From an uncultured Thiothrix sp. (GTDB taxonomy: Bacteria; Pseudomonadota; Gammaproteobacteria; Poriferisulfidales; GCA-002705445): 64,000 nucleotides of DNA. The stretch lies in the NCBI GenBank assembly GCA_902595225.1, contig CACJPG010000004.1:21212-85211 (forward strand). Reading direction: 5' to 3'. Made by a program: the position numbers and the translations under genes. Below the pieces are notes generated by a model. It was not told the DNA's origin and made no database searches. It saw only the letters and a list, made by a program, of their open reading frames with translations. The number at the start of each line of letters is the position of its first letter. Position 1 is the first letter of the stretch. This document shows positions 1 through 64,000 of the stretch, one piece after another.

Positions 1-39
1 CAACTTTATGAAATATTTAAGTCACACGTCTCATGAATA

Positions 40-339
40 TTAAATAAATACGGAAATAAAATATGGCGCCCAAGCATAAATTAAAATTATTATGAAGCCG
101 ATTTCAAAAATCATTACTTTCTTAAATAATATAGACTCAATTTCTGATTCCGAGGAAGAAAATCTAACTATTACCATGACAATATCAAAAAGCAAGACCA
201 TAATATAAATTGGAAGTGCAGCTGGTAATCCAAGTGTGAGTAAAGTTTTTATGGTATTGTCTAAAACAAGCTCAGTATCTTTATCTTGAGCAAAGATTAA
301 AAAAATAAAGCCCAACAAAATAAGCAAAAATCTTAACAA
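40..339 (-). CDS. small hydrophobic inner-membrane protein, function unknown
   Basis: ORF track; several hydrophobic segments; no family recognised. Confidence 0.5.
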   Translation of the reverse strand: MLRFLLILLGFIFLIFAQDKDTELVLDNTIKTLLTLGLPAALPIYIMVLLFDIVMVIVRFSSSESEIESILFKKVMIFEIGFIIILIYAWAPYFISVFI

Positions 340-372
340 TCCGATTTTTTTTATGAATGTATTGATAATCCT

Positions 373-1554
373 TTATCCCTTCATATAATGTTTCATCAAA
401 ACTTCAGCAACCTCTGGTCTAGCAAACTCTTTTGGAAGGCTTTCACCTTTTGATAACATTTCCCTTACTTTCGTTCCAGATAAGAGAACGAAATCTTCTT
501 TAGTATGGTCCTCAACATCTCTCATCATAACTACCTTATTAAGCTTTTTAGAGTATGCAGTATGATCAGCTTTAAAAATCTTAATTAATAAGGCATCATC
601 AGGTATACTATCAAAAATATCTTGAGCATCAAATGCTCCGTAAAAGTCTCCAACTCCAGCATGGTCTCTTCCTACAATTAAATAACTACACCCACAATTC
701 TGCCTAAACACGGCATGAAGTAGGGCTTCTCTTGGGCCCGCATACAACATATCGAAGCCATAGCCAGTTATCATTACATAGTTTTCTGGAAAATAGTGCT
801 CAACCATTGTTCTTATTGCAGTGTCACGGACATCGGCAGGAATGTCTCCTGGCTTAAGTTTTCCGAGAAGCATATGTATGAGAATACCGTCCGCACTTAC
901 TCGCTCACCAGCCATTCTACATAATTCCTCATGTGCTCTATGCATCGGATTTCTTGTTTGAAACGCTACAACATTTTTCCAACCTTTTGACTCAATAGAT
1001 GCTCTGATTTGCATTGCTGTTCTAAAAGTATCTTTAAAATCTATTTCAAAGTAACTAAAATTTAATACTTTTACACTTCCACTTAAAAGAGTTTTTCCCT
1101 GATCGTAAAAAGTTTTTACCCCTGGATGTGATTGATCTTTTGTTCCATAAACTTTTTCTACAACATCGTCAATCTCACTTTGCTCTAATTTCTCAATCTT
1201 ATCAATTTTTTGAATTGCTAAAATTTTCTCACCATCTACGTTTGGATCAATTATTGCAATCTCTTCTCCTTCTTCAAATTTAATTTCTTGATTAGAAATA
1301 TTTACAACTGGTGTTGGCCAAAATAATCCACTTTTTAAACACATATTATCTGCTACCGACAACAGATCATCTTTATTCATAAATCCGTCCAGCGGTGTAA
1401 AGTAACCTGCGCCAAGCATTACTAAGTTTGCTGCAGCTGCTGAAGTTACTTTTAACTTTTTCATAGACTCAGCTGCTTTTAAGAGCGATTCTTTTTCTTC
1501 ATCTGTATTTACTATTTTTGGCGTCAGCTCTTCAGAGCCATGTGGTTTTATCAT
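373..1554 (-). CDS. sat: ATP sulfurylase (sulfate adenylyltransferase)
   Basis: 393 aa; FQTRNPMHRAHE and GRDHAG motifs of dissimilatory-type Sat. Confidence 0.95.
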   Translation of the reverse strand: MIKPHGSEELTPKIVNTDEEKESLLKAAESMKKLKVTSAAAANLVMLGAGYFTPLDGFMNKDDLLSVADNMCLKSGLFWPTPVVNISNQEIKFEEGEEIAIIDPNVDGEKILAIQKIDKIEKLEQSEIDDVVEKVYGTKDQSHPGVKTFYDQGKTLLSGSVKVLNFSYFEIDFKDTFRTAMQIRASIESKGWKNVVAFQTRNPMHRAHEELCRMAGERVSADGILIHMLLGKLKPGDIPADVRDTAIRTMVEHYFPENYVMITGYGFDMLYAGPREALLHAVFRQNCGCSYLIVGRDHAGVGDFYGAFDAQDIFDSIPDDALLIKIFKADHTAYSKKLNKVVMMRDVEDHTKEDFVLLSGTKVREMLSKGESLPKEFARPEVAEVLMKHYMKG

Positions 1555-1668
1555 TTGTTTCCCCTCCGATACTTTTAAAATACCTTATTATAATTTCTTT
1601 ATTATTCTCATTACGGTATGATTGGCATTATATTAATATAATATAAAATAAAACACACTTAAATTAAG

Positions 1669-2334
1669 ATGAAAAATTTTATAGCCCCATCAATATTGTC
1701 AGCAAACTTTGCAGAGCTTGGTAAAGAGGTAGATGAAGTTATATTAGCAGGTGCTGATATTATTCATTTTGACGTGATGGATAATCATTATGTTCCAAAT
1801 TTAACAGTTGGTCCCATGGTATGTAAGTCCTTAATAGACTACGGCGTCAAGAAACCAATTGACGTACATCTTATGACAACTCCAGTTGATGAACTTATAA
1901 CTCAGTTTTGCGAAGCTGGCGCTTCAATGGTATCTTTTCACCCTGAAGCAAGTCAGCATGTTGATAGAAGTATTGAGCTTATTAAAAGTAAAAATTGCAA
2001 AGCTGGCATTGCTCTAAATCCTGCATCACCTCTGTCATTACTTGATCATATTTTAGAGAAAATTGATTTTATCTTAATTATGTCTGTCAACCCTGGCTAT
2101 GGTGGTCAAAAATTTATAGAAAATTCCCTAGAAAAAATTAAAAAGTGTAAAGAAATGATCGATAAATCTGGATGTAATGTTGAGATCGAAGTCGATGGAG
2201 GGATCGGAGTTAAAAATATTAAAAGTATTAGCGATGCAGGAGCAAATATCTTCGTTGCTGGTTCAGCCATATTTAATACCGAAAGTTATAAAGAAGCCAT
2301 TTCTAAAATGAAGCAAGAAATTTCTGCAAACTAA
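1669..2334 (+). CDS. rpe: ribulose-phosphate 3-epimerase
   Basis: APSILSANFAELG, HFDVMDNHYVPNLT, SVNPGYGGQKF, EVDGGI motifs. Confidence 0.95.
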   Translation: MKNFIAPSILSANFAELGKEVDEVILAGADIIHFDVMDNHYVPNLTVGPMVCKSLIDYGVKKPIDVHLMTTPVDELITQFCEAGASMVSFHPEASQHVDRSIELIKSKNCKAGIALNPASPLSLLDHILEKIDFILIMSVNPGYGGQKFIENSLEKIKKCKEMIDKSGCNVEIEVDGGIGVKNIKSISDAGANIFVAGSAIFNTESYKEAISKMKQEISAN

Positions 2335-2339
2335 TCATA

Positions 2340-3806
2340 ATGCAAAAAGATGATTTCATAAAACTTGCAAACGAGGGTCATTCAAGAGTATCTGTTAATA
2401 AAGTAATAAAAAATATAGGTGCAAGTCCGCTAGATACATATAAAAAATTAGAAAGACAAAACTCATTTCTTTTTGAGTCTGGGTCGAATAAGGGGAAATG
2501 GAGTAGATATTCAATTATCGGGACAACTTCGAATGAAAGAATAAAAGTTACAGGAAATTTAATTCAATATGTTGATGGTGAAAAGATAGAGGAATTTCAA
2601 GCTGATGATCCGTTAAAATGGATTGAAAACTTTTATAATGAAAATAAAGTAAAAAATTTACCAAAAGATTTGCCATTTACGGGAGGTCTTGTTGGTTATT
2701 TTGGATATGAAACAATTCAATTTATTGAAAATAAAATTCAAGTGAATAAGGAAGATAGCCTTGGAGTGCCTGATATCTTTTTATTTGTTTGCAACGAAAT
2801 CATAATTTTTGATAATGAGGAAAATGTAGTTCACATTGTTCTTAATAAAAGAACCAATCAAGAAGATAGTTACGAAAGTGCTATTAAAAGAATTGATGAT
2901 CTTGAAAAAATAATCAAACAAAAGACAGCTTTCAAAAATTATAAAAATTCGCTCTCAAAAGATTCATTTTTATCGTCATTTAAGAAAGAGGATTTCTTGG
3001 ATGCAGTTATAAAAACTAAAGAGTATATCTCTGAAGGTGATGTAATGCAGGTTGTATTATCTCAAAGGTTATCAAAAAAATTTGATGGCGACCCGTTAAG
3101 AATGTATGAAGTATTACGAGATTTGAATCCGTCTCCATATATGTATTTTCTAGATATGGAGGGTTTTCAAATAATTGGCTCCTCGCCCGAAATCTTAGTT
3201 AAGTTAGAAGATAAAAAGGTCACTGTAAGACCAATCGCAGGAACAAGACCAAGAGGGGTCAATAAAAAACAGGATCTTGATAACGAGAGCGATCTTTTAA
3301 ATGATCCGAAAGAATTGGCTGAGCATCTAATGCTAATTGACCTTGGTAGAAATGACATTGGAAGAATTTCAAAAGTCGGTACTGTGAAACTTACTGAGAA
3401 AATGATAATTGAAAGGTATTCACATGTGATGCATATCGTTTCAAATGTTAGTGGTGTTATTGAAGATGAAACAAGGCCACTAGATGTATTGAGAGCTACG
3501 TTCCCAGCCGGCACAGTATCTGGTGCTCCAAAAATCAGAGCGATGGAGATTATAAATGAACTTGAACCTTTGAAAAGAGGCATATATTCTGGAGCAATTG
3601 GGTACTTGTCATGGACTGGCGATTTAGATACAGCTTTATCAATAAGAACAGCTATTATCAAAGATAATTCGATTCATGTTCAAGCGGGTGCTGGGATAGT
3701 TTATGATTCAGTACCTGAAACAGAGTGGGAAGAAACAATGAATAAAGCTATGGCACTTTTAAAAGCATCTGAGAAAGCTAATGCTGCAAGTGAGGAAAAT
3801 AAATGA
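2340..3806 (+). CDS. trpE: anthranilate synthase component I
   Basis: [33 protein letters not shown] motifs; next to trpG. Confidence 0.95.
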
Positions 3807-4384
3807 TATTAATGATCGATAATTATGATTCATTTACTTATAACGTTGTTCAATATTTAGGAGAACTTGGTAGTGATGTAAAAGTTGTAAGAAATGACAT
3901 GATTTCTATAAAAGATATTGAAGTTATAGAGCCTGAAAAGATTGTAATTTCACCTGGGCCCTGTACTCCTAATGAGGCTGGTATTTCAATTGAAACCATA
4001 AATCATTTTTATAAAAAAATACCTATATTGGGCATATGTCTTGGTCATCAAAGTATAGGTGCTGCATTCGGAGGCAATATTATTAAAGCAAAAAAAATTA
4101 TGCACGGTAAGACATCAAAAATTCATCATAATCAAAACTATATTTTTCAAAATTTGCCAACGCCTTATACAGCAACTCGATATCATTCTCTTGTAATTGA
4201 AGAAAAAACTATACCGGATTGTCTAGAAGTAATTGCAAAAACAATTTCGGAAGATGAAAGTGATGATGAAATAATGGCAATTAGACATAAAGAACATCAC
4301 ACTTATGGTGTACAATTTCATCCTGAATCAATAATGAGTGAGCATGGACATCAAATATTAAAAAATTTCCTAGATATAAAATGA
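3803..4384 (+). CDS. trpG: anthranilate synthase component II (glutamine amidotransferase)
   Basis: [27 protein letters not shown] motifs; overlaps the trpE stop codon. Confidence 0.95.
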
Positions 4385-6192
4385 ATATTAACGAAGCTAT
4401 AGAAAAAATTTCATCAAGTAATGATCTTGAAAAAGAAGAAATTAAAAAAGTTTTTTTAAGTATTATGAAAAATGAATGCAATGATGCTGAAATTATATCA
4501 TTTCTAATGACCTTAAAAACCAAAGGTGAAAGCGTTGAAGAAATTACTGGAGCGGCAGAGGTTCTCAGAGAAATGTCTCAAAAGCTAGAATTGCCATCTG
4601 ATAATTTAGTTGATACTTGTGGAACTGGAGGGGACGGACAAAATACATTCAACATTTCAACTGCTTCCGCAATTGTTGCAGCGGCTGCAGGGGTAAAAAT
4701 TGCAAAGCATGGTAATAAATCTATTTCAAGTAAGTCTGGAAGTGCTGATCTCCTTGAACATGCTGGGATAAATATCGATCTTGACGAAAACCAATCAAAG
4801 AAATGTTTCGAGGATCATGGAATTACTTTTATGTTTGCTCCGAAATATCATAAAGCAATGAAAAATGTCGCAAAGGTTCGAAAATCAATTAAGACAAGAA
4901 CTATCTTTAACGTTTTGGGTCCATTATCAAATCCAGCAAATGCCAAATATCAAATACTTGGGGTTTACGATAAAAAACTTGTTAAACCAATTGCAGAGGT
5001 TGCGAGAGGGCTTGGGATTGAAAGAGCCCTAGTTGTTCATTCTGAAGAGGGTTTAGATGAAATATCATGTGAAAAAGATACATATATAGCCGAATTAAAA
5101 GATAATCAAATTGCAGAATATGTAATTAATCCAAAAGATTTCGGTTTAGAAATATGTTCTCTTGATAATCTTAAAGTTAAAACAGTAGAAGATAGCTACA
5201 AAATATTTTTAGGGATGCTAAAAAACAATAATAAAGAAGCAGTCAATATTGTTTGTTTAAATGCAGGCGCTGCAATCTATGTAAGTGGAATAAAAAATTC
5301 CCTCGAAGATGGAATCAAACACGCAAAAGAGGCCATAGAATCAGGTGAAGCATTAAAAAAATATCAAACAATTGTAAATTCGATGCCAGAAAAAGCAAAG
5401 ACCCCAAAAATTCTTGAAGAGATATTACAAAACAAAGAAAAAGAAGTTAATGAAAGAAAAATAAAAATTCCTTTAGAAGATCTAATTGAGATAGATTATA
5501 TGAAGTCTTTTAAAAGAAAATTTAAACAAGCTCTTCTACAAAAGCTTGAACAAAATAAACCAGCTGTGATTGCTGAAATTAAAAGAGCATCGCCAAGTAT
5601 GGGTGAACTTAATATGAATATTATGCCAGCAAAAGTTGCATCTGATTTTGAAGAAATGGGCGCAGCATGTTTATCGGTGTTGACTGATGCAAAATATTTT
5701 AAAGGTTCGGGTGCTATTTTAGAAATGGCAAAAAAAGGATGTAATCTTCCTATACTTCGCAAAGATTTCATTATTGATGAATACCAGATTGATGAATCAG
5801 TTGTAATGGGGGCAGACTGCATACTACTTATTGCAGCGGCACTTGAAAAAAATTCTCTTGAAAAACTTTTTAAAGAAGCAAAGCAAAGAAATCTTGATGT
5901 CATTGTGGAAGTTCATAATCATGATGAATTAGAAAATGCACTTGAGATTGATTGCGATATTATTGGAATTAATAATAGAAATCTTCATACATTCGAAGTG
6001 AATTTAAATACAACTATTGAATTAGTTAAATATATAAAAGATGATCAACTCATTATTACAGAAAGTGGTATACACAACAGTAATGATGTGAAAACTATGA
6101 ATGCCTGTGGCATCAATACTTTTTTAGTTGGGGAATCTTTGATGACAGCAAAAAATCCAAAAGATAAATTTAAAGAAATATTTATTAGTTAA
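4381..6192 (+). CDS. trpD/trpC: fused anthranilate phosphoribosyltransferase / indole-3-glycerol-phosphate synthase (TrpD-TrpC)
   Basis: 603-aa single ORF; N-half [17 protein letters not shown] (TrpD), C-half [12 protein letters not shown]...[12 protein letters not shown]...GINNRNL (TrpC); no internal stop. Confidence 0.93.
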
Positions 6193-6765
6193 TTGAAAAT
6201 CGAAATTAAAAATTGCAGTCAATGTGGGTCAAGCAAAATTGATTTTGCTATACCGCCCGGTGATAATAAGAAAAGATATATATGTCGGAGTTGTAATTTC
6301 ATACACTACCAAAATCCAAATATTGTTGCAGGATGCATTTTAGAATGGGAAGGAAAAATTTTACTTTGTAAAAGAGCAATTGAACCAAGGCTTAACTATT
6401 GGACCTTGCCTGCAGGTTTCTTAGAAAACGAGGAACCACTTGAATTTGGGGCGGCAAGAGAGAGTAAAGAAGAAGCAAACGCTTATTCAAATGATCTGAG
6501 AATTTTTTCAATATACAGCTTAATTCACATTAGCCAAATCTACATCATGTATTATGGAACCCTAAAAGATGGAAAACATAGCCCTGGGCTTGAAGAGTCT
6601 TTTGAGACAAAATTATATGCTCAAGAGGAGATCCCGTGGGATGAGCTTGCATTCCCAATAATTACAGAGAATTTAAAGTTATTTTTTGATAAAGAAAAAA
6701 CTGATAAACCTCATACCGGAACTGTTGATAAGGTTGGCGATGAATATAAAATAATTCGCAGTTAA
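6193..6765 (+). CDS. NUDIX hydrolase with N-terminal zinc ribbon
   Basis: CSQCGS/CRSCN ribbon; Nudix box GFLENEEPLEFGAARESKEEA; TTG start. Confidence 0.85.
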   Translation: MKIEIKNCSQCGSSKIDFAIPPGDNKKRYICRSCNFIHYQNPNIVAGCILEWEGKILLCKRAIEPRLNYWTLPAGFLENEEPLEFGAARESKEEANAYSNDLRIFSIYSLIHISQIYIMYYGTLKDGKHSPGLEESFETKLYAQEEIPWDELAFPIITENLKLFFDKEKTDKPHTGTVDKVGDEYKIIRS

Positions 6766-6769
6766 TTTT

Positions 6770-6958
6770 ATGGATATATCTGAACAAGCAACATATTGTC
6801 CTTATTGTGGAGAAAGTATTTCAATTTTAGTTGATGGCTCATTAAATTATCAGGAGTATGTCGAGGATTGTGAGGTGTGTTGTAGCCCGATAATAATTAA
6901 TATTGAAATAACATACAATGAAGATATCCTAATAAGTACTAGAAAAGAAAATGAATAA
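6770..6958 (+). CDS. CPXCG-motif cysteine-rich small protein
   Basis: CPYCGESI...CEVCCSPI pattern. Confidence 0.75.
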   Translation: MDISEQATYCPYCGESISILVDGSLNYQEYVEDCEVCCSPIIINIEITYNEDILISTRKENE

Positions 6959-6963
6959 AATAT

Positions 6964-7593
6964 TTGGATATGGACTTAACATTTATACTTGCTGTAGCCC
7001 CACCTCTTTTAATAGTTGCTTATATAATTAAAGCTGATAGATTTCCCGAGCCAAAAGGAACCTGCTTTCTAACTTTCGTTGCTGGAACAATTATTATTGT
7101 GCCTGCAGCAATATTGAATGATAAATTAATTCCCGATGCAAGCTATGCTTATTTGGCAGGCTTCACAGAAGAAACTTTAAAATTTTTGACCATATATTTT
7201 TATGTTAGTAGAAATACAAACTTTGATGAGCCGATGGACGCGATTGTATACGGAACTTTGGTCTCTTTGGGTTTTGCAACGTTTGAAAATCTTCAATACG
7301 TTTATTACTCGGGTGGCTCTCCAGATGCGGTTGCAATCATAAGAGCATTTACCGCAATTCCTTTGCATGCTTGTTGTGGAATTATTATGGGCTATTACTT
7401 TGGTTTATATATGTTTAAAAATAAAGACACATTAAATTTATTCAAATCTTTGTTCTTTGCAATAGGCTTTCATGCATTATATAACTATTTTGCTACACGA
7501 AATGTTTTCCTCATGATTGTTGTTTTAATAATCTTAATTTCATTTGCAAGAAAATTACATGGGATATTAAGAAAAGAACAGATTCTACATTAA
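6964..7593 (+). CDS. PrsW-family intramembrane metalloprotease
   Basis: Multi-TM; GFTEETLK and HACCGIIMGYYFG motifs. Confidence 0.8.
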   Translation: MDMDLTFILAVAPPLLIVAYIIKADRFPEPKGTCFLTFVAGTIIIVPAAILNDKLIPDASYAYLAGFTEETLKFLTIYFYVSRNTNFDEPMDAIVYGTLVSLGFATFENLQYVYYSGGSPDAVAIIRAFTAIPLHACCGIIMGYYFGLYMFKNKDTLNLFKSLFFAIGFHALYNYFATRNVFLMIVVLIILISFARKLHGILRKEQILH

Positions 7594-7619
7594 TTATTTT
7601 TATTAGTTATGTTTTGCCT

Positions 7620-8063
7620 TTACTTTTGCATTTCCTTATACAATCCTTCGCACCACTCCATGTCTGATTTAATAATACCTGACCAGTATTTACCATTCTT
7701 TGTAAAAGCCTCCTTGCCATCTTTAAAATAAATATCTACAAATTTTCTTGTCTGTGTTGAGGAATCTTTTTGAGCTTTCTCACTAGAAATATTGTAAATT
7801 TTTTCACGAAGTAACCATGATATTTGAGTTAAATTTAAATAACGATCTAAATACAACTTTGCCGTCTCCTTGGCTTTAGTAGAACCTTCTTTTTCTAATT
7901 GTGCCCATATGTAAGAAAATGCTGAAGAGCATCTTTCAAAATGGTAAAGCATAGAAACATCACCTTCTGTTGGTACTTGATTTAAAGGCGTAAATTCATA
8001 AGCATTAATATTTTGAGAAAAGAATAAACTTATAAATATTGCTGATATTTTTATTTTATTAAT
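7620..8063 (-). CDS. small secreted protein of unknown function, extended upstream of the ORF-track start to an apparent ATT start
   Basis: ORF track gives 7620-7952. In-frame extension encodes a signal peptide (xNKIKISAIFISLFFSQNINA) with AAAGGAA just upstream of an ATT at 8063-8061. Confidence 0.55.
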   Translation of the reverse strand: MNKIKISAIFISLFFSQNINAYEFTPLNQVPTEGDVSMLYHFERCSSAFSYIWAQLEKEGSTKAKETAKLYLDRYLNLTQISWLLREKIYNISSEKAQKDSSTQTRKFVDIYFKDGKEAFTKNGKYWSGIIKSDMEWCEGLYKEMQK

Positions 8064-8121
8064 TGGCGGTTCCTTTATTTTTTTTTGTATGAATCTAAAT
8101 TACCATGAAATATTGATCTTT

Positions 8122-8421
8122 TCAATTTGCACATGGCGGCGAATCTTTGACATATTCTTCTTTATCTTTCCACTCATTATTGGTAAATAGATGAAGTGAT
8201 AAAGCATGTACTCCGTTTTCTAATTCAAACTTTAAAAGCTCATTGATTCTTCTGTGTCGTTGAACTAATTTCATATCTTCAAACTCATCAGAAACTAATA
8301 TAACTTTAAAGTGCGATTCAGTATTTGGTCCGCTATGCATATGGCTTTCATTAATAACTTCAAGATGACTTAAATCAAAATTATCGCTTAAAGTATGCTC
8401 TATTTTTTTTTCTACGCTCAT
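8122..8421 (-). CDS. bolA: BolA family protein
   Basis: NESHMHSGPNTESHFKVILVS and LVQRHRRINELL motifs. Confidence 0.88.
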   Translation of the reverse strand: MSVEKKIEHTLSDNFDLSHLEVINESHMHSGPNTESHFKVILVSDEFEDMKLVQRHRRINELLKFELENGVHALSLHLFTNNEWKDKEEYVKDSPPCAN

Positions 8422-9224
8422 TAATTTATTCCAAATAAATTGGTGTAATTTTTGTAAGTTATATCACATATATGATCATAAGATTGATTTCTGTATTTTG
8501 CTACCGTTTTTGCAATCTCTGTTAAGTAAGCTGGTTTATTAAAGCGTTTCATCTCAGATGTAATGTGTGACTCTCTTGAAGATACAAAAGGAGATAAATA
8601 TGGAGAATCAGTCTCAATAAGGAGCTTGTCATCGGGTATAATATTGATGAAATCTCTAAGATGCTTCCCTCGTCTATTGTCGCATATCCATCCCGTTAAA
8701 CCTATATAAATACCTAAAGATAAGTAATCTTCTAATGCATTTTTTGTTCCAGTAAAGCAATGCACTACAACCTTCTTACAATCATTAATATTTTCACTTA
8801 ATATTTTATGCATCTGATGGAAAGCATCTCTTTCATGAACGAATAACGGAAGGCCTGTCTCTTTTGCTAAATCTATGTGTTTTGCAAATACCTCATGTTG
8901 GATTTCTGGTGAAGAAAAATTTCGATTAAAATCTAGTCCGCATTCCCCAACAGCTCTAACATTTTCACATTTGATCAATTTTTGTAGTTCTGCGTAACTA
9001 TTCTCATCCCACTCTTTAGCGTTATGGGGATGATAGCCAGCTGTTGAATAAAAATTGTATCTTTGTGCAAGTCTTTGACATTTCTTGCTAGATTTTAAGT
9101 CATTCCCAACTAAAACCATTTTGGTGATGTTTTTTTGATTGGCCTCTTCAATAATGGAGTCTTCATTACCAGAAAAAACCTCGTCTGTAAGATTTACACA
9201 AATATCAACTAAATTTTTGCTCAT
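8421..9224 (-). CDS. TatD-family deoxyribonuclease
   Basis: GECGLDFNRN, HCFTGT, LIETDSPYLSP motifs. Confidence 0.9.
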   Translation of the reverse strand: MSKNLVDICVNLTDEVFSGNEDSIIEEANQKNITKMVLVGNDLKSSKKCQRLAQRYNFYSTAGYHPHNAKEWDENSYAELQKLIKCENVRAVGECGLDFNRNFSSPEIQHEVFAKHIDLAKETGLPLFVHERDAFHQMHKILSENINDCKKVVVHCFTGTKNALEDYLSLGIYIGLTGWICDNRRGKHLRDFINIIPDDKLLIETDSPYLSPFVSSRESHITSEMKRFNKPAYLTEIAKTVAKYRNQSYDHICDITYKNYTNLFGIN

Positions 9225-10024
9225 AAAATTTTGCTACAGTCACAATATGTTCTGTCAATTGAATTAATTACAACTTGGCAGTTCGGGCACAAATTTTTAT
9301 ACGTAGGGTTTAATTCTTTATCTATCGTAATTCGATCATCAAATACAAAACATTCTCCATCCCAATGTTTACCATCTGTTTCAATTAAATAATTAATAAT
9401 ACCGCCCTTTAATTGTCTAAAGGAGTTAATACCATTTTCAACTAGATAACCTTGTGCTTTTTCACATCGAATTCCGCCAGTACAAAACATAACGACTTCC
9501 CCGTTGATATTTTTTAGCTCATCAGATTTGTTAGCAAAATCTTCAAATTTTAAAATATTCAAATTTTTTGCATTTTTGAAAGTACCTATATTAATTTCAT
9601 AATTATTTCTTGTGTCTAACAAATAAATTTCTTTTCCGTCATCGAGTATTTTCTGTAATTCCTTTGGCTCAATATAATTTTTTTTAATTTGCCCTATGTT
9701 TTTAATATTTTTCTTAATACTTATTATTTCAGGCTTAATCTTTATTTTTAATTTCTTGAAAGGTGGTTTGTCTGAATATGTGTGTTTAAAGTGAATGCCT
9801 GAGAGTATTTTGTGATTTTCAAAGAATCTTTCTATATCGCTAATTTTATCTTTAGGTCCTGCCAAATTGATATTAACCCCCTCTTTTGCTAAGTAAATTG
9901 TCCCGAGGACTTTACTGTCGTCACAGACTTTACTAATTTCTTTAAAGACTTCGTTAGGAGAGTCAATATCTACAAACTTGTAACCTGTAGAATTTAGACA
10001 TAGCTGCTTTCTTTTGCTCATCAA
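9221..10024 (-). CDS. trhO: rhodanese-domain tRNA uridine(34) hydroxylase (TrhO/YceA family)
   Basis: LLDTRNNYE...[12 protein letters not shown] motifs; C-terminal Cys cluster. Confidence 0.85.
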
Positions 10025-10539
10025 AAACCTTCTGTAGAGGTAAATAGACCAACTCTTAAGTCTTTTGCCATATATATTTCTCTGCCGTCGACAGACACAA
10101 TACCATCCCCAATACCCATGATAAGCTTTCTAGTGATTAATCTTTTAATATTGATTTTATATGTAACCTTTTTAGCAGTTGGAAGAATTTGGCCAGTAAA
10201 CTTTACCTCTCCAACTCCTAAAGCTCTTCCTTTACCTGGATATTGTGACCAGCCTAAGTAAAAACCAACAAGCTGCCACATAGCATCTAGGCCAAGGCAA
10301 CCTGGCATAACTGGATCGTTTATAAAATGACAATCAAAGAACCATAAATCCGGCTTTATTTCTAATGATGCGTCAATATAGCCCTTATCATATTCACCGC
10401 CTGATGAACTAATTTTTGAAATCGTATCAAACATCAGCATGCCAGTATTTGGTAATTGAGCATTTCCCTCGCCAAACATATTCCCTTTTGCGCACTCCAA
10501 AAGTTCCTCGTGCTTATAAGAGTTTTTTTGTTCTATCAT
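10021..10539 (-). CDS. fabA: 3-hydroxydecanoyl-ACP dehydratase/isomerase
   Basis: 172 aa; [25 protein letters not shown] motif. Confidence 0.93.
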
Positions 10540-11510
10540 TAAGTTTGCTCCGGTTGCGCGTGCAGTATGACAGGTTTAAATTCGGTTAATACCTTTATTC
10601 TATCTAAAGCCAACCTCAATTCTCCAATATTATTCACCGATGTAAAGCCAGTCTCTTTTATAACATCTTGATATGATGATGTAGTATCTCCAAATATTAA
10701 AATTTCATCGTCTTTTATAAGGCTTCTAATTTTCCTTAACTCATTAGGTAAAAACTGCTGATTACCATTAGGGTCAACGACTACCATAAGTAAGTTACAT
10801 CTTCCTTGCTCATAACTAAATAAAACTTCATCTGCTGAAGTTGATGTGCCGACATAAATTGGCATCCAATCAGAATCTTCGCAAACCAGGCATAATCTTA
10901 ACATACTTAAATTATCATTATGTGAAATTGGAGAGATTATTAATACTTTGTTGCTAAGAGGTTTTTTATTTTTACTTGAGTTAATAAGTAAAAAGGATTG
11001 CATAAGCTCTACAACAAATTTTTCCTGTGATTGACGAAAAGATCCAAGTCTGCACTCATCTCTAACGTGCTGAATTAAAGGTGCAAATAAATCTTCAAGT
11101 AAAAATACTGGACCAAGCTCTTGGTAAGCTACTTCGAATAACTGAATTAATTTAGATGCATCCAATTCTCTAATTGCTTCAATCGAACCATCGAAATGTT
11201 CCATTACTGAACCAGTACTTGGTCTATTTGCAAGAGAAGCTTTCCCAACTGTTGCGGATTCATCAGATTCTATTAAGTCTTCTAAATTTTGAATATTTAA
11301 TTTTGCAATATCACCAATTCTTCTACCCCCACTTATTATTCTTTGGAGAAGCATTAGTTTTTTTACGTCATTATCTGAATATAATCTTCTCCCATTCGAA
11401 CTCCTGATTGGTTTGACTGCTTTATAACGTCTCTCCCAAGCTCGAATAACATCCGTACTTAACCCAGTCCTACGCGATACTATTTGTATAGGATGTTTTG
11501 TTTCACTCAT
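10539..11510 (-). CDS. MerR-family regulator with C-terminal B12-binding-like domain (degenerate)
   Basis: N-term [43 protein letters not shown]-term Rossmann-like domain without a clear DxHxxG. Confidence 0.8.
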
Positions 11511-11736
11511 TTATAATTCCTTTGTATAATAAGCTTTGTAGGGCATTTGATATTTAAAACAGAAGAGTGTACATAACATAAACAATCTGATAATGTCTTT
11601 TGTTATATATTTGTCAAACATATTGTCAACCTTTTGTTATAGATAATAGTTTGATTATACATATCTGTAAAGCTATTGTCCATAACAATAGGTAAATAAA
11701 AATGCAAAAAAGTATTTCCTTTCTTTATGGGTTTGC

Positions 11737-11742
11737 TATACT
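11737..11742 (+). promoter_or_regulatory. candidate extended -10 (TGCTATACT) for the AlkB-like gene
   Basis: TGnTATACT 39 nt upstream of the ATG, weak -35; AAGGAGG Shine-Dalgarno follows. Confidence 0.45.
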
Positions 11743-11780
11743 AATTCGGTACTTTTCATTCATTCTGTAAGGAGGACGTA

Positions 11781-12932
11781 ATGAAAAAATTTTTAATAAA
11801 CGCTAGATACTATCTGGCACCACTTTTGATCTTTGCATCGCTATTTGGTGTGATCGCTGGTGGACCATGGGTATGGACAGGTGTATTTTTACTTGGTGTA
11901 GGTATCATCGTTGATACTATCACTCCTGCTCAAACTATGGGTGCTGGATTTGATGAAGACGGTGACACAAATGGAAACCCAACATTGTTAAACATAACAA
12001 TGTACGCAATGTTAGCTGTATTCGTAATGATACAAATAGCAATCGCTTGGAGAATCTTCCAATACGTAAATGGTATTGAATACACAGGTGCAACTGCATC
12101 ATTCTTAGGAATGACATATTACACCGGTATAACAGGAGCACAATTAGTAGGTGCTGTTGTTTCTTCAGGTATATTTGCTGGTATCGGAATTATCTATGGC
12201 CACGAACTAGCTCATACAAAGGGGTTCAGTTTCTTGATTGCTAGATGGATGATGGCATTAAGTGGATCAGCACATTTCTGTTACGCGCACGTATACAACC
12301 ATCACTTAGAGTTAGGATGTGAAAACGATCCTGCAACAGCTCCAAGAGGAAGAAGTATATATGCACATTTACCTAAGTCACACTTTGGACAAAGTAAGTT
12401 CCTTTACACAATGGAAAAACAACGTCTAAAAAGATTAGGTGTACCTTTCCTATCATGGCAAAACAGATGGATTAGAGGTTATGCAATGTCATTACCGACA
12501 ATCGCGTTATTCTGGTACGCAGGTGCATGGACAGGTATCGCATGTATGGCACTAATCTGGTTAATCTCTAACTTTGAGTTAGAAGCATTAAACTACTTAG
12601 AGCACTACGGCTTAATCAGAGAAACTGGTTCGCCAATCGACTACAGACACAGCTGGGATAATTCAACATTATTCACAAGCTGGTTCTTTATTGAAATTGG
12701 TAGACAAGCAGATCATCACGACCGAGGTGAAACACACTTCTGGGAGTTAGATGAAGTGGGAGCGCCAAACTGTGGTAATGGTTACTTTACATTATTCGCA
12801 ATGGCTTTAATTCCACCTTTATTCCACAAATACATGAACGAGCAATTAGCTAAGTGGGACGAAGAAGAAGCTTCAGAAGGCGAACTAAAAATTGCTAGTG
12901 AAATGAATAAAATCGCTGGTTACACTGGTTAA
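11781..12932 (+). CDS. AlkB-like membrane di-iron monooxygenase (alkane 1-monooxygenase / fatty-acid hydroxylase superfamily)
   Basis: HELAH, AHVYNHHLELGCENDPATA, ALNYLEHYGL, GRQADHH motifs; multiple TM segments. Confidence 0.85.
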   Translation: MKKFLINARYYLAPLLIFASLFGVIAGGPWVWTGVFLLGVGIIVDTITPAQTMGAGFDEDGDTNGNPTLLNITMYAMLAVFVMIQIAIAWRIFQYVNGIEYTGATASFLGMTYYTGITGAQLVGAVVSSGIFAGIGIIYGHELAHTKGFSFLIARWMMALSGSAHFCYAHVYNHHLELGCENDPATAPRGRSIYAHLPKSHFGQSKFLYTMEKQRLKRLGVPFLSWQNRWIRGYAMSLPTIALFWYAGAWTGIACMALIWLISNFELEALNYLEHYGLIRETGSPIDYRHSWDNSTLFTSWFFIEIGRQADHHDRGETHFWELDEVGAPNCGNGYFTLFAMALIPPLFHKYMNEQLAKWDEEEASEGELKIASEMNKIAGYTG

Positions 12933-12956
12933 CCTTTAAAGTTAGTTAGTAATATT

Positions 12957-12988
12957 AAAAACGCCCCCTAAAAAGGGCGTTTTTTTTA
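12957..12988 (+). terminator. rho-independent terminator after the AlkB-like gene
   Basis: AAAACGCCCCCTAAAAAGGGCGTTTTTTTT hairpin plus T-tract. Confidence 0.9.
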
Positions 12989-13050
12989 TGAAATAATATA
13001 TAATAGGAAATAACATATAATAGAAAAGTGTTTAAACAGGGATATTAATT

Positions 13051-14004
13051 ATGCTTAAAAGTCTGAGTGGTCCAAAAAAATTCATATACATTATAATATT
13101 CATGGCAGTTGTCTTTTCTGCGGTCTCCGCATATAACAAAGAGCCTTATACCGAGGGTATCTTCTGGCAAGTAAGTAAAGATGGTGAGGTGCTTGGTCAT
13201 ATTTATGGAACTATCCATATGAATGACGAGAAAGTAACAAGAATCAATAAAGAAGTGATGGAAATTTTTGACAATTCTGTTGGATATTCAATTGAAGCCT
13301 TTCCAAGCAGTCACCTATGGAATCCTTATCATGGTTTTGAAAATATTAAACAAAGAATGATGTTTAGTGATGGAAAAACTTTAGCAGATGTTGCGGGTGA
13401 AAAAACTGCCCAAGATGTCTTTCAAATATTGACGAAGAATGGTGTCAGCGAAAAATACGCAACAAAAATAAAGCCCTGGGCTGCAATGTTTAGCATCTCT
13501 GCAAAGTCAAAACATACTGGACCAATTGTTGACCATAAGCTTCTTGATTTAGCAAGTATCCAAGAAAAGGAGATTTATCAAATTGAGTCGCCTGAAGAGC
13601 TTCTTGCTGCTTTTTATGCAATGCCAATGGACTCGCAGGTTGCCTTATTAAAATCAAAAATAAAACATTTTCCAGACATTCAGGAAACATTAGATGATAT
13701 GGTTGTGGCTTATTTAAATGAAGATCTCCAGGCACTGATGGAGGCAAGCACTAATTTTGTTGATAAAAATAATAGCGTAATGAATAAGCACTTAGAAATT
13801 TATCTAAAGCATTCTGTTTACAATAGAAACCATGTCATGGCGCATTATATGCTACTGCCTTTTTTATATGGATTAGATAGATATAAAGGACAAGGTGGGA
13901 CATTTGTGTGTATTGGTGCACTCCACTTATTAGGTGAAAAAGGTGTCTTATATCTATTAGAGAATCAATATGGGTTTGATATAAAAAGGATAAAGATTAA
14001 ATAA
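13051..14004 (+). CDS. TraB/GumN-family protein
   Basis: YGTIHMNDEKV N-term motif, FVCIGALHLLGEKGVL C-term motif, N-terminal signal/TM. Confidence 0.8.
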   Translation: MLKSLSGPKKFIYIIIFMAVVFSAVSAYNKEPYTEGIFWQVSKDGEVLGHIYGTIHMNDEKVTRINKEVMEIFDNSVGYSIEAFPSSHLWNPYHGFENIKQRMMFSDGKTLADVAGEKTAQDVFQILTKNGVSEKYATKIKPWAAMFSISAKSKHTGPIVDHKLLDLASIQEKEIYQIESPEELLAAFYAMPMDSQVALLKSKIKHFPDIQETLDDMVVAYLNEDLQALMEASTNFVDKNNSVMNKHLEIYLKHSVYNRNHVMAHYMLLPFLYGLDRYKGQGGTFVCIGALHLLGEKGVLYLLENQYGFDIKRIKIK

Positions 14005-14017
14005 AAATTTTTTTTTA

Positions 14018-14764
14018 TTATACTTTTTGATTTTCTTTTACATTCAATAAATCAATTAAAATTGCAATTATCAAGTTTAAAATAGTCAATTTTCCAATAA
14101 AAACATAACTTAAAATGTATATCCAGGATAACGAATGATGCTCCATTAAAGGATAAAGGAAATAAGTAATCGTATCATTTGCTAAAAGTATCGCTATAAG
14201 GCTTAAAACTGCGCTTCCAAGGTTTCCCCATTGAGGAGGAAGTGTTTCTCCATAAAGCACAATACCAATTATTGCATAAACATATGTCAGGATAATAATA
14301 ATGCCAAAAACGTATATAATTTTTATTCCTGTGTTAACGATTACACTAAAGTTTGTGATTGCAATTTTAGGAACATATTTAGTGATTTGTGGTTGAGATA
14401 AAATCCTAAATAGTCTTAAAACTAAAAGATTTGATATGAAAGTTATAGGCAAAAAAGATATAACTATTACTATTGCGTCTATATAAATTCCAACATATGA
14501 GAATTTATCTCCAACTATAGATCTACTATCCCAAACACTGTGACCAAAATACCTTATAATTATTTCAAAAAGAAAATAAAATGAGCAAATTAATTTTATT
14601 ATGTAAGCATATTCACTGAAAAAAGAATCGTCTGGAACAACAGACATTGCAATAACAATGGACACAAACACGATCAAACCAAGAGAAAATAACTGAAAAG
14701 TTAAGCTGTTATTAACCTTTGTGCAAAAATTATAAAAACGTGACTCTAAGTCTATTTTTGGCAT
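14018..14764 (-). CDS. voltage-gated ion channel superfamily protein
   Basis: Six-TM pattern with arginine-spaced segment (LVLRLFRILSQPQ) and pore-like region. Confidence 0.7.
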   Translation of the reverse strand: MPKIDLESRFYNFCTKVNNSLTFQLFSLGLIVFVSIVIAMSVVPDDSFFSEYAYIIKLICSFYFLFEIIIRYFGHSVWDSRSIVGDKFSYVGIYIDAIVIVISFLPITFISNLLVLRLFRILSQPQITKYVPKIAITNFSVIVNTGIKIIYVFGIIIILTYVYAIIGIVLYGETLPPQWGNLGSAVLSLIAILLANDTITYFLYPLMEHHSLSWIYILSYVFIGKLTILNLIIAILIDLLNVKENQKV

Positions 14765-14862
14765 CAGAATAGCCTTCTTTCTTTAATTTTATAAAAACTT
14801 ACAAAAAAAAGCAGTCCTTTGCCAAGGGGATCATCTGATCATCTAGGAGTCAGATCAAAATC

Positions 14863-16026
14863 CTACCAGCTCAAAGCCCCACCAGTTTGATATTCAGTAA
14901 CTCTAGTCTCAAAAAAGTTCTTTTCTTTCTTAAGATCTAAGACTTCAGACATCCAAGGGAATGGATTTTGAGCATTTTTAAATTCTTCAGGCAAACCAAT
15001 TTGGGTTAATCTTCTATTTGCTATGTATTTCAAATATTCTTCAAACGTTGGTGCAGTTAGGCCTAAGATTCCTCTAGGCATAGTGTCATAAGCATATTTA
15101 GTTTCTAGCTCTACTCCCTCAAGGATTAATTTAACCATATCTTTTTTAAAATCATCGTTCCATAAATGAGGGTTTTCTAGCTTTATTTGGTTAATTACAT
15201 CGATACCAAAGTTCATATGCATAGACTCATCTCTTAAAATGTACTGGAATTGCTCTGCAACCCCTGTCATTTTATTTCTTCTACCCATAGAAAGAATCTG
15301 AGTAAAGCCAACATAGAAAAATATTCCTTCAAAAACCACATAAAAAGCAATTAAGTCTCTTAGCAGTCTTTGGTCATTTTCTTTTGTTCCTGTTTTGAAG
15401 TTTATGTCTCCAAGGCTTTGTGTATATGGCAAAGCCCATTGTGCTTTTGTAGCAACAGAGGGAATTTCACGGTACATATTAAATAATCTGCTTTCATCCA
15501 TGCCAAGAGATTCAATGCAATATTGATATGCATGTGTGTGAATTGCTTCCTCAAAAGCTTGTCTCAGCAAATATTGTCTACACTCAGGATTAGTAATATG
15601 TTTATAAACTGCAAGAACTAAGTTATTTGCAACTAAAGAATCAGCGGTTGAAAAGAAACCTAAATTTCTCTCAATCACCATTCTTTCGTCATCAGTCAAA
15701 CCATCTTCGCTCTTCCAAAGAGCAATATCTGCTGTCATATTTACTTCTTGGGGCATCCAATGATTATTACATGCTGACAAATACTTACTCCAAGCCCAAT
15801 CGTACTTGAAAGGAACTAGTTGATTTAAGTCTGCCCTACAATTTATGATCTTCTTGTCATCAACTTGAATTCTTCCTGCGCCAGTTTCAATATCTTCAAA
15901 ACCAGTTAGTCCTGCTTCTTGAGGATCATCAGCGGTGATTGCTGTTTGTTCAGGCTCTCTTTTAACTTCTTCCTTTTTAATTGGTTCTAGCGTCTGCGCT
16001 ATTGGGTCGTCCCATATTGATGACAT
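14863..16026 (-). CDS. nrdB: ribonucleotide reductase class Ia beta subunit
   Basis: [26 protein letters not shown] motifs. Confidence 0.95.
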
Positions 16027-16044
16027 AATATTTACTCCTAAAAA

Positions 16045-18915
16045 TTACTGACAGGCCTCGCAGTCAGGGTCTAATATCGAGCATGCTCTGCTCTCTTGAT
16101 TCTCGTTATTGACAGCATTTAGTTTGCCATCAGCCATTGTGCTTTTTTCAACATGGGTAGCTCCCATGGTTCTTAAATAATAAGTAGTTTTTAAGCCTCT
16201 AACCCAAGCCAACTTATATAAGTTATCCAGCTTAGGTCCCGATGGTTCCGCCATATACAAATTAAGAGATTGACCTTGATCAATCCATTTTTGTCTCCTT
16301 GATGCTGCTTCTACTAACCATCTTGCATCAAGCTCAAATGCAGTTGAGTATAATTCTTTTAAATCATCGGGAATTCTATCTATAGTTTTCAAGCTACCGT
16401 CAAAATATTTTAAATCGTTAACCATTACTTCATCCCAAAGGCCTCTCTTTTTTAGATCATCAACCAAAGATAAATTAATAACTGTAAATTCACCTGATAG
16501 GTTAGATTTCACATATAAATTTTGATATGTCGGCTCAATACTTTGTGTAACTCCAGTTATATTTGAAATCGTAGCTGTTGGTGCAATTGCCATGGTGTTC
16601 GAGTTTCGCATTCCAACAGATCTAATTCTATCTCTCAATGATTTCCAATCTAAATTTTGTGATTTATCAACTGAAATATATTTTTGTCTTTGTTGCTCCA
16701 ATAATTCTATAGAATCTATAGGCAATATACCTTGCGACCAAAGAGATCCTTCATATGACTCATAAGTTCCCCTTTCCTCAGCTAAATTTGTAGACGCTTT
16801 GATTGCAAAATAACTAATGTACTCCATGGACTGATCGGCAAACTTAATCGCATCATCACTGGCATAAGGAATTGAAAGTTTATACAGTGCATCTTGGAAA
16901 CCCATGAGACCTAATCCTACTGGTCTATGTTTTGCATTCGAATTCCTGGCTTTATCAACACTGTAATAATTATAATCTATGACATTATCCAGCATCCTCA
17001 TTGCTGTATTAATTGTTTTTTCTAGTTTATCTACCATTATTCCATTTTCATCCACATGCGCTGCAAGATTAACAGAGCCTAAATTACAAACCGCGATTTC
17101 TTGATCAGATGTATTTAAAGTAATTTCAGTACACAAATTAGATGAATGAACAACACCTGCATGTGATTGTGGAGATCTGATATTGCATGGATCTTTAAAT
17201 GTAACCCAAGGATGGCCTGTTTCAAATAACATACCAAGCATTTTTTTCCATAGATCTAAGGCATCAACCTCTCTAAATTTTTTTATGTTTCCAGATTTAG
17301 CTTGAGACTCATATTCTGTATATTTTTTTTCAAACTCTTCACCAGATATTTCGTGCAATTCCGGAACTTCGTCAGGCGAGAATAAAGTCCATTTTTTTTC
17401 CTCAACTACTCTTTTCATGAATAAATCAGGTATCCAGTTAGCCGTATTCATGTCGTGAGTTCTTCTTCTGTCATCACCCGTATTTTTTCTAAGATCAAGG
17501 AATTCCTCTACATCAAGGTGCCAAGTTTCAAGATAAGCACACATTGCTCCTTTTCTCTTTCCTCCCTGATTCACTGCAACAGCAGTATCATTTGCAACTT
17601 TTAAGAATGGGACAATACCTTGAGACTTACCGTTAGTACCTTTTATATGAGTACCCATGCTTCTAACCCTTGACCAATCATTTCCCAAGCCGCCTGCAAA
17701 TTTTGATAGCATTGCATCATCTGTAATACCATCAAAGATGCCACGCAGATCATCAGGAATCGTACTTAAATAACATGATGAGAGCTGCGGGCGAAGAGTT
17801 GCGGAGTTAAACAACGTTGGAGTTGAGCTCATAAAATCAAAAGAAGATAAAAGCTTATAAAATTCTATTGCTTTTTCCTCTTTATTATTTTCATTATTAG
17901 CAAGTCCCATTGCTACACGCATAAAAAAAGCTTGAGGTAATTCAATTGTAGTACCATCTGTTTGGATAAAATATCTATCATAAAGAGTTTGAAGTCCAAG
18001 GTAAGTAAACTTCAAATCTCTTTCAGAATCTATTGCATCAGCAAGCTGATCTAAATTATATTTGCTAATTAGTTCTTTATCTAATAACTCTAAGTTACAA
18101 GCTTTTGTGATATATTTTTTGAAATAATCACCATAGACATCTTTCATTTGATTAGAAGAAGCAGATAGGTCTTCACCATAAATATAGCTAAGTGCTTCTG
18201 TCCTTAAATTATCCAATAATAATCTTGCAGTGACGTAAGTATAATTTGGCTCTTTTTCTATAAGCACTCTGGATGACATTATTAATGCAGTTGAAACGTC
18301 ACTTCTTGTAATACCATCATATATATTTTTACGAAGCTCACTCATTATTGGATCTGGAGAAACATCTTTTATCTCCAAACAAGCTTCATTAATAATTAAT
18401 TCCAATCTCTTTGTATCTAAAGGGGACTTACTATCTCCAGTTGTTACATTAATTTCAGTATCACTTTTAGCTTCTTCTGGTTTTTCAGCAGACGTCCTTT
18501 CTAAATTTCTCTGTTCTCTATACAAAACATAAGATCGAGCAACTTTTTGATGTCCATCCCTCATGAGTGCAAGTTCAACTTGATCTTGTATATCTTCAAT
18601 ATGGAATGTTCCACCATCTGGAATGTTTCTAGTTAATCCAGCAAAAACATTTTTGCTTAATATTGAAACGGTTTCATGAATTCTTGATGATGCCGCGGCT
18701 TGATTTCCTTCAACGGCTAGAAAAGCTTTTGTCATAGCTACAGATATTTTATCAATATCAAACGAAGCGATACTTCCATTTCTTCTTACTACTCTGTAAT
18801 TTCCAGGTGCAACTAGACTCAGTTCACCGATATCCTTCGGGCTCTGAATTGCATCTACAGGCCCAGGAGAAACTGATGAAATACCTAGTCCTAAATCTGA
18901 CTCATTATTGTCCAT
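16045..18915 (-). CDS. nrdA: ribonucleotide reductase class Ia alpha subunit with duplicated N-terminal ATP-cone region
   Basis: SSCYLSTIPDD, NLCTEITLNTSDQEIAVCNLGSVNL motifs; two ATP-cone-like N-terminal segments; C-terminal CSILDPDCEAC. Confidence 0.95.
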   Translation of the reverse strand: MDNNESDLGLGISSVSPGPVDAIQSPKDIGELSLVAPGNYRVVRRNGSIASFDIDKISVAMTKAFLAVEGNQAAASSRIHETVSILSKNVFAGLTRNIPDGGTFHIEDIQDQVELALMRDGHQKVARSYVLYREQRNLERTSAEKPEEAKSDTEINVTTGDSKSPLDTKRLELIINEACLEIKDVSPDPIMSELRKNIYDGITRSDVSTALIMSSRVLIEKEPNYTYVTARLLLDNLRTEALSYIYGEDLSASSNQMKDVYGDYFKKYITKACNLELLDKELISKYNLDQLADAIDSERDLKFTYLGLQTLYDRYFIQTDGTTIELPQAFFMRVAMGLANNENNKEEKAIEFYKLLSSFDFMSSTPTLFNSATLRPQLSSCYLSTIPDDLRGIFDGITDDAMLSKFAGGLGNDWSRVRSMGTHIKGTNGKSQGIVPFLKVANDTAVAVNQGGKRKGAMCAYLETWHLDVEEFLDLRKNTGDDRRRTHDMNTANWIPDLFMKRVVEEKKWTLFSPDEVPELHEISGEEFEKKYTEYESQAKSGNIKKFREVDALDLWKKMLGMLFETGHPWVTFKDPCNIRSPQSHAGVVHSSNLCTEITLNTSDQEIAVCNLGSVNLAAHVDENGIMVDKLEKTINTAMRMLDNVIDYNYYSVDKARNSNAKHRPVGLGLMGFQDALYKLSIPYASDDAIKFADQSMEYISYFAIKASTNLAEERGTYESYEGSLWSQGILPIDSIELLEQQRQKYISVDKSQNLDWKSLRDRIRSVGMRNSNTMAIAPTATISNITGVTQSIEPTYQNLYVKSNLSGEFTVINLSLVDDLKKRGLWDEVMVNDLKYFDGSLKTIDRIPDDLKELYSTAFELDARWLVEAASRRQKWIDQGQSLNLYMAEPSGPKLDNLYKLAWVRGLKTTYYLRTMGATHVEKSTMADGKLNAVNNENQESRACSILDPDCEACQ

Positions 18916-18964
18916 TATCTTCCTTCCAAAATGTTATTTTTATTGTTTATAATAATTCTTAAGA

Positions 18965-19012
18965 CTACTATAAGATGTGTTATACACTATAGTCAAGCAC
19001 AATATGCTGTGT
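18965..19012. promoter_or_regulatory. putative tandem NrdR boxes upstream of nrdA
   Basis: CTACTATAAGATGTGT (18965-18980) and GCACAATATGCTGTGT (18997-19012) resemble ACACwATATmTwGTGT (11/16 and 13/16); start-to-start spacing 32 bp. Confidence 0.65.
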
Positions 19013-19040
19013 TTATCCATTGTTTAACATGGTTATAACC

Positions 19041-19049
19041 TGTGGATAA
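19041..19049 (-). promoter_or_regulatory. DnaA-box match (TTATCCACA)
   Basis: TGTGGATAA on + strand is a perfect reverse-complement DnaA box; near-match TTATCCATT at 19013-19021. Confidence 0.55.
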
Positions 19050-19160
19050 AATATCTCTAATTTTACTAAAAAGACTATTAAATTAGGGTTTTAACGAATA
19101 TAAGAAAAATACAAGAAAATTGAATTTCTTAGTTATACAAAAGGGTCTAAAATAAACGTT

Positions 19161-19517
19161 ATGAGTGATATTAAAGACATTCCAATTCAAGAGCTAGGAA
19201 GCGAAAATAGTGGAGAAAATTGCGCTGCTAATGAGCCTTTTGCTCTTAGAATTCTTGATTCAAGCATGTCGCCAGAGTTTGAAGTAGACCACATAATCAT
19301 AATTGATCCGAGTATTACCCCGAAATCAGGAGATTTTGTGGTTTATGAGACTAGAAGCAGTATTATTATAAGAGAAATAATGATTTCTGATAAAATGATA
19401 CTAAAAGCATACGACAAGAATCTTAAAGATATAGAAATTCAAGATACAAGCTCAATAATTGGCGTTATTACTCAAAGGTCAGGAAAAAGAAGAAAGTATC
19501 ATAAAAGATATCATTAA
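19161..19517 (+). CDS. stand-alone S24/LexA-like C-terminal domain protein, no HTH
   Basis: FALRILDSSMSPEFEVDHIIIIDPS...KSGDFVVYE...IIIREI S24 fold signature. Confidence 0.75.
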   Translation: MSDIKDIPIQELGSENSGENCAANEPFALRILDSSMSPEFEVDHIIIIDPSITPKSGDFVVYETRSSIIIREIMISDKMILKAYDKNLKDIEIQDTSSIIGVITQRSGKRRKYHKRYH

Positions 19518-19518
19518 A

Positions 19519-19546
19519 AAAAAAGCGCAGTGGCTCTGCGCTTTTA
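19519..19546 (+). terminator. rho-independent terminator, possibly bidirectional
   Basis: AAAAGCGCAG TGGCT CTGCGCTTTT hairpin with flanking A/T tracts. Confidence 0.85.
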
Positions 19547-19665
19547 ATACCACTCTAAGTTAGTGGTTGGAGGAAACTATATATACTTTCATAGGAGGAG
19601 TAATATATTAGTATTTTATGATATAGTTATATAGGTGTCAATACTTTTTTGCAGAAAAACAGAAA

Positions 19666-20829
19666 ATGGATAATAGTGCTAAACAATATAAGATTTTAGA
19701 TCCAGACAATTGCGCAATGTGCGGGATGTGTCTTAACCATTGCCCAACTTATAAGGTAAATAATAATGAATCTGAATCTCCGCGAGGAAGAATATCTATA
19801 ATTCATGGCTTAAATGCATCATTGCTTGCACCAACTGAGTCTGCTCTAAAACATTTAAATTCTTGTACTCTCTGTTTAGCTTGTGAATCGGCTTGCCCGG
19901 CAAAAGTTGATTTCTATGGCTTAATTACTAAAGCAAGAGATAAGTATTATAAAAAGCAAAAGTTCTTATTTAAGTTAAAATCTTTTTTCATATCTTCAAT
20001 TTTAACAAACCCTATATTAAAGAGGATTCTTTTTGAATTTATAAATTTCGCTCAAGATATATTTTTATATAAGAAATTTTTTAATATAAAGCAGAAAAAA
20101 TATCATATTGATGCATATGATGAGACAGTAAAAAATGGAGATTCAAAAATTGGGATATTTTCAGGTTGCGCATCAGATATATTTCAAAAAAATGTTGCAA
20201 ATGATTGCATAGAGGTTTTGAAAAAAAATAATATTAAGTCAGAGCTTGTTCAAAAAGTTGAATGCTGTGGATCATTGGATTATAACTGTGGAAGAATAGA
20301 AAAAGGATTGAGGTATAACAATATTACTAATAATGAATTCTCGAATGGAAAGTATAAAAAGGTTATTGGTTATGCAAGCGGATGTAGTTCATTTATAAAT
20401 AGAAATAATAAAAGTAACATTTATGAAGATGCCACATCATTCATTTTAAATCTTTTATCAAACAAAATAGATAAATTCAAAGAAACTAATAAAAACGTAT
20501 GTATTCATCGGCCGTGCACAACAAAGTCAGCCGAGATAGATTTTCAAAAACTTTTGTCTGTGCTTGAAACTATACCTAATTTAAAAATCTTTACGTTTGA
20601 AGATAATTACTGTTGTGGAGCTGGTGCACAAAACTTATTACATAATACAAAAAATTCAATAAATATTATTGAGCCAAAAATTGAATTTGTAAAATCAAAT
20701 AAAATAGATCTAATTCTTACATATAATATTGGCTGCTCTTTAAATTTTATTAATTCAATTAATATTAATAACATGAAAAGAGTTGATGTAATGCACCCAA
20801 TTTCTTTTATCAATGAAAGGTTAAAATAA
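19666..20829 (+). CDS. GlcF/GlpC-like iron-sulfur protein (two 4Fe-4S, CCG domains)
   Basis: CAMCGMCLNHCP, CTLCLACESACP, VECCGSLDYN, YCCGAGAQ motifs. Confidence 0.8.
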   Translation: MDNSAKQYKILDPDNCAMCGMCLNHCPTYKVNNNESESPRGRISIIHGLNASLLAPTESALKHLNSCTLCLACESACPAKVDFYGLITKARDKYYKKQKFLFKLKSFFISSILTNPILKRILFEFINFAQDIFLYKKFFNIKQKKYHIDAYDETVKNGDSKIGIFSGCASDIFQKNVANDCIEVLKKNNIKSELVQKVECCGSLDYNCGRIEKGLRYNNITNNEFSNGKYKKVIGYASGCSSFINRNNKSNIYEDATSFILNLLSNKIDKFKETNKNVCIHRPCTTKSAEIDFQKLLSVLETIPNLKIFTFEDNYCCGAGAQNLLHNTKNSINIIEPKIEFVKSNKIDLILTYNIGCSLNFINSININNMKRVDVMHPISFINERLK

Positions 20830-21462
20830 ATGAGAAATTTTTCAAAAATTGATAAAAGCATAATGAAAGTGAGTAAATTCCTTGAAACCTTTAATATCAA
20901 AAACTCTGGCAGACCATATCCTGCTAGTAAAATTTCAAATGAAAATCTCACTCAAGATGAGAAGAAATTGGTAACAAACCTTATGCGGGTTAATCATGCT
21001 GGGGAGGTTGCTGCTCAGGGCCTATATATTGGCCATGCTCTTGCAGCAAAGTCTGTTGAACAAAGAGAAATGATGCTTGAAATGGCATCTGAAGAAAAAG
21101 ACCATCTTATTTGGTGCAATGAAAGAATAAAAGAACTTGGCGGAAAACCAAGTATTTTTGATCCGTTATGGCTAGCAGGATCAGTTGGCTTAGGAATTCT
21201 CTCAAGTATAACAAATGATAGAAACGCACTTGGTTTTCTGGAGGAAACAGAGATTCAGGTTGCTGACCATCTGAACTCGCACTTAAAACGCCTTCCAAAA
21301 AATGATGTCAAAACAAAAATTATTCTTGAGAAAATGAAATCAGATGAAGAAAAACATAGTGATACAGCTCGTCAATCTGGCGCAAGAGAGATACCTGAAA
21401 AGGTAAAAAAAATCATGGAACAAACTGCAAATATAATGAAAGAAGTTTCATTTAGAATATAG
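20830..21462 (+). CDS. coq7: demethoxyubiquinone hydroxylase (COQ7)
   Basis: MRVNHAGEVAAQGLYIGHA, EEKDHLIWC, SDEEKHSD di-iron motifs. Confidence 0.93.
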   Translation: MRNFSKIDKSIMKVSKFLETFNIKNSGRPYPASKISNENLTQDEKKLVTNLMRVNHAGEVAAQGLYIGHALAAKSVEQREMMLEMASEEKDHLIWCNERIKELGGKPSIFDPLWLAGSVGLGILSSITNDRNALGFLEETEIQVADHLNSHLKRLPKNDVKTKIILEKMKSDEEKHSDTARQSGAREIPEKVKKIMEQTANIMKEVSFRI

Positions 21463-21463
21463 A

Positions 21464-22738
21464 TTACGCATACTCTAATTTAATAATTTTTTCAATTTTC
21501 ATCAATAAAAAATTCAGATCTTTATTGCTAATTATATATGGCGGCATAATATAAATTAAATTAGAGTAAGGCCTTAACCATATACCATTATCTACACATT
21601 TTTTTTGTAGAGATTTAACATTAACCTTATCATGCATTTCTAAAACACCAATAGCGCCAATCACCCTGAAGTCTTTAACAAACTTATTCTTTGAAATTTT
21701 TTCAAAGGATTTAAATATTCTATTCTCAATATTTTTAATTTTTTTCTTCCAGTCGTATGAAAGTAGTAGATTAATATTTGCAAGTGCTACAGAGCATGCT
21801 AGCGGATTAGCCATATATGTTGGGCCATGCATAAAAACTCCTGGAGCTTTATTAGAAATTGATTTAGCAATTTTTTTTGAAACCAGAGTTGCAGCCATAC
21901 TCATATATCCACCTGTAATAGACTTACCTAGGCATAAAATATCTGGAACAATATTTGAATGTTGAAAGCCAAATAATTTTCCTGTTCTACCAAAACCTGT
22001 TGCTATCTCGTCTAAAATTAGTAAAACATTATGCTTATTACACAAGCTTCTCAATTCTTTTAAATATTTTGGATGGTAAATTCGCATTCCTCCTGCTCCT
22101 TGAAAAATTGGTTCAATTATCACGGCAGCTATATTTTTGTTTTTATTTTTTAAATTATTCTCTATCTCTTTTAGGCTCTTACTTTTTTTTAAATTAAAGA
22201 TTCTCGAATCTTCTGGTTTTGAAACGTAAATTTGATTTAATAGAGTATTTTTAAAAATTGAGTGCATACCATTTATAGGATCACTCACAGACATTGTTGC
22301 AAAAGTATCACCATGATATCCACTTCTCACGGTTAAAAACTTTTTTTTTGAGTCTACTCCTTGTGAATGCCAGTACTGGATAGCAAATTTCATAGCAACT
22401 TCAATTGCAACAGATCCACTATCAGAAAAAAATACTTTTTGAAGTGACCCAGGGGTTATATCATTTAGCTTTTTTGCGAGTTTTACTGCAGGTTTGTGAG
22501 TAAATCCCCCGAACATAATATGTGAAAATTGCTTTATCTGATCTTGAATTGCTTTGTTTAATTTCGGATGGTTATATCCATTTATAACACACCACCAAGA
22601 AGACATTCCATCAATCAATTTTTCTCCAGATTCTAAATATATATTTGCCCCTTTTGCTTTTTTTACTGGGTATACTGGATTTTTATCAATAGCTGCTGCG
22701 TATGGATGCCATACATATAATTTATCTTCTTTAATCAT
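21464..22738 (-). CDS. bioA: adenosylmethionine-8-amino-7-oxononanoate aminotransferase
   Basis: VWHPYA, DGMSSWWCVINGYNHP, DEIATGFGRTGKLF, MHGPTYMANPLACS motifs. Confidence 0.93.
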   Translation of the reverse strand: MIKEDKLYVWHPYAAAIDKNPVYPVKKAKGANIYLESGEKLIDGMSSWWCVINGYNHPKLNKAIQDQIKQFSHIMFGGFTHKPAVKLAKKLNDITPGSLQKVFFSDSGSVAIEVAMKFAIQYWHSQGVDSKKKFLTVRSGYHGDTFATMSVSDPINGMHSIFKNTLLNQIYVSKPEDSRIFNLKKSKSLKEIENNLKNKNKNIAAVIIEPIFQGAGGMRIYHPKYLKELRSLCNKHNVLLILDEIATGFGRTGKLFGFQHSNIVPDILCLGKSITGGYMSMAATLVSKKIAKSISNKAPGVFMHGPTYMANPLACSVALANINLLLSYDWKKKIKNIENRIFKSFEKISKNKFVKDFRVIGAIGVLEMHDKVNVKSLQKKCVDNGIWLRPYSNLIYIMPPYIISNKDLNFLLMKIEKIIKLEYA

Positions 22739-23099
22739 TGTTACAAGTAAATATTTTTTTGTCCTTTAAATACAAATTTTGAATGCTCGTTCCCTCATAC
22801 ATTTCATCATACATTAAATTTTTATTAATATTAAATGTTAAAACAAATTTCTTTATAAAATTATTTTTTTTCTGAATAAAATATGCTTTAACTTCTGATT
22901 TGTTTTCATAATCAATTGAATAATCAAATTGATAACCATTAGGAAGTATATTTACTACTTTATAATTTTTATATATTTCAAAGATATGTTTTGATCCGTC
23001 CATTGTATTTTTACAATGCAACTGGATAATATTATCTGAAAACAGAATCTTTATTTCTAATAAAATTATAAATAATAAAACAATAGTTCTAATAAGCAT
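22731..23099 (-). CDS. hypothetical protein with N-terminal signal/TM
   Basis: ORF track; overlaps the bioA start by 8 nt. Confidence 0.55.
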   Translation of the reverse strand: MLIRTIVLLFIILLEIKILFSDNIIQLHCKNTMDGSKHIFEIYKNYKVVNILPNGYQFDYSIDYENKSEVKAYFIQKKNNFIKKFVLTFNINKNLMYDEMYEGTSIQNLYLKDKKIFTCNND

Positions 23100-23111
23100 A
23101 TTTATTAAAAA

Positions 23112-23522
23112 TTAATAAAGTTCTAAGGAATAACTTATATCAATCGCTTTTCCTAATACGATACAGCATGAACATTGTTTTTTCAGTGATAATTTTATAA
23201 ATTTTTCTAGATTATCTCGATTCTTCTCTTCTGATTTAATTTTATAAGTACAATGTATTTTGCTAATTAAAGAAGGTTTGGTTTTTGTCCTTTCAGCTTC
23301 AACTTCTAAATTAAAGTTTTCTATCTTTATATTTTTTGTTTCGGCCATAGATACTATATCAAAGGCCGTACAGCCTCCCATTCCAGAGATAAGAAGTTCA
23401 GTTGGTCTTGCACCATTATTATTTCCCCCACTGTCAACTGGTCCATCCATCATTATTTTATTTCCGCTTTCAGTCTTAGCAGAAAAATTTACTCCATTAA
23501 TCCATTCAATGTTTGTCTTCAT
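23112..23522 (-). CDS. OsmC-family protein
   Basis: PTELLISGMGGCTAFDIVSMA and KKQCSCCIVLGKA motifs. Confidence 0.85.
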   Translation of the reverse strand: MKTNIEWINGVNFSAKTESGNKIMMDGPVDSGGNNNGARPTELLISGMGGCTAFDIVSMAETKNIKIENFNLEVEAERTKTKPSLISKIHCTYKIKSEEKNRDNLEKFIKLSLKKQCSCCIVLGKAIDISYSLELY

Positions 23523-24368
23523 TTAATCTTCTCTTATTATTTTATTATTTTCATAGCTAGACCAGGCGCTCCAAGAACCCACATATAGCTTTCCTTTCCC
23601 AAAACCACAATATTCCATTGCTAAATGATTATGGCAAGCTGTTACACCAGACCCACACATGTTAATAACTTTTTCTGCAGAATTTTTATTTGTGGCTAGA
23701 AACATTTTTAGAAGTTCTTCTTTATTTTTAAATTTTCCGTCTTGATTTAAATTATTTTTAAAAGGCATATTAATTGCCCCAGGAACATGGCCTGCTTTTT
23801 TATCGATTGGTTCTTTCTTTCCTAAAAATCTCACCTTTTCTCTTGCATCAATTAGCAGGAAATCCTCTTCATTAGTTAATTGCATTATATTTTCTGTAGC
23901 AACTAAATATTTTGAGTTGTATGAGTACTTATTATTATAATTTTCTGCCATAGCTGGAATAGAATCAGTCACAGGAAGCTTAAGGGATGTCCAAGACTTA
24001 AAACCTCCGTCTAATACAGAACAATTTGTTAACCCAACTAATCTTAACATCCACCATAATCTTGCAGACATTGCATTATTGTCATCATCATAAATAATAA
24101 TATGAGTTTGATCATCTATACCATGTTTATTTAAAAACGCGGAAAAATCTTCAATATGTGGAAGTGGGTGTCTACCAGAATGCTCAGTTTCCTCAGAGGA
24201 TAAATGAGATTCCAAATTTACATAAAAAGCGTTTTTAATGTGTGATTTCAGATAATTTTCATATCCTATTTCTTTTTTCAATAAATTAAATCTAACATCA
24301 AAAATTTTAGTATTTTTCTTTTCAATTAAGAGATATAGATCATTGGGCTGTATTATAATTTCATTCAT
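23523..24368 (-). CDS. two-domain sulfurtransferase (thiosulfate/3-mercaptopyruvate type)
   Basis: ARLWWMLRLVG and catalytic loop MCGSGVTACHN. Confidence 0.88.
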   Translation of the reverse strand: MNEIIIQPNDLYLLIEKKNTKIFDVRFNLLKKEIGYENYLKSHIKNAFYVNLESHLSSEETEHSGRHPLPHIEDFSAFLNKHGIDDQTHIIIYDDDNNAMSARLWWMLRLVGLTNCSVLDGGFKSWTSLKLPVTDSIPAMAENYNNKYSYNSKYLVATENIMQLTNEEDFLLIDAREKVRFLGKKEPIDKKAGHVPGAINMPFKNNLNQDGKFKNKEELLKMFLATNKNSAEKVINMCGSGVTACHNHLAMEYCGFGKGKLYVGSWSAWSSYENNKIIRED

Positions 24369-24538
24369 TTATTTTTCTTGTATTTATTTACATAAATGAC
24401 ATAAAGATAGAAGAAAACTACAAACAAGCCAATCAATGAAATTATTTGCCCTTGTGTCAGAGATTCAACGTTTGCAACAATTGCTGATGCAAAAATTAAA
24501 ATTGCTAATCCAAATCTATTTCTTTGCCATCCTCGCAT
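24365..24538 (-). CDS. 57-aa two-TM peptide (MRGWQRNRFGLAILIFASAIVANVESLTQGQIISLIGLFVVFFYLYVIYVNKYKKNK)
   Basis: Manual translation, absent from ORF track; stop overlaps the sulfurtransferase ATG (ATGA). Confidence 0.6.
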   Translation of the reverse strand: MRGWQRNRFGLAILIFASAIVANVESLTQGQIISLIGLFVVFFYLYVIYVNKYKKNK

Positions 24539-24550
24539 AAGTACTTTTGA

Positions 24551-25204
24551 TCAATTATTTTTTTTCTTTAAACCATGCTCCACTGCAATAACAGCAGCTT
24601 CAACTCTTGAATGAATATCAAGTTTTCTTAAAATTGATTTTACATGTAACTTAACAGTTCCATCAGATATTCCAAGATTTTTTGCAATCAATTTATTACT
24701 TTGTCCCTCTGCTAGTAATTCAAGTATTTCACTTTCTCTTGGAGTTAGAGTGTTTATTAAGTTGCTCATATTAATCTCATTGTCGTCTCCTTGATGAAAC
24801 TTAGCTAATATTTGAACTAGATTTGGAGCAACGATTGTTTCTCCTTTAAGAACATCTCTTAAAGCGACAACCAAGTTATCAGGCTCCATATCTTTTAACA
24901 AGTAGCCACTGGCGCCATTTCTAAGTGCATCAATTAAATCCTTTTCGGCATCACTAGTTGTTAACATTACAATAGGGAGAGATTTATTTTTTTCTCTTAA
25001 TTTCTTTAAAACATCAATACCAGATTCATTGGGCATCCTAAGATCTAATAACACAATATCAGGTAGATTTTTCTCTATAGATTTTATCCCTTCATCTCCA
25101 CCACTTACCGATGCAATAACATCTATATCGTGTCTGACTAAGAGTCTCTGTAAACCTTCTCTAAATAAAGTGTGATCATCGATAATTGTAACTTTTATTT
25201 TCAT
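24551..25204 (-). CDS. NarL/FixJ-family response regulator
   Basis: IDDHTLFREGLQRLL, LLDLRMP, LTPRESEILELLAEGQSNKLIAKNLGISDGTVKLHV. Confidence 0.93.
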   Translation of the reverse strand: MKIKVTIIDDHTLFREGLQRLLVRHDIDVIASVSGGDEGIKSIEKNLPDIVLLDLRMPNESGIDVLKKLREKNKSLPIVMLTTSDAEKDLIDALRNGASGYLLKDMEPDNLVVALRDVLKGETIVAPNLVQILAKFHQGDDNEINMSNLINTLTPRESEILELLAEGQSNKLIAKNLGISDGTVKLHVKSILRKLDIHSRVEAAVIAVEHGLKKKNN

Positions 25205-25213
25205 TTATATATT

Positions 25214-26155
25214 TTAATTGTCTTTTTCATTAAAGGATAGAATAACACGTACACCCTCACCTGGCTCACTTTCTATATCTAAATGACCACCAATTTGTTG
25301 CGCTCTATCTCTCATAATGCTTAATCCAACGTGCTCTCCCGAGTCCTCATTATCATGGCCAATGAAGCAAGACTTTGCTATACCAATACCATCATCTTCA
25401 ATGATTAAGGAATATTTGCCAGTCTGGTAAGACATTAATAAGACTCTGACAATTTTTGCTTGAGAATGTTTCTTAACATTTAGTAATGCTTCTTGGGCTA
25501 TTCTTTTGATGTGCAGCTCATCATTCTTATTTAGTTTAATAACTGGAATTTTATTTTGAAAGAATATCTTTATATCATTATTCTCGGTTTTAAAGTTTTC
25601 AACTAGCTTAGAGATTTCACTGGCAATATTATCGATTTCCTGCGGAGATCTGAAATGCCCAATTAGTTGTCTGATCTCTCTATTTGCAAGCTCGATACTT
25701 TCTTCTAAAGTCTCAAGTTCATCTGTAATTCTTTTATCTGAATACAATTCTTCTGTTTTGTATTTTCTATTATTTTTCATATATATAATACCCTGCAAAC
25801 TTTCGTCTAAAACTCTAACTTGAAGTCTTAAACTTGCTAATGTTTGTGCTAACGAATCATGGAGCTCAGATGCAATAAAAACTCTTTCTTCCATAATTGC
25901 TAAACGATTTGCCTCCTTATTCTTATCTTCTTTATATTTTGCGAATTGCTCTAACTGAACGTTAGTTTTATTTAATTGATTTTCAAGCATTTCAGAAACA
26001 ATGTTTAAATTACTACATAGAGTTTTTAAATCTTTGGATTTTGTTGAACACTGAATTCTTGAAGACAGGTCGCCTGACATAATGTTAAGAACCCATTGAT
26101 TTAAATCTTCTATAAACTCATCCAGTTCGCTTATTTTATTCTTTGGGCTCGACAT
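25214..26155 (-). CDS. NarX-type soluble sensor histidine kinase, no TM segment
   Basis: HisKA_3 ERVFIASELHDSLAQTLASLRLQV; HATPase QEALLNVKKHSQ...DDGIGI...GLSIMRDRA; HAMP-like N-term. Confidence 0.88.
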   Translation of the reverse strand: MSSPKNKISELDEFIEDLNQWVLNIMSGDLSSRIQCSTKSKDLKTLCSNLNIVSEMLENQLNKTNVQLEQFAKYKEDKNKEANRLAIMEERVFIASELHDSLAQTLASLRLQVRVLDESLQGIIYMKNNRKYKTEELYSDKRITDELETLEESIELANREIRQLIGHFRSPQEIDNIASEISKLVENFKTENNDIKIFFQNKIPVIKLNKNDELHIKRIAQEALLNVKKHSQAKIVRVLLMSYQTGKYSLIIEDDGIGIAKSCFIGHDNEDSGEHVGLSIMRDRAQQIGGHLDIESEPGEGVRVILSFNEKDN

Positions 26156-26450
26156 AATTTGGATCTTTAGGATTTAGAAATATAAAATTGAATTGACCTT
26201 TTTCCATTTCAACATAATCTACAGTCATACCACTGCACACCTCTAGTGACGCTTTTGACATAATCACCTCAACACCATCCACATTAAGTGCTTCATCGTT
26301 ACTAGTAATATTATCATCAAATCCTAAAGCGTAGTGAAAATTATTTCCATCTTTTTTCATGACTGCTATTCTAAGCTTAAAACCCTTATTTTCTTCTTTA
26401 TCTATTTCTTTTTTAAATATTGATGCAGCTGCAGGTGAAATTTTAATCAT
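26136..26450 (-). CDS. dsrR: DsrR, A-type (IscA-like) scaffold relative
   Basis: IscA-like fold sequence (KISPAAASIFKKEI...); position directly after dsrN. Confidence 0.85.
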   Translation of the reverse strand: MIKISPAAASIFKKEIDKEENKGFKLRIAVMKKDGNNFHYALGFDDNITSNDEALNVDGVEVIMSKASLEVCSGMTVDYVEMEKGQFNFIFLNPKDPNYVEPKE

Positions 26451-27816
26451 TTATGTTCTCTCTAACAAAATTTACGAAATATTTTATCCACGGAGATTTT
26501 CTCGTATGCCTAAGATGAGAAAAATTTGCTAATAATTTTTTATAAACAAAACCATCGAAAGCGCCGTCAATGCCATGACCTCTATTAACCTTATAAGCAA
26601 AAGATTTTTTTTTACTTTTATCTAAAATCAAATCAGCATGGTGAAACTCATGAGCATTTATTATTAAGCTATTTTTAAAGCCCCAAGGATGATTCTTTAG
26701 AGATTGAACTTTTACGTGCCCTCTTCCAACAGGTCTTTTATTCATAATGGTTTTTGCTGGCAGCACCCCTGCCATTTTAAATTCTTTTTTATTATGCTTT
26801 ATACTTTTTGTTAAATACATTAATCCCCCACATTCAGCATATACAGGAAATCCATCATTAATAAATTTTCGGACAGAATTGATTAAGGATTTATTTTTTT
26901 CAATTTGTTTTGCATATATTTCAGGAAACCCACCTCCAATAAAAAGGCCATCAATCTTTGGCAGTATTTTTTCTTTTATTGAATTGATTGGTACTAAATC
27001 AACACCAAGCTTTTTAAAATTCTCTAAATCATCATGATAGTAAAATCCAAATGACTTATCTTTGAAAATTCCTATCTTTATATTTTTTTTTGTACTTATA
27101 TTATTTAATTTTCTTTCTGCGATAATTTTATTTTGTTTTTCAATTTTTAAGCCAATATCTTTAAAATTTTTAATATCTAGAGAATTAGAAATGATTTTTG
27201 CTAAATAACTAATTTTATCTTCAGCAAGATTTTTTTCATTTGCAGGAACCAAGCCTAAATGCCTTTCAGAAATTATAAGTTCAGTATTTTTTCTGATCGA
27301 GCCTAAAATTTTTAAATCCGTGTAATTATTCACGGCATTAATTAATTTTCCTTCATGTCTCTCGGTTTTAACTTTGTTTAGAACAACTCCTTTTATATTG
27401 CATTTTTTATTAAAATTCAAATAACCTTGTAAAAGAGGTGCTATGCCTCGAGTTATTCCTTCTGTATCAATAATTAATATTACCGGGGATTTTAACAGAA
27501 TAGCCAAAGCAGAATTATCATCCTGCCCTTTATTACTTACTCCATCATAAAGACCCTTGTTACCCTCAATCAGATTAAAGTGTGATTTTTTAGACTCAAA
27601 AAAATTTTTGATCTCAGATTTTGTTTGTGTATTAAAATCTAGATTATAACATTTAGATCTTGAAGCTAGTGTCAGCCAACTTGGGTCAATGTAATCTGGC
27701 CCTTTCTTAAATGCTTGAACATTATAGTTGAAGTCTGAAAGTAACCTTGTTAATCCAATTGAAAAGATAGTTTTCCCAGAGGATTTATGGGCAGCAGATA
27801 TAAATAAGCTATTCAA
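26443..27816 (-). CDS. dsrN: DsrN, CbiA-like siroheme amidase
   Basis: HKSSGKTIFSIGL, KKGPDYIDPSW, FIGGGFPEIYA, YAECGGLMYL motifs. Confidence 0.92.
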   Translation of the reverse strand: MNSLFISAAHKSSGKTIFSIGLTRLLSDFNYNVQAFKKGPDYIDPSWLTLASRSKCYNLDFNTQTKSEIKNFFESKKSHFNLIEGNKGLYDGVSNKGQDDNSALAILLKSPVILIIDTEGITRGIAPLLQGYLNFNKKCNIKGVVLNKVKTERHEGKLINAVNNYTDLKILGSIRKNTELIISERHLGLVPANEKNLAEDKISYLAKIISNSLDIKNFKDIGLKIEKQNKIIAERKLNNISTKKNIKIGIFKDKSFGFYYHDDLENFKKLGVDLVPINSIKEKILPKIDGLFIGGGFPEIYAKQIEKNKSLINSVRKFINDGFPVYAECGGLMYLTKSIKHNKKEFKMAGVLPAKTIMNKRPVGRGHVKVQSLKNHPWGFKNSLIINAHEFHHADLILDKSKKKSFAYKVNRGHGIDGAFDGFVYKKLLANFSHLRHTRKSPWIKYFVNFVRENIND

Positions 27817-27822
27817 TGTAAC

Positions 27823-29136
27823 TTAATCCGCTTTAGGTTGTTTGTTATCTTGGTTTTCTTCGCTCAACTCTTCTTTAGATTCCTCATCCGCAGGTTCTTC
27901 TTTATTTTCTTCAATTTTTGGTTCTGGATCAGGAATTCCTGCTAGAGCAATTGCATCGTTATCAAGACTTTTTGGCGTGAAGTCTAAAACCATAATAGCA
28001 AAAAGATATATTGCTGCAGAAATACCTACACCACCTAGACCTAACATTAATTCGTATACACTTGGAATATATGCAGCCTCTACGCCATCATAAAATGTAC
28101 TACTTTCACTATAACCTGGAAAAAGATCTAGTGGAAAAGCTTGCCCTGAAATTATAATTACATAAAGCATTGTAAACCCACCAAATAGTACTAATATAGA
28201 TGCATATAAAATTCCAACGGCAGACTCAGATAATTTTTTATTGTATAAAATTAACAATGGAAATAAAGTTCCAATTATCATCTGACATCCCCAAAATAAT
28301 AAAGAGTAAGTATTTAATGAAAATAAAAGAAAAAATTCATACCCATGATTTTTCGTGACATATAGATTTGTCAAATGTGATAAAACAGTTATATAAAATA
28401 CAGTAAAAATAAAGTAAATTAAAAGTTTTCGGAATCTCTTAACTATCTCTGAACCCATTGGTATGTCTAATCCTCTGTCCATCCAAAATAGAATTTTGTA
28501 AAAAACTGCAGTGCCAACTAGAAGAGATAGAGCAATAAAAAGTGGTGCTAATAATGCTCCATTATATGCCTCTTTTGCAACCAGAAATGCAAAAATAGAG
28601 CCAGTACCAGTAGTAAGTGTAACTCTCCATGCAAAAGCAAAGGTACCAACTTTACCAATAAATTTGTTATATCTAGCTTCGAACATCATCCACAAATATA
28701 AGGCAACAACTGCCATGAAGCCGCTGTATAAAAATACGTTCCACGCAAATATTGATTTAAAATTAAAAGTTGTCATTGCAACTATCAGTCGATCAGGTCG
28801 CCCAAGATCTAGAACTAAAACAATTAAGCCACCTGTTAACAGACAAATAGCTAAAAGTGCGGATAGTCTTCCAAGAGGTTTATACATTTTTATATTAAAC
28901 ACAGATGATATTGAGGCAATATTTAAAACTCCAGAAGCCGCAATGATTAAAAAGATTGCAAAAACATGAGGTAATCCCCAGACAACCTGATTATTCATTC
29001 CAGTTATCCAATGACCCTCATGCTCAAGTGTAATAAAAGAATAAAACCCTAGTCCAATAAGAGATAAAGCGATAAGTCCATATATCAATATTGCTTTAGA
29101 AAACTCAACAATTACATAATCTGTTTTATCTCTCAT
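27823..29136 (-). CDS. dsrP: DsrP, NrfD-type membrane quinone-interacting subunit
   Basis: 10-TM NrfD-like protein next to dsrO. Confidence 0.92.
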   Translation of the reverse strand: MRDKTDYVIVEFSKAILIYGLIALSLIGLGFYSFITLEHEGHWITGMNNQVVWGLPHVFAIFLIIAASGVLNIASISSVFNIKMYKPLGRLSALLAICLLTGGLIVLVLDLGRPDRLIVAMTTFNFKSIFAWNVFLYSGFMAVVALYLWMMFEARYNKFIGKVGTFAFAWRVTLTTGTGSIFAFLVAKEAYNGALLAPLFIALSLLVGTAVFYKILFWMDRGLDIPMGSEIVKRFRKLLIYFIFTVFYITVLSHLTNLYVTKNHGYEFFLLFSLNTYSLLFWGCQMIIGTLFPLLILYNKKLSESAVGILYASILVLFGGFTMLYVIIISGQAFPLDLFPGYSESSTFYDGVEAAYIPSVYELMLGLGGVGISAAIYLFAIMVLDFTPKSLDNDAIALAGIPDPEPKIEENKEEPADEESKEELSEENQDNKQPKAD

Positions 29137-29880
29137 TTATATTCCCCTATATCTTACAGCTGTATTTAGCCCAAGATCACTTCTGACTTCGGTGGTTTTA
29201 TACTTATTTAATTTTTTCGAGATTTCGCTGTCTGGGTCATTTATATCACCAAATAAAATAGCTTGATGACCTTCTTTGCTGCAAGCTTCAGAACATGCAG
29301 TAGTATTTTCGCCATTGTCAACTTTATGAACACAAAGGTTACAACTTTCAACACATCCTTTTCCTCTTGGTGTATGTGGAACTTGATTTTCTAGGTTTTC
29401 ATGAATGAATGATCTCGCTTTATAAGGACATGACATCATGCAATATCTGCAACCAATGCAAGTGTGTTTATTAACCAAAACTATGCCATCTGCTCTTATG
29501 AATGAGGCGCCTGTTGGGCATACATCAACGCATGGTGGATTTTCACAATGTTGGCACATCATCGGAATAGTTAAAGACTCCCCAGAAGATTCGTTTGTTA
29601 GTTTAAGTTTTCTTATGTATTGAGTATCAGTAGTAGGCCTCCCAAAGTCTTCTATACCATGCTCTTCATTACATGCTGTCACACACGCATTGCACTCTTC
29701 TGAGCATTGGTTTGCGTCAATTAAAAGTCCCCATCTATTTTTCGATGATGCTGGTTCATCGGGTGCTCTGCCATGAGCGAGTTCCTGAAGCATGACACCA
29801 GGAGCTAATGTAGCCATCCCTAGCATACCGCTTTTTTTCAAAAAACTTCTCCTGTCTAATTTTATCTTATATTTTTTCAT
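29137..29880 (-). CDS. dsrO: DsrO, periplasmic ferredoxin-like subunit with Tat signal
   Basis: LDRRSFLKKSG Tat-like leader; several CxxCxxCxxxC clusters. Confidence 0.93.
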   Translation of the reverse strand: MKKYKIKLDRRSFLKKSGMLGMATLAPGVMLQELAHGRAPDEPASSKNRWGLLIDANQCSEECNACVTACNEEHGIEDFGRPTTDTQYIRKLKLTNESSGESLTIPMMCQHCENPPCVDVCPTGASFIRADGIVLVNKHTCIGCRYCMMSCPYKARSFIHENLENQVPHTPRGKGCVESCNLCVHKVDNGENTTACSEACSKEGHQAILFGDINDPDSEISKKLNKYKTTEVRSDLGLNTAVRYRGI

Positions 29881-30284
29881 TAGTTCTGTGCATCCTCTTC
29901 TTTTTTTGCGACTTTCTTGTATGGTTTAGATGCATGACAATCAAAACATTCAACTTGTGCTGCTGCTGCAATATGGCATGCCGTACAGAAATGTTCTTCA
30001 GATTTTGCGCTTGGATAAGTTCCGTCAGCTAAAGGCTTAATATGACAATTTATACAATTTTTTAAACTATATTTTTTTGTCCTAATTCCATTAACAACTG
30101 TTTCATGACTTTGATGATTTATAAATATATGATGTTGAGCGCGCATTACATCTGTAGGCTCCACACATTTATCACCCGACGACGCGTCTATATTATGATT
30201 AATATTTTCATGAGTTATTGATGAGCCACTGTAAAGAGCTAAAAAAAGAATTAGCGGAATCTTTATAGATAAAATCTTGTACAT
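29880..30284 (-). CDS. dsrJ: DsrJ, triheme cytochrome c
   Basis: Signal peptide; CINCH, CTACH, CFDCH. Confidence 0.92.
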   Translation of the reverse strand: MYKILSIKIPLILFLALYSGSSITHENINHNIDASSGDKCVEPTDVMRAQHHIFINHQSHETVVNGIRTKKYSLKNCINCHIKPLADGTYPSAKSEEHFCTACHIAAAAQVECFDCHASKPYKKVAKKEEDAQN

Positions 30285-30339
30285 ACTGAATCTCTCCTCA
30301 TAATTCAGATAATGACTTCATATTTTCTAATTACCTAAA

Positions 30340-32307
30340 TTAATGATCACCAAGAGCCATGTCGATGTAGCCTGTTGGACAAACATCAGAACATATATGA
30401 CATCCAATACATTTTTTATAATCAGTGTCTACATACCTTCCAGTGGTGCTTTTATCCTTTTTCACTCTAAATACTGCGTCTTGAGGGCAATAGATTACAC
30501 AATTATCACATTCAAAACACATACCACAACTCATACATCTGTTGGCTTCTTCAACTGCTTGCTCTTCTGTGTAGCATTTTAATCTTTCATCAAAATTACC
30601 AAGAATATTCTCTGATTCTGGCCCAACATCAGATCTAACATTTCTTGGTGTGTATGGGAAATGTCCGAGGAACATTTTATCCGTATCAATAATTTCTTGT
30701 GCCGACCTATCCTCATAGTTATGCACTGAAAACTCTTTACTATCACTTCCCCAATGTGAACCTGGTTCATATTCAGCTGGTTTCAATCCTGACTCTTTTA
30801 GTTTGTCTAAAAGATTAAAATGATGTACATCAACTTTTGGACGCTTTTTCATTTCTTTTGAATCAACCTGATTTAAATATTGGTCAATTGTCTCAGCAAC
30901 AATTGAGCCCTGTCCTATTGCAGTAGTAAGCAAGTGTGGTCGTATGATATCACCTGCAACAAAATGACCAGACTTTCCTGGTACTGCATAGTGATTATCA
31001 GCGTCAATTAAATTTTTACCATTGTTAAATTCTTCCAATCCATCTAATACGCCGCTTTGTCCAATTGCTGCGACAATTAAATCAGCCTCGATTTCAAACT
31101 CGGTGCCTTCTATCTTTTCAGGTCTACCCTCTTTCATTGAACATTTTGCCATTTTAAGCGCATAAGCTCTTCCTGTTTTCTCATCAATTAGAACTTCTAA
31201 AGGCATTACTTCGTCCAAAATCTGAACTCCCTCTTTCATAGCATCGTGAACTTCATGCTCAGAAGCAGTCATTTCAGATTTTTTAAAAAGAGTAGTTAAA
31301 GTTACGTCATTGTGTATCCTCTCTTCAGCAAGTTTCTTGTCATGAGCTGAACCTTCTTTTAAAATATTTTCAGGCCTGATATCTTCGGATAATTCGCCTT
31401 TTGTAGTTCCTAAGCGTCTTGATGAACAAACAACATCAATGGATGTATCACCGCCACCAATACATACAACTTTTTTTGCAGTAACATGTAATCTTTTCTG
31501 TCTAGATGCCTCGAGATACTTAATCGCGGAAACACAATTTGGAGCATCACTATTTGGAACTGGCAATGCTCTTCCAGTCCAACATCCTATAGCCCAAAGG
31601 ACTGCGTCATAATCTTTTTCTAAACTTTCAGCAGATATATCTTTTCCAACGACAGTATTTAACTTAACTTCGATGTGTCCCATAGCTAGAATTCTATTAA
31701 TTTCAGGATCTAAATGTGAGTCTGGGGTCCTGTAACTTGGTATTCCAAATCTCATCATTCCGCCAAGTTTGTCATGAGATTCAAATATAACACTTGCATG
31801 CCCAAGTTTTCTAAGTTGATATGCTGCAGACATACCAGCAGGCCCACCTCCGACAATAGCAACTTTCTTTCCGCTCATTTCTTCAGTACATGAAAATGAA
31901 AAACCTTCAGCAATTGCTTGATCACCGATATATTGTTCAACAGCATTTATTCCTACAAAATCTTCAACATTATTCCTATTACATCCATCCTGACATGGTG
32001 CTGGACATACTCTTCCCATCATTGAAGGAAACGGGTTTGCTGTTGTTGATCTTCTGAATGCATATTCCTGCATTTTTATATCGGCAGGTGGTTTTTCTAT
32101 TCCTCTTACAATATCTAACCATCCACGGATATCTTCTCCAGAAGGGCAACTACCTTGGCAAGGAGGCGTTCTATGAACATAAGTAGGACACTTATGTGAT
32201 TTATCTTGTTGAAATATCTGCTTTCCTAGATTGTCATAAGTATGAACACCATCCTGAAATTTCCGAAAAGTCAGCTTTTTTTCAACTACATCTTTATTTG
32301 TTGCCAT
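30340..32307 (-). CDS. dsrL: DsrL, NAD(P)H/acceptor oxidoreductase (start moved to MATNKD)
   Basis: GGGPAGMSAAYQLRKLG, GGGDTSID, C-term 4Fe-4S motifs; AAGGAG precedes the ATG at 32307 (ORF track starts at 32328). Confidence 0.93.
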   Translation of the reverse strand: MATNKDVVEKKLTFRKFQDGVHTYDNLGKQIFQQDKSHKCPTYVHRTPPCQGSCPSGEDIRGWLDIVRGIEKPPADIKMQEYAFRRSTTANPFPSMMGRVCPAPCQDGCNRNNVEDFVGINAVEQYIGDQAIAEGFSFSCTEEMSGKKVAIVGGGPAGMSAAYQLRKLGHASVIFESHDKLGGMMRFGIPSYRTPDSHLDPEINRILAMGHIEVKLNTVVGKDISAESLEKDYDAVLWAIGCWTGRALPVPNSDAPNCVSAIKYLEASRQKRLHVTAKKVVCIGGGDTSIDVVCSSRRLGTTKGELSEDIRPENILKEGSAHDKKLAEERIHNDVTLTTLFKKSEMTASEHEVHDAMKEGVQILDEVMPLEVLIDEKTGRAYALKMAKCSMKEGRPEKIEGTEFEIEADLIVAAIGQSGVLDGLEEFNNGKNLIDADNHYAVPGKSGHFVAGDIIRPHLLTTAIGQGSIVAETIDQYLNQVDSKEMKKRPKVDVHHFNLLDKLKESGLKPAEYEPGSHWGSDSKEFSVHNYEDRSAQEIIDTDKMFLGHFPYTPRNVRSDVGPESENILGNFDERLKCYTEEQAVEEANRCMSCGMCFECDNCVIYCPQDAVFRVKKDKSTTGRYVDTDYKKCIGCHICSDVCPTGYIDMALGDH

Positions 32308-32338
32308 AATTATCTCCTTGTAAATCAATTATAAAGCA

Positions 32339-33886
32339 CTACGCTGCTTCATCTATATCCTCTTGTGGGTGGTTTTCTTCATCATTTTCGTCGTTCTGGC
32401 CAGTAAGAATAATCGCATTACTAACCAACTGGTGGACACTTACAATTTGGTCCATAGTAAAATCATAATATGGGAAAACTTTTGAGAATTGGCTTTTACA
32501 AATAGCGCATATTGCTGCCATATGTGTAACTCCTTTTTCCTCAACTACTCGTCTAAGAGCCTCCATCCTAGGTAAAGCACCTTTAACTCTTAGCTCCATT
32601 AAGTCGTCAGTAAGTAGACCTCCGCCGCCTCCGCAACAGAAAGTTCCTTCTTTAATCGTATCTGATGACATATCATAAAAATTGTTACATGTTGCTTTTA
32701 TAATTTCTCTTGGAATTAAAAATTGACCTCCAGCTTTATCTCCCATTCTTGAAGCTCTAGCGACATTGCATGAGTCATGATAAGTTAAGACCATATCATC
32801 ATTAAGAGACTTATCAAATTTCAGTTTATTTTCTTGGATTAATCCATAAGTAACTTCGCAAATATGTTGTGGAACAGGATAGTTTGGGTCTAGAAAATCC
32901 CAAGGGCCTGCAAGTGTATTTAAAAAACTGTAAGCAACTCTCCATGCATGGCCACACTCACCAAATACAATCCTCTTTACTCCTAACTCTATAGCTGCTT
33001 CTCTAATTCTAACAGCTAGTTTTCTCATGTTATCGTAACTTCCAATAAACATACCAAAGTTTGCAGCTTCACTTGCATGTGAACTAACAGTCCAAGATAT
33101 TCCTGCTTCATGAAAAACTTTTCCGTAACCTATCAAACCATCAACATGTGGTTCAGCAAAAAAATCAGCTGATGGCGTGACTAAAAGAACTTCAGCACCT
33201 TTCACATCTAAAGGGTATTTGACAGCAACACCTGTCTCTTCTTCAACATCTTCTTCAAGTCCTTCAAGAGTATCTTCGAGTGCAGGGCCAGGAAGACCTA
33301 GATTATTTCCAATTTTATGAACTTTACTGATAATTTCATTACAGTATTTTTGACCTACACCAATAGTATCCATGACCTCCCTTGCAGCCATTGAAATCTC
33401 TGCTGTATCAATTCCGTAAGGACAATATACTGAACATCTTCTACATTGTGAGCATTGATGGAAATAAGAATACCAATCGTCTAGAACTTCTTTTGTTAAA
33501 TCTGTTGCGCCAACAAGCTTTGGAAAATATTTACCAGCGAATGTAAAGTACCTTCTATAAACTTTTCTATATAAATCTTGCCTTGCAACTGGCATATTTT
33601 TTGGGTCTGTTGTGCCGACATAATAGTGACATTTATCAGTGCAAGCACCACACTTAACACAAGAATCTAAATAAACTTGTAAAGATCTATATTTTCCTTG
33701 AAGATCAGCCATTTTTTTAATTGCTACATTCTCCCAGTCATCGACAAGCTCTCCAGGAAAACCTAATGGTTCCTGATGAGGCTCCTTTGCGATGAAAGGT
33801 TTACTGTGAGACATAACCCCTTTTTTTAATTTCGGGATTATTGGATATTCTCTAAGTTGTGGTGTATCAAATTTATTATCAGCCAT
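32339..33886 (-). CDS. dsrK: DsrK, HdrD-like Fe-S subunit
   Basis: CVKCGACTDKCHYY, CSQCRRCSVYCPYGID, FCCGGGGG motifs. Confidence 0.95.
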   Translation of the reverse strand: MADNKFDTPQLREYPIIPKLKKGVMSHSKPFIAKEPHQEPLGFPGELVDDWENVAIKKMADLQGKYRSLQVYLDSCVKCGACTDKCHYYVGTTDPKNMPVARQDLYRKVYRRYFTFAGKYFPKLVGATDLTKEVLDDWYSYFHQCSQCRRCSVYCPYGIDTAEISMAAREVMDTIGVGQKYCNEIISKVHKIGNNLGLPGPALEDTLEGLEEDVEEETGVAVKYPLDVKGAEVLLVTPSADFFAEPHVDGLIGYGKVFHEAGISWTVSSHASEAANFGMFIGSYDNMRKLAVRIREAAIELGVKRIVFGECGHAWRVAYSFLNTLAGPWDFLDPNYPVPQHICEVTYGLIQENKLKFDKSLNDDMVLTYHDSCNVARASRMGDKAGGQFLIPREIIKATCNNFYDMSSDTIKEGTFCCGGGGGLLTDDLMELRVKGALPRMEALRRVVEEKGVTHMAAICAICKSQFSKVFPYYDFTMDQIVSVHQLVSNAIILTGQNDENDEENHPQEDIDEAA

Positions 33887-33895
33887 TTTTCTTCA

Positions 33896-34636
33896 TTAAT
33901 TTGTTTTCTCTAAATCTCTAGCCCATTTTGCAATGTGTCTTTTTTCACGGGCATTATCAACCTGGTTTCTCGACGGGCTAAAAAATAATCCAGGAGCGTG
34001 TAACAGTTTGCTATAAGGAAAAATTATCATTAAAAAAGCAACCATTACTAAATGAGAAATTAATACAGGGTCAGACGGTATATTTTGAATATTAAAAGTC
34101 ATCAAGCCTATAAAAAAAGATTTAACACTAATAACGTCTGCTCCTAAATAAAAACTCATTGCCATTCCAGTAGTTGTAATACATAAAAGTAAAACAAGAA
34201 TTAGATGATCAGAAGGTGCAGAAATATATCTAACTCTATCAACAACTATTCTTCTCACTAACAAACCTGCAAGTCCAATTAACATTAAAATTGATCCATA
34301 CTTACCAAAAGGTTGAATAATCACTACCCAAAACCATACTGGGTCAATAAAATATCTAAGATGTCTTAACATATCCAAGAACAAACCAAAGTGAAAAAGC
34401 CAACCAAAAAGCCATGTCACCTTACTTGACTTGAAGAGGCTTTCAAAGAAAACAACCTCTTTAGACATCCTAAAAACAACACCTGCCTGCGTTGTTGGCG
34501 CAGGCATTGTTGGAATCTTAAGTGGCGCAGGCGTATTTTTATACTGCAAGATTTTTGCAACAAGGCCATACGCTAATATTAAAAAAGCAATATAAAATAA
34601 TGCAGCTATTAAAAGACTTAACATTGATATCTGCAT
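33896..34636 (-). CDS. dsrM: DsrM, membrane cytochrome b-type subunit
   Basis: NarI-like TM protein between dsrC and dsrK. Confidence 0.92.
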   Translation of the reverse strand: MQISMLSLLIAALFYIAFLILAYGLVAKILQYKNTPAPLKIPTMPAPTTQAGVVFRMSKEVVFFESLFKSSKVTWLFGWLFHFGLFLDMLRHLRYFIDPVWFWVVIIQPFGKYGSILMLIGLAGLLVRRIVVDRVRYISAPSDHLILVLLLCITTTGMAMSFYLGADVISVKSFFIGLMTFNIQNIPSDPVLISHLVMVAFLMIIFPYSKLLHAPGLFFSPSRNQVDNAREKRHIAKWARDLEKTN

Positions 34637-34651
34637 ATCCTAATTTTTTGT

Positions 34652-34984
34652 TTAAACGCAACCTGTTGGTTTAGGCAATCCTGCATACTTACAAGCTTGT
34701 TTCGCAGGCCCATATGGAAATAACTCATATAAATATTTACTATTTCCTTTGTCTTTACCTAATTTTTTACCGATTTGTTTCGTAAGAACTCTTACTGCAG
34801 GAGCAATTTGATATTCCTCGTAGTATTCACGAAGAAAATTTATTACTTCCCAATGGTTTTCCTCTAAAGGAGCACCATCGATTTCAGCCATTGCATTTGC
34901 AACGTCAGTATCCCACTCATTCAAGTTTGCTAAATACCCTTCTTCATCGGTTTCGTATGTTTTACCATTTACTTCTAGTCCCAC
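34652..34984 (-). CDS. dsrC: DsrC with both C-terminal cysteines
   Basis: LFPYGPAKQACKYAGLPKPTGCV C-terminus. Confidence 0.96.
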   Translation of the reverse strand: MGLEVNGKTYETDEEGYLANLNEWDTDVANAMAEIDGAPLEENHWEVINFLREYYEEYQIAPAVRVLTKQIGKKLGKDKGNSKYLYELFPYGPAKQACKYAGLPKPTGCV

Positions 34985-35008
34985 ATTTACCTCCAGTTAT
35001 TAAAAAAC

Positions 35009-35317
35009 TTAAAGCCAAGATTGAACAGTTTTATGTTCAGTAGTTAAATCAACGAACTCTTCGTATCCAACTATCTCGACACCCTCTATTACATTATTTA
35101 AAGGTAAGCCTCTGGCCTCTAAGTCAGGCTTCAAGACATACATTTTAAATTCTTTCAACGCATTTTCTATTGTTTCTGAGAATTTCGTAGACTTCATAAC
35201 CGAAATTACTCCATCCTCAATAAATAAAATACTACTATCTTTAGTACATAGTTTTAAGCAAGATGAAGCAGTAGAATTTTCAAATGGTGATTTGTTAATT
35301 GTATGAAGCATATTCAT
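35009..35317 (-). CDS. dsrH: DsrH
   Basis: TusB-like, between dsrF and dsrC. Confidence 0.92.
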   Translation of the reverse strand: MNMLHTINKSPFENSTASSCLKLCTKDSSILFIEDGVISVMKSTKFSETIENALKEFKMYVLKPDLEARGLPLNNVIEGVEIVGYEEFVDLTTEHKTVQSWL

Positions 35318-35330
35318 ATTAATTTTCCTA

Positions 35331-35762
35331 CTAAAAACTCAAAACAACATCTTGTTGATTCATTATTTCTGATAACTCTGCTCTTGAAACTAAATTTATA
35401 GAACTTTTCTCAGCATAATCTTCATCTTCATCTTCCCAAACTAGTTCTTGTAAGTCCGACAAAGATAAACCTCTTTCATCAAGTGACTCTTTATCAATAA
35501 AAATTTTCTTTATTTCATAATCGCCAAGGGCAGAATATGTCGATGAGAAGTTTTTCATTCCAATTCCATCGGTTTGTTGATTTTTCATTAGTTGATAAAC
35601 TCCATCATCAGTAAATGTTAAGCTAACGTCTTGATCAAAAGCTGCTGAAATTAAAACCACCTCAAGTGACTCCAAAGCGTAAATTGTTCCATAAGGACTC
35701 TTCCTATTTACATACATGAATTTCTTTACAATTTGCTCGTCGCTCACGATTTTAATCTCCAA
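35331..35762 (-). CDS. dsrF: DsrF
   Basis: TusC-like (KSPYGTIYALESLEVVLISAAFDQDVSLTF). Confidence 0.92.
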   Translation of the reverse strand: MEIKIVSDEQIVKKFMYVNRKSPYGTIYALESLEVVLISAAFDQDVSLTFTDDGVYQLMKNQQTDGIGMKNFSSTYSALGDYEIKKIFIDKESLDERGLSLSDLQELVWEDEDEDYAEKSSINLVSRAELSEIMNQQDVVLSF

Positions 35763-36144
35763 ATGTAATTAATCTGTCAGCTTGGATTCCTGCTTCTACA
35801 AGTTGGCCTAATCCTGAGATTCTAAAACCATCTTCAATATTGTCAGAATCCTTACCATTTCTCTCTGCCTCACCCTTATCTAAAATTCCTCTTCTCTGAG
35901 CAGCTGCTACACAAACAACAAGATCTATGCCGTGATCTTTTGCTAGAGAAGACCATTCTTTTGTAATGTTTCTATCATCTTGTGGAGGAGTCGCTAGTCT
36001 AGTGGCGTTGTTAACACCATCATTGTAAAAAAATACCCTGTAAATTTCATGGCCTTTTTTTAAAGCTGCTTTAACATATTGAAGTGCTGTATCTGAGGCT
36101 TGGTGCTGATATGGTCCTTCATTTATTAATATTCCTAATTTCAA
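35752..36144 (-). CDS. dsrE: DsrE
   Basis: TusD-like (INEGPYQHQASDTALQ...GIDLVVCVAAAQRRG). Confidence 0.93.
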   Translation of the reverse strand: MKLGILINEGPYQHQASDTALQYVKAALKKGHEIYRVFFYNDGVNNATRLATPPQDDRNITKEWSSLAKDHGIDLVVCVAAAQRRGILDKGEAERNGKDSDNIEDGFRISGLGQLVEAGIQADRLITFGD

Positions 36145-36164
36145 AATAACTCCTCACTTAATTC

Positions 36165-37250
36165 TTAAAACCTAATATGAGTTGAGGCATTTAAACTATT
36201 TCTTGCACCTTTCCAATTATTAATATGGAATTTGGTAAATGGAAGCCCTGTAAGCTCGAAAAATCTTGGCCATCCAATTCTCTCAACCCAGTCACTAATT
36301 CTTTCCCAATCTCTAGCATCATCTCTGTATGCTCTTAAGATTTTTTTAACGATCGCTGTAGCTTCTGGCCATCTTGGTGGATTATTTGGAATACCAGCCG
36401 CAACTAATTTTTGGAAGGATGGTTTACCTCTTGCATTTGAGTGATTTCCACCTACCCAGACAGATAATTTTGTATGTTCTGCATCATTAATTTGCATTGG
36501 TGGGCAAGGAGGAAAGCATGCTCCACAACATATACATTTTTTCTCATCAACTTCTAAAGAAGGTTTACCATTAACCTGAGCAGGTCTAATGGCTGCTACA
36601 GGACATCTAGCAACAACTGATGGTCTTTCGCAAACGTTTGAAACTAAGTCATGATTAATCTTAGGTGGTTTTGTATGTTGAACATTAATTGCTATGTCAC
36701 CTTGTCCCCCGCAGTTAATTTGGCAACAAGAAGTTGTCATGTGAACTCTGTTAGGCATATTCCAACCCTTAAATTCATCAATAACTTCATCCATCATAGC
36801 TTTAACTACACCGGATGCATCAGTTCCAGGGATATCGCAATGTAACCAACCTTGAGTATGAGATATCATAGCAACTGAATTTTTAGTTCCACCAACAACG
36901 AAACCATTTTTTTCAAGCTCTACAATCAAAGGTCCAACTTTAGATTCTTGATCAACCATGTATTCAATATTACTTCTAATTGTAAATCGAACATAACCAT
37001 CTGCGAACTTATCACCAATATCACAAAGAATATTTAGAGTTGTAACATCAAGTATCCTTTGTGTTCCAGCTCTTACAGTCCATATTGCGTCACCGCTATG
37101 TGCAACATGTTTTAAAACGCCAGGTCTTGGATCTTCATGATATGCCCATTGCCCATAATTTTTTCTCATTACTGGGTGCATGTATTGAAATGCATCTGGG
37201 CAACCTGATTCAATTGGAGGTCTATTTTCTTGTTGTGCTTGCTCTGCCAT
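36165..37250 (-). CDS. dsrB: dissimilatory sulfite reductase beta subunit (reverse type by context)
   Basis: HTQGWLHCDIPGTDASG, CCQINCGG, CICCGACFPPCP motifs. Confidence 0.95.
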   Translation of the reverse strand: MAEQAQQENRPPIESGCPDAFQYMHPVMRKNYGQWAYHEDPRPGVLKHVAHSGDAIWTVRAGTQRILDVTTLNILCDIGDKFADGYVRFTIRSNIEYMVDQESKVGPLIVELEKNGFVVGGTKNSVAMISHTQGWLHCDIPGTDASGVVKAMMDEVIDEFKGWNMPNRVHMTTSCCQINCGGQGDIAINVQHTKPPKINHDLVSNVCERPSVVARCPVAAIRPAQVNGKPSLEVDEKKCICCGACFPPCPPMQINDAEHTKLSVWVGGNHSNARGKPSFQKLVAAGIPNNPPRWPEATAIVKKILRAYRDDARDWERISDWVERIGWPRFFELTGLPFTKFHINNWKGARNSLNASTHIRF

Positions 37251-37276
37251 TTTTTTCCTTAAGTGTAATTATTTAT

Positions 37277-38533
37277 TTATGCTTTGCCTGCAGATTGAAG
37301 TTTATCCTTAAACCATTTTTCTGCTTCGTCATCCCATCCATCCATTCGAACATATGAACTCGTAGTTGGATCAGCAACCATGTTTGGATCAACATCTACA
37401 CCGATGCCGTCAAGGAAATTTACTAAACCTATTCTTTCGATCATTTCTCCACAACGTTCGTGCTCAAGCCCATTTTCTGCCCAAAAGTCTATTGTTTCCT
37501 CGGCAAGTTCTGTGAGTTTCTCGTAATCCTCTTCTGTTTCTAATTTCATAAAAGGAACGATTACAGTTCCCATCAAGTCCCCAACTTTAAGTGTTCTCTT
37601 TCCGCCCATTAGAATAGTTGCGCCCTTATCATCACCTGGACTTAATGCTTTTGGCATAACATTTAAACAATGCATGCACTTAACACAATTTCTATTGTCA
37701 ACTTCTAAAGTATCATCATCATTCAAAGAGAGGCAATTTGTTGGACATCTAGTAATTACATTATCAATAACGTATTTGCGACCTTTCTTTTCAACAAAAT
37801 CTTTTACTTCCTCTTGGTCAACTTTCATGTCGTCTCTCCATGTACCGATAATTGCGCAATCAGCTCTTTCAATTGAGTTAACGCAATCGTTTGGACATCC
37901 TGAAACTTTAAATTTGAATTTGTATGGAAGGGCGGGTCTATGAACATCATCGGTGAAATTGTTTAATAAAGTCCTATGGATTTTAATTTCATCTATGTTT
38001 GATTGTTCACATCTAGCTGCACCGACACAACACATTCCAGTTCTTACGCATGGTCCTGCTCCACCGAGGTCCCAACCATATTCATTGATTTCATCAAAAA
38101 AGTGTTGGGTATTTTCAGTTGTTGATCCAATAAACATAATATTTCCTGTTTGGCCGTGAAAAGTTTGAAGACCTGATCCATGTTTCTCCCAACTTTCACC
38201 CAACTGTCTTAACATATCTGTTGAGTAGTAGTTTCCTGCAGGCGGCTGAACCCTTAATGTATGAAACTCTTTAGATTCTGGGAATGCATCACCCACTTCT
38301 GAAAATCGTGGAATTATTCCACTACCGTAACCAAATACACTTACTGTACCACCTTTCCAATAGCCCTTTCGTGTCTCGTAGGAATGTTCTAATTGTCCTA
38401 ATAAAGAATTGGCCATCCCAGAAATTCTTTCACTTGGATGTTGGTCACGTAATCTTTTAAAACCAGAAATAAAACTTGGCCATGGGCCGTGCTCAAGCTC
38501 GTCTAACATCGGGGTTTTATGTTTATCTGCCAC
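37277..38533 (-). CDS. dsrA: dissimilatory sulfite reductase alpha subunit (reverse type by context)
   Basis: GPCVRTGMCCVGAARCE, VSGCPNDC, CVKCMHCLNVMP motifs. Confidence 0.95.
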   Translation of the reverse strand: MADKHKTPMLDELEHGPWPSFISGFKRLRDQHPSERISGMANSLLGQLEHSYETRKGYWKGGTVSVFGYGSGIIPRFSEVGDAFPESKEFHTLRVQPPAGNYYSTDMLRQLGESWEKHGSGLQTFHGQTGNIMFIGSTTENTQHFFDEINEYGWDLGGAGPCVRTGMCCVGAARCEQSNIDEIKIHRTLLNNFTDDVHRPALPYKFKFKVSGCPNDCVNSIERADCAIIGTWRDDMKVDQEEVKDFVEKKGRKYVIDNVITRCPTNCLSLNDDDTLEVDNRNCVKCMHCLNVMPKALSPGDDKGATILMGGKRTLKVGDLMGTVIVPFMKLETEEDYEKLTELAEETIDFWAENGLEHERCGEMIERIGLVNFLDGIGVDVDPNMVADPTTSSYVRMDGWDDEAEKWFKDKLQSAGKA

Positions 38534-38757
38534 TCTATTCTCCTTTATTAAATATTATATTTATCTACAGATAATTTTATTTTATGAGTTATTTTCCACT
38601 ATTTACATTGTCCCTTTGGGGTGTCATATATATCTCTAATGACGCATATTTTATATCTATAATGGGATATGTTTTAAAACACTCGATTTTTCTGTTTCAC
38701 TAAATATATAATCTATTATGCTATCAAATTTTATATATATTACCACATGATCAAAAC

Positions 38758-39621
38758 ATGAATTCCCCTTTTTTATTGGAAAATCAAGCTGAGTATGAAG
38801 CATGGAAAAAAATAAAGCTATCTTCGTACCCAAAAAGTCTCTCAGATCTTTGTGTAAAAATAGATCAAAATAATTTTGGTCAAAATCAAATTAATGATTT
38901 AAAGAAAATTCTTAGCAAGTACAATTTTGTTTTGTATAAATTCGACTCAAAAATAAATGATCTTGTTCTTCAACAATTTTGCAAAAAACTTAATCTTGTC
39001 GAATCAATTTCAAATCCTTTATCAGATATGAATAATATTTCTAATATTACTGATAATTCAAATAAAACTCGTGAAAAAATCAAAGGAGAATATATCCCAT
39101 ATACAAATAAAAAACTAAATTGGCATACAGATGGTTATTATTACCCCACAAATTTTTCTGTTAAATCCTTTTTATTACATTGCGAGAATCAAGCAGAAAG
39201 CGGAGGAAAAAATCATTTAATTGATCATGAAATAATTTATATTTTTTTACGAGACCATAATCCAGAATTTATTGATATCCTAATGCAAAAAGATATTATG
39301 GAAATTCCTAAAAATAAAAATATTAGTTCAAGTAAATCGATTAAAGGTCCTGTTTTCTATATTGATAAAGAGAATTATTTAAATATGAGATATACGTCTA
39401 GGAAACAAAACATTGTTTGGAAAAAAGATGATATGATAAAAAAAATAAAAATATTTTTAGATAACTTCCTAAATGATAATGAAGAATATATTTTTAGTTT
39501 ATTACTCGAGAATAACCAAGGATATCTAGCGAACAACGTCCTTCATCGTAGAGAAGAATACGTAGATGGAGAGAAAAAAAGACTTTTAAAAAGAATACGT
39601 TTTTTAAATAGGATAAATTAA
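38758..39621 (+). CDS. TauD/TfdA-family Fe(II)/2OG dioxygenase
   Basis: LNWHTDGYYYP HxD motif; distal LANNVLHRREEY. Confidence 0.78.
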   Translation: MNSPFLLENQAEYEAWKKIKLSSYPKSLSDLCVKIDQNNFGQNQINDLKKILSKYNFVLYKFDSKINDLVLQQFCKKLNLVESISNPLSDMNNISNITDNSNKTREKIKGEYIPYTNKKLNWHTDGYYYPTNFSVKSFLLHCENQAESGGKNHLIDHEIIYIFLRDHNPEFIDILMQKDIMEIPKNKNISSSKSIKGPVFYIDKENYLNMRYTSRKQNIVWKKDDMIKKIKIFLDNFLNDNEEYIFSLLLENNQGYLANNVLHRREEYVDGEKKRLLKRIRFLNRIN

Positions 39622-39622
39622 A

Positions 39623-39814
39623 ATGCTTACACTCAGCGAAATTTTAATAAAAGAATATAAGATGAAGTCTTATAAAGAGTTAAAAGAATTTATTATAAAA
39701 AAGATAGATGAAGGTGAAATGTTTTTATCTATTGATATAAAACCAAGCTTTGATGATACGCCAGATTACTGGGAAACCGATTTAGAAAATTTATTCACTT
39801 CACCTAGAAAATAA
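39623..39814 (+). CDS. small acidic protein, unknown
   Basis: 63-aa ORF tightly packed between neighbours. Confidence 0.5.
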   Translation: MLTLSEILIKEYKMKSYKELKEFIIKKIDEGEMFLSIDIKPSFDDTPDYWETDLENLFTSPRK

Positions 39815-39818
39815 ACCT

Positions 39819-40499
39819 ATGTACTGGGAAGACGATGACCAAGATAGACAAAAGAAATCTAGCGAAAGTATTGTTGATGTTTCTTTTAAAGTGAATTGTA
39901 AAAAGATTGCAGCAGATCACGCTTACGACTTGTTTCTTGCCGTCTTAAAAAAATTTCCACATATTGAAAAAATTAATAATTTGGCAATTCACTCAGTTTA
40001 TGGCGCAGAATCTGGTGCAGGCTGGGAAAGACCTGAAACAGAAATATATCTCTCAAAAAGAACGAGATTTTGTATTCGAACACCTATAGAACATTCTCAA
40101 GATTTTCATAATTTAAACGGAGAAACACTTGAAATCGGAGCCTATAAAATGACACTATCTAAACCTACAATTAAAGAATTAGTTATTACAGATACTCTAT
40201 TTTGCAGGACTGTTGTGGTCGACAATAATCAAAATGAAGAGGAATTTTTAAAAGATGTAAGTTTGTCTCTAGCAACAATGGGAATTAATGTTAAAAAGAT
40301 GCTTTGTGGTAAAGAACATATTGTGCAAACTCCTAGCAAGACTCTTGTGGGAAAAACCTTATTAATAACTGACCTTGAAAAACAAGATTCTATAAAATTG
40401 CAAGAGCTCGGAATAGGTATTGGAAAATTATTTGGATGTGGTATCTTTTTACCTCATAAAAGTATAGCTCCTGTAGCTGTCTCGAAGAGTAATGAATAA
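39819..40499 (+). CDS. Cas6/Cmx6-like (type I-MYXAN) RAMP-fold protein
   Basis: ADHAYDLFLAVLKKFPH, LSKRTRFCIRTP, LNGETLEIGAYKMTLSKP, FLKDVSLSLATMGI, C-term glycine-rich LQELGIGIGKLFGCGIFLPHK typical of Cmx6. Confidence 0.72.
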   Translation: MYWEDDDQDRQKKSSESIVDVSFKVNCKKIAADHAYDLFLAVLKKFPHIEKINNLAIHSVYGAESGAGWERPETEIYLSKRTRFCIRTPIEHSQDFHNLNGETLEIGAYKMTLSKPTIKELVITDTLFCRTVVVDNNQNEEEFLKDVSLSLATMGINVKKMLCGKEHIVQTPSKTLVGKTLLITDLEKQDSIKLQELGIGIGKLFGCGIFLPHKSIAPVAVSKSNE

Positions 40500-40522
40500 T
40501 ATGATTTGTCAGGGAGGTTAAA

Positions 40523-40864
40523 ATGCCAACAATCGAAATAGCAGGAAAACAAATAGAAACCACTGAGATGGGTTACTTGATTAATGCCGAGGACTGGTCT
40601 GAAGATTTGGCTAAAGCAATAGCCGCCTCAGAGAAATTAGAGTTAACCGATAGGCATTGGGATGTAATAAATCATCTAAGAGATGAATTTTTTAATAATG
40701 CTGGTAATCAGCCTAATACAAGAAAATTGGTAAAACATTTTGAGAAGTTGTGGGGTGAAAAAATTGATGCAAAAGTACTCTACGACCTTTTCCCAGGAGA
40801 TCCAAGCAAACAAGGTGGAAGAATATCTGGGCTTCCTGAAAGTAGAAGAAAAGGTGGGTACTAA
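40523..40864 (+). CDS. DsrC/TusE-family paralogue with no cysteines (RspA-like)
   Basis: DsrC-like throughout (GYLINAEDWSEDLAKAIA...WDVINHLRDEF) but C-terminus LFPGDPSKQGGRISGLPESRRKGGY. Confidence 0.88.
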   Translation: MPTIEIAGKQIETTEMGYLINAEDWSEDLAKAIAASEKLELTDRHWDVINHLRDEFFNNAGNQPNTRKLVKHFEKLWGEKIDAKVLYDLFPGDPSKQGGRISGLPESRRKGGY

Positions 40865-40947
40865 GATTTAAGTAATTTCACATTATTGTGGATTTTATTT
40901 ATTAGTTTGCATATCATTATAATTATTATTTATAAGGGTGGAATGTA

Positions 40948-41154
40948 ATGAGTGAAGATAAACAAGAAAAAATTAAGAAGCTTCTTGCTATGCAGAAGAA
41001 ATTTATAGCGCTCGACCGAGAACAAGGTGTCGAAGCTTCAGAGTATTTTTCTCCAGATGATGATTCAGAAATTGCCGGTTTCAGGGAAGAATATCGCGAC
41101 TTAGCAATGGAAATTGTAGACCTCGCCCACAAAGATAAAGGCTCCCAAAAGTAA
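40948..41154 (+). CDS. small charged protein, unknown
   Basis: 68-aa ORF with GGTGG-like RBS, collinear with the cluster. Confidence 0.55.
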   Translation: MSEDKQEKIKKLLAMQKKFIALDREQGVEASEYFSPDDDSEIAGFREEYRDLAMEIVDLAHKDKGSQK

Positions 41155-41158
41155 AAAA

Positions 41159-41479
41159 ATGTATGAACTTACTATCATTCTCGGCGAGAATGAATACCCT
41201 TTAAAAATCAAAGAAGCGATAGTTAGCGAGGCTGGCCCTTTTTTTGAAAAAATGGACTCTGATATGAGTAAAGGCTGGCAGATGAGTAAAAGCTGGGTTG
41301 AAAATCCAAATCAGTTTCAGAAATGCCAAATCGTTGCAGATCGTTTATTTACTTCAATACATCTTAATAAGAAAAAGACCGCCATAATGATGGCAGCCTA
41401 TATCATTAATCAAATGCCAAGTGTAAAAGTTATTGATATTGATATTTCTGGAAATATGGAAGAAACCACATTTTCTTGA
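41159..41479 (+). CDS. hypothetical protein
   Basis: 106-aa ORF 5 nt after the previous one. Confidence 0.6.
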   Translation: MYELTIILGENEYPLKIKEAIVSEAGPFFEKMDSDMSKGWQMSKSWVENPNQFQKCQIVADRLFTSIHLNKKKTAIMMAAYIINQMPSVKVIDIDISGNMEETTFS

Positions 41480-41480
41480 T

Positions 41481-42053
41481 TTAAGCAAAAACCACCCAAG
41501 TTGTGGCAATATATTTTTTACCTGATAACACCTCAGTTCCCCGATGTTTGTGTGTCCAAAAAGGTGGGAAAAGAATTAATTTTCCTGCTGATGGGCTAAC
41601 GCTTAAATTTTGATGATAAAATTCTGTTTCCCCGCCTTGATTTTTGCCCATATCATTTAAATAGAAGATTGCGACTAACTGCCTATAGCTAAATTCATGA
41701 CTACCGCCATCAATATGCCAATGGTAAAACTGTCCAGGTTCAGTTCTCTGAATTGCATAACCCATGTCTTTGAATGGACCTTGGAAAAAATCGATTTCCT
41801 TTTTTAATTTCGCTAATGATTTTGCCAAGACTGTAAAAAATAATTTATCGACTTCTTTCCAACCTTCTTTTCCACTTATAAATAAATCTGTTGATTTTTT
41901 AATATTTAAATCTTCTTCTAAATTTTGGCCAATCTTACCCTGATAATGCTCATCTTTATTTTTTTCAAAGAGATCAATAATTGTCTTGCAATCTTGCTGA
42001 CTTATTGCATTTTCAAATTCGAATATAAAAGTATTTGGCTTTATCTCTTTCAT
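41481..42053 (-). CDS. 2OG-Fe(II) oxygenase (prolyl-4-hydroxylase type)
   Basis: YHWHIDGG HxD, distal PPFWTHKHRGTEVLSGKKY; ORF-track start 42212 rejected in favour of MKEIKP at 42053. Confidence 0.82.
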   Translation of the reverse strand: MKEIKPNTFIFEFENAISQQDCKTIIDLFEKNKDEHYQGKIGQNLEEDLNIKKSTDLFISGKEGWKEVDKLFFTVLAKSLAKLKKEIDFFQGPFKDMGYAIQRTEPGQFYHWHIDGGSHEFSYRQLVAIFYLNDMGKNQGGETEFYHQNLSVSPSAGKLILFPPFWTHKHRGTEVLSGKKYIATTWVVFA

Positions 42054-42100
42054 TTGTAATGATATATATATGTAATTATTAATTTTTATAAGGTAATAAT

Positions 42101-42655
42101 TTGAGTATACAAAGAATACATAGTGGTTGGAATCAAAAAGGAAAAAAAAGGCAAATAAGTCAAGTTGCAAGTGCTCTGGCTGTAAGCATATGGAAAATAT
42201 CAAAAAAAACACTTTTAAATTTAGAGAATGAGGGTTTTGATACTGACACTTGGACGGATAGATTAGAAATACTAAGAGAAATTTCTTGTTTTCAAGTTTA
42301 CGTTACAATGAATGAAATAACTGGTTTTGATGACGAGAAAAGAATTGACTTCATTACTGATATCGCAAAGAAACTCAATGAAACTATCAATATAAACCAA
42401 GTTGATTTGAAGATTCCCGAGGGAAATATAAAAAAGAAATTTATTAATCTTTTAAATGATCGATTGGAGGATTATAGCGCACTTGAATATATCGATGAGC
42501 CAAGTTACAAAGCAAGCATAATGCTTGGAAATCACTTAATGCAGCATATGGGCGAGCTTGATAATAATTGGATAAGAATGTACGTGATCGACCAAGAAGT
42601 TCCTAAAATACTTTTGTCGCTCAGAAAGCCAATAAAATCTTTAGTGAATAGATAA
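42101..42655 (+). CDS. hypothetical protein
   Basis: 184-aa ORF, TTG start, divergent from the oxygenase. Confidence 0.6.
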   Translation: MSIQRIHSGWNQKGKKRQISQVASALAVSIWKISKKTLLNLENEGFDTDTWTDRLEILREISCFQVYVTMNEITGFDDEKRIDFITDIAKKLNETININQVDLKIPEGNIKKKFINLLNDRLEDYSALEYIDEPSYKASIMLGNHLMQHMGELDNNWIRMYVIDQEVPKILLSLRKPIKSLVNR

Positions 42656-42657
42656 AA

Positions 42658-42855
42658 CTACTTTTTTTTCCAATTGCCAATATTACTCAGGTTTTTTTCT
42701 TGGCCATCTTCGTATCCAGCATCATAGGCTTCTGTTGTTCGTTGCTCTTCCCTAGGTGGATGGCCTAAGAAGCCCCCTTGCCAACCAAGAATATACTCAT
42801 CTTGAACATCTTGTTCTTCCATTTGTACTATGGCATTTCTATAAGTTTCATTCAT
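42658..42855 (-). CDS. small protein with G/Y-rich Rmf-like repeats (YILGWQGGFLG / AYDAGYEDG)
   Basis: 65-aa ORF; repeat-like motif only. Confidence 0.5.
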   Translation of the reverse strand: MNETYRNAIVQMEEQDVQDEYILGWQGGFLGHPPREEQRTTEAYDAGYEDGQEKNLSNIGNWKKK

Positions 42856-42897
42856 TAATAATTCCCCTTTAGAATTCTATAAAATTCTTTGATTGTT

Positions 42898-43998
42898 TTA
42901 ACGTGCATTATAAAAAAATTCTTTAGCTTTTCCACTATTAATAGCTTTTTTTATTAGATCGGCAGCATCAGTAAATTGAATCTTTTTTATAATTGATAGT
43001 GCAATTGAAGCCGTAAATATTAAAGTATCCTTGGCAGGACCATCCTTTCCATCAAGGGCAAGTAAGCCAATTTCAGCTGCTTTTTGAGAGAAATCTTCAA
43101 CATTAATATCACTTGATATTTCATCTAATTTAATTTCCTCTACTTTTTCTAACTCCGGAAGTGGCACTGCTCTCATTTTATGATTTATATCAAGATCTTT
43201 TGCATTAAACTTTGTTTCTTTCATTTCACCATCATCATTATAATAAAAAATTTTGCCATCACCTCTTAATGATGGTGCTACGCCACCTTCTACACCTTTT
43301 ACCAATATTGCTGAATCAAATCCCGAAACTTTAGCAAGATCTGAGTAAACTGGAGGGTAAGCTGCATGAACGTAACCGGTAAGCAAGTGTGTCTTTGATT
43401 TGCCACGTATCGGACCAACCAAAACCTCAATTGTTGTTAATATTGTTCTTTTTACCATCCTCGTTCTAAGTTCTACTAGTTTGTATAATGGCTGACAAAA
43501 TTTTTCCTGATCAATGTATGCCCATCCTAAATTTTGTGTACTAAGAGCACTTGCTGCACTCTCTACATCTTGATCAACATTTATTCCTGCCGTTTTTAGT
43601 ATTTTTTTTATAGTAAGGCCAAATTTTGGTCCGACTGTTTCAACACCATGAGTTACGCACGGTAATCCTACCGATGAAAAAACTGCAGGAAGAAATGCGC
43701 TCATTGGTGTGTTTCGAAGAAAACCATTATATGGCTCAGCAATATCGATCACCTCATCTACTGATGATGTAATTATGTTTGATTTATCTATTAATGCTTT
43801 TAACGAGCCAATATTTTCATCCATTGTCTCTCTTTTCATTCTCAAAGCAATCAGGTAAATAGCTGCTTGAACTGAATCAACATCACTTCCTAATATATCT
43901 AGCATAGAATTGTAGCTATCTTCTTCAGAAATATTTTTACTAAATTCTGGCCCAGTTGCTACTTTTTGAATAGCTCCTCTCAATATATTTTCTGACAA
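42898..43998 (-). CDS. TrpD2/YbiB-like anthranilate phosphoribosyltransferase homologue, degenerate
   Basis: TrpD-like fold sequence (THGVETVGPKFGLT) without GTGGD; ends upstream of the RspA/Cmx6 block. Confidence 0.78.
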   Translation of the reverse strand: MSENILRGAIQKVATGPEFSKNISEEDSYNSMLDILGSDVDSVQAAIYLIALRMKRETMDENIGSLKALIDKSNIITSSVDEVIDIAEPYNGFLRNTPMSAFLPAVFSSVGLPCVTHGVETVGPKFGLTIKKILKTAGINVDQDVESAASALSTQNLGWAYIDQEKFCQPLYKLVELRTRMVKRTILTTIEVLVGPIRGKSKTHLLTGYVHAAYPPVYSDLAKVSGFDSAILVKGVEGGVAPSLRGDGKIFYYNDDGEMKETKFNAKDLDINHKMRAVPLPELEKVEEIKLDEISSDINVEDFSQKAAEIGLLALDGKDGPAKDTLIFTASIALSIIKKIQFTDAADLIKKAINSGKAKEFFYNAR

Positions 43999-44078
43999 TA
44001 GACTCTCCTCAAATCATTTAATTTTTTTATATTATATGTATATACTAGGAAATTAAATAGTGTTAATGGGATATACAT

Positions 44079-44501
44079 ATGAAAAAAAATGAAGTTGAGC
44101 TTAATAGTGGCTTGAGCGCATTTGAAGCAAAACATTTCTCTAGAGCAATGCAACTTTTGTCACCATTAGCAGAAGAGGGAAACACTGAAGCTCAACATAG
44201 ATGTGCAATTATGTATCAAAACGGATTAGGCAACAAAGCAAATCCCCTGCTTGCTTTTAAATGGATGAAAGCAGCTGCAGAAAGTGGCCATGCATTAGCT
44301 CAACATGGATTAGGCTTCATGTATATGGAAGGAGACTGTGTTGAAAAAAATGGTGAAGCTGCTGTACATTGGTATACAAAAGCTGCTAGCCAAGGTTTAG
44401 TAGGTTCTTTGACTACTCTTGCAATGATGTATGAAGAAGGAAATCTTGTTGAGCAAGACAAAGAAAAAGCAAAAGAGCTTCTAAAAAAAGCTGGCTTTTG
44501 A
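44079..44501 (+). CDS. Sel1-repeat protein
   Basis: Three repeats such as GNTEAQHRCAIMYQNGLG and GHALAQHGLGFMYMEG. Confidence 0.88.
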   Translation: MKKNEVELNSGLSAFEAKHFSRAMQLLSPLAEEGNTEAQHRCAIMYQNGLGNKANPLLAFKWMKAAAESGHALAQHGLGFMYMEGDCVEKNGEAAVHWYTKAASQGLVGSLTTLAMMYEEGNLVEQDKEKAKELLKKAGF

Positions 44502-44557
44502 AATAATGATGAAACGTGTAAAATTGTTCTAAAGTAATTATATGTTTGAGGTTAAAT

Positions 44558-44797
44558 ATGCATAGTATTTATCAAAGATTGAACAGACTTCTTTATGCTT
44601 TAACTCTTATTCTTTTTTTAATTCATCCATTTAATATTATTTATTTCTTTATTAAAGGAAAATCTTTTTTTAGTTATATAGCAAAATTATTACCTTATAA
44701 TGAAAGCACAGTTGCACTTGCAGCACTTTTGATTTTCCCCCTATATTTAATAATAAGATGGGTCTTGACTGGACGCTTTACAATTAGACCTGCTTGA
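44558..44797 (+). CDS. small membrane protein
   Basis: Two TM segments; ATG at 44558 preferred over 44546. Confidence 0.5.
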   Translation: MHSIYQRLNRLLYALTLILFLIHPFNIIYFFIKGKSFFSYIAKLLPYNESTVALAALLIFPLYLIIRWVLTGRFTIRPA

Positions 44798-44799
44798 AG

Positions 44800-46485
44800 T
44801 TATTTAAACATATCAGTAACTGCACCTTTTGATGCAGAACTCACGAGTGATGCATATTTTGCTAGGATACCTTTCTTATACCTCTTTTTAAAATCTGACA
44901 ATTTCGCAGTTCTTTTTTTAATTTCTGCTTTACTAATTTTTAAATCAATTTTTTGAAGTTGAGCATCTATAACAATTTGGTCACCATTTTTTATTATTGC
45001 TATTGGCCCCTTCATTGCTGCCTCTGGAGAAACATGACCAATAACAAAGCCATGACTTCCTCCTGAAAATCTTCCATCAGTTATTAAAGCGACATCTTCT
45101 CCTAAGCCTTTACCCATAATTGCACTTGTAGGTCCCAACATCTCTCTCATTCCAGGCCCTCCCTTTGGCCCCTCATACCTTATTACAACAACATGTCCTT
45201 TTTTTACTTTTCCACCTAATATAGCACTCATCGCTTTCTCTTCAGAGTTAAAAACAATGGCTTTTCCTTCAAATTTTAAACCCTCTTTGCCAGAAATTTT
45301 TGCAACTGCTCCTTCTGGGGCAAGGTTTCCATATAAAACAACAAGATGACTATCTTTTTTTATCGGATCATTCAACGGTTTGATAATTTGCTGTTTTGCT
45401 GGATATTTTTTTGTTTTACTTAAATTCTCAGAAAGTGTTTTTCCAGTAACAGTTAAACAATCACCATATAACATGCCGGCATCAAGTAATATTTTCATTA
45501 ATGGCTGAATGCCACCAATTTTTACAAGTTCTGACATCATGTATTTTCCACTTGGTCTTAAATCGCCAAGAACAGGAACTTTTTTCCCAATTCTTGTGAA
45601 GTCATCTAATTCTAGTTTTACTCCAATAGCACTTGCCATTGCTAGCAGATGTAAAACAGCATTAGTTGAACCCCCAAGAGTTATTGTGACGGTTATGGCA
45701 TTAATGAAAGCTTTTCTTGTCATAATGTCCTTAGGAGTAATATTTTTATCAAGTAAATTTTTCATAGCTAAGCCAGAGTTTAAACAATCCAATTTTTTGT
45801 CCTTGGATATTGCAGCTTGAGACGAACTACCAGGTAGACTCATTCCCAGAGCTTCGACAGCTGAGGCCATTGTGTTAGCTGTGTACATTCCGCCGCAAGA
45901 GCCAGGACCAGGAATTGCATTTTCTTCAATCTTCTTTAGCTCAGCTGCAGATATTTCTTTCTTTGCAAACTTTCCCACAGCTTCAAAAACTGAAACTATA
46001 TCAATTTTTTTGTTCTTATATACACCCGGCATAATTGTTCCACCATAGATAAATAAAGATGGTCTGTTAAGTCTAGCTAATCCAATTAGACAGCCTGGCA
46101 TATTTTTATCACAGCCACCAATCGCAACTACCCCATCAAACCCTTCGCATCCAGCAACCGCTTCAATAGAGTCGGCAATAATTTCTCTTGATACTAGAGA
46201 ATATTTCATTCCTTCTGTTCCCATTGATATCCCATCAGAAATTGTAATGGTGTTAAAAATAACTGGTTTTAGATTATTCGACTTCACACCCTTGCTCACA
46301 GATTCGGCAAGCTGATTTATATGGGAATTACATGGTGTAACTTCACTCCAAGTTGATGCAATACCAACTTGAGGAATTTCGAAATCCTTATCTTTAAAAC
46401 CAACTCCCCTTAACATAGCTCTACTTGGCGCCCTCTCGAAGCCTTTTACAATTTCTCTTGAAAATTTTGTATTATTTTTTTTCAT
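44800..46485 (-). CDS. ilvD: dihydroxy-acid dehydratase
   Basis: GGCDKNMPGCLIGLARLNRPSLFIYGG, GSCGGMYTANTM, TDGRFSGGSHGFVIGHVSPEA motifs. Confidence 0.95.
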   Translation of the reverse strand: MKKNNTKFSREIVKGFERAPSRAMLRGVGFKDKDFEIPQVGIASTWSEVTPCNSHINQLAESVSKGVKSNNLKPVIFNTITISDGISMGTEGMKYSLVSREIIADSIEAVAGCEGFDGVVAIGGCDKNMPGCLIGLARLNRPSLFIYGGTIMPGVYKNKKIDIVSVFEAVGKFAKKEISAAELKKIEENAIPGPGSCGGMYTANTMASAVEALGMSLPGSSSQAAISKDKKLDCLNSGLAMKNLLDKNITPKDIMTRKAFINAITVTITLGGSTNAVLHLLAMASAIGVKLELDDFTRIGKKVPVLGDLRPSGKYMMSELVKIGGIQPLMKILLDAGMLYGDCLTVTGKTLSENLSKTKKYPAKQQIIKPLNDPIKKDSHLVVLYGNLAPEGAVAKISGKEGLKFEGKAIVFNSEEKAMSAILGGKVKKGHVVVIRYEGPKGGPGMREMLGPTSAIMGKGLGEDVALITDGRFSGGSHGFVIGHVSPEAAMKGPIAIIKNGDQIVIDAQLQKIDLKISKAEIKKRTAKLSDFKKRYKKGILAKYASLVSSASKGAVTDMFK

Positions 46486-47534
46486 CGTCTCTCAAAGATA
46501 ACGTAATGCTGAATATCAAGTTCAATTCCAATTAATTCACCAATCTCATGATTGTGATGACTAGGTGCGTAACAAAGTATTTGATGCTCATTATTATAAA
46601 GTAGTTTATATAAAAATTCTGCGCCTCTAAATTGTTTTTCTAATATTTTAGCCTTCTTTATACTTAAATCATTATGAATTATATCATCAGGTCTTATTAA
46701 CATTTCTAAATTATCAAACTTTGTAAGTTCGTTTTTTATTCTATTATTGTCAAGTGGGCCAAGTGGAATTTCAAAATCACCCTTATTGTTTTTTTTAAGA
46801 GGAAGAAAGGTGCCTAAGCCAATGAAATTCGCAACAAATTTATTTACTGGCTTGTGATAAATGTCATATGGAATTCCCACTTGCTGAATTGTGCCGTTGT
46901 TCATAATTGCAACTTTATCAGCTAAGTTAAAAGCCTCATTTTGATCATGAGTAACTATGATAGATGTTATTGCAAGCTCCTTTAGAAGTGATCTTACATC
47001 AGACACAAGCTCTTCTTTAATATCTTGATCAATATTTGAAAAAGGTTCATCCATTAAAATAATGTCTGGAGAGGGCGCAAGAGCTCTAACTAAAGCTATT
47101 CTTTGCTGCTCTCCCCCTGACAGTTCATGAGGATATTTATTTTTACAGTCAACTAGATTAACTAAATCTAATAAATAATTTACCCTATTATCTTTTTCTA
47201 ATTCAGTAGAATTTTTTAAACCAAAAACGATATTTGATTTCACATCCATATTTGGGAATAGAGCGTAGTCTTGGAAAACCATTCCCATGTTTCTGTTTGC
47301 AACAGGAGTATTTTCAACACTATTAGTTATACAAACTCCGTCTTTAAGAATTGTGCCGGATGAAATACTTTCAAATCCTGCTATTGCTCTTAACAGAGAA
47401 GTTTTCCCACAACCACTAGGACCTAGAATACAACCTATCTCTGAATCATCGATGTGAAAATTAATATTTGAGAGAACCTTATTTTTTTCCTCAAAGGTCA
47501 AAGATAAATTTGAAATGATAAGTTTTTTATCCAT
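46482..47534 (-). CDS. fbpC: Fe(III) ABC transporter ATPase
   Basis: GPSGCGKTSLLRAIAG Walker A, LSGGEQQRIALVRALA signature, next to fbpB/fbpA-like genes. Confidence 0.88.
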   Translation of the reverse strand: MDKKLIISNLSLTFEEKNKVLSNINFHIDDSEIGCILGPSGCGKTSLLRAIAGFESISSGTILKDGVCITNSVENTPVANRNMGMVFQDYALFPNMDVKSNIVFGLKNSTELEKDNRVNYLLDLVNLVDCKNKYPHELSGGEQQRIALVRALAPSPDIILMDEPFSNIDQDIKEELVSDVRSLLKELAITSIIVTHDQNEAFNLADKVAIMNNGTIQQVGIPYDIYHKPVNKFVANFIGLGTFLPLKKNNKGDFEIPLGPLDNNRIKNELTKFDNLEMLIRPDDIIHNDLSIKKAKILEKQFRGAEFLYKLLYNNEHQILCYAPSHHNHEIGELIGIELDIQHYVIFERR

Positions 47535-47543
47535 AGATAAAAA

Positions 47544-49070
47544 TTATACCTTATTTCTTTTTCCTAATATATTTTTTGTAATTATTATTACCGGAATAAT
47601 TCCTGCAATAACAATCATAATTGCTGAACTAGATGCATCTGCAATTCTTTCGTCAGATGCTAATTCGAAAGCTTTTATAGATAAGGTATTAAAATTAAAT
47701 GGTCTTAAGATTGCTGTAAGCGGTAATTCCTTCAAGACATCTATAAAAACAACTAAGAAACTTATTAATAAAGGAGTTTTTAGTAAATGGAAATGAATTT
47801 TAAAAAACATTGACAAGTTATTTGCGCCTAGAGACTTTGCAGCATCATCTGTAGCTATACTCACTGATTCTAAACCTGCCTTAATTGTTCTCGATGAAAC
47901 TGTCAAAAATCTGATACAGTACGCGAAAATTAAAATAAAAATCGTCCCGCTGAATAATAAGCCTACAGAAATATCAAAGTAACTTTGAAGGATTTGATTT
48001 AAATAATTATCAAAGTTTGAAAAAGGTATCATTACCGCAATGGCGATAACTGGACCAGGAATAGCATAGCCAAGAGTAATTATTTGCATAAACTTATTTG
48101 CAATACTTTTTGGTTTGAGCCTTTTTATGTAGGTTACCAAAATTGAAATTAAAGATATTATAACTGCAGCAATGAGAGCTAATATAAAAGTACTTTGAAC
48201 AATATCAAAAAAACCTTTATCAATAGTTTCATTCGATACAAAAATTGACCAGTATGCAAGCTGTAAAAATGGAATTAGAAATCCAAATAATAAAGGTAAT
48301 GCACAAATTAAAACTATCAAAAAATTATTTCTTTTTGAAGTTTTTTTTAAATTAAGTTTTGATTGTGTCTTAATATTTTCAGAGTAGCTGATTTTTCTTC
48401 TAGAATTCTGTTCAAGGAAAACGAAAACAAAAACTATGCTTAAAAAAAGTGTTGCCATTTGTGTGGCTGTTACAGCATCATTCATGCCAAACCATGTTCT
48501 AAATATTCCAGTAGTGAATGTCGGAATTCCCAAAAAAGTAACTGTGCCAAAATCTGCTAATGCTTCCATTGCTGCTAAAGTAACTCCCAAAGTTATTGCT
48601 GGTCTAGCCATTGGAATTGAAATTTTAAAAAATATATCAAATTGCGAAGCACCCAATATTTGGGCATTTTCATAAAGTTCTTTTGATTGCTCAAGAAATG
48701 CGCCTCTAGCAAGAATATATACATATGGATAAACAACAAGAGAAATCATGACAATACCACCAAATAAATTTCTTATGTCCGGCAAAAAACTATTACTATC
48801 AATTATGCCTACATACGTAATAGCTATGATGTATGCTGGCATCGCAAGGGGCATTAGCAAAAGCCATGAAATTAGCCTGCGGAACGGAAAGTCATATACT
48901 GAAGTTAACCATGCGGTAACTGTTCCAATAACAAAAGATAGAAACCCAACACCAACTGCGAGTGATAATGAATTTACAAAATAATCTAGTAAGACATTAT
49001 CAATAATATGCTGCCAATTTTCGCTATAAGAAAAAAACACAGAAGATCCCAAATAAACAAATGGAATCAT
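47544..49070 (-). CDS. fbpB: Fe(III) ABC transporter permease, two fused permease domains
   Basis: Two binding-protein-dependent permease modules (EAA-like motifs in both halves). Confidence 0.88.
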   Translation of the reverse strand: MIPFVYLGSSVFFSYSENWQHIIDNVLLDYFVNSLSLAVGVGFLSFVIGTVTAWLTSVYDFPFRRLISWLLLMPLAMPAYIIAITYVGIIDSNSFLPDIRNLFGGIVMISLVVYPYVYILARGAFLEQSKELYENAQILGASQFDIFFKISIPMARPAITLGVTLAAMEALADFGTVTFLGIPTFTTGIFRTWFGMNDAVTATQMATLFLSIVFVFVFLEQNSRRKISYSENIKTQSKLNLKKTSKRNNFLIVLICALPLLFGFLIPFLQLAYWSIFVSNETIDKGFFDIVQSTFILALIAAVIISLISILVTYIKRLKPKSIANKFMQIITLGYAIPGPVIAIAVMIPFSNFDNYLNQILQSYFDISVGLLFSGTIFILIFAYCIRFLTVSSRTIKAGLESVSIATDDAAKSLGANNLSMFFKIHFHLLKTPLLISFLVVFIDVLKELPLTAILRPFNFNTLSIKAFELASDERIADASSSAIMIVIAGIIPVIIITKNILGKRNKV

Positions 49071-49125
49071 GAAAAGTAATGATATGAAAATTGCTAATCT
49101 TTCAAAATTTAAAATTTATTATCCC

Positions 49126-50190
49126 CTATTGCCATCCAACCCTATCCAGTAATTTTACAGCATCTGGATTTAAATCGCCTAACTTATTTAGAGATAATTC
49201 ATCTACTTTGATTTCACCCCAGCCACTTAGTATTTCACTTACTTTTACGCCTTCAACAACAGGGTATTCATTATTTGTTCTGGCATACCATTCCTGAGAT
49301 TCTTTTTCTAGCATGTATTTTATTAGCTCATTAGCGCTATCAACATTTTTTGAGTACTTTGCAATACCCACACCACTAATGTTTACATGAGCTCCCCAAT
49401 TTTCTTGGTTAAGAAAAATAACTTCAGTATTTTCTGCTGCCATTCTTTTCTCAGGTTCTTTAGAATTTAACATTAAAATGTAGTAATAATGATTAACAAT
49501 CGCAATATCACACTCTCCTTTTGAGACAGCAGTAATTTGCGCCCTATCATTACCTGATGGTTTGCGAGCAAAATTACCTACCAAATTTTTAACAAGTTTT
49601 TCTGCTTTTTTCTCTCCATGATTTGATATGAGTGAAGCAACTAGAGATTGGTTATAAATATTATTTGACGACCTCACACATATTCTATTTTTCCACTGGT
49701 CGTTGGCTAAGTCTTCAAAATTTTTTAAGTCTGCTTTATCTTTCATATTCTTTGAGACTACAACTGTTCTTATTCTTTTTGATATTCCGATCCACTGACG
49801 ATCTTTATCAATGTATTTAGAGGAAACTTTATTAATTACACCAAAGCTATTAATGCTTTGCAGCAAGCCCATTCTTTTTGCGCGATCTAATCTACCGACA
49901 TCTACAGTTATAAAAACATCAGCTGGAGAACTTTCTCCCTCAGACTCCATACGTTTAATTAATGCATCAGATTTAGCTGTAATAAGATTAACTTTGATAC
50001 CTGTATCACTTTCGAATTTTTTTAGCATAGGCTCAATAAGCTTTCCCTTCCTGCCAGAATAAATATTTACTTCTTCATCTTCATGACTTGCTCCAGAATG
50101 GCTATAACTGTTTAACGAAAATAGCGTAAATATTAATATAAAAATTATTCTCAAAGCTTTATAATCTCTTAAAAAGTGTGTATTTTGCAT
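49126..50190 (-). CDS. fbpA: Fe(III) ABC transporter substrate-binding protein
   Basis: Signal peptide; EEVNIYSGRKGKLIEPMLKKFESDTGIKV; SPADVFITVDVGRL. Confidence 0.9.
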   Translation of the reverse strand: MQNTHFLRDYKALRIIFILIFTLFSLNSYSHSGASHEDEEVNIYSGRKGKLIEPMLKKFESDTGIKVNLITAKSDALIKRMESEGESSPADVFITVDVGRLDRAKRMGLLQSINSFGVINKVSSKYIDKDRQWIGISKRIRTVVVSKNMKDKADLKNFEDLANDQWKNRICVRSSNNIYNQSLVASLISNHGEKKAEKLVKNLVGNFARKPSGNDRAQITAVSKGECDIAIVNHYYYILMLNSKEPEKRMAAENTEVIFLNQENWGAHVNISGVGIAKYSKNVDSANELIKYMLEKESQEWYARTNNEYPVVEGVKVSEILSGWGEIKVDELSLNKLGDLNPDAVKLLDRVGWQ

Positions 50191-50225
50191 TTATATTTTC
50201 CTTAATATAATGGTTGGATTAGGTT

Positions 50226-50244
50226 GTAAATGATAATATTTCTC
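50226..50244. promoter_or_regulatory. candidate Fur box
   Basis: GTAAATGATAATATTTCTC matches GATAATGATAATCATTATC at 14/19, between fbpA and ilvE. Confidence 0.4.
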
Positions 50245-50262
50245 ATTTGCATATGCAAATGA
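50243..50262. repeat. 20-bp perfect palindrome TCATTTGCATATGCAAATGA
   Basis: Read directly; sits in the divergent fbpA/ilvE intergenic region. Confidence 0.95.
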
Positions 50263-50285
50263 ATAATTATTTGGAGTCTTTCGAT

Positions 50286-51209
50286 ATGTCAATGTCAGAT
50301 AGAGATGGATTTATATGGTTTGATGGTGAGCTGGTGCCTTGGCGAGAGGCCAAAGTTCATGTATTAACTCATACACTTCATTATGGTATGGGGGTCTTTG
50401 AAGGTGTTCGCGCATACGAGACTGATCAGGGGACTGGCATATTTCGCCTATCAGACCATACTAAGCGCCTAATAAACTCTGCAAAAATTTTAGGCATGAA
50501 AATACCTTTTTCTGAAAATGAAATAAATGAGGCAACAAAACTTGTTGTTAAAGAAAATAAATTAAAATCCGGTTACATAAGACCTATGTGCTTCTATGGT
50601 TCTGAAGGCATGGGTCTTAGAGCAGATAATTTAGAAGAGCATTTAATTGTAGCTGCATGGGAATGGGGTTCATATTTTTCTGAAGATAATTTGAATAACG
50701 GCATAAGAATTAAAACATCTTCATACACAAGGCATCATGTAAACGCAACAATGTGTAAAGCTAAAGCGAATGGAAATTACATTAATTCGATGCTTGCTCT
50801 TCAAGAGGCTTTAAATTGTGGTTACGATGAAGCACTACTTCTTGATGTTCATGGTTATGTTTCAGAAGGAAGTGGTGAAAACCTTTTCATGGTAAGTAAT
50901 AATACTATTTTTACACCTGAGGTAAATTCTGCACTTGATGGCATAACAAGAAGGACTGTTATGAAGATTGCTGAGGATGAGGGAATAGAGATAAAGGTAA
51001 AACAGATTACTAGAGACGAAATTTACATAGCAGATGAAGCATTTTTTACAGGTACAGCCGCAGAAGTAACCCCAATTAAAGAGCTTGATGATAGATCAAT
51101 TGGAAATGGCTCAAGGGGTCCAATTACTGAAATTCTTCAAAAAAAGTTTTTTGATATAGTTAATGGTAAGTCAAAAAAGTACAATGATTGGCTTACAATT
51201 GTAAAATAG
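50286..51209 (+). CDS. ilvE: branched-chain amino acid aminotransferase
   Basis: HYGMGVFEGVRAYET, YIRPMCFYG, SEGSGENLF; ATG with TTGGAG RBS preferred over TTG at 50247. Confidence 0.93.
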   Translation: MSMSDRDGFIWFDGELVPWREAKVHVLTHTLHYGMGVFEGVRAYETDQGTGIFRLSDHTKRLINSAKILGMKIPFSENEINEATKLVVKENKLKSGYIRPMCFYGSEGMGLRADNLEEHLIVAAWEWGSYFSEDNLNNGIRIKTSSYTRHHVNATMCKAKANGNYINSMLALQEALNCGYDEALLLDVHGYVSEGSGENLFMVSNNTIFTPEVNSALDGITRRTVMKIAEDEGIEIKVKQITRDEIYIADEAFFTGTAAEVTPIKELDDRSIGNGSRGPITEILQKKFFDIVNGKSKKYNDWLTIVK

Positions 51210-51213
51210 ATCT

Positions 51214-51408
51214 ATGATTACAAAAAAAAACAAGAAATTGGACGATGCAATCTTAATTAAAAGATCAAATTTACCACTGTGTTGCCCGCGAGATAACTAT
51301 ATGAAATTAGCTCACCCAAAAATTTTCTTACCTATAGAAAAAAGTCCTGATGGAGTTATTCAATGTCCATACTGTTCAACAGTTTATAGATTAATAGAGG
51401 ATGAATAA
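51214..51408 (+). CDS. CHCC-type zinc-finger small protein
   Basis: LCCPRDNYMKLAHPKIFLPI...VIQCPYCSTVYRL. Confidence 0.8.
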   Translation: MITKKNKKLDDAILIKRSNLPLCCPRDNYMKLAHPKIFLPIEKSPDGVIQCPYCSTVYRLIEDE

Positions 51409-51432
51409 TCTTAAAAAAAAATAAATTTTAGA

Positions 51433-52233
51433 ATGTTGATCTCTGTAATTATTACAACCTATAATAGTCCAGACTTTCTTAAGAAGTGTTTAAATTCATT
51501 TTTAAAACAAAAAGACAAAAATTTCGAGATAGTTATCGCTGATGATGGTTCAACAGAAGATACGAAGAGAACTATTGAAAATTTTAAAGATTCATTCTTT
51601 AAAGTCTCACATGCATGGCATGAGGACATTGGATTTAGAGCAGCAAAAATTAGAAATGAAGCAGTAAAACTTGCGTCTGGAGAGTTTTTAGTTTTCATTG
51701 ATGGAGACTGTATTGTTTTTGATGATTTTATAATGAATCATAGGAGTCTTTCAGAAAAAGGCTATTTCTCAAGAGGTAATAGATCAATGCTGTCTTTAGA
51801 ATTTTCTGAAAGAATAATTTACGAAGAAGATCAAAATAAAATAGGATTTTTAAAATTTATCAGGTTAAGGCTAAATAAAGATATAAACAGAATTTTACCT
51901 GTCATGAGATTTCCAAATTATCCTTTCAGAAAGCTTAATAAAAAAAAATGGCAAGGAGCAAAAACATGTAATCTAGGTGTTTGGAAAAGTGATTTTGAAA
52001 GTATAAATGGTTACGATGAAAATTATGAGGGTTGGGGCAGAGAAGACTCGGACTTTGTTGTTCGCCTAATTAATAATAATATTTTTAGAAAAGAAGCAAT
52101 TTTTTCTACAGGTTTATTGCACTTAAAACATGAAATTATTAGTAGGGAAAATTTTTCAAAGAATGATAAACTACTCAAGCAGGCGATTAATAATAAAAAA
52201 ACTTACATAAATAATGGATATAAAAAATCATGA
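51433..52233 (+). CDS. family 2 glycosyltransferase
   Basis: SVIITTYNSPDFLKKCLNSFLKQ, DDGSTEDT, GWGREDSDFVVRL. Confidence 0.88.
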   Translation: MLISVIITTYNSPDFLKKCLNSFLKQKDKNFEIVIADDGSTEDTKRTIENFKDSFFKVSHAWHEDIGFRAAKIRNEAVKLASGEFLVFIDGDCIVFDDFIMNHRSLSEKGYFSRGNRSMLSLEFSERIIYEEDQNKIGFLKFIRLRLNKDINRILPVMRFPNYPFRKLNKKKWQGAKTCNLGVWKSDFESINGYDENYEGWGREDSDFVVRLINNNIFRKEAIFSTGLLHLKHEIISRENFSKNDKLLKQAINNKKTYINNGYKKS

Positions 52234-53708
52234 GCCTTTTTAAAAAATCAAAGATTTTAATAATTGGTGACGCGATGCTTGATAAATATTATCTTGGATC
52301 AACAGAAAGAATATCGCCTGAAGCTCCTGTTCCTGTTTTAAAGGTTGAAAGTGAGATTCTTAAACCAGGTGGTGCTGCTAATGTTGCATCAAATATATCC
52401 TCCTTAGGTCAAGATACAACTTTGATTGCTAATATTGGAATAGATACAAATGGTAAGATACTTAAAAAACTGATTGGCGCTCAAAAGATTAATTTAATAT
52501 CAAAAAAAGATAAAAAAATTAAAACAACTACAAAAAGCAGATTTATTAGTCAAAATCAACAATTAATTCGTGTTGATGATGAAACAAATGATAAAATCAA
52601 TTTTTTAATGCCATCCAATATAGAAAGCCAAGTTAAAAAATGTGATGCTGTAATATTTTCCGATTATAAAAAAGGGGCGCAAAATAATATCACTAAGTTA
52701 ATAAAGCTAGCTAATAAGTTCAAAAAACCGGTATTTATTGATCCAAAAGGCGATAACTTTGATTGTTATAAAAATTCTTTCTGTATAACACCAAATAGAA
52801 AAGAATTTGAAAACATTGTTGGTAAATGTTCTTCGAGTCAAGATATAGTCAATAAATCAAAAAAGCTTATTACAAAGTTAAATTTGAAATCTATATTGAT
52901 TACCTTAGGATCTGAAGGAATGCTTTTAGTTGAAAAAAATTTAAAGCCCACAAAAATAGAGGCCACATCGGTTAATGAAGTTTTTGATGTTACTGGAGCT
53001 GGAGATACTGTTATAGCTACTCTTTGCGCTACCTATCTTTCCTCAGGAATGAAAGATTTAAAGTTTGCAGCCGTTGTAGCAAACATTGCTGCAGGAGAAG
53101 TGATTAAAAAACTTGGTGCTCAATCAATATCTGAAAAAGAACTATCGTCTAAAGTTTATGAAAATTTAAATTTAGCAGATGAGATTGAAAATGAATACTT
53201 TTCTAAGCTAGATGAGCTTGAGAATTTCGATAGAATCATAAGCAACGAAAGAGATTTAGTAAAGATTATTAATCTTATTAGAGAGCTTGGTTTTAAAATT
53301 GGTTTTACAAATGGATGTTTTGATATCCTGCATCGAGGACATTTTCAATATTTAGATAAAGCTAGAAAATCAGCAGATTTTCTATTTATTGGTGTAAATG
53401 ATGATAATTCTGTAAAAAAACTTAAAGGTAAAAACAGGCCAATTAATAGCTTAAAAGATAGAATAAATTTTTTAAATAGAGCTACACTTGACGACGCATT
53501 TATCATCAAATTTAGCGAATCTACACCACTAAGACTAATTAAAAAAATTAAACCCGATATACTAATTAAAGGCGGTGACTATAAAGCAAACCAAATTGTA
53601 GGTAACGAGTTTGTAAAGAAAAATAATGGAAAGGTAAAGATAATTCCATTTTTAAAAGGTTACTCAACTTCAAATCTTATAAAGAAAATAAAACAATCAA
53701 TAGAATAA
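52230..53708 (+). CDS. hldE: bifunctional heptose-7-P kinase / heptose-1-P adenylyltransferase
   Basis: GDAMLDKYYLGSTERISPEAPVPV and GFTNGCFDILHRGHFQYLDKA. Confidence 0.95.
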   Translation: MSLFKKSKILIIGDAMLDKYYLGSTERISPEAPVPVLKVESEILKPGGAANVASNISSLGQDTTLIANIGIDTNGKILKKLIGAQKINLISKKDKKIKTTTKSRFISQNQQLIRVDDETNDKINFLMPSNIESQVKKCDAVIFSDYKKGAQNNITKLIKLANKFKKPVFIDPKGDNFDCYKNSFCITPNRKEFENIVGKCSSSQDIVNKSKKLITKLNLKSILITLGSEGMLLVEKNLKPTKIEATSVNEVFDVTGAGDTVIATLCATYLSSGMKDLKFAAVVANIAAGEVIKKLGAQSISEKELSSKVYENLNLADEIENEYFSKLDELENFDRIISNERDLVKIINLIRELGFKIGFTNGCFDILHRGHFQYLDKARKSADFLFIGVNDDNSVKKLKGKNRPINSLKDRINFLNRATLDDAFIIKFSESTPLRLIKKIKPDILIKGGDYKANQIVGNEFVKKNNGKVKIIPFLKGYSTSNLIKKIKQSIE

Positions 53709-53714
53709 AGTTTT

Positions 53715-54701
53715 ATGTCTGCGAAAAATATATTGATAGTTCCTCAAAATTGGCTTGGTGACATTGTGATGGCACAAACCCTTCTTAAAAAAATAAAAGA
53801 TAAAAATAACAGCATAAATATCGATGTTTTAGTAGAGCCAGTCTTTGAAGAGTTAATTGATAGAATGCCTGAAGCAAACAGAGCAATAGTTTTAAATTGT
53901 AAACATAATGAACTTGGTTTAGGAAAAAGATTTCGCTTGGCAAAGCAACTTAGTGGCACTTATGACCAGAGCATTGTTTTATCTCGCTCTATAAAATCAG
54001 CATTGATCCCGTACTTGGCAAAAATTCCTATCAGAACAGGTGAAAGAGGAGAATCCAGATATATTTTGATAAATGATTTAAAGTCATTTTCGAAAGAGGA
54101 TAGAAGAAAAACAGCTTATAGATATGTTTCGATGTACTCAGAAAAAGAGGAGCTTGATGAAAAATACTATCCAACTTTAGAAGCAGATCCAGAAAATACA
54201 AACAATTTAATTTCTAATCTTGGTATAAAACTTGATAAAAAAATTGTAATCTTTGCACCAGGGGCTGCATTTGGCCCATCTAAAATGTGGCCAGTAGATA
54301 AATTTAAAGAGCTTGGATCTAAGCTTGAGAACAATTTCCTCATACTTATATTGGGAAGTAAAAACGAAGCTCACATAGGAGAACAAATTGCAAATGGGCG
54401 AAGCATTATAAGTCTATGTGGTAAAACTTCAATCAAAGATGCTGTTGATCTCATGCATATCTCTGAGTTTTGTGTATCTAATGACTCTGGTTTAATGCAT
54501 CTTGCGTCAGCAACAAAAACAAAATCGATATCTATATATGGCGCAACCTCTCCAGATTTAACACCGCCACTCACAAATAATAAAGAAATTCATTATGTTA
54601 AAGCATCCTGTAGTCCTTGTTTTGAAAAAATATGTAAATATGGACACTATAACTGCTTGGTAGAAATTCAAGCAGATGATGTTTTTAAATCATTTAAATA
54701 A
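53715..54701 (+). CDS. waaF: lipopolysaccharide heptosyltransferase II
   Basis: GT9; LIVPQNWLGDIVMAQTLL, FAPGAAFGPSKMWP, SNDSGLMHLA. Confidence 0.9.
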   Translation: MSAKNILIVPQNWLGDIVMAQTLLKKIKDKNNSINIDVLVEPVFEELIDRMPEANRAIVLNCKHNELGLGKRFRLAKQLSGTYDQSIVLSRSIKSALIPYLAKIPIRTGERGESRYILINDLKSFSKEDRRKTAYRYVSMYSEKEELDEKYYPTLEADPENTNNLISNLGIKLDKKIVIFAPGAAFGPSKMWPVDKFKELGSKLENNFLILILGSKNEAHIGEQIANGRSIISLCGKTSIKDAVDLMHISEFCVSNDSGLMHLASATKTKSISIYGATSPDLTPPLTNNKEIHYVKASCSPCFEKICKYGHYNCLVEIQADDVFKSFK

Positions 54702-55588
54702 GATAAAAGTCCTTCTTCGATGCTATAAAAATCGTAATCATAACCAGCTTCAATTAACTTTTTAATATTTGCTTGAGTAAAATTTTGATATTTCGGTACT
54801 AGATAATCAGGCATTTCTATATAATTAAAATTTTTTTCGTCATCCTGATAGAATTTAAAAATATTCTCAGCGATGCAATTGAATGTTTCTGCCTTCCCTG
54901 TGCCAACATTAAATACATCATGAATTGATTTATCCATGAAGAAAATATTTATAGAGACAACGTCATCGATATAAATAAAATCTCTTTTTTGCTCACCGTC
55001 CTTGTAACCATCGGTTCCTTTGAAAAGAGAAATCTTTTTTGATGCAAGATATTCTTGATTCATCTTATAAGCCATGGATGCCATTTTTCCTTTATTTTCT
55101 TCGCCTCTTCCATAAACATTAAAATATCTTAAGCCTACTGCTGGATACTCTTGATTCATTATGTAATGATCAAATAATAATTTAGATTCTGCATAAACAT
55201 TTAAAGGCGACTCGTTTTCTTTTTTTTCTTCAGAATTTTTATTTAAACCATATACAGATGCACTTGATGCATAAATAAACCTCGAACTATTCTCTTTAGC
55301 AATCGACAACATAGTTTTTGAGTAATTATAATTTACTTCCATCATAAAATTTTTATCATACTCCATAGTATCTGAGCACGCTCCCTGATGAAAAATACAT
55401 TCGATATTTTTTAAATTTTCTAAATCATTAAAATGCCTATACTCTTTAAATCTAAGATTTAAAAAATTGTCTGGATTTGGATATTTTTCTTTATTATCTA
55501 TTAAGATTAAATCTTCTATACCCATAAGATTTAATCTCTTTGCGATATTATAACCTATGAATCCTGCGGCTCCGGTAACAATTATCAA
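54668..55588 (-). CDS. hldD: ADP-L-glycero-D-manno-heptose-6-epimerase
   Basis: IIVTGAAGFIGYNIAKRLN, HQGACSDTMEYD, LRYFNVYGRGE; 3' end overlaps waaF by 34 bp. Confidence 0.94.
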   Translation of the reverse strand: MIIVTGAAGFIGYNIAKRLNLMGIEDLILIDNKEKYPNPDNFLNLRFKEYRHFNDLENLKNIECIFHQGACSDTMEYDKNFMMEVNYNYSKTMLSIAKENSSRFIYASSASVYGLNKNSEEKKENESPLNVYAESKLLFDHYIMNQEYPAVGLRYFNVYGRGEENKGKMASMAYKMNQEYLASKKISLFKGTDGYKDGEQKRDFIYIDDVVSINIFFMDKSIHDVFNVGTGKAETFNCIAENIFKFYQDDEKNFNYIEMPDYLVPKYQNFTQANIKKLIEAGYDYDFYSIEEGLLSYLNDLKTSSA

Positions 55589-55589
55589 A

Positions 55590-56648
55590 TCATGCTCCTT
55601 TTAAAAATAGTTTATCAACTTTTTCTCTAACTTCATCTACTCCAATTAGACTCATAACATCTTTATGATTATTTTTGTAGCGCCAATTAGCTTCTTCTGG
55701 TTTTTTGCCAGTATATTTTTTAAGAGCAGAATTATATTTGTCTACACATAAATCAATACTGTTGTATGGTCCTGCTCTAGTTGTGTTAGTTACTCCATAC
55801 AATCCTATTACTGGTGTATTTGCACATGTAGCTATATGAATTGGCCCACTATCAGGACTTATTAAAAATTCCGAATTTTTAATTACAGATAAAAGCTCAT
55901 GAAGGTTTGTTTGGCCAGATAAATTTAATGGTGAGGAAGTCATTTGATTAATAATCTTTTTAACAAAATTTCTCTCATAGTCGCTTTTTGAAGATGATAT
56001 AACGCATTTCAAGTCATATTTGTCACTAATATAATCAGCAATGTGAGCATAACGATCCACTAACCAATTTCTATTTTCGCTTCTCGAGCATGGGCTTAGA
56101 ACAAAGTAATTGCCTTTTAATTCTGGAAACTTTGCAAACAAATTTTCATTAGATATAACCTGATTTATTTTCCATGAGTATAAAAAATCCTTTTTTTCTA
56201 GACCAAGCACTTTTAAAAAACTTAAGAAAACATCAACAACATGAGAATGCTTTGTGCCCTCAATTTTCATATTTGAGAATAAGCTATGGAAGTCACTAGA
56301 TCTTGCTTTATCATATCCTAATTTAATTTTTGATTTCACAAATAAACTAATTAAATTTGCTCTTATAGATACTTGTAATAAAAACATAATATCAAAGTTT
56401 ATGTTTCTTAATTGTTTTTTGATCTGAAAATAAGACTTAATTGTGCTTTTTTTATCAAATATGACAAAGTTTATTCCTTCAATATTTTGTAAAAAATCTG
56501 CTTCTTCTTTTCCAATCACCCAATATTTATTTGCTTTAGGATATTCTTTAATAAGAGTATTTATAAAGGGGAGCATATGACATATATCACCTAAAGAAGA
56601 TGTTCTTAAAATTAGTATATTTTCTATTTTTTGGTGATTTTTTTGCAT
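55590..56648 (-). CDS. family 9 glycosyltransferase (heptosyltransferase-like)
   Basis: ILILRTSSLGDICHMLPFI, SPDSGPIHIAT. Confidence 0.86.
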   Translation of the reverse strand: MQKNHQKIENILILRTSSLGDICHMLPFINTLIKEYPKANKYWVIGKEEADFLQNIEGINFVIFDKKSTIKSYFQIKKQLRNINFDIMFLLQVSIRANLISLFVKSKIKLGYDKARSSDFHSLFSNMKIEGTKHSHVVDVFLSFLKVLGLEKKDFLYSWKINQVISNENLFAKFPELKGNYFVLSPCSRSENRNWLVDRYAHIADYISDKYDLKCVISSSKSDYERNFVKKIINQMTSSPLNLSGQTNLHELLSVIKNSEFLISPDSGPIHIATCANTPVIGLYGVTNTTRAGPYNSIDLCVDKYNSALKKYTGKKPEEANWRYKNNHKDVMSLIGVDEVREKVDKLFLKGA

Positions 56649-56662
56649 ATAATTGGCAGATA

Positions 56663-57346
56663 ATGGATGAGATTATTAAAAATAAGAATATATTTATTCA
56701 ATATGATCCAAAAGCTTTTAAAAATTTTTCAAGTAAATTATTTAATATTGATTATATAACTAAAGAAGGACTAATCAAATCCGAATTATCAGGTCGAGGC
56801 AAAGCATACGAGATTGAATTTGGAGGAAATAGATTTATTCTTAAGCATTATATTAGAGGTGGATTTGTTGCAAAGATTTCATACGATAAGTACTTCTTTG
56901 ATACACTTTCGTCTTCAAGAGCTGTTAAAGAATATAATTTTTTAAATAATTTATTATCTAAAGATCTTCCAGTACCAAAGCCTGTAGCACTTCAAGTAAT
57001 TATTAATAAATTTACTTATACAGCAGACTTAATAACTCGAAAAATTAGTAACGAAGGAACTTTATATGACTTTGTTCAAAATAGAAAAATGAACTCAAAA
57101 TTATGGGATACTCTTGAAAATACATTGCAAAAATTCTATAACGAAAATGTCTATCATTCAGACCTTAATGCAAAAAACATAATTATTGACAAGACAGATA
57201 ATTTTTATCTTCTTGATTTTGATAACTCTTATTTTTTTTATAAAAAAGAATTATTTTTTAAAAGTTTAAATCGTTTAGATCGTTCTCTTTCTAAAATGGA
57301 TAATTATAAAAATGAAATGAAAAATATTATAAAAAAATTTAATTAA
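56663..57346 (+). CDS. kdkA: Kdo kinase
   Basis: LKHYIRGGFVAK, HSDLNAKNI, LLDFDNS kinase motifs; ATG at 56663 preferred. Confidence 0.85.
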   Translation: MDEIIKNKNIFIQYDPKAFKNFSSKLFNIDYITKEGLIKSELSGRGKAYEIEFGGNRFILKHYIRGGFVAKISYDKYFFDTLSSSRAVKEYNFLNNLLSKDLPVPKPVALQVIINKFTYTADLITRKISNEGTLYDFVQNRKMNSKLWDTLENTLQKFYNENVYHSDLNAKNIIIDKTDNFYLLDFDNSYFFYKKELFFKSLNRLDRSLSKMDNYKNEMKNIIKKFN

Positions 57347-58610
57347 CAATCTTTCTTTCTTGAAGAATTGTAGAGTACTTTTCAACAATTTTTTCGTATT
57401 TCAAACTATGTGTTTTTGCGGTTTGACCCATTTCAATAAGCAAATCATCATCTAAATTATAAAACTCTGTGAAAGTTTTTTTTATATTTTCTTGGTCTGA
57501 AATGTTCTCATTTTCTTCTATAATTGTTATACCACTCTGCTTTTTTAAACTATTTACTTCATCATAAAAATTGTCGATATTTGGTCCAATAATTATTGGC
57601 TTACCAAATACTGATGGCTCGATAATATTTTGAACACCCCTTACAGAAAAACCTCCTCCTACATAGATATATTTTGCATTAGAGTAAAATTGCGGCAAGT
57701 CTCCAAAGGAGTCGATTATTAAAATATTATTTTTATCTATGAGCTTATTTTCTGTACCATTTATTTCAGATAATAAGTTTGAAGAAATATTATGGGATTT
57801 AAAAAGATTTGATATTTCTTTAGACCTTTTTATGTGCCTTGGTGCTATAACTGTTAGTGTTCCTTTTAGCATTAACCATTTAATTGTTGGAAGAAAGTTA
57901 ATTTCATCTGGATCATGGGTCGAGACCATTAGAAAGTAATTATTAATATTTTTTAAGTCATTATTAGATTTAATATTCTGATCTGGTTTGTATGCATACT
58001 TAAGATTACCTATTGTTATCAAGTCTTTGCCTTTGATTCCAAGCTGGTTATACTTTTCTTTTTCATATTCGGACTTACATAAAATTAAATCACAATATTC
58101 TAATGCCTCAAGATATATTCTTTTTACGAATTTTGTTTTATGTAAATTCTTTTGAAGTCTAGCATTTACTATGCATAATTTAATATTATATTTGTTACAT
58201 ACTTTATAAAAATTCAGCCAAATTTCTGTTTCGTATATAATTACACTTTTTACTTTTGTTAACTTTAACCAACTAGAAACTATAAATTTATAGTCTAATG
58301 GAAAATATACAACATCAAGTTTCGGAAATAATTCTTTTATACGCTTCATTCCAGACAGGGTATTTGTCGATACGAATAGGGCGTGATTTTTTCCAATTTC
58401 CTTTATTAGTCCCGTAGCACCGTTTACCTCTCCTAATGAAGCGCAATGTACGCAGATGTTATTTTGATTATTTAATTTGGTCACTAGACCTAATCGATTT
58501 TTAATAAAATTCAAATCATTATTTTTAATACTAATGTACGTAAAGTAAATTACCACGAATGGAAATAAGATTACCAAAGCAAAATTATAGATAAATTTAT
58601 AATTAATCAT
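57339..58610 (-). CDS. waaA: 3-deoxy-D-manno-octulosonic acid transferase
   Basis: VHCASLGEVNGATGLI, YETEIWLNF, YVGGGFSVRGVQNIIEP. Confidence 0.93.
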   Translation of the reverse strand: MINYKFIYNFALVILFPFVVIYFTYISIKNNDLNFIKNRLGLVTKLNNQNNICVHCASLGEVNGATGLIKEIGKNHALFVSTNTLSGMKRIKELFPKLDVVYFPLDYKFIVSSWLKLTKVKSVIIYETEIWLNFYKVCNKYNIKLCIVNARLQKNLHKTKFVKRIYLEALEYCDLILCKSEYEKEKYNQLGIKGKDLITIGNLKYAYKPDQNIKSNNDLKNINNYFLMVSTHDPDEINFLPTIKWLMLKGTLTVIAPRHIKRSKEISNLFKSHNISSNLLSEINGTENKLIDKNNILIIDSFGDLPQFYSNAKYIYVGGGFSVRGVQNIIEPSVFGKPIIIGPNIDNFYDEVNSLKKQSGITIIEENENISDQENIKKTFTEFYNLDDDLLIEMGQTAKTHSLKYEKIVEKYSTILQERKIVN

Positions 58611-59966
58611 TTAGTTTAGCCAACTATTGACAACCTTTAAGTCATCAATAGATAAGGTTCCAATAGATTGTTTGAGTTTCAATTTACTGATTAAGTAATC
58701 ATATTTAGACTTTGAATAATTTTTTTTTGCTTTATAAAAATCTTTTAGCGCTAGAAGCACATCAGTAGTCGAACGTGTTCCTACTTCAAATCCTGCTTTA
58801 TTATACTCTACTGATAACTCGTTTGACTCTAAGGCTTTTTTTGAGGCATTTACTTTGCTTATGGCTGATTTTAAATTTAAAAAAGCTTGTCTACTGTCTC
58901 TAATGACTTCTCTCTTTTTTTTCAAAAGATCGTATCTGGCTTTTTCTTTTTGGAATTCTGCCTGCTTGCTACTGTAGTATGTATTACCACCAATGAAAAT
59001 TGGGATATTAAGCTCGATTCCAATGAAGTCATTATTAGATTCAAACGCACCTGATGAACCTCCATCCTTATCGGTTTCTTTTATCGTTCCATAAATATCC
59101 AGTGTGGGAAAATGTTTTGATCTCTCGTATTTAAGATTTGCAATAGCTACGTCCTGTGCTCTCTTGATAGCAACTAAATCTAAATTTTGCTTTACTGCAA
59201 AATTTTCCCAAGACTTAATATCATTTGGCTCAGGATCTTTTGCCTTTATATTATGATTTAAAGTAGCAAAGGTTTTAAATTGTGTTCCTGTAAGAACATA
59301 TAATGATTCTTTAGCCAAATTACTTTTATTTTCTGCTTCAATTACATTCGTCTCAGATAAATCATATGACGCTTTTGCTTCAGCATAATCAGTAATTGCA
59401 ATTAGACCAACTTCTAGTCTTTTTTTTGATTCATCAAGTTGTGATTTAATTGCAGCTTTTTCAGAGACTACATAATCAATATTATCTAAACTATCCAAAA
59501 TATTAAAATAGTGCTCAGCTACTTTAATAATTAACTTTTGTCTTGCTGAATCTCTCTCTGCTAAAGATTTTGCTACTTGATACTCGCTTTTTTCAAGCAA
59601 AGAAAATAAATCTCTTCTATATAGTGGCTGTCTCAAATTTATGCTGTACTCATCTGTCGTGAATTGCGATGTTGGTGTTGAGCTCCCATAAACTGCACCA
59701 TCTATAGATTCTCTTGTTCTTTGACTCGTTCCTTTAAATCTAAGATCTGGTAAAAGATAAGATCTTGCAATTGGATACTCTTGCAAAGTTGATTTATGCT
59801 TAAATTCTGCAGCGAGTAATTCAGGATCATTCTTAAGAGATATATTATAAACCTCAAGCAAATCTACAGCGAAAGCACTTTTTAAAAAAAAGTTAGAAAA
59901 AATTAAAATTAAGAAAAATAAAATTTGCTTCATAAATTTTTTAATAAATTGACATGCTTGAGTCAA
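58611..59966 (-). CDS. tolC: TolC-family outer-membrane efflux protein
   Basis: Two OEP repeats, signal peptide. Confidence 0.92.
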   Translation of the reverse strand: MTQACQFIKKFMKQILFFLILIFSNFFLKSAFAVDLLEVYNISLKNDPELLAAEFKHKSTLQEYPIARSYLLPDLRFKGTSQRTRESIDGAVYGSSTPTSQFTTDEYSINLRQPLYRRDLFSLLEKSEYQVAKSLAERDSARQKLIIKVAEHYFNILDSLDNIDYVVSEKAAIKSQLDESKKRLEVGLIAITDYAEAKASYDLSETNVIEAENKSNLAKESLYVLTGTQFKTFATLNHNIKAKDPEPNDIKSWENFAVKQNLDLVAIKRAQDVAIANLKYERSKHFPTLDIYGTIKETDKDGGSSGAFESNNDFIGIELNIPIFIGGNTYYSSKQAEFQKEKARYDLLKKKREVIRDSRQAFLNLKSAISKVNASKKALESNELSVEYNKAGFEVGTRSTTDVLLALKDFYKAKKNYSKSKYDYLISKLKLKQSIGTLSIDDLKVVNSWLN

Positions 59967-60258
59967 CTGTTTTGGCCCATGAATCTATCCCTCCTCGAAG
60001 ATTAATAATCTTCGAAAATTCATTTTGCTCGAAATAAATTCCCACCATCCTACTCCTAATTCCGTGATGACATATAAAAGCTATTGTCTGATCTTCATCA
60101 AAATCATTCATTCTACTTTGTATTTCAGATATTGGTATATGAATAGAATTTTCAATGCTAACCACATTGTATTCCCATGTTTCGCGAACATCTATAAGAG
60201 TCACTTTTGGGTTCTCATCTATAAATTTGCAAAGCTCGACAGCAGTCATTTCAATCAT
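59941..60258 (-). CDS. rhodanese-domain protein
   Basis: LIDVRETWEY, FICHHGIRSRMV. Confidence 0.9.
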   Translation of the reverse strand: MIEMTAVELCKFIDENPKVTLIDVRETWEYNVVSIENSIHIPISEIQSRMNDFDEDQTIAFICHHGIRSRMVGIYFEQNEFSKIINLRGGIDSWAKTVDSSMSIY

Positions 60259-60271
60259 AAATATAATTATA

Positions 60272-60919
60272 CTAAAAATTCAAAATATTTTTTTTATTAT
60301 TATTGATTAAATGATCAATTACTGTTTCAAAAGACTGATCGCATATTAATTTATTTTCAGAAACTTTTTCTATAATGTTAACATTCATAACCGGGTTATT
60401 GCCAATAACAATAAACATTTTTCCTTTTTGGTTTAATATTTGTTCAAGTTTTTCTAGTCTTGATTCTACTGCCCCAGTAATGACTATAATATCGTATTTT
60501 TTTTCAGGAACCCAATTTGAGAAAACATCTTTATGTAAATAGTTAACATTATAAATATTATATTTGGCATGTATATTTTTAGCCGCATCAAGCATTGATT
60601 TATCTATATCAACCGTATCAACCGTTTTGCCAATCATTGAAAGACAACAGGTAAGATAACCACTTCCAGTTCCAATCTCGAGTATATTACAATTTGAATT
60701 AATCTCTAAAAGTTGCAAAATCTTTGCAACTATAAGCGGTCTCAGCATATTAAAATTATTTTTTAATGGAATATCATATTCAGCATACGCTAGCTTTTTG
60801 TATTCAGCAGGAACGAAATCCTCTCTATTTACTTTTTCGATACAATCTAAAGTAGATTGACAGCTAATGCCCTCAGGTTTTAACTGGCTTTCAATCATAT
60901 TTTTCTTATTTATCTGCAT
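60272..60919 (-). CDS. protein-L-isoaspartate O-methyltransferase family
   Basis: VNREDFVPAEYKKLAYAEYDIPL, ILEIGTGSGYLTCCLS. Confidence 0.88.
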   Translation of the reverse strand: MQINKKNMIESQLKPEGISCQSTLDCIEKVNREDFVPAEYKKLAYAEYDIPLKNNFNMLRPLIVAKILQLLEINSNCNILEIGTGSGYLTCCLSMIGKTVDTVDIDKSMLDAAKNIHAKYNIYNVNYLHKDVFSNWVPEKKYDIIVITGAVESRLEKLEQILNQKGKMFIVIGNNPVMNVNIIEKVSENKLICDQSFETVIDHLINNNKKNILNF

Positions 60920-61002
60920 AATTTTTTAATCATTTAAAAGATATTCAGTCCTAACAACAAATACACTTGCAAACTCGCTATATGTCAGATAAGTTTATTT
61001 AG

Positions 61003-62817
<1,815 letters not shown>

Positions 62818-62874
62818 GCCTACCGATAAAGTAATTCATAATAATTTAATTATTTAGATATAGAAATCATAACT

Positions 62875-64000
62875 ATGAAAAATAAAAAATTTGATCTAAA
62901 AGTTGAAATAGAGAACGTTATCAAGAAATATAATCTCAGCAGCATCTGGTCAAAAAAAATTGAGTTAGATTTAAAAGAATATAAAAAAAACCATCAAAAC
63001 TTAAAAAATAGAAAAGATTACAGAGAATATGATTTTATAACTATAGATGGTGAAGATGCAAAAGATTTTGATGATGCGGTATTTTGTAAAAAAATTAAAG
63101 AAAATTGGAAATTATATGTAGCTATAGCAGATGTTGCGTATTATGTAAGTAAAAATTCAAATATTGATAAAGAAGCATTTAAAAGAGGAACATCAGTTTA
63201 TTTCCCAGGTTTTGTTATTCCTATGCTCCCCGAAGTTTTGTCAAACGACCTTTGTTCTTTAAAGCCAAATGAAGAAAAACTTGTTGTAATTGCAGAAATA
63301 GTTATTGATAAAAGTGGTTCAATAAAATCCTATAATTTTGAAAATGCTTTAATAAAGTCCTCAGCAAGACTTACATATAATGTTGTAGAGGAATTCTTAA
63401 AAGGTAAAAATATAATTCAGGATCCTGAAGTTATCAAAAATCTAAATAATCTATACTCGCTTTATAAGAGTCTTGAGAAAAATAGAACTAAGCGAAATGC
63501 AATTTCATTTGATTCAAATGAAGTTTCTTTCTTTGTTTCAAAAAGCAATGAGATCGAAAGCATTAAAAGTTCTGCCAGAATGGAGTCGCAAAAGATTATT
63601 GAAGAATGTATGATAGCAGCAAACATCGCTAGTAGTTTGTTCATAAAAAAAAATAATAAGAATACTCTTTACCGAGTTCATGATGAGCCATCTATAGGTA
63701 AAATTGAAGAAGCTTCAAACTCATTAAAAGCTTTGGGATATAAGTTACTTCCCAATATTATACCTTCATCCAAAGAAATTAATGATTTATTAAAACTATC
63801 AAAAAGGAAACTAGACTATCATCTTGTTACATCTATATTATTAAGATCAATGGCTAGGGCTGAGTATACTCCAAAAAATATTGGTCATTTTGGATTATCG
63901 TTAAAATCTTACAATCATTTCACATCTCCTATTCGAAGATATCCTGACTTAATTGTCCACAGGGTCTTAAAAAATATAATAAACAAAAAAGAAGAAAGCT
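62875..64000 (+). CDS. RNase II/R-family exoribonuclease with short N-terminus, truncated by window end
   Basis: Manual translation MKNKKFDLKVEIENVIKKYNL...FITIDGEDAKDFDDAVFC...HFTSPIRRYPDLIVHR; open at the window end so absent from ORF track. Confidence 0.9.
   Translation, partial: MKNKKFDLKVEIENVIKKYNLSSIWSKKIELDLKEYKKNHQNLKNRKDYREYDFITIDGEDAKDFDDAVFCKKIKENWKLYVAIADVAYYVSKNSNIDKEAFKRGTSVYFPGFVIPMLPEVLSNDLCSLKPNEEKLVVIAEIVIDKSGSIKSYNFENALIKSSARLTYNVVEEFLKGKNIIQDPEVIKNLNNLYSLYKSLEKNRTKRNAISFDSNEVSFFVSKSNEIESIKSSARMESQKIIEECMIAANIASSLFIKKNNKNTLYRVHDEPSIGKIEEASNSLKALGYKLLPNIIPSSKEINDLLKLSKRKLDYHLVTSILLRSMARAEYTPKNIGHFGLSLKSYNHFTSPIRRYPDLIVHRVLKNIINKKEES

Follow-up and report, generated by a model that had tools for sequence, protein, structure and literature searches.

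What does a protein of a CRISPR-associated family do beside the genes of a reverse-Dsr cluster, at a locus without any CRISPR system in view? This question is raised by a 226-amino-acid protein encoded at positions 39819–40499 on the forward strand of the window, i.e., the whole 64,000-nucleotide stretch of gammaproteobacterial DNA analysed here. The protein displayed a full-length profile match to TIGR02807 (123.9 bits, curated cut-off 98.85) and also matched PF09559 (190.3 bits, cut-off 26.7), and both profiles were matched by all 61 aligned members of the family. Its C-terminal glycine-rich loop reads GIGIGKLFGCGIF, and in the family alignment G198, G206, and G208 of this loop are invariant, while G200 is nearly so. 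An AlphaFold2 model based on an alignment of 61 homologues from the fetched loci (mean pLDDT 90.8, pTM 0.85) was most similar in Foldseek to type I-B CAST Cas6 (8fcu_B, E 5.7e-16, TM 0.78/0.83); the next matches included P. furiosus Cas6 and T. thermophilus Cse3. Type I-B CAST Cas6 was likewise the sole significant PDB relative by sequence (8fcj_B, E 2.9e-12 with the single protein and 5.5e-27 with the family profile). With profile, double ferredoxin fold, and glycine-rich loop all in agreement, the protein is a member of the Cas6 superfamily of RAMP proteins, and the original prediction of a 226-aa Cas6/Cmx6-type protein, to be checked by its fold, was borne out on both counts.

Across genomes, this family is distributed with dsrA. 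Within the order to which the window belongs, PF09559 was detected in 19 of 20 genomes, and in an even draw of 369 Gammaproteobacteria, Cas6 was found in 118 genomes (one match per genome, except for one frame-split case) and dsrA in 119, counting fragments at E < 1e-30. Both genes were present in 111 genomes, Cas6 only in 7, dsrA only in 8, and neither in 243 (Fisher p 7e-75, uncorrected for phylogeny). This linkage, with 111 of the 118 Cas6 carriers also encoding dsrA, is far beyond chance and upholds the originally proposed connection to sulfur oxidation, as does the position of the Cas6 module divergent from dsrAB (see below). For the exceptions, true gene loss was rejected in all seven Cas6-only genomes, whose contigs stop upstream of Cas6, before or inside dsrA, and in seven of the eight dsrA-only genomes, whose contigs stop in dsrA or shortly upstream. 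For instance, the contig of the dsrA-only genome G141 stops right after two genes of the module, TauD and c63, at the expected Cas6 position; the remaining dsrA-only genome, G228, is an ambiguous case. Of 398 genomes drawn across the phylum, 5 carried Cas6 and 53 dsrA: the five dsrA-positive Gammaproteobacteria all carried Cas6, and the 48 dsrA-positive genomes from other classes all lacked it. Dsr can thus function without Cas6, and the restriction of Cas6 to gammaproteobacterial dsrA-positive genomes identifies it as a gammaproteobacterial addition to Dsr rather than a chemical necessity of DsrAB. Several of the 48 genomes from other classes encoded two dsrA-like matches and no PF09559 protein.

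We then considered whether these proteins could be ordinary crRNA-processing Cas6 serving a remote array in trans, or remnants of a lost type I-MYXAN system. The score of the window protein above the curated cut-off of TIGR02807, a CRISPR family, is in line with such an origin, and Cas1 is present in 37 of 80 Cas6-positive genomes. However, Cas1 is absent from the other 43, nine of which are single-contig (G038, G053, G062, G098, G100, G127, G150, G327, and G612), as well as from the window's own genome (84% complete, profile search), where Cas3 also remained below the cut-off. A repeat scan of the window and of every fetched dsr locus, which detected the arrays of CRISPR plasmids used as a positive control, found no CRISPR-like array, and no cas genes were observed among the neighbours of dsr-linked Cas6 loci, so that the original claim of a window devoid of arrays and other cas genes holds and the cas operon or array that accompanies CRISPR Cas6/Cmx6 is missing here. 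Furthermore, the gene is fixed as a single copy next to dsrAB across many families, it forms a clade of its own with its own conserved residues, and a leftover of a lost system would not remain conserved. Both the trans-acting and the remnant readings are therefore very improbable, and already largely refuted. We conclude with high confidence that this is a CRISPR-independent Cas6 dedicated to dsr genomes.

The separation from CRISPR Cas6 was also apparent in the phylogeny, in which a single branch divided 63 dsr-linked Cas6 from CRISPR and CAST Cas6 (support 100/99, with a program warning that bootstraps were not fully settled and with some long rows in the tree). The CRISPR side comprised CAST Cas6 and seven cyanobacterial plasmid proteins annotated as type I-MYXAN Cas6/Cmx6, six of which are encoded inside cas operons. 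These seven were the only plasmid matches in our searches for dsr-type copies, and none were found in the viral contigs and phages searched. The deepest branch on the CRISPR side was a Cas6/Cmx6 homologue of Gloeobacter morelensis plasmid pGMOR1 (L143, 5768–10841), which has no cas neighbours and lies near a gene of the phosphoadenosine-phosphosulfate-reductase family.

The two groups differ in residues as well. Alongside the full-length profile match and the fold, dsr-linked Cas6 share with type I-MYXAN Cas6/Cmx6 and type I-B CAST Cas6 (PDB 8fcj, 8fcu) the glycine-rich loop with C207, H34, R87, and, except for four deep dsr branches, R130. In contrast, the LHE/LHD histidine found after helix 1 in six of the seven CRISPR sequences is present in none of the 63 dsr-linked ones (E50 takes its place in the window protein), and the lysine at loop position 202 of the CRISPR group is lost. 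Conversely, the dsr group is set apart by an N-terminal MxWxE motif, a GNGWxRP insertion, H58, and a C-terminal HK. The window protein carries H34, H58, R81, R87, and a GAGW version of the insertion at 66–69, where most relatives have GNGWxRP. In the main dsr clade, W3, G68, W69, and R81 were each conserved in 59/59 sequences and H58 in 57/59, together with E140, K160, and HK at 213–214. H34, located in the first helix and common to six of the seven CRISPR relatives, is nearly invariant in this clade, and H34 and H58 are partly lost in the deep-branching members, of which L124 lacks both.

The genomic setting of Cas6 is equally distinctive. On the reverse strand of the window, dsrA (37277–38533; TIGR02064, 610.5 bits) is followed by dsrB (36165–37250, identified by a homology cluster adjoining dsrA), by dsrE (35752–36144), dsrF (35331–35762), and dsrH (35009–35317), which together span 35009–36144 and were assigned through DsrE-family Pfam matches for the first two and a homology cluster for dsrH, and by a canonical dsrC (34652–34984) recognized by homology and by both of its arm cysteines. 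Divergently, on the forward strand, a module starts with a TauD/gamma-butyrobetaine-dioxygenase-like 2-oxoglutarate oxygenase (38758–39621; profile matches and neighbourhoods), followed by c63, a conserved 63-aa protein whose gene immediately precedes Cas6 and whose fold is unknown (39623–39814; neighbourhoods and genome survey), for which a PDB search returned nothing significant, by Cas6, and by a DsrC paralogue designated DsrC2 (40523–40864), whose reading frame begins 23 nt past the Cas6 stop codon. On the same strand lie a68 (40948–41154; 68 aa), present downstream of DsrC2 in about half of the loci, and b106 (41159–41479; 106 aa), frequent in the wider neighbourhood; both are proteins of unknown function without a match in Pfam or NCBIfam. 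The wider module also includes d190 (42101–42655, forward strand), an all-helical protein of unknown family with a confident structure model and homologues in about 30 loci, including the deep-branching L122–L124, and with no relative in Pfam, NCBIfam, or PDB.

A survey of 72 Cas6 loci from many families revealed the same layout recurring, with dsrAB(EFHC) on one strand and, divergently, TauD, c63, sometimes k16 (an extra 235-aa protein), Cas6, DsrC2, and often a68. In 51 of the 60 loci that had dsrA in view or 4 kb or more of upstream sequence, dsrA lay upstream on the opposite strand, and DsrC2 was detected in 59 of the 72 loci, mostly 20–350 nt downstream of Cas6 and on the same strand. Cas6 also adjoins dsrAB in four genomes from the phylum draw that form the deepest branches on the dsr side of the tree, three of which clearly display the order Cas6-DsrC2-d190-TauD (in the fourth, L121, the genes in between were masked by an overlapping ORF call). 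Where Cas6 is detached from the dsr cluster, as in order-mates G014–G019, it is usually still accompanied by c63 and TauD, while DsrC2 (77–79% identical) remains within a few kb of dsrC or, in G016, of dsrA; in G060, c63 is what remains on the dsrA contig, and some Cas6-positive genomes have no DsrC2. c63 was found in 31/40 Cas6-positive and 0/40 Cas6-negative genomes. The predicted linkage between Cas6 and DsrC is therefore conserved, but DsrC2 is not the tightest partner: since TauD, c63, and Cas6 usually travel together and DsrC2 stays at dsrAB, a Cas6-DsrC pair understates the unit, and a module that diverges from dsrAB and comprises TauD, c63, Cas6, and DsrC2 describes it better. Compared to the reverse-Dsr cluster of sulfur-oxidising bacteria (dsrABEFHCMKLJOPNRS), for which the open-access accounts searched do not mention a Cas6 homologue, this module is a divergent block upstream of dsrA in many gammaproteobacterial families. 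Overall, none of the three results named beforehand as contrary to the original prediction, i.e., no Cas6 match, a type I-MYXAN cas system using this Cas6, or no conserved linkage to DsrC, was found.

DsrC2 itself is a full-length member of the DsrC/TusE family (113 aa; PF04358, 110.7 bits; TIGR03342, 98.9 bits) and, as originally noted, is free of cysteine. Its C-terminal arm reads GGRISGLPESRRKGGY, compared to ACKYAGLPKPTGCV in the canonical DsrC of the window, and ends in a KGGY tail (window 40850–40861) that is invariant in 59/59 DsrC2 sequences, whereas canonical DsrC ends in GC[VI]. The upstream arm cysteine is also replaced, except in L123. With the arm cysteines replaced, DsrC2 cannot perform the two-cysteine chemistry of DsrC, and the fixed KGGY tail suggests a docking or modification site. 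Cys-less DsrC homologues have been proposed to be regulatory proteins, named RspA, and the window DsrC2, a DsrC-family protein without both conserved cysteines, falls within that description, although the invariant KGGY and the coupling to Cas6 and c63 distinguish it within the DsrC/TusE family. An extra DsrC-like gene near a dsr cluster is listed in PMC5944118.

Given its nearly exact co-occurrence with dsr, its usual adjacency to dsrAB, and the frequent absence of CRISPR, Cas6 was probably recruited for an RNA-related job in sulfur metabolism. The reading we favour, to which we give about an even chance, is that of an exapted Cas6 belonging to the gammaproteobacterial reverse-Dsr gene set, which binds, and perhaps cuts, a cellular RNA in the control of sulfur oxidation. 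Cas6 would use its glycine-rich loop and its pair of ferredoxin folds to bind a structured cellular RNA, this binding or a putative cleavage would tune the production of the Dsr machinery, and DsrC2, without redox cysteines, would serve as a sensor or adaptor coupling Cas6 to the sulfur-loading state. Support decreases along this chain, from an exapted Cas6 binding cellular RNA to the control of dsr expression and then to DsrC2 as a sensor or adaptor. Accordingly graded, action on some cellular RNA is reasonably probable, while action on dsr mRNA together with DsrC2 is doubtful, with dsr mRNA a first guess at the substrate and the contribution of DsrC2 conjectural. A fuller version, in which a remodelled Cas6 reads a cellular hairpin, the KGGY tail of DsrC2 reads the sulfur state, and c63 and TauD are further parts of an RNA-level control of the gammaproteobacterial reverse-Dsr system, is tentative.

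Other readings would keep the locus and change the activity. tRNA is thiolated by Tus proteins, and a short stem-loop is what Cas6 proteins recognise in an RNA; Cas6 and DsrC2 might hence target tRNA hairpins, binding or cutting them according to the sulfur flux, in line with the homology of the DsrEFH/DsrC relay to the TusBCD/TusE tRNA-thiolation relay and of DsrC2 to TusE; however, DsrC2 lacks the cysteine used by TusE and the linkage tracks dsrA, not a tRNA gene, which makes a tRNA substrate improbable. It is also quite unlikely that Cas6 is no longer RNA-related and instead serves as a scaffold on which c63, TauD, or Dsr proteins assemble: the tight gene packing with c63 and TauD and the subfamily motifs W3 and GNGWxRP, absent from CRISPR Cas6, could be expected of a scaffold, but conservation extends to basic residues and to the glycine-rich loop that binds RNA in Cas6.

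Closer to the favoured reading is a Cas6 that has lost catalysis and acts through RNA binding alone, as a translational repressor, an mRNA stabiliser, or an RNA-dependent sensor. Without the LHE/LHD histidine of CRISPR Cmx6, dsr-linked Cas6 may not cut, and the disappearance of this residue from all 63 sequences, the loss of loop lysine 202 next to a retained glycine-rich loop, and the further lack of H34 and H58 in L124 are all consistent with binding only. On the other hand, nearly all sequences of the main clade keep H34 and H58, and the catalytic residues differ among Cas6 groups according to the discussion section of PMC3150331. We consider this alternative possible, although on the unlikely side. 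For the domesticated RAMP RNase originally proposed, the Cas6 homology, fold, and CRISPR independence stand, while the RNase label assumes a catalysis that the missing histidine calls into question.

A search for an RNA target found none. The promoter region from which dsrA and the module diverge (38534–38757, on neither strand in particular) contains TGGGGTG (38617–38623) and GGGATA (38664–38669), which are parts of a conserved operator-like element with rigid spacing that emerged from k-mer enrichment. On the module strand, this element consists of AAGTCTAG, 39 nt on the palindrome ACCCTACCNATGGGGTG, and 24 nt on CTATCCC-N4-GGGATAT, and its two palindromes were found upstream of dsrA in about 40/50 loci. 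This arrangement resembles a conserved dsr promoter that has two predicted regulator sites, and because of this resemblance to a DNA operator and promoter, the palindromic element was rejected as a Cas6 hairpin. Compared with shuffled sequence, the folding of the dsrA leaders gave only a weak signal (mean z −0.83), no convincing compensatory pairs were observed in the dsrA/TauD region in a genus-level alignment, and an Rfam search of the window returned no match. The binding of DsrC to DNA upstream of a dsr cluster is cited in PMC5944118. According to work cited in PMC3397948, dsrEFH and dsrC transcripts are more abundant than those of dsrA in A. vinosum, a difference that would be compatible with mRNA-level control; both observations fit a regulated locus, and neither proves a role for Cas6.

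No paper on a link between Cas6 and dsr was found in the open literature searched. The association is strong, broad, and, as far as that literature shows, undescribed. The dsr-linked protein itself belongs to a known superfamily, within which it forms a divergent clade. As a system, it amounts to a Cas6 relative that has become fixed among metabolic genes and lacks two defining features of CRISPR Cas6, the cas operon or array and the LHE/LHD histidine. If the favoured reading is correct, a CRISPR-type RNA enzyme would have become a stable part of the core energy-metabolism genes throughout a bacterial class, which would point to a so far unsuspected role of RNA as a further layer in how microbes oxidise sulfur. 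NCBIfam, Pfam, and PADLOC models call the dsr-linked proteins CRISPR-associated Cas6, so that defence-system surveys can miscount them. As four linked genes, TauD, c63, Cas6, and DsrC2 also provide a starting point from which the function of Cys-less DsrC homologues can be tested. Around this module, 2-oxoglutarate oxygenases other than the TauD-family gene recur (PF13640, one of PKHD/YbiX type; window 41481–42212, reverse strand, and L105:4124–4801), and a reverse-strand gene at 42658–42855, frequent near other loci as well, matches the NCBIfam "Alvin_2107 family globule sulfur oxidation protein" (93.8 bits, cut-off 60).
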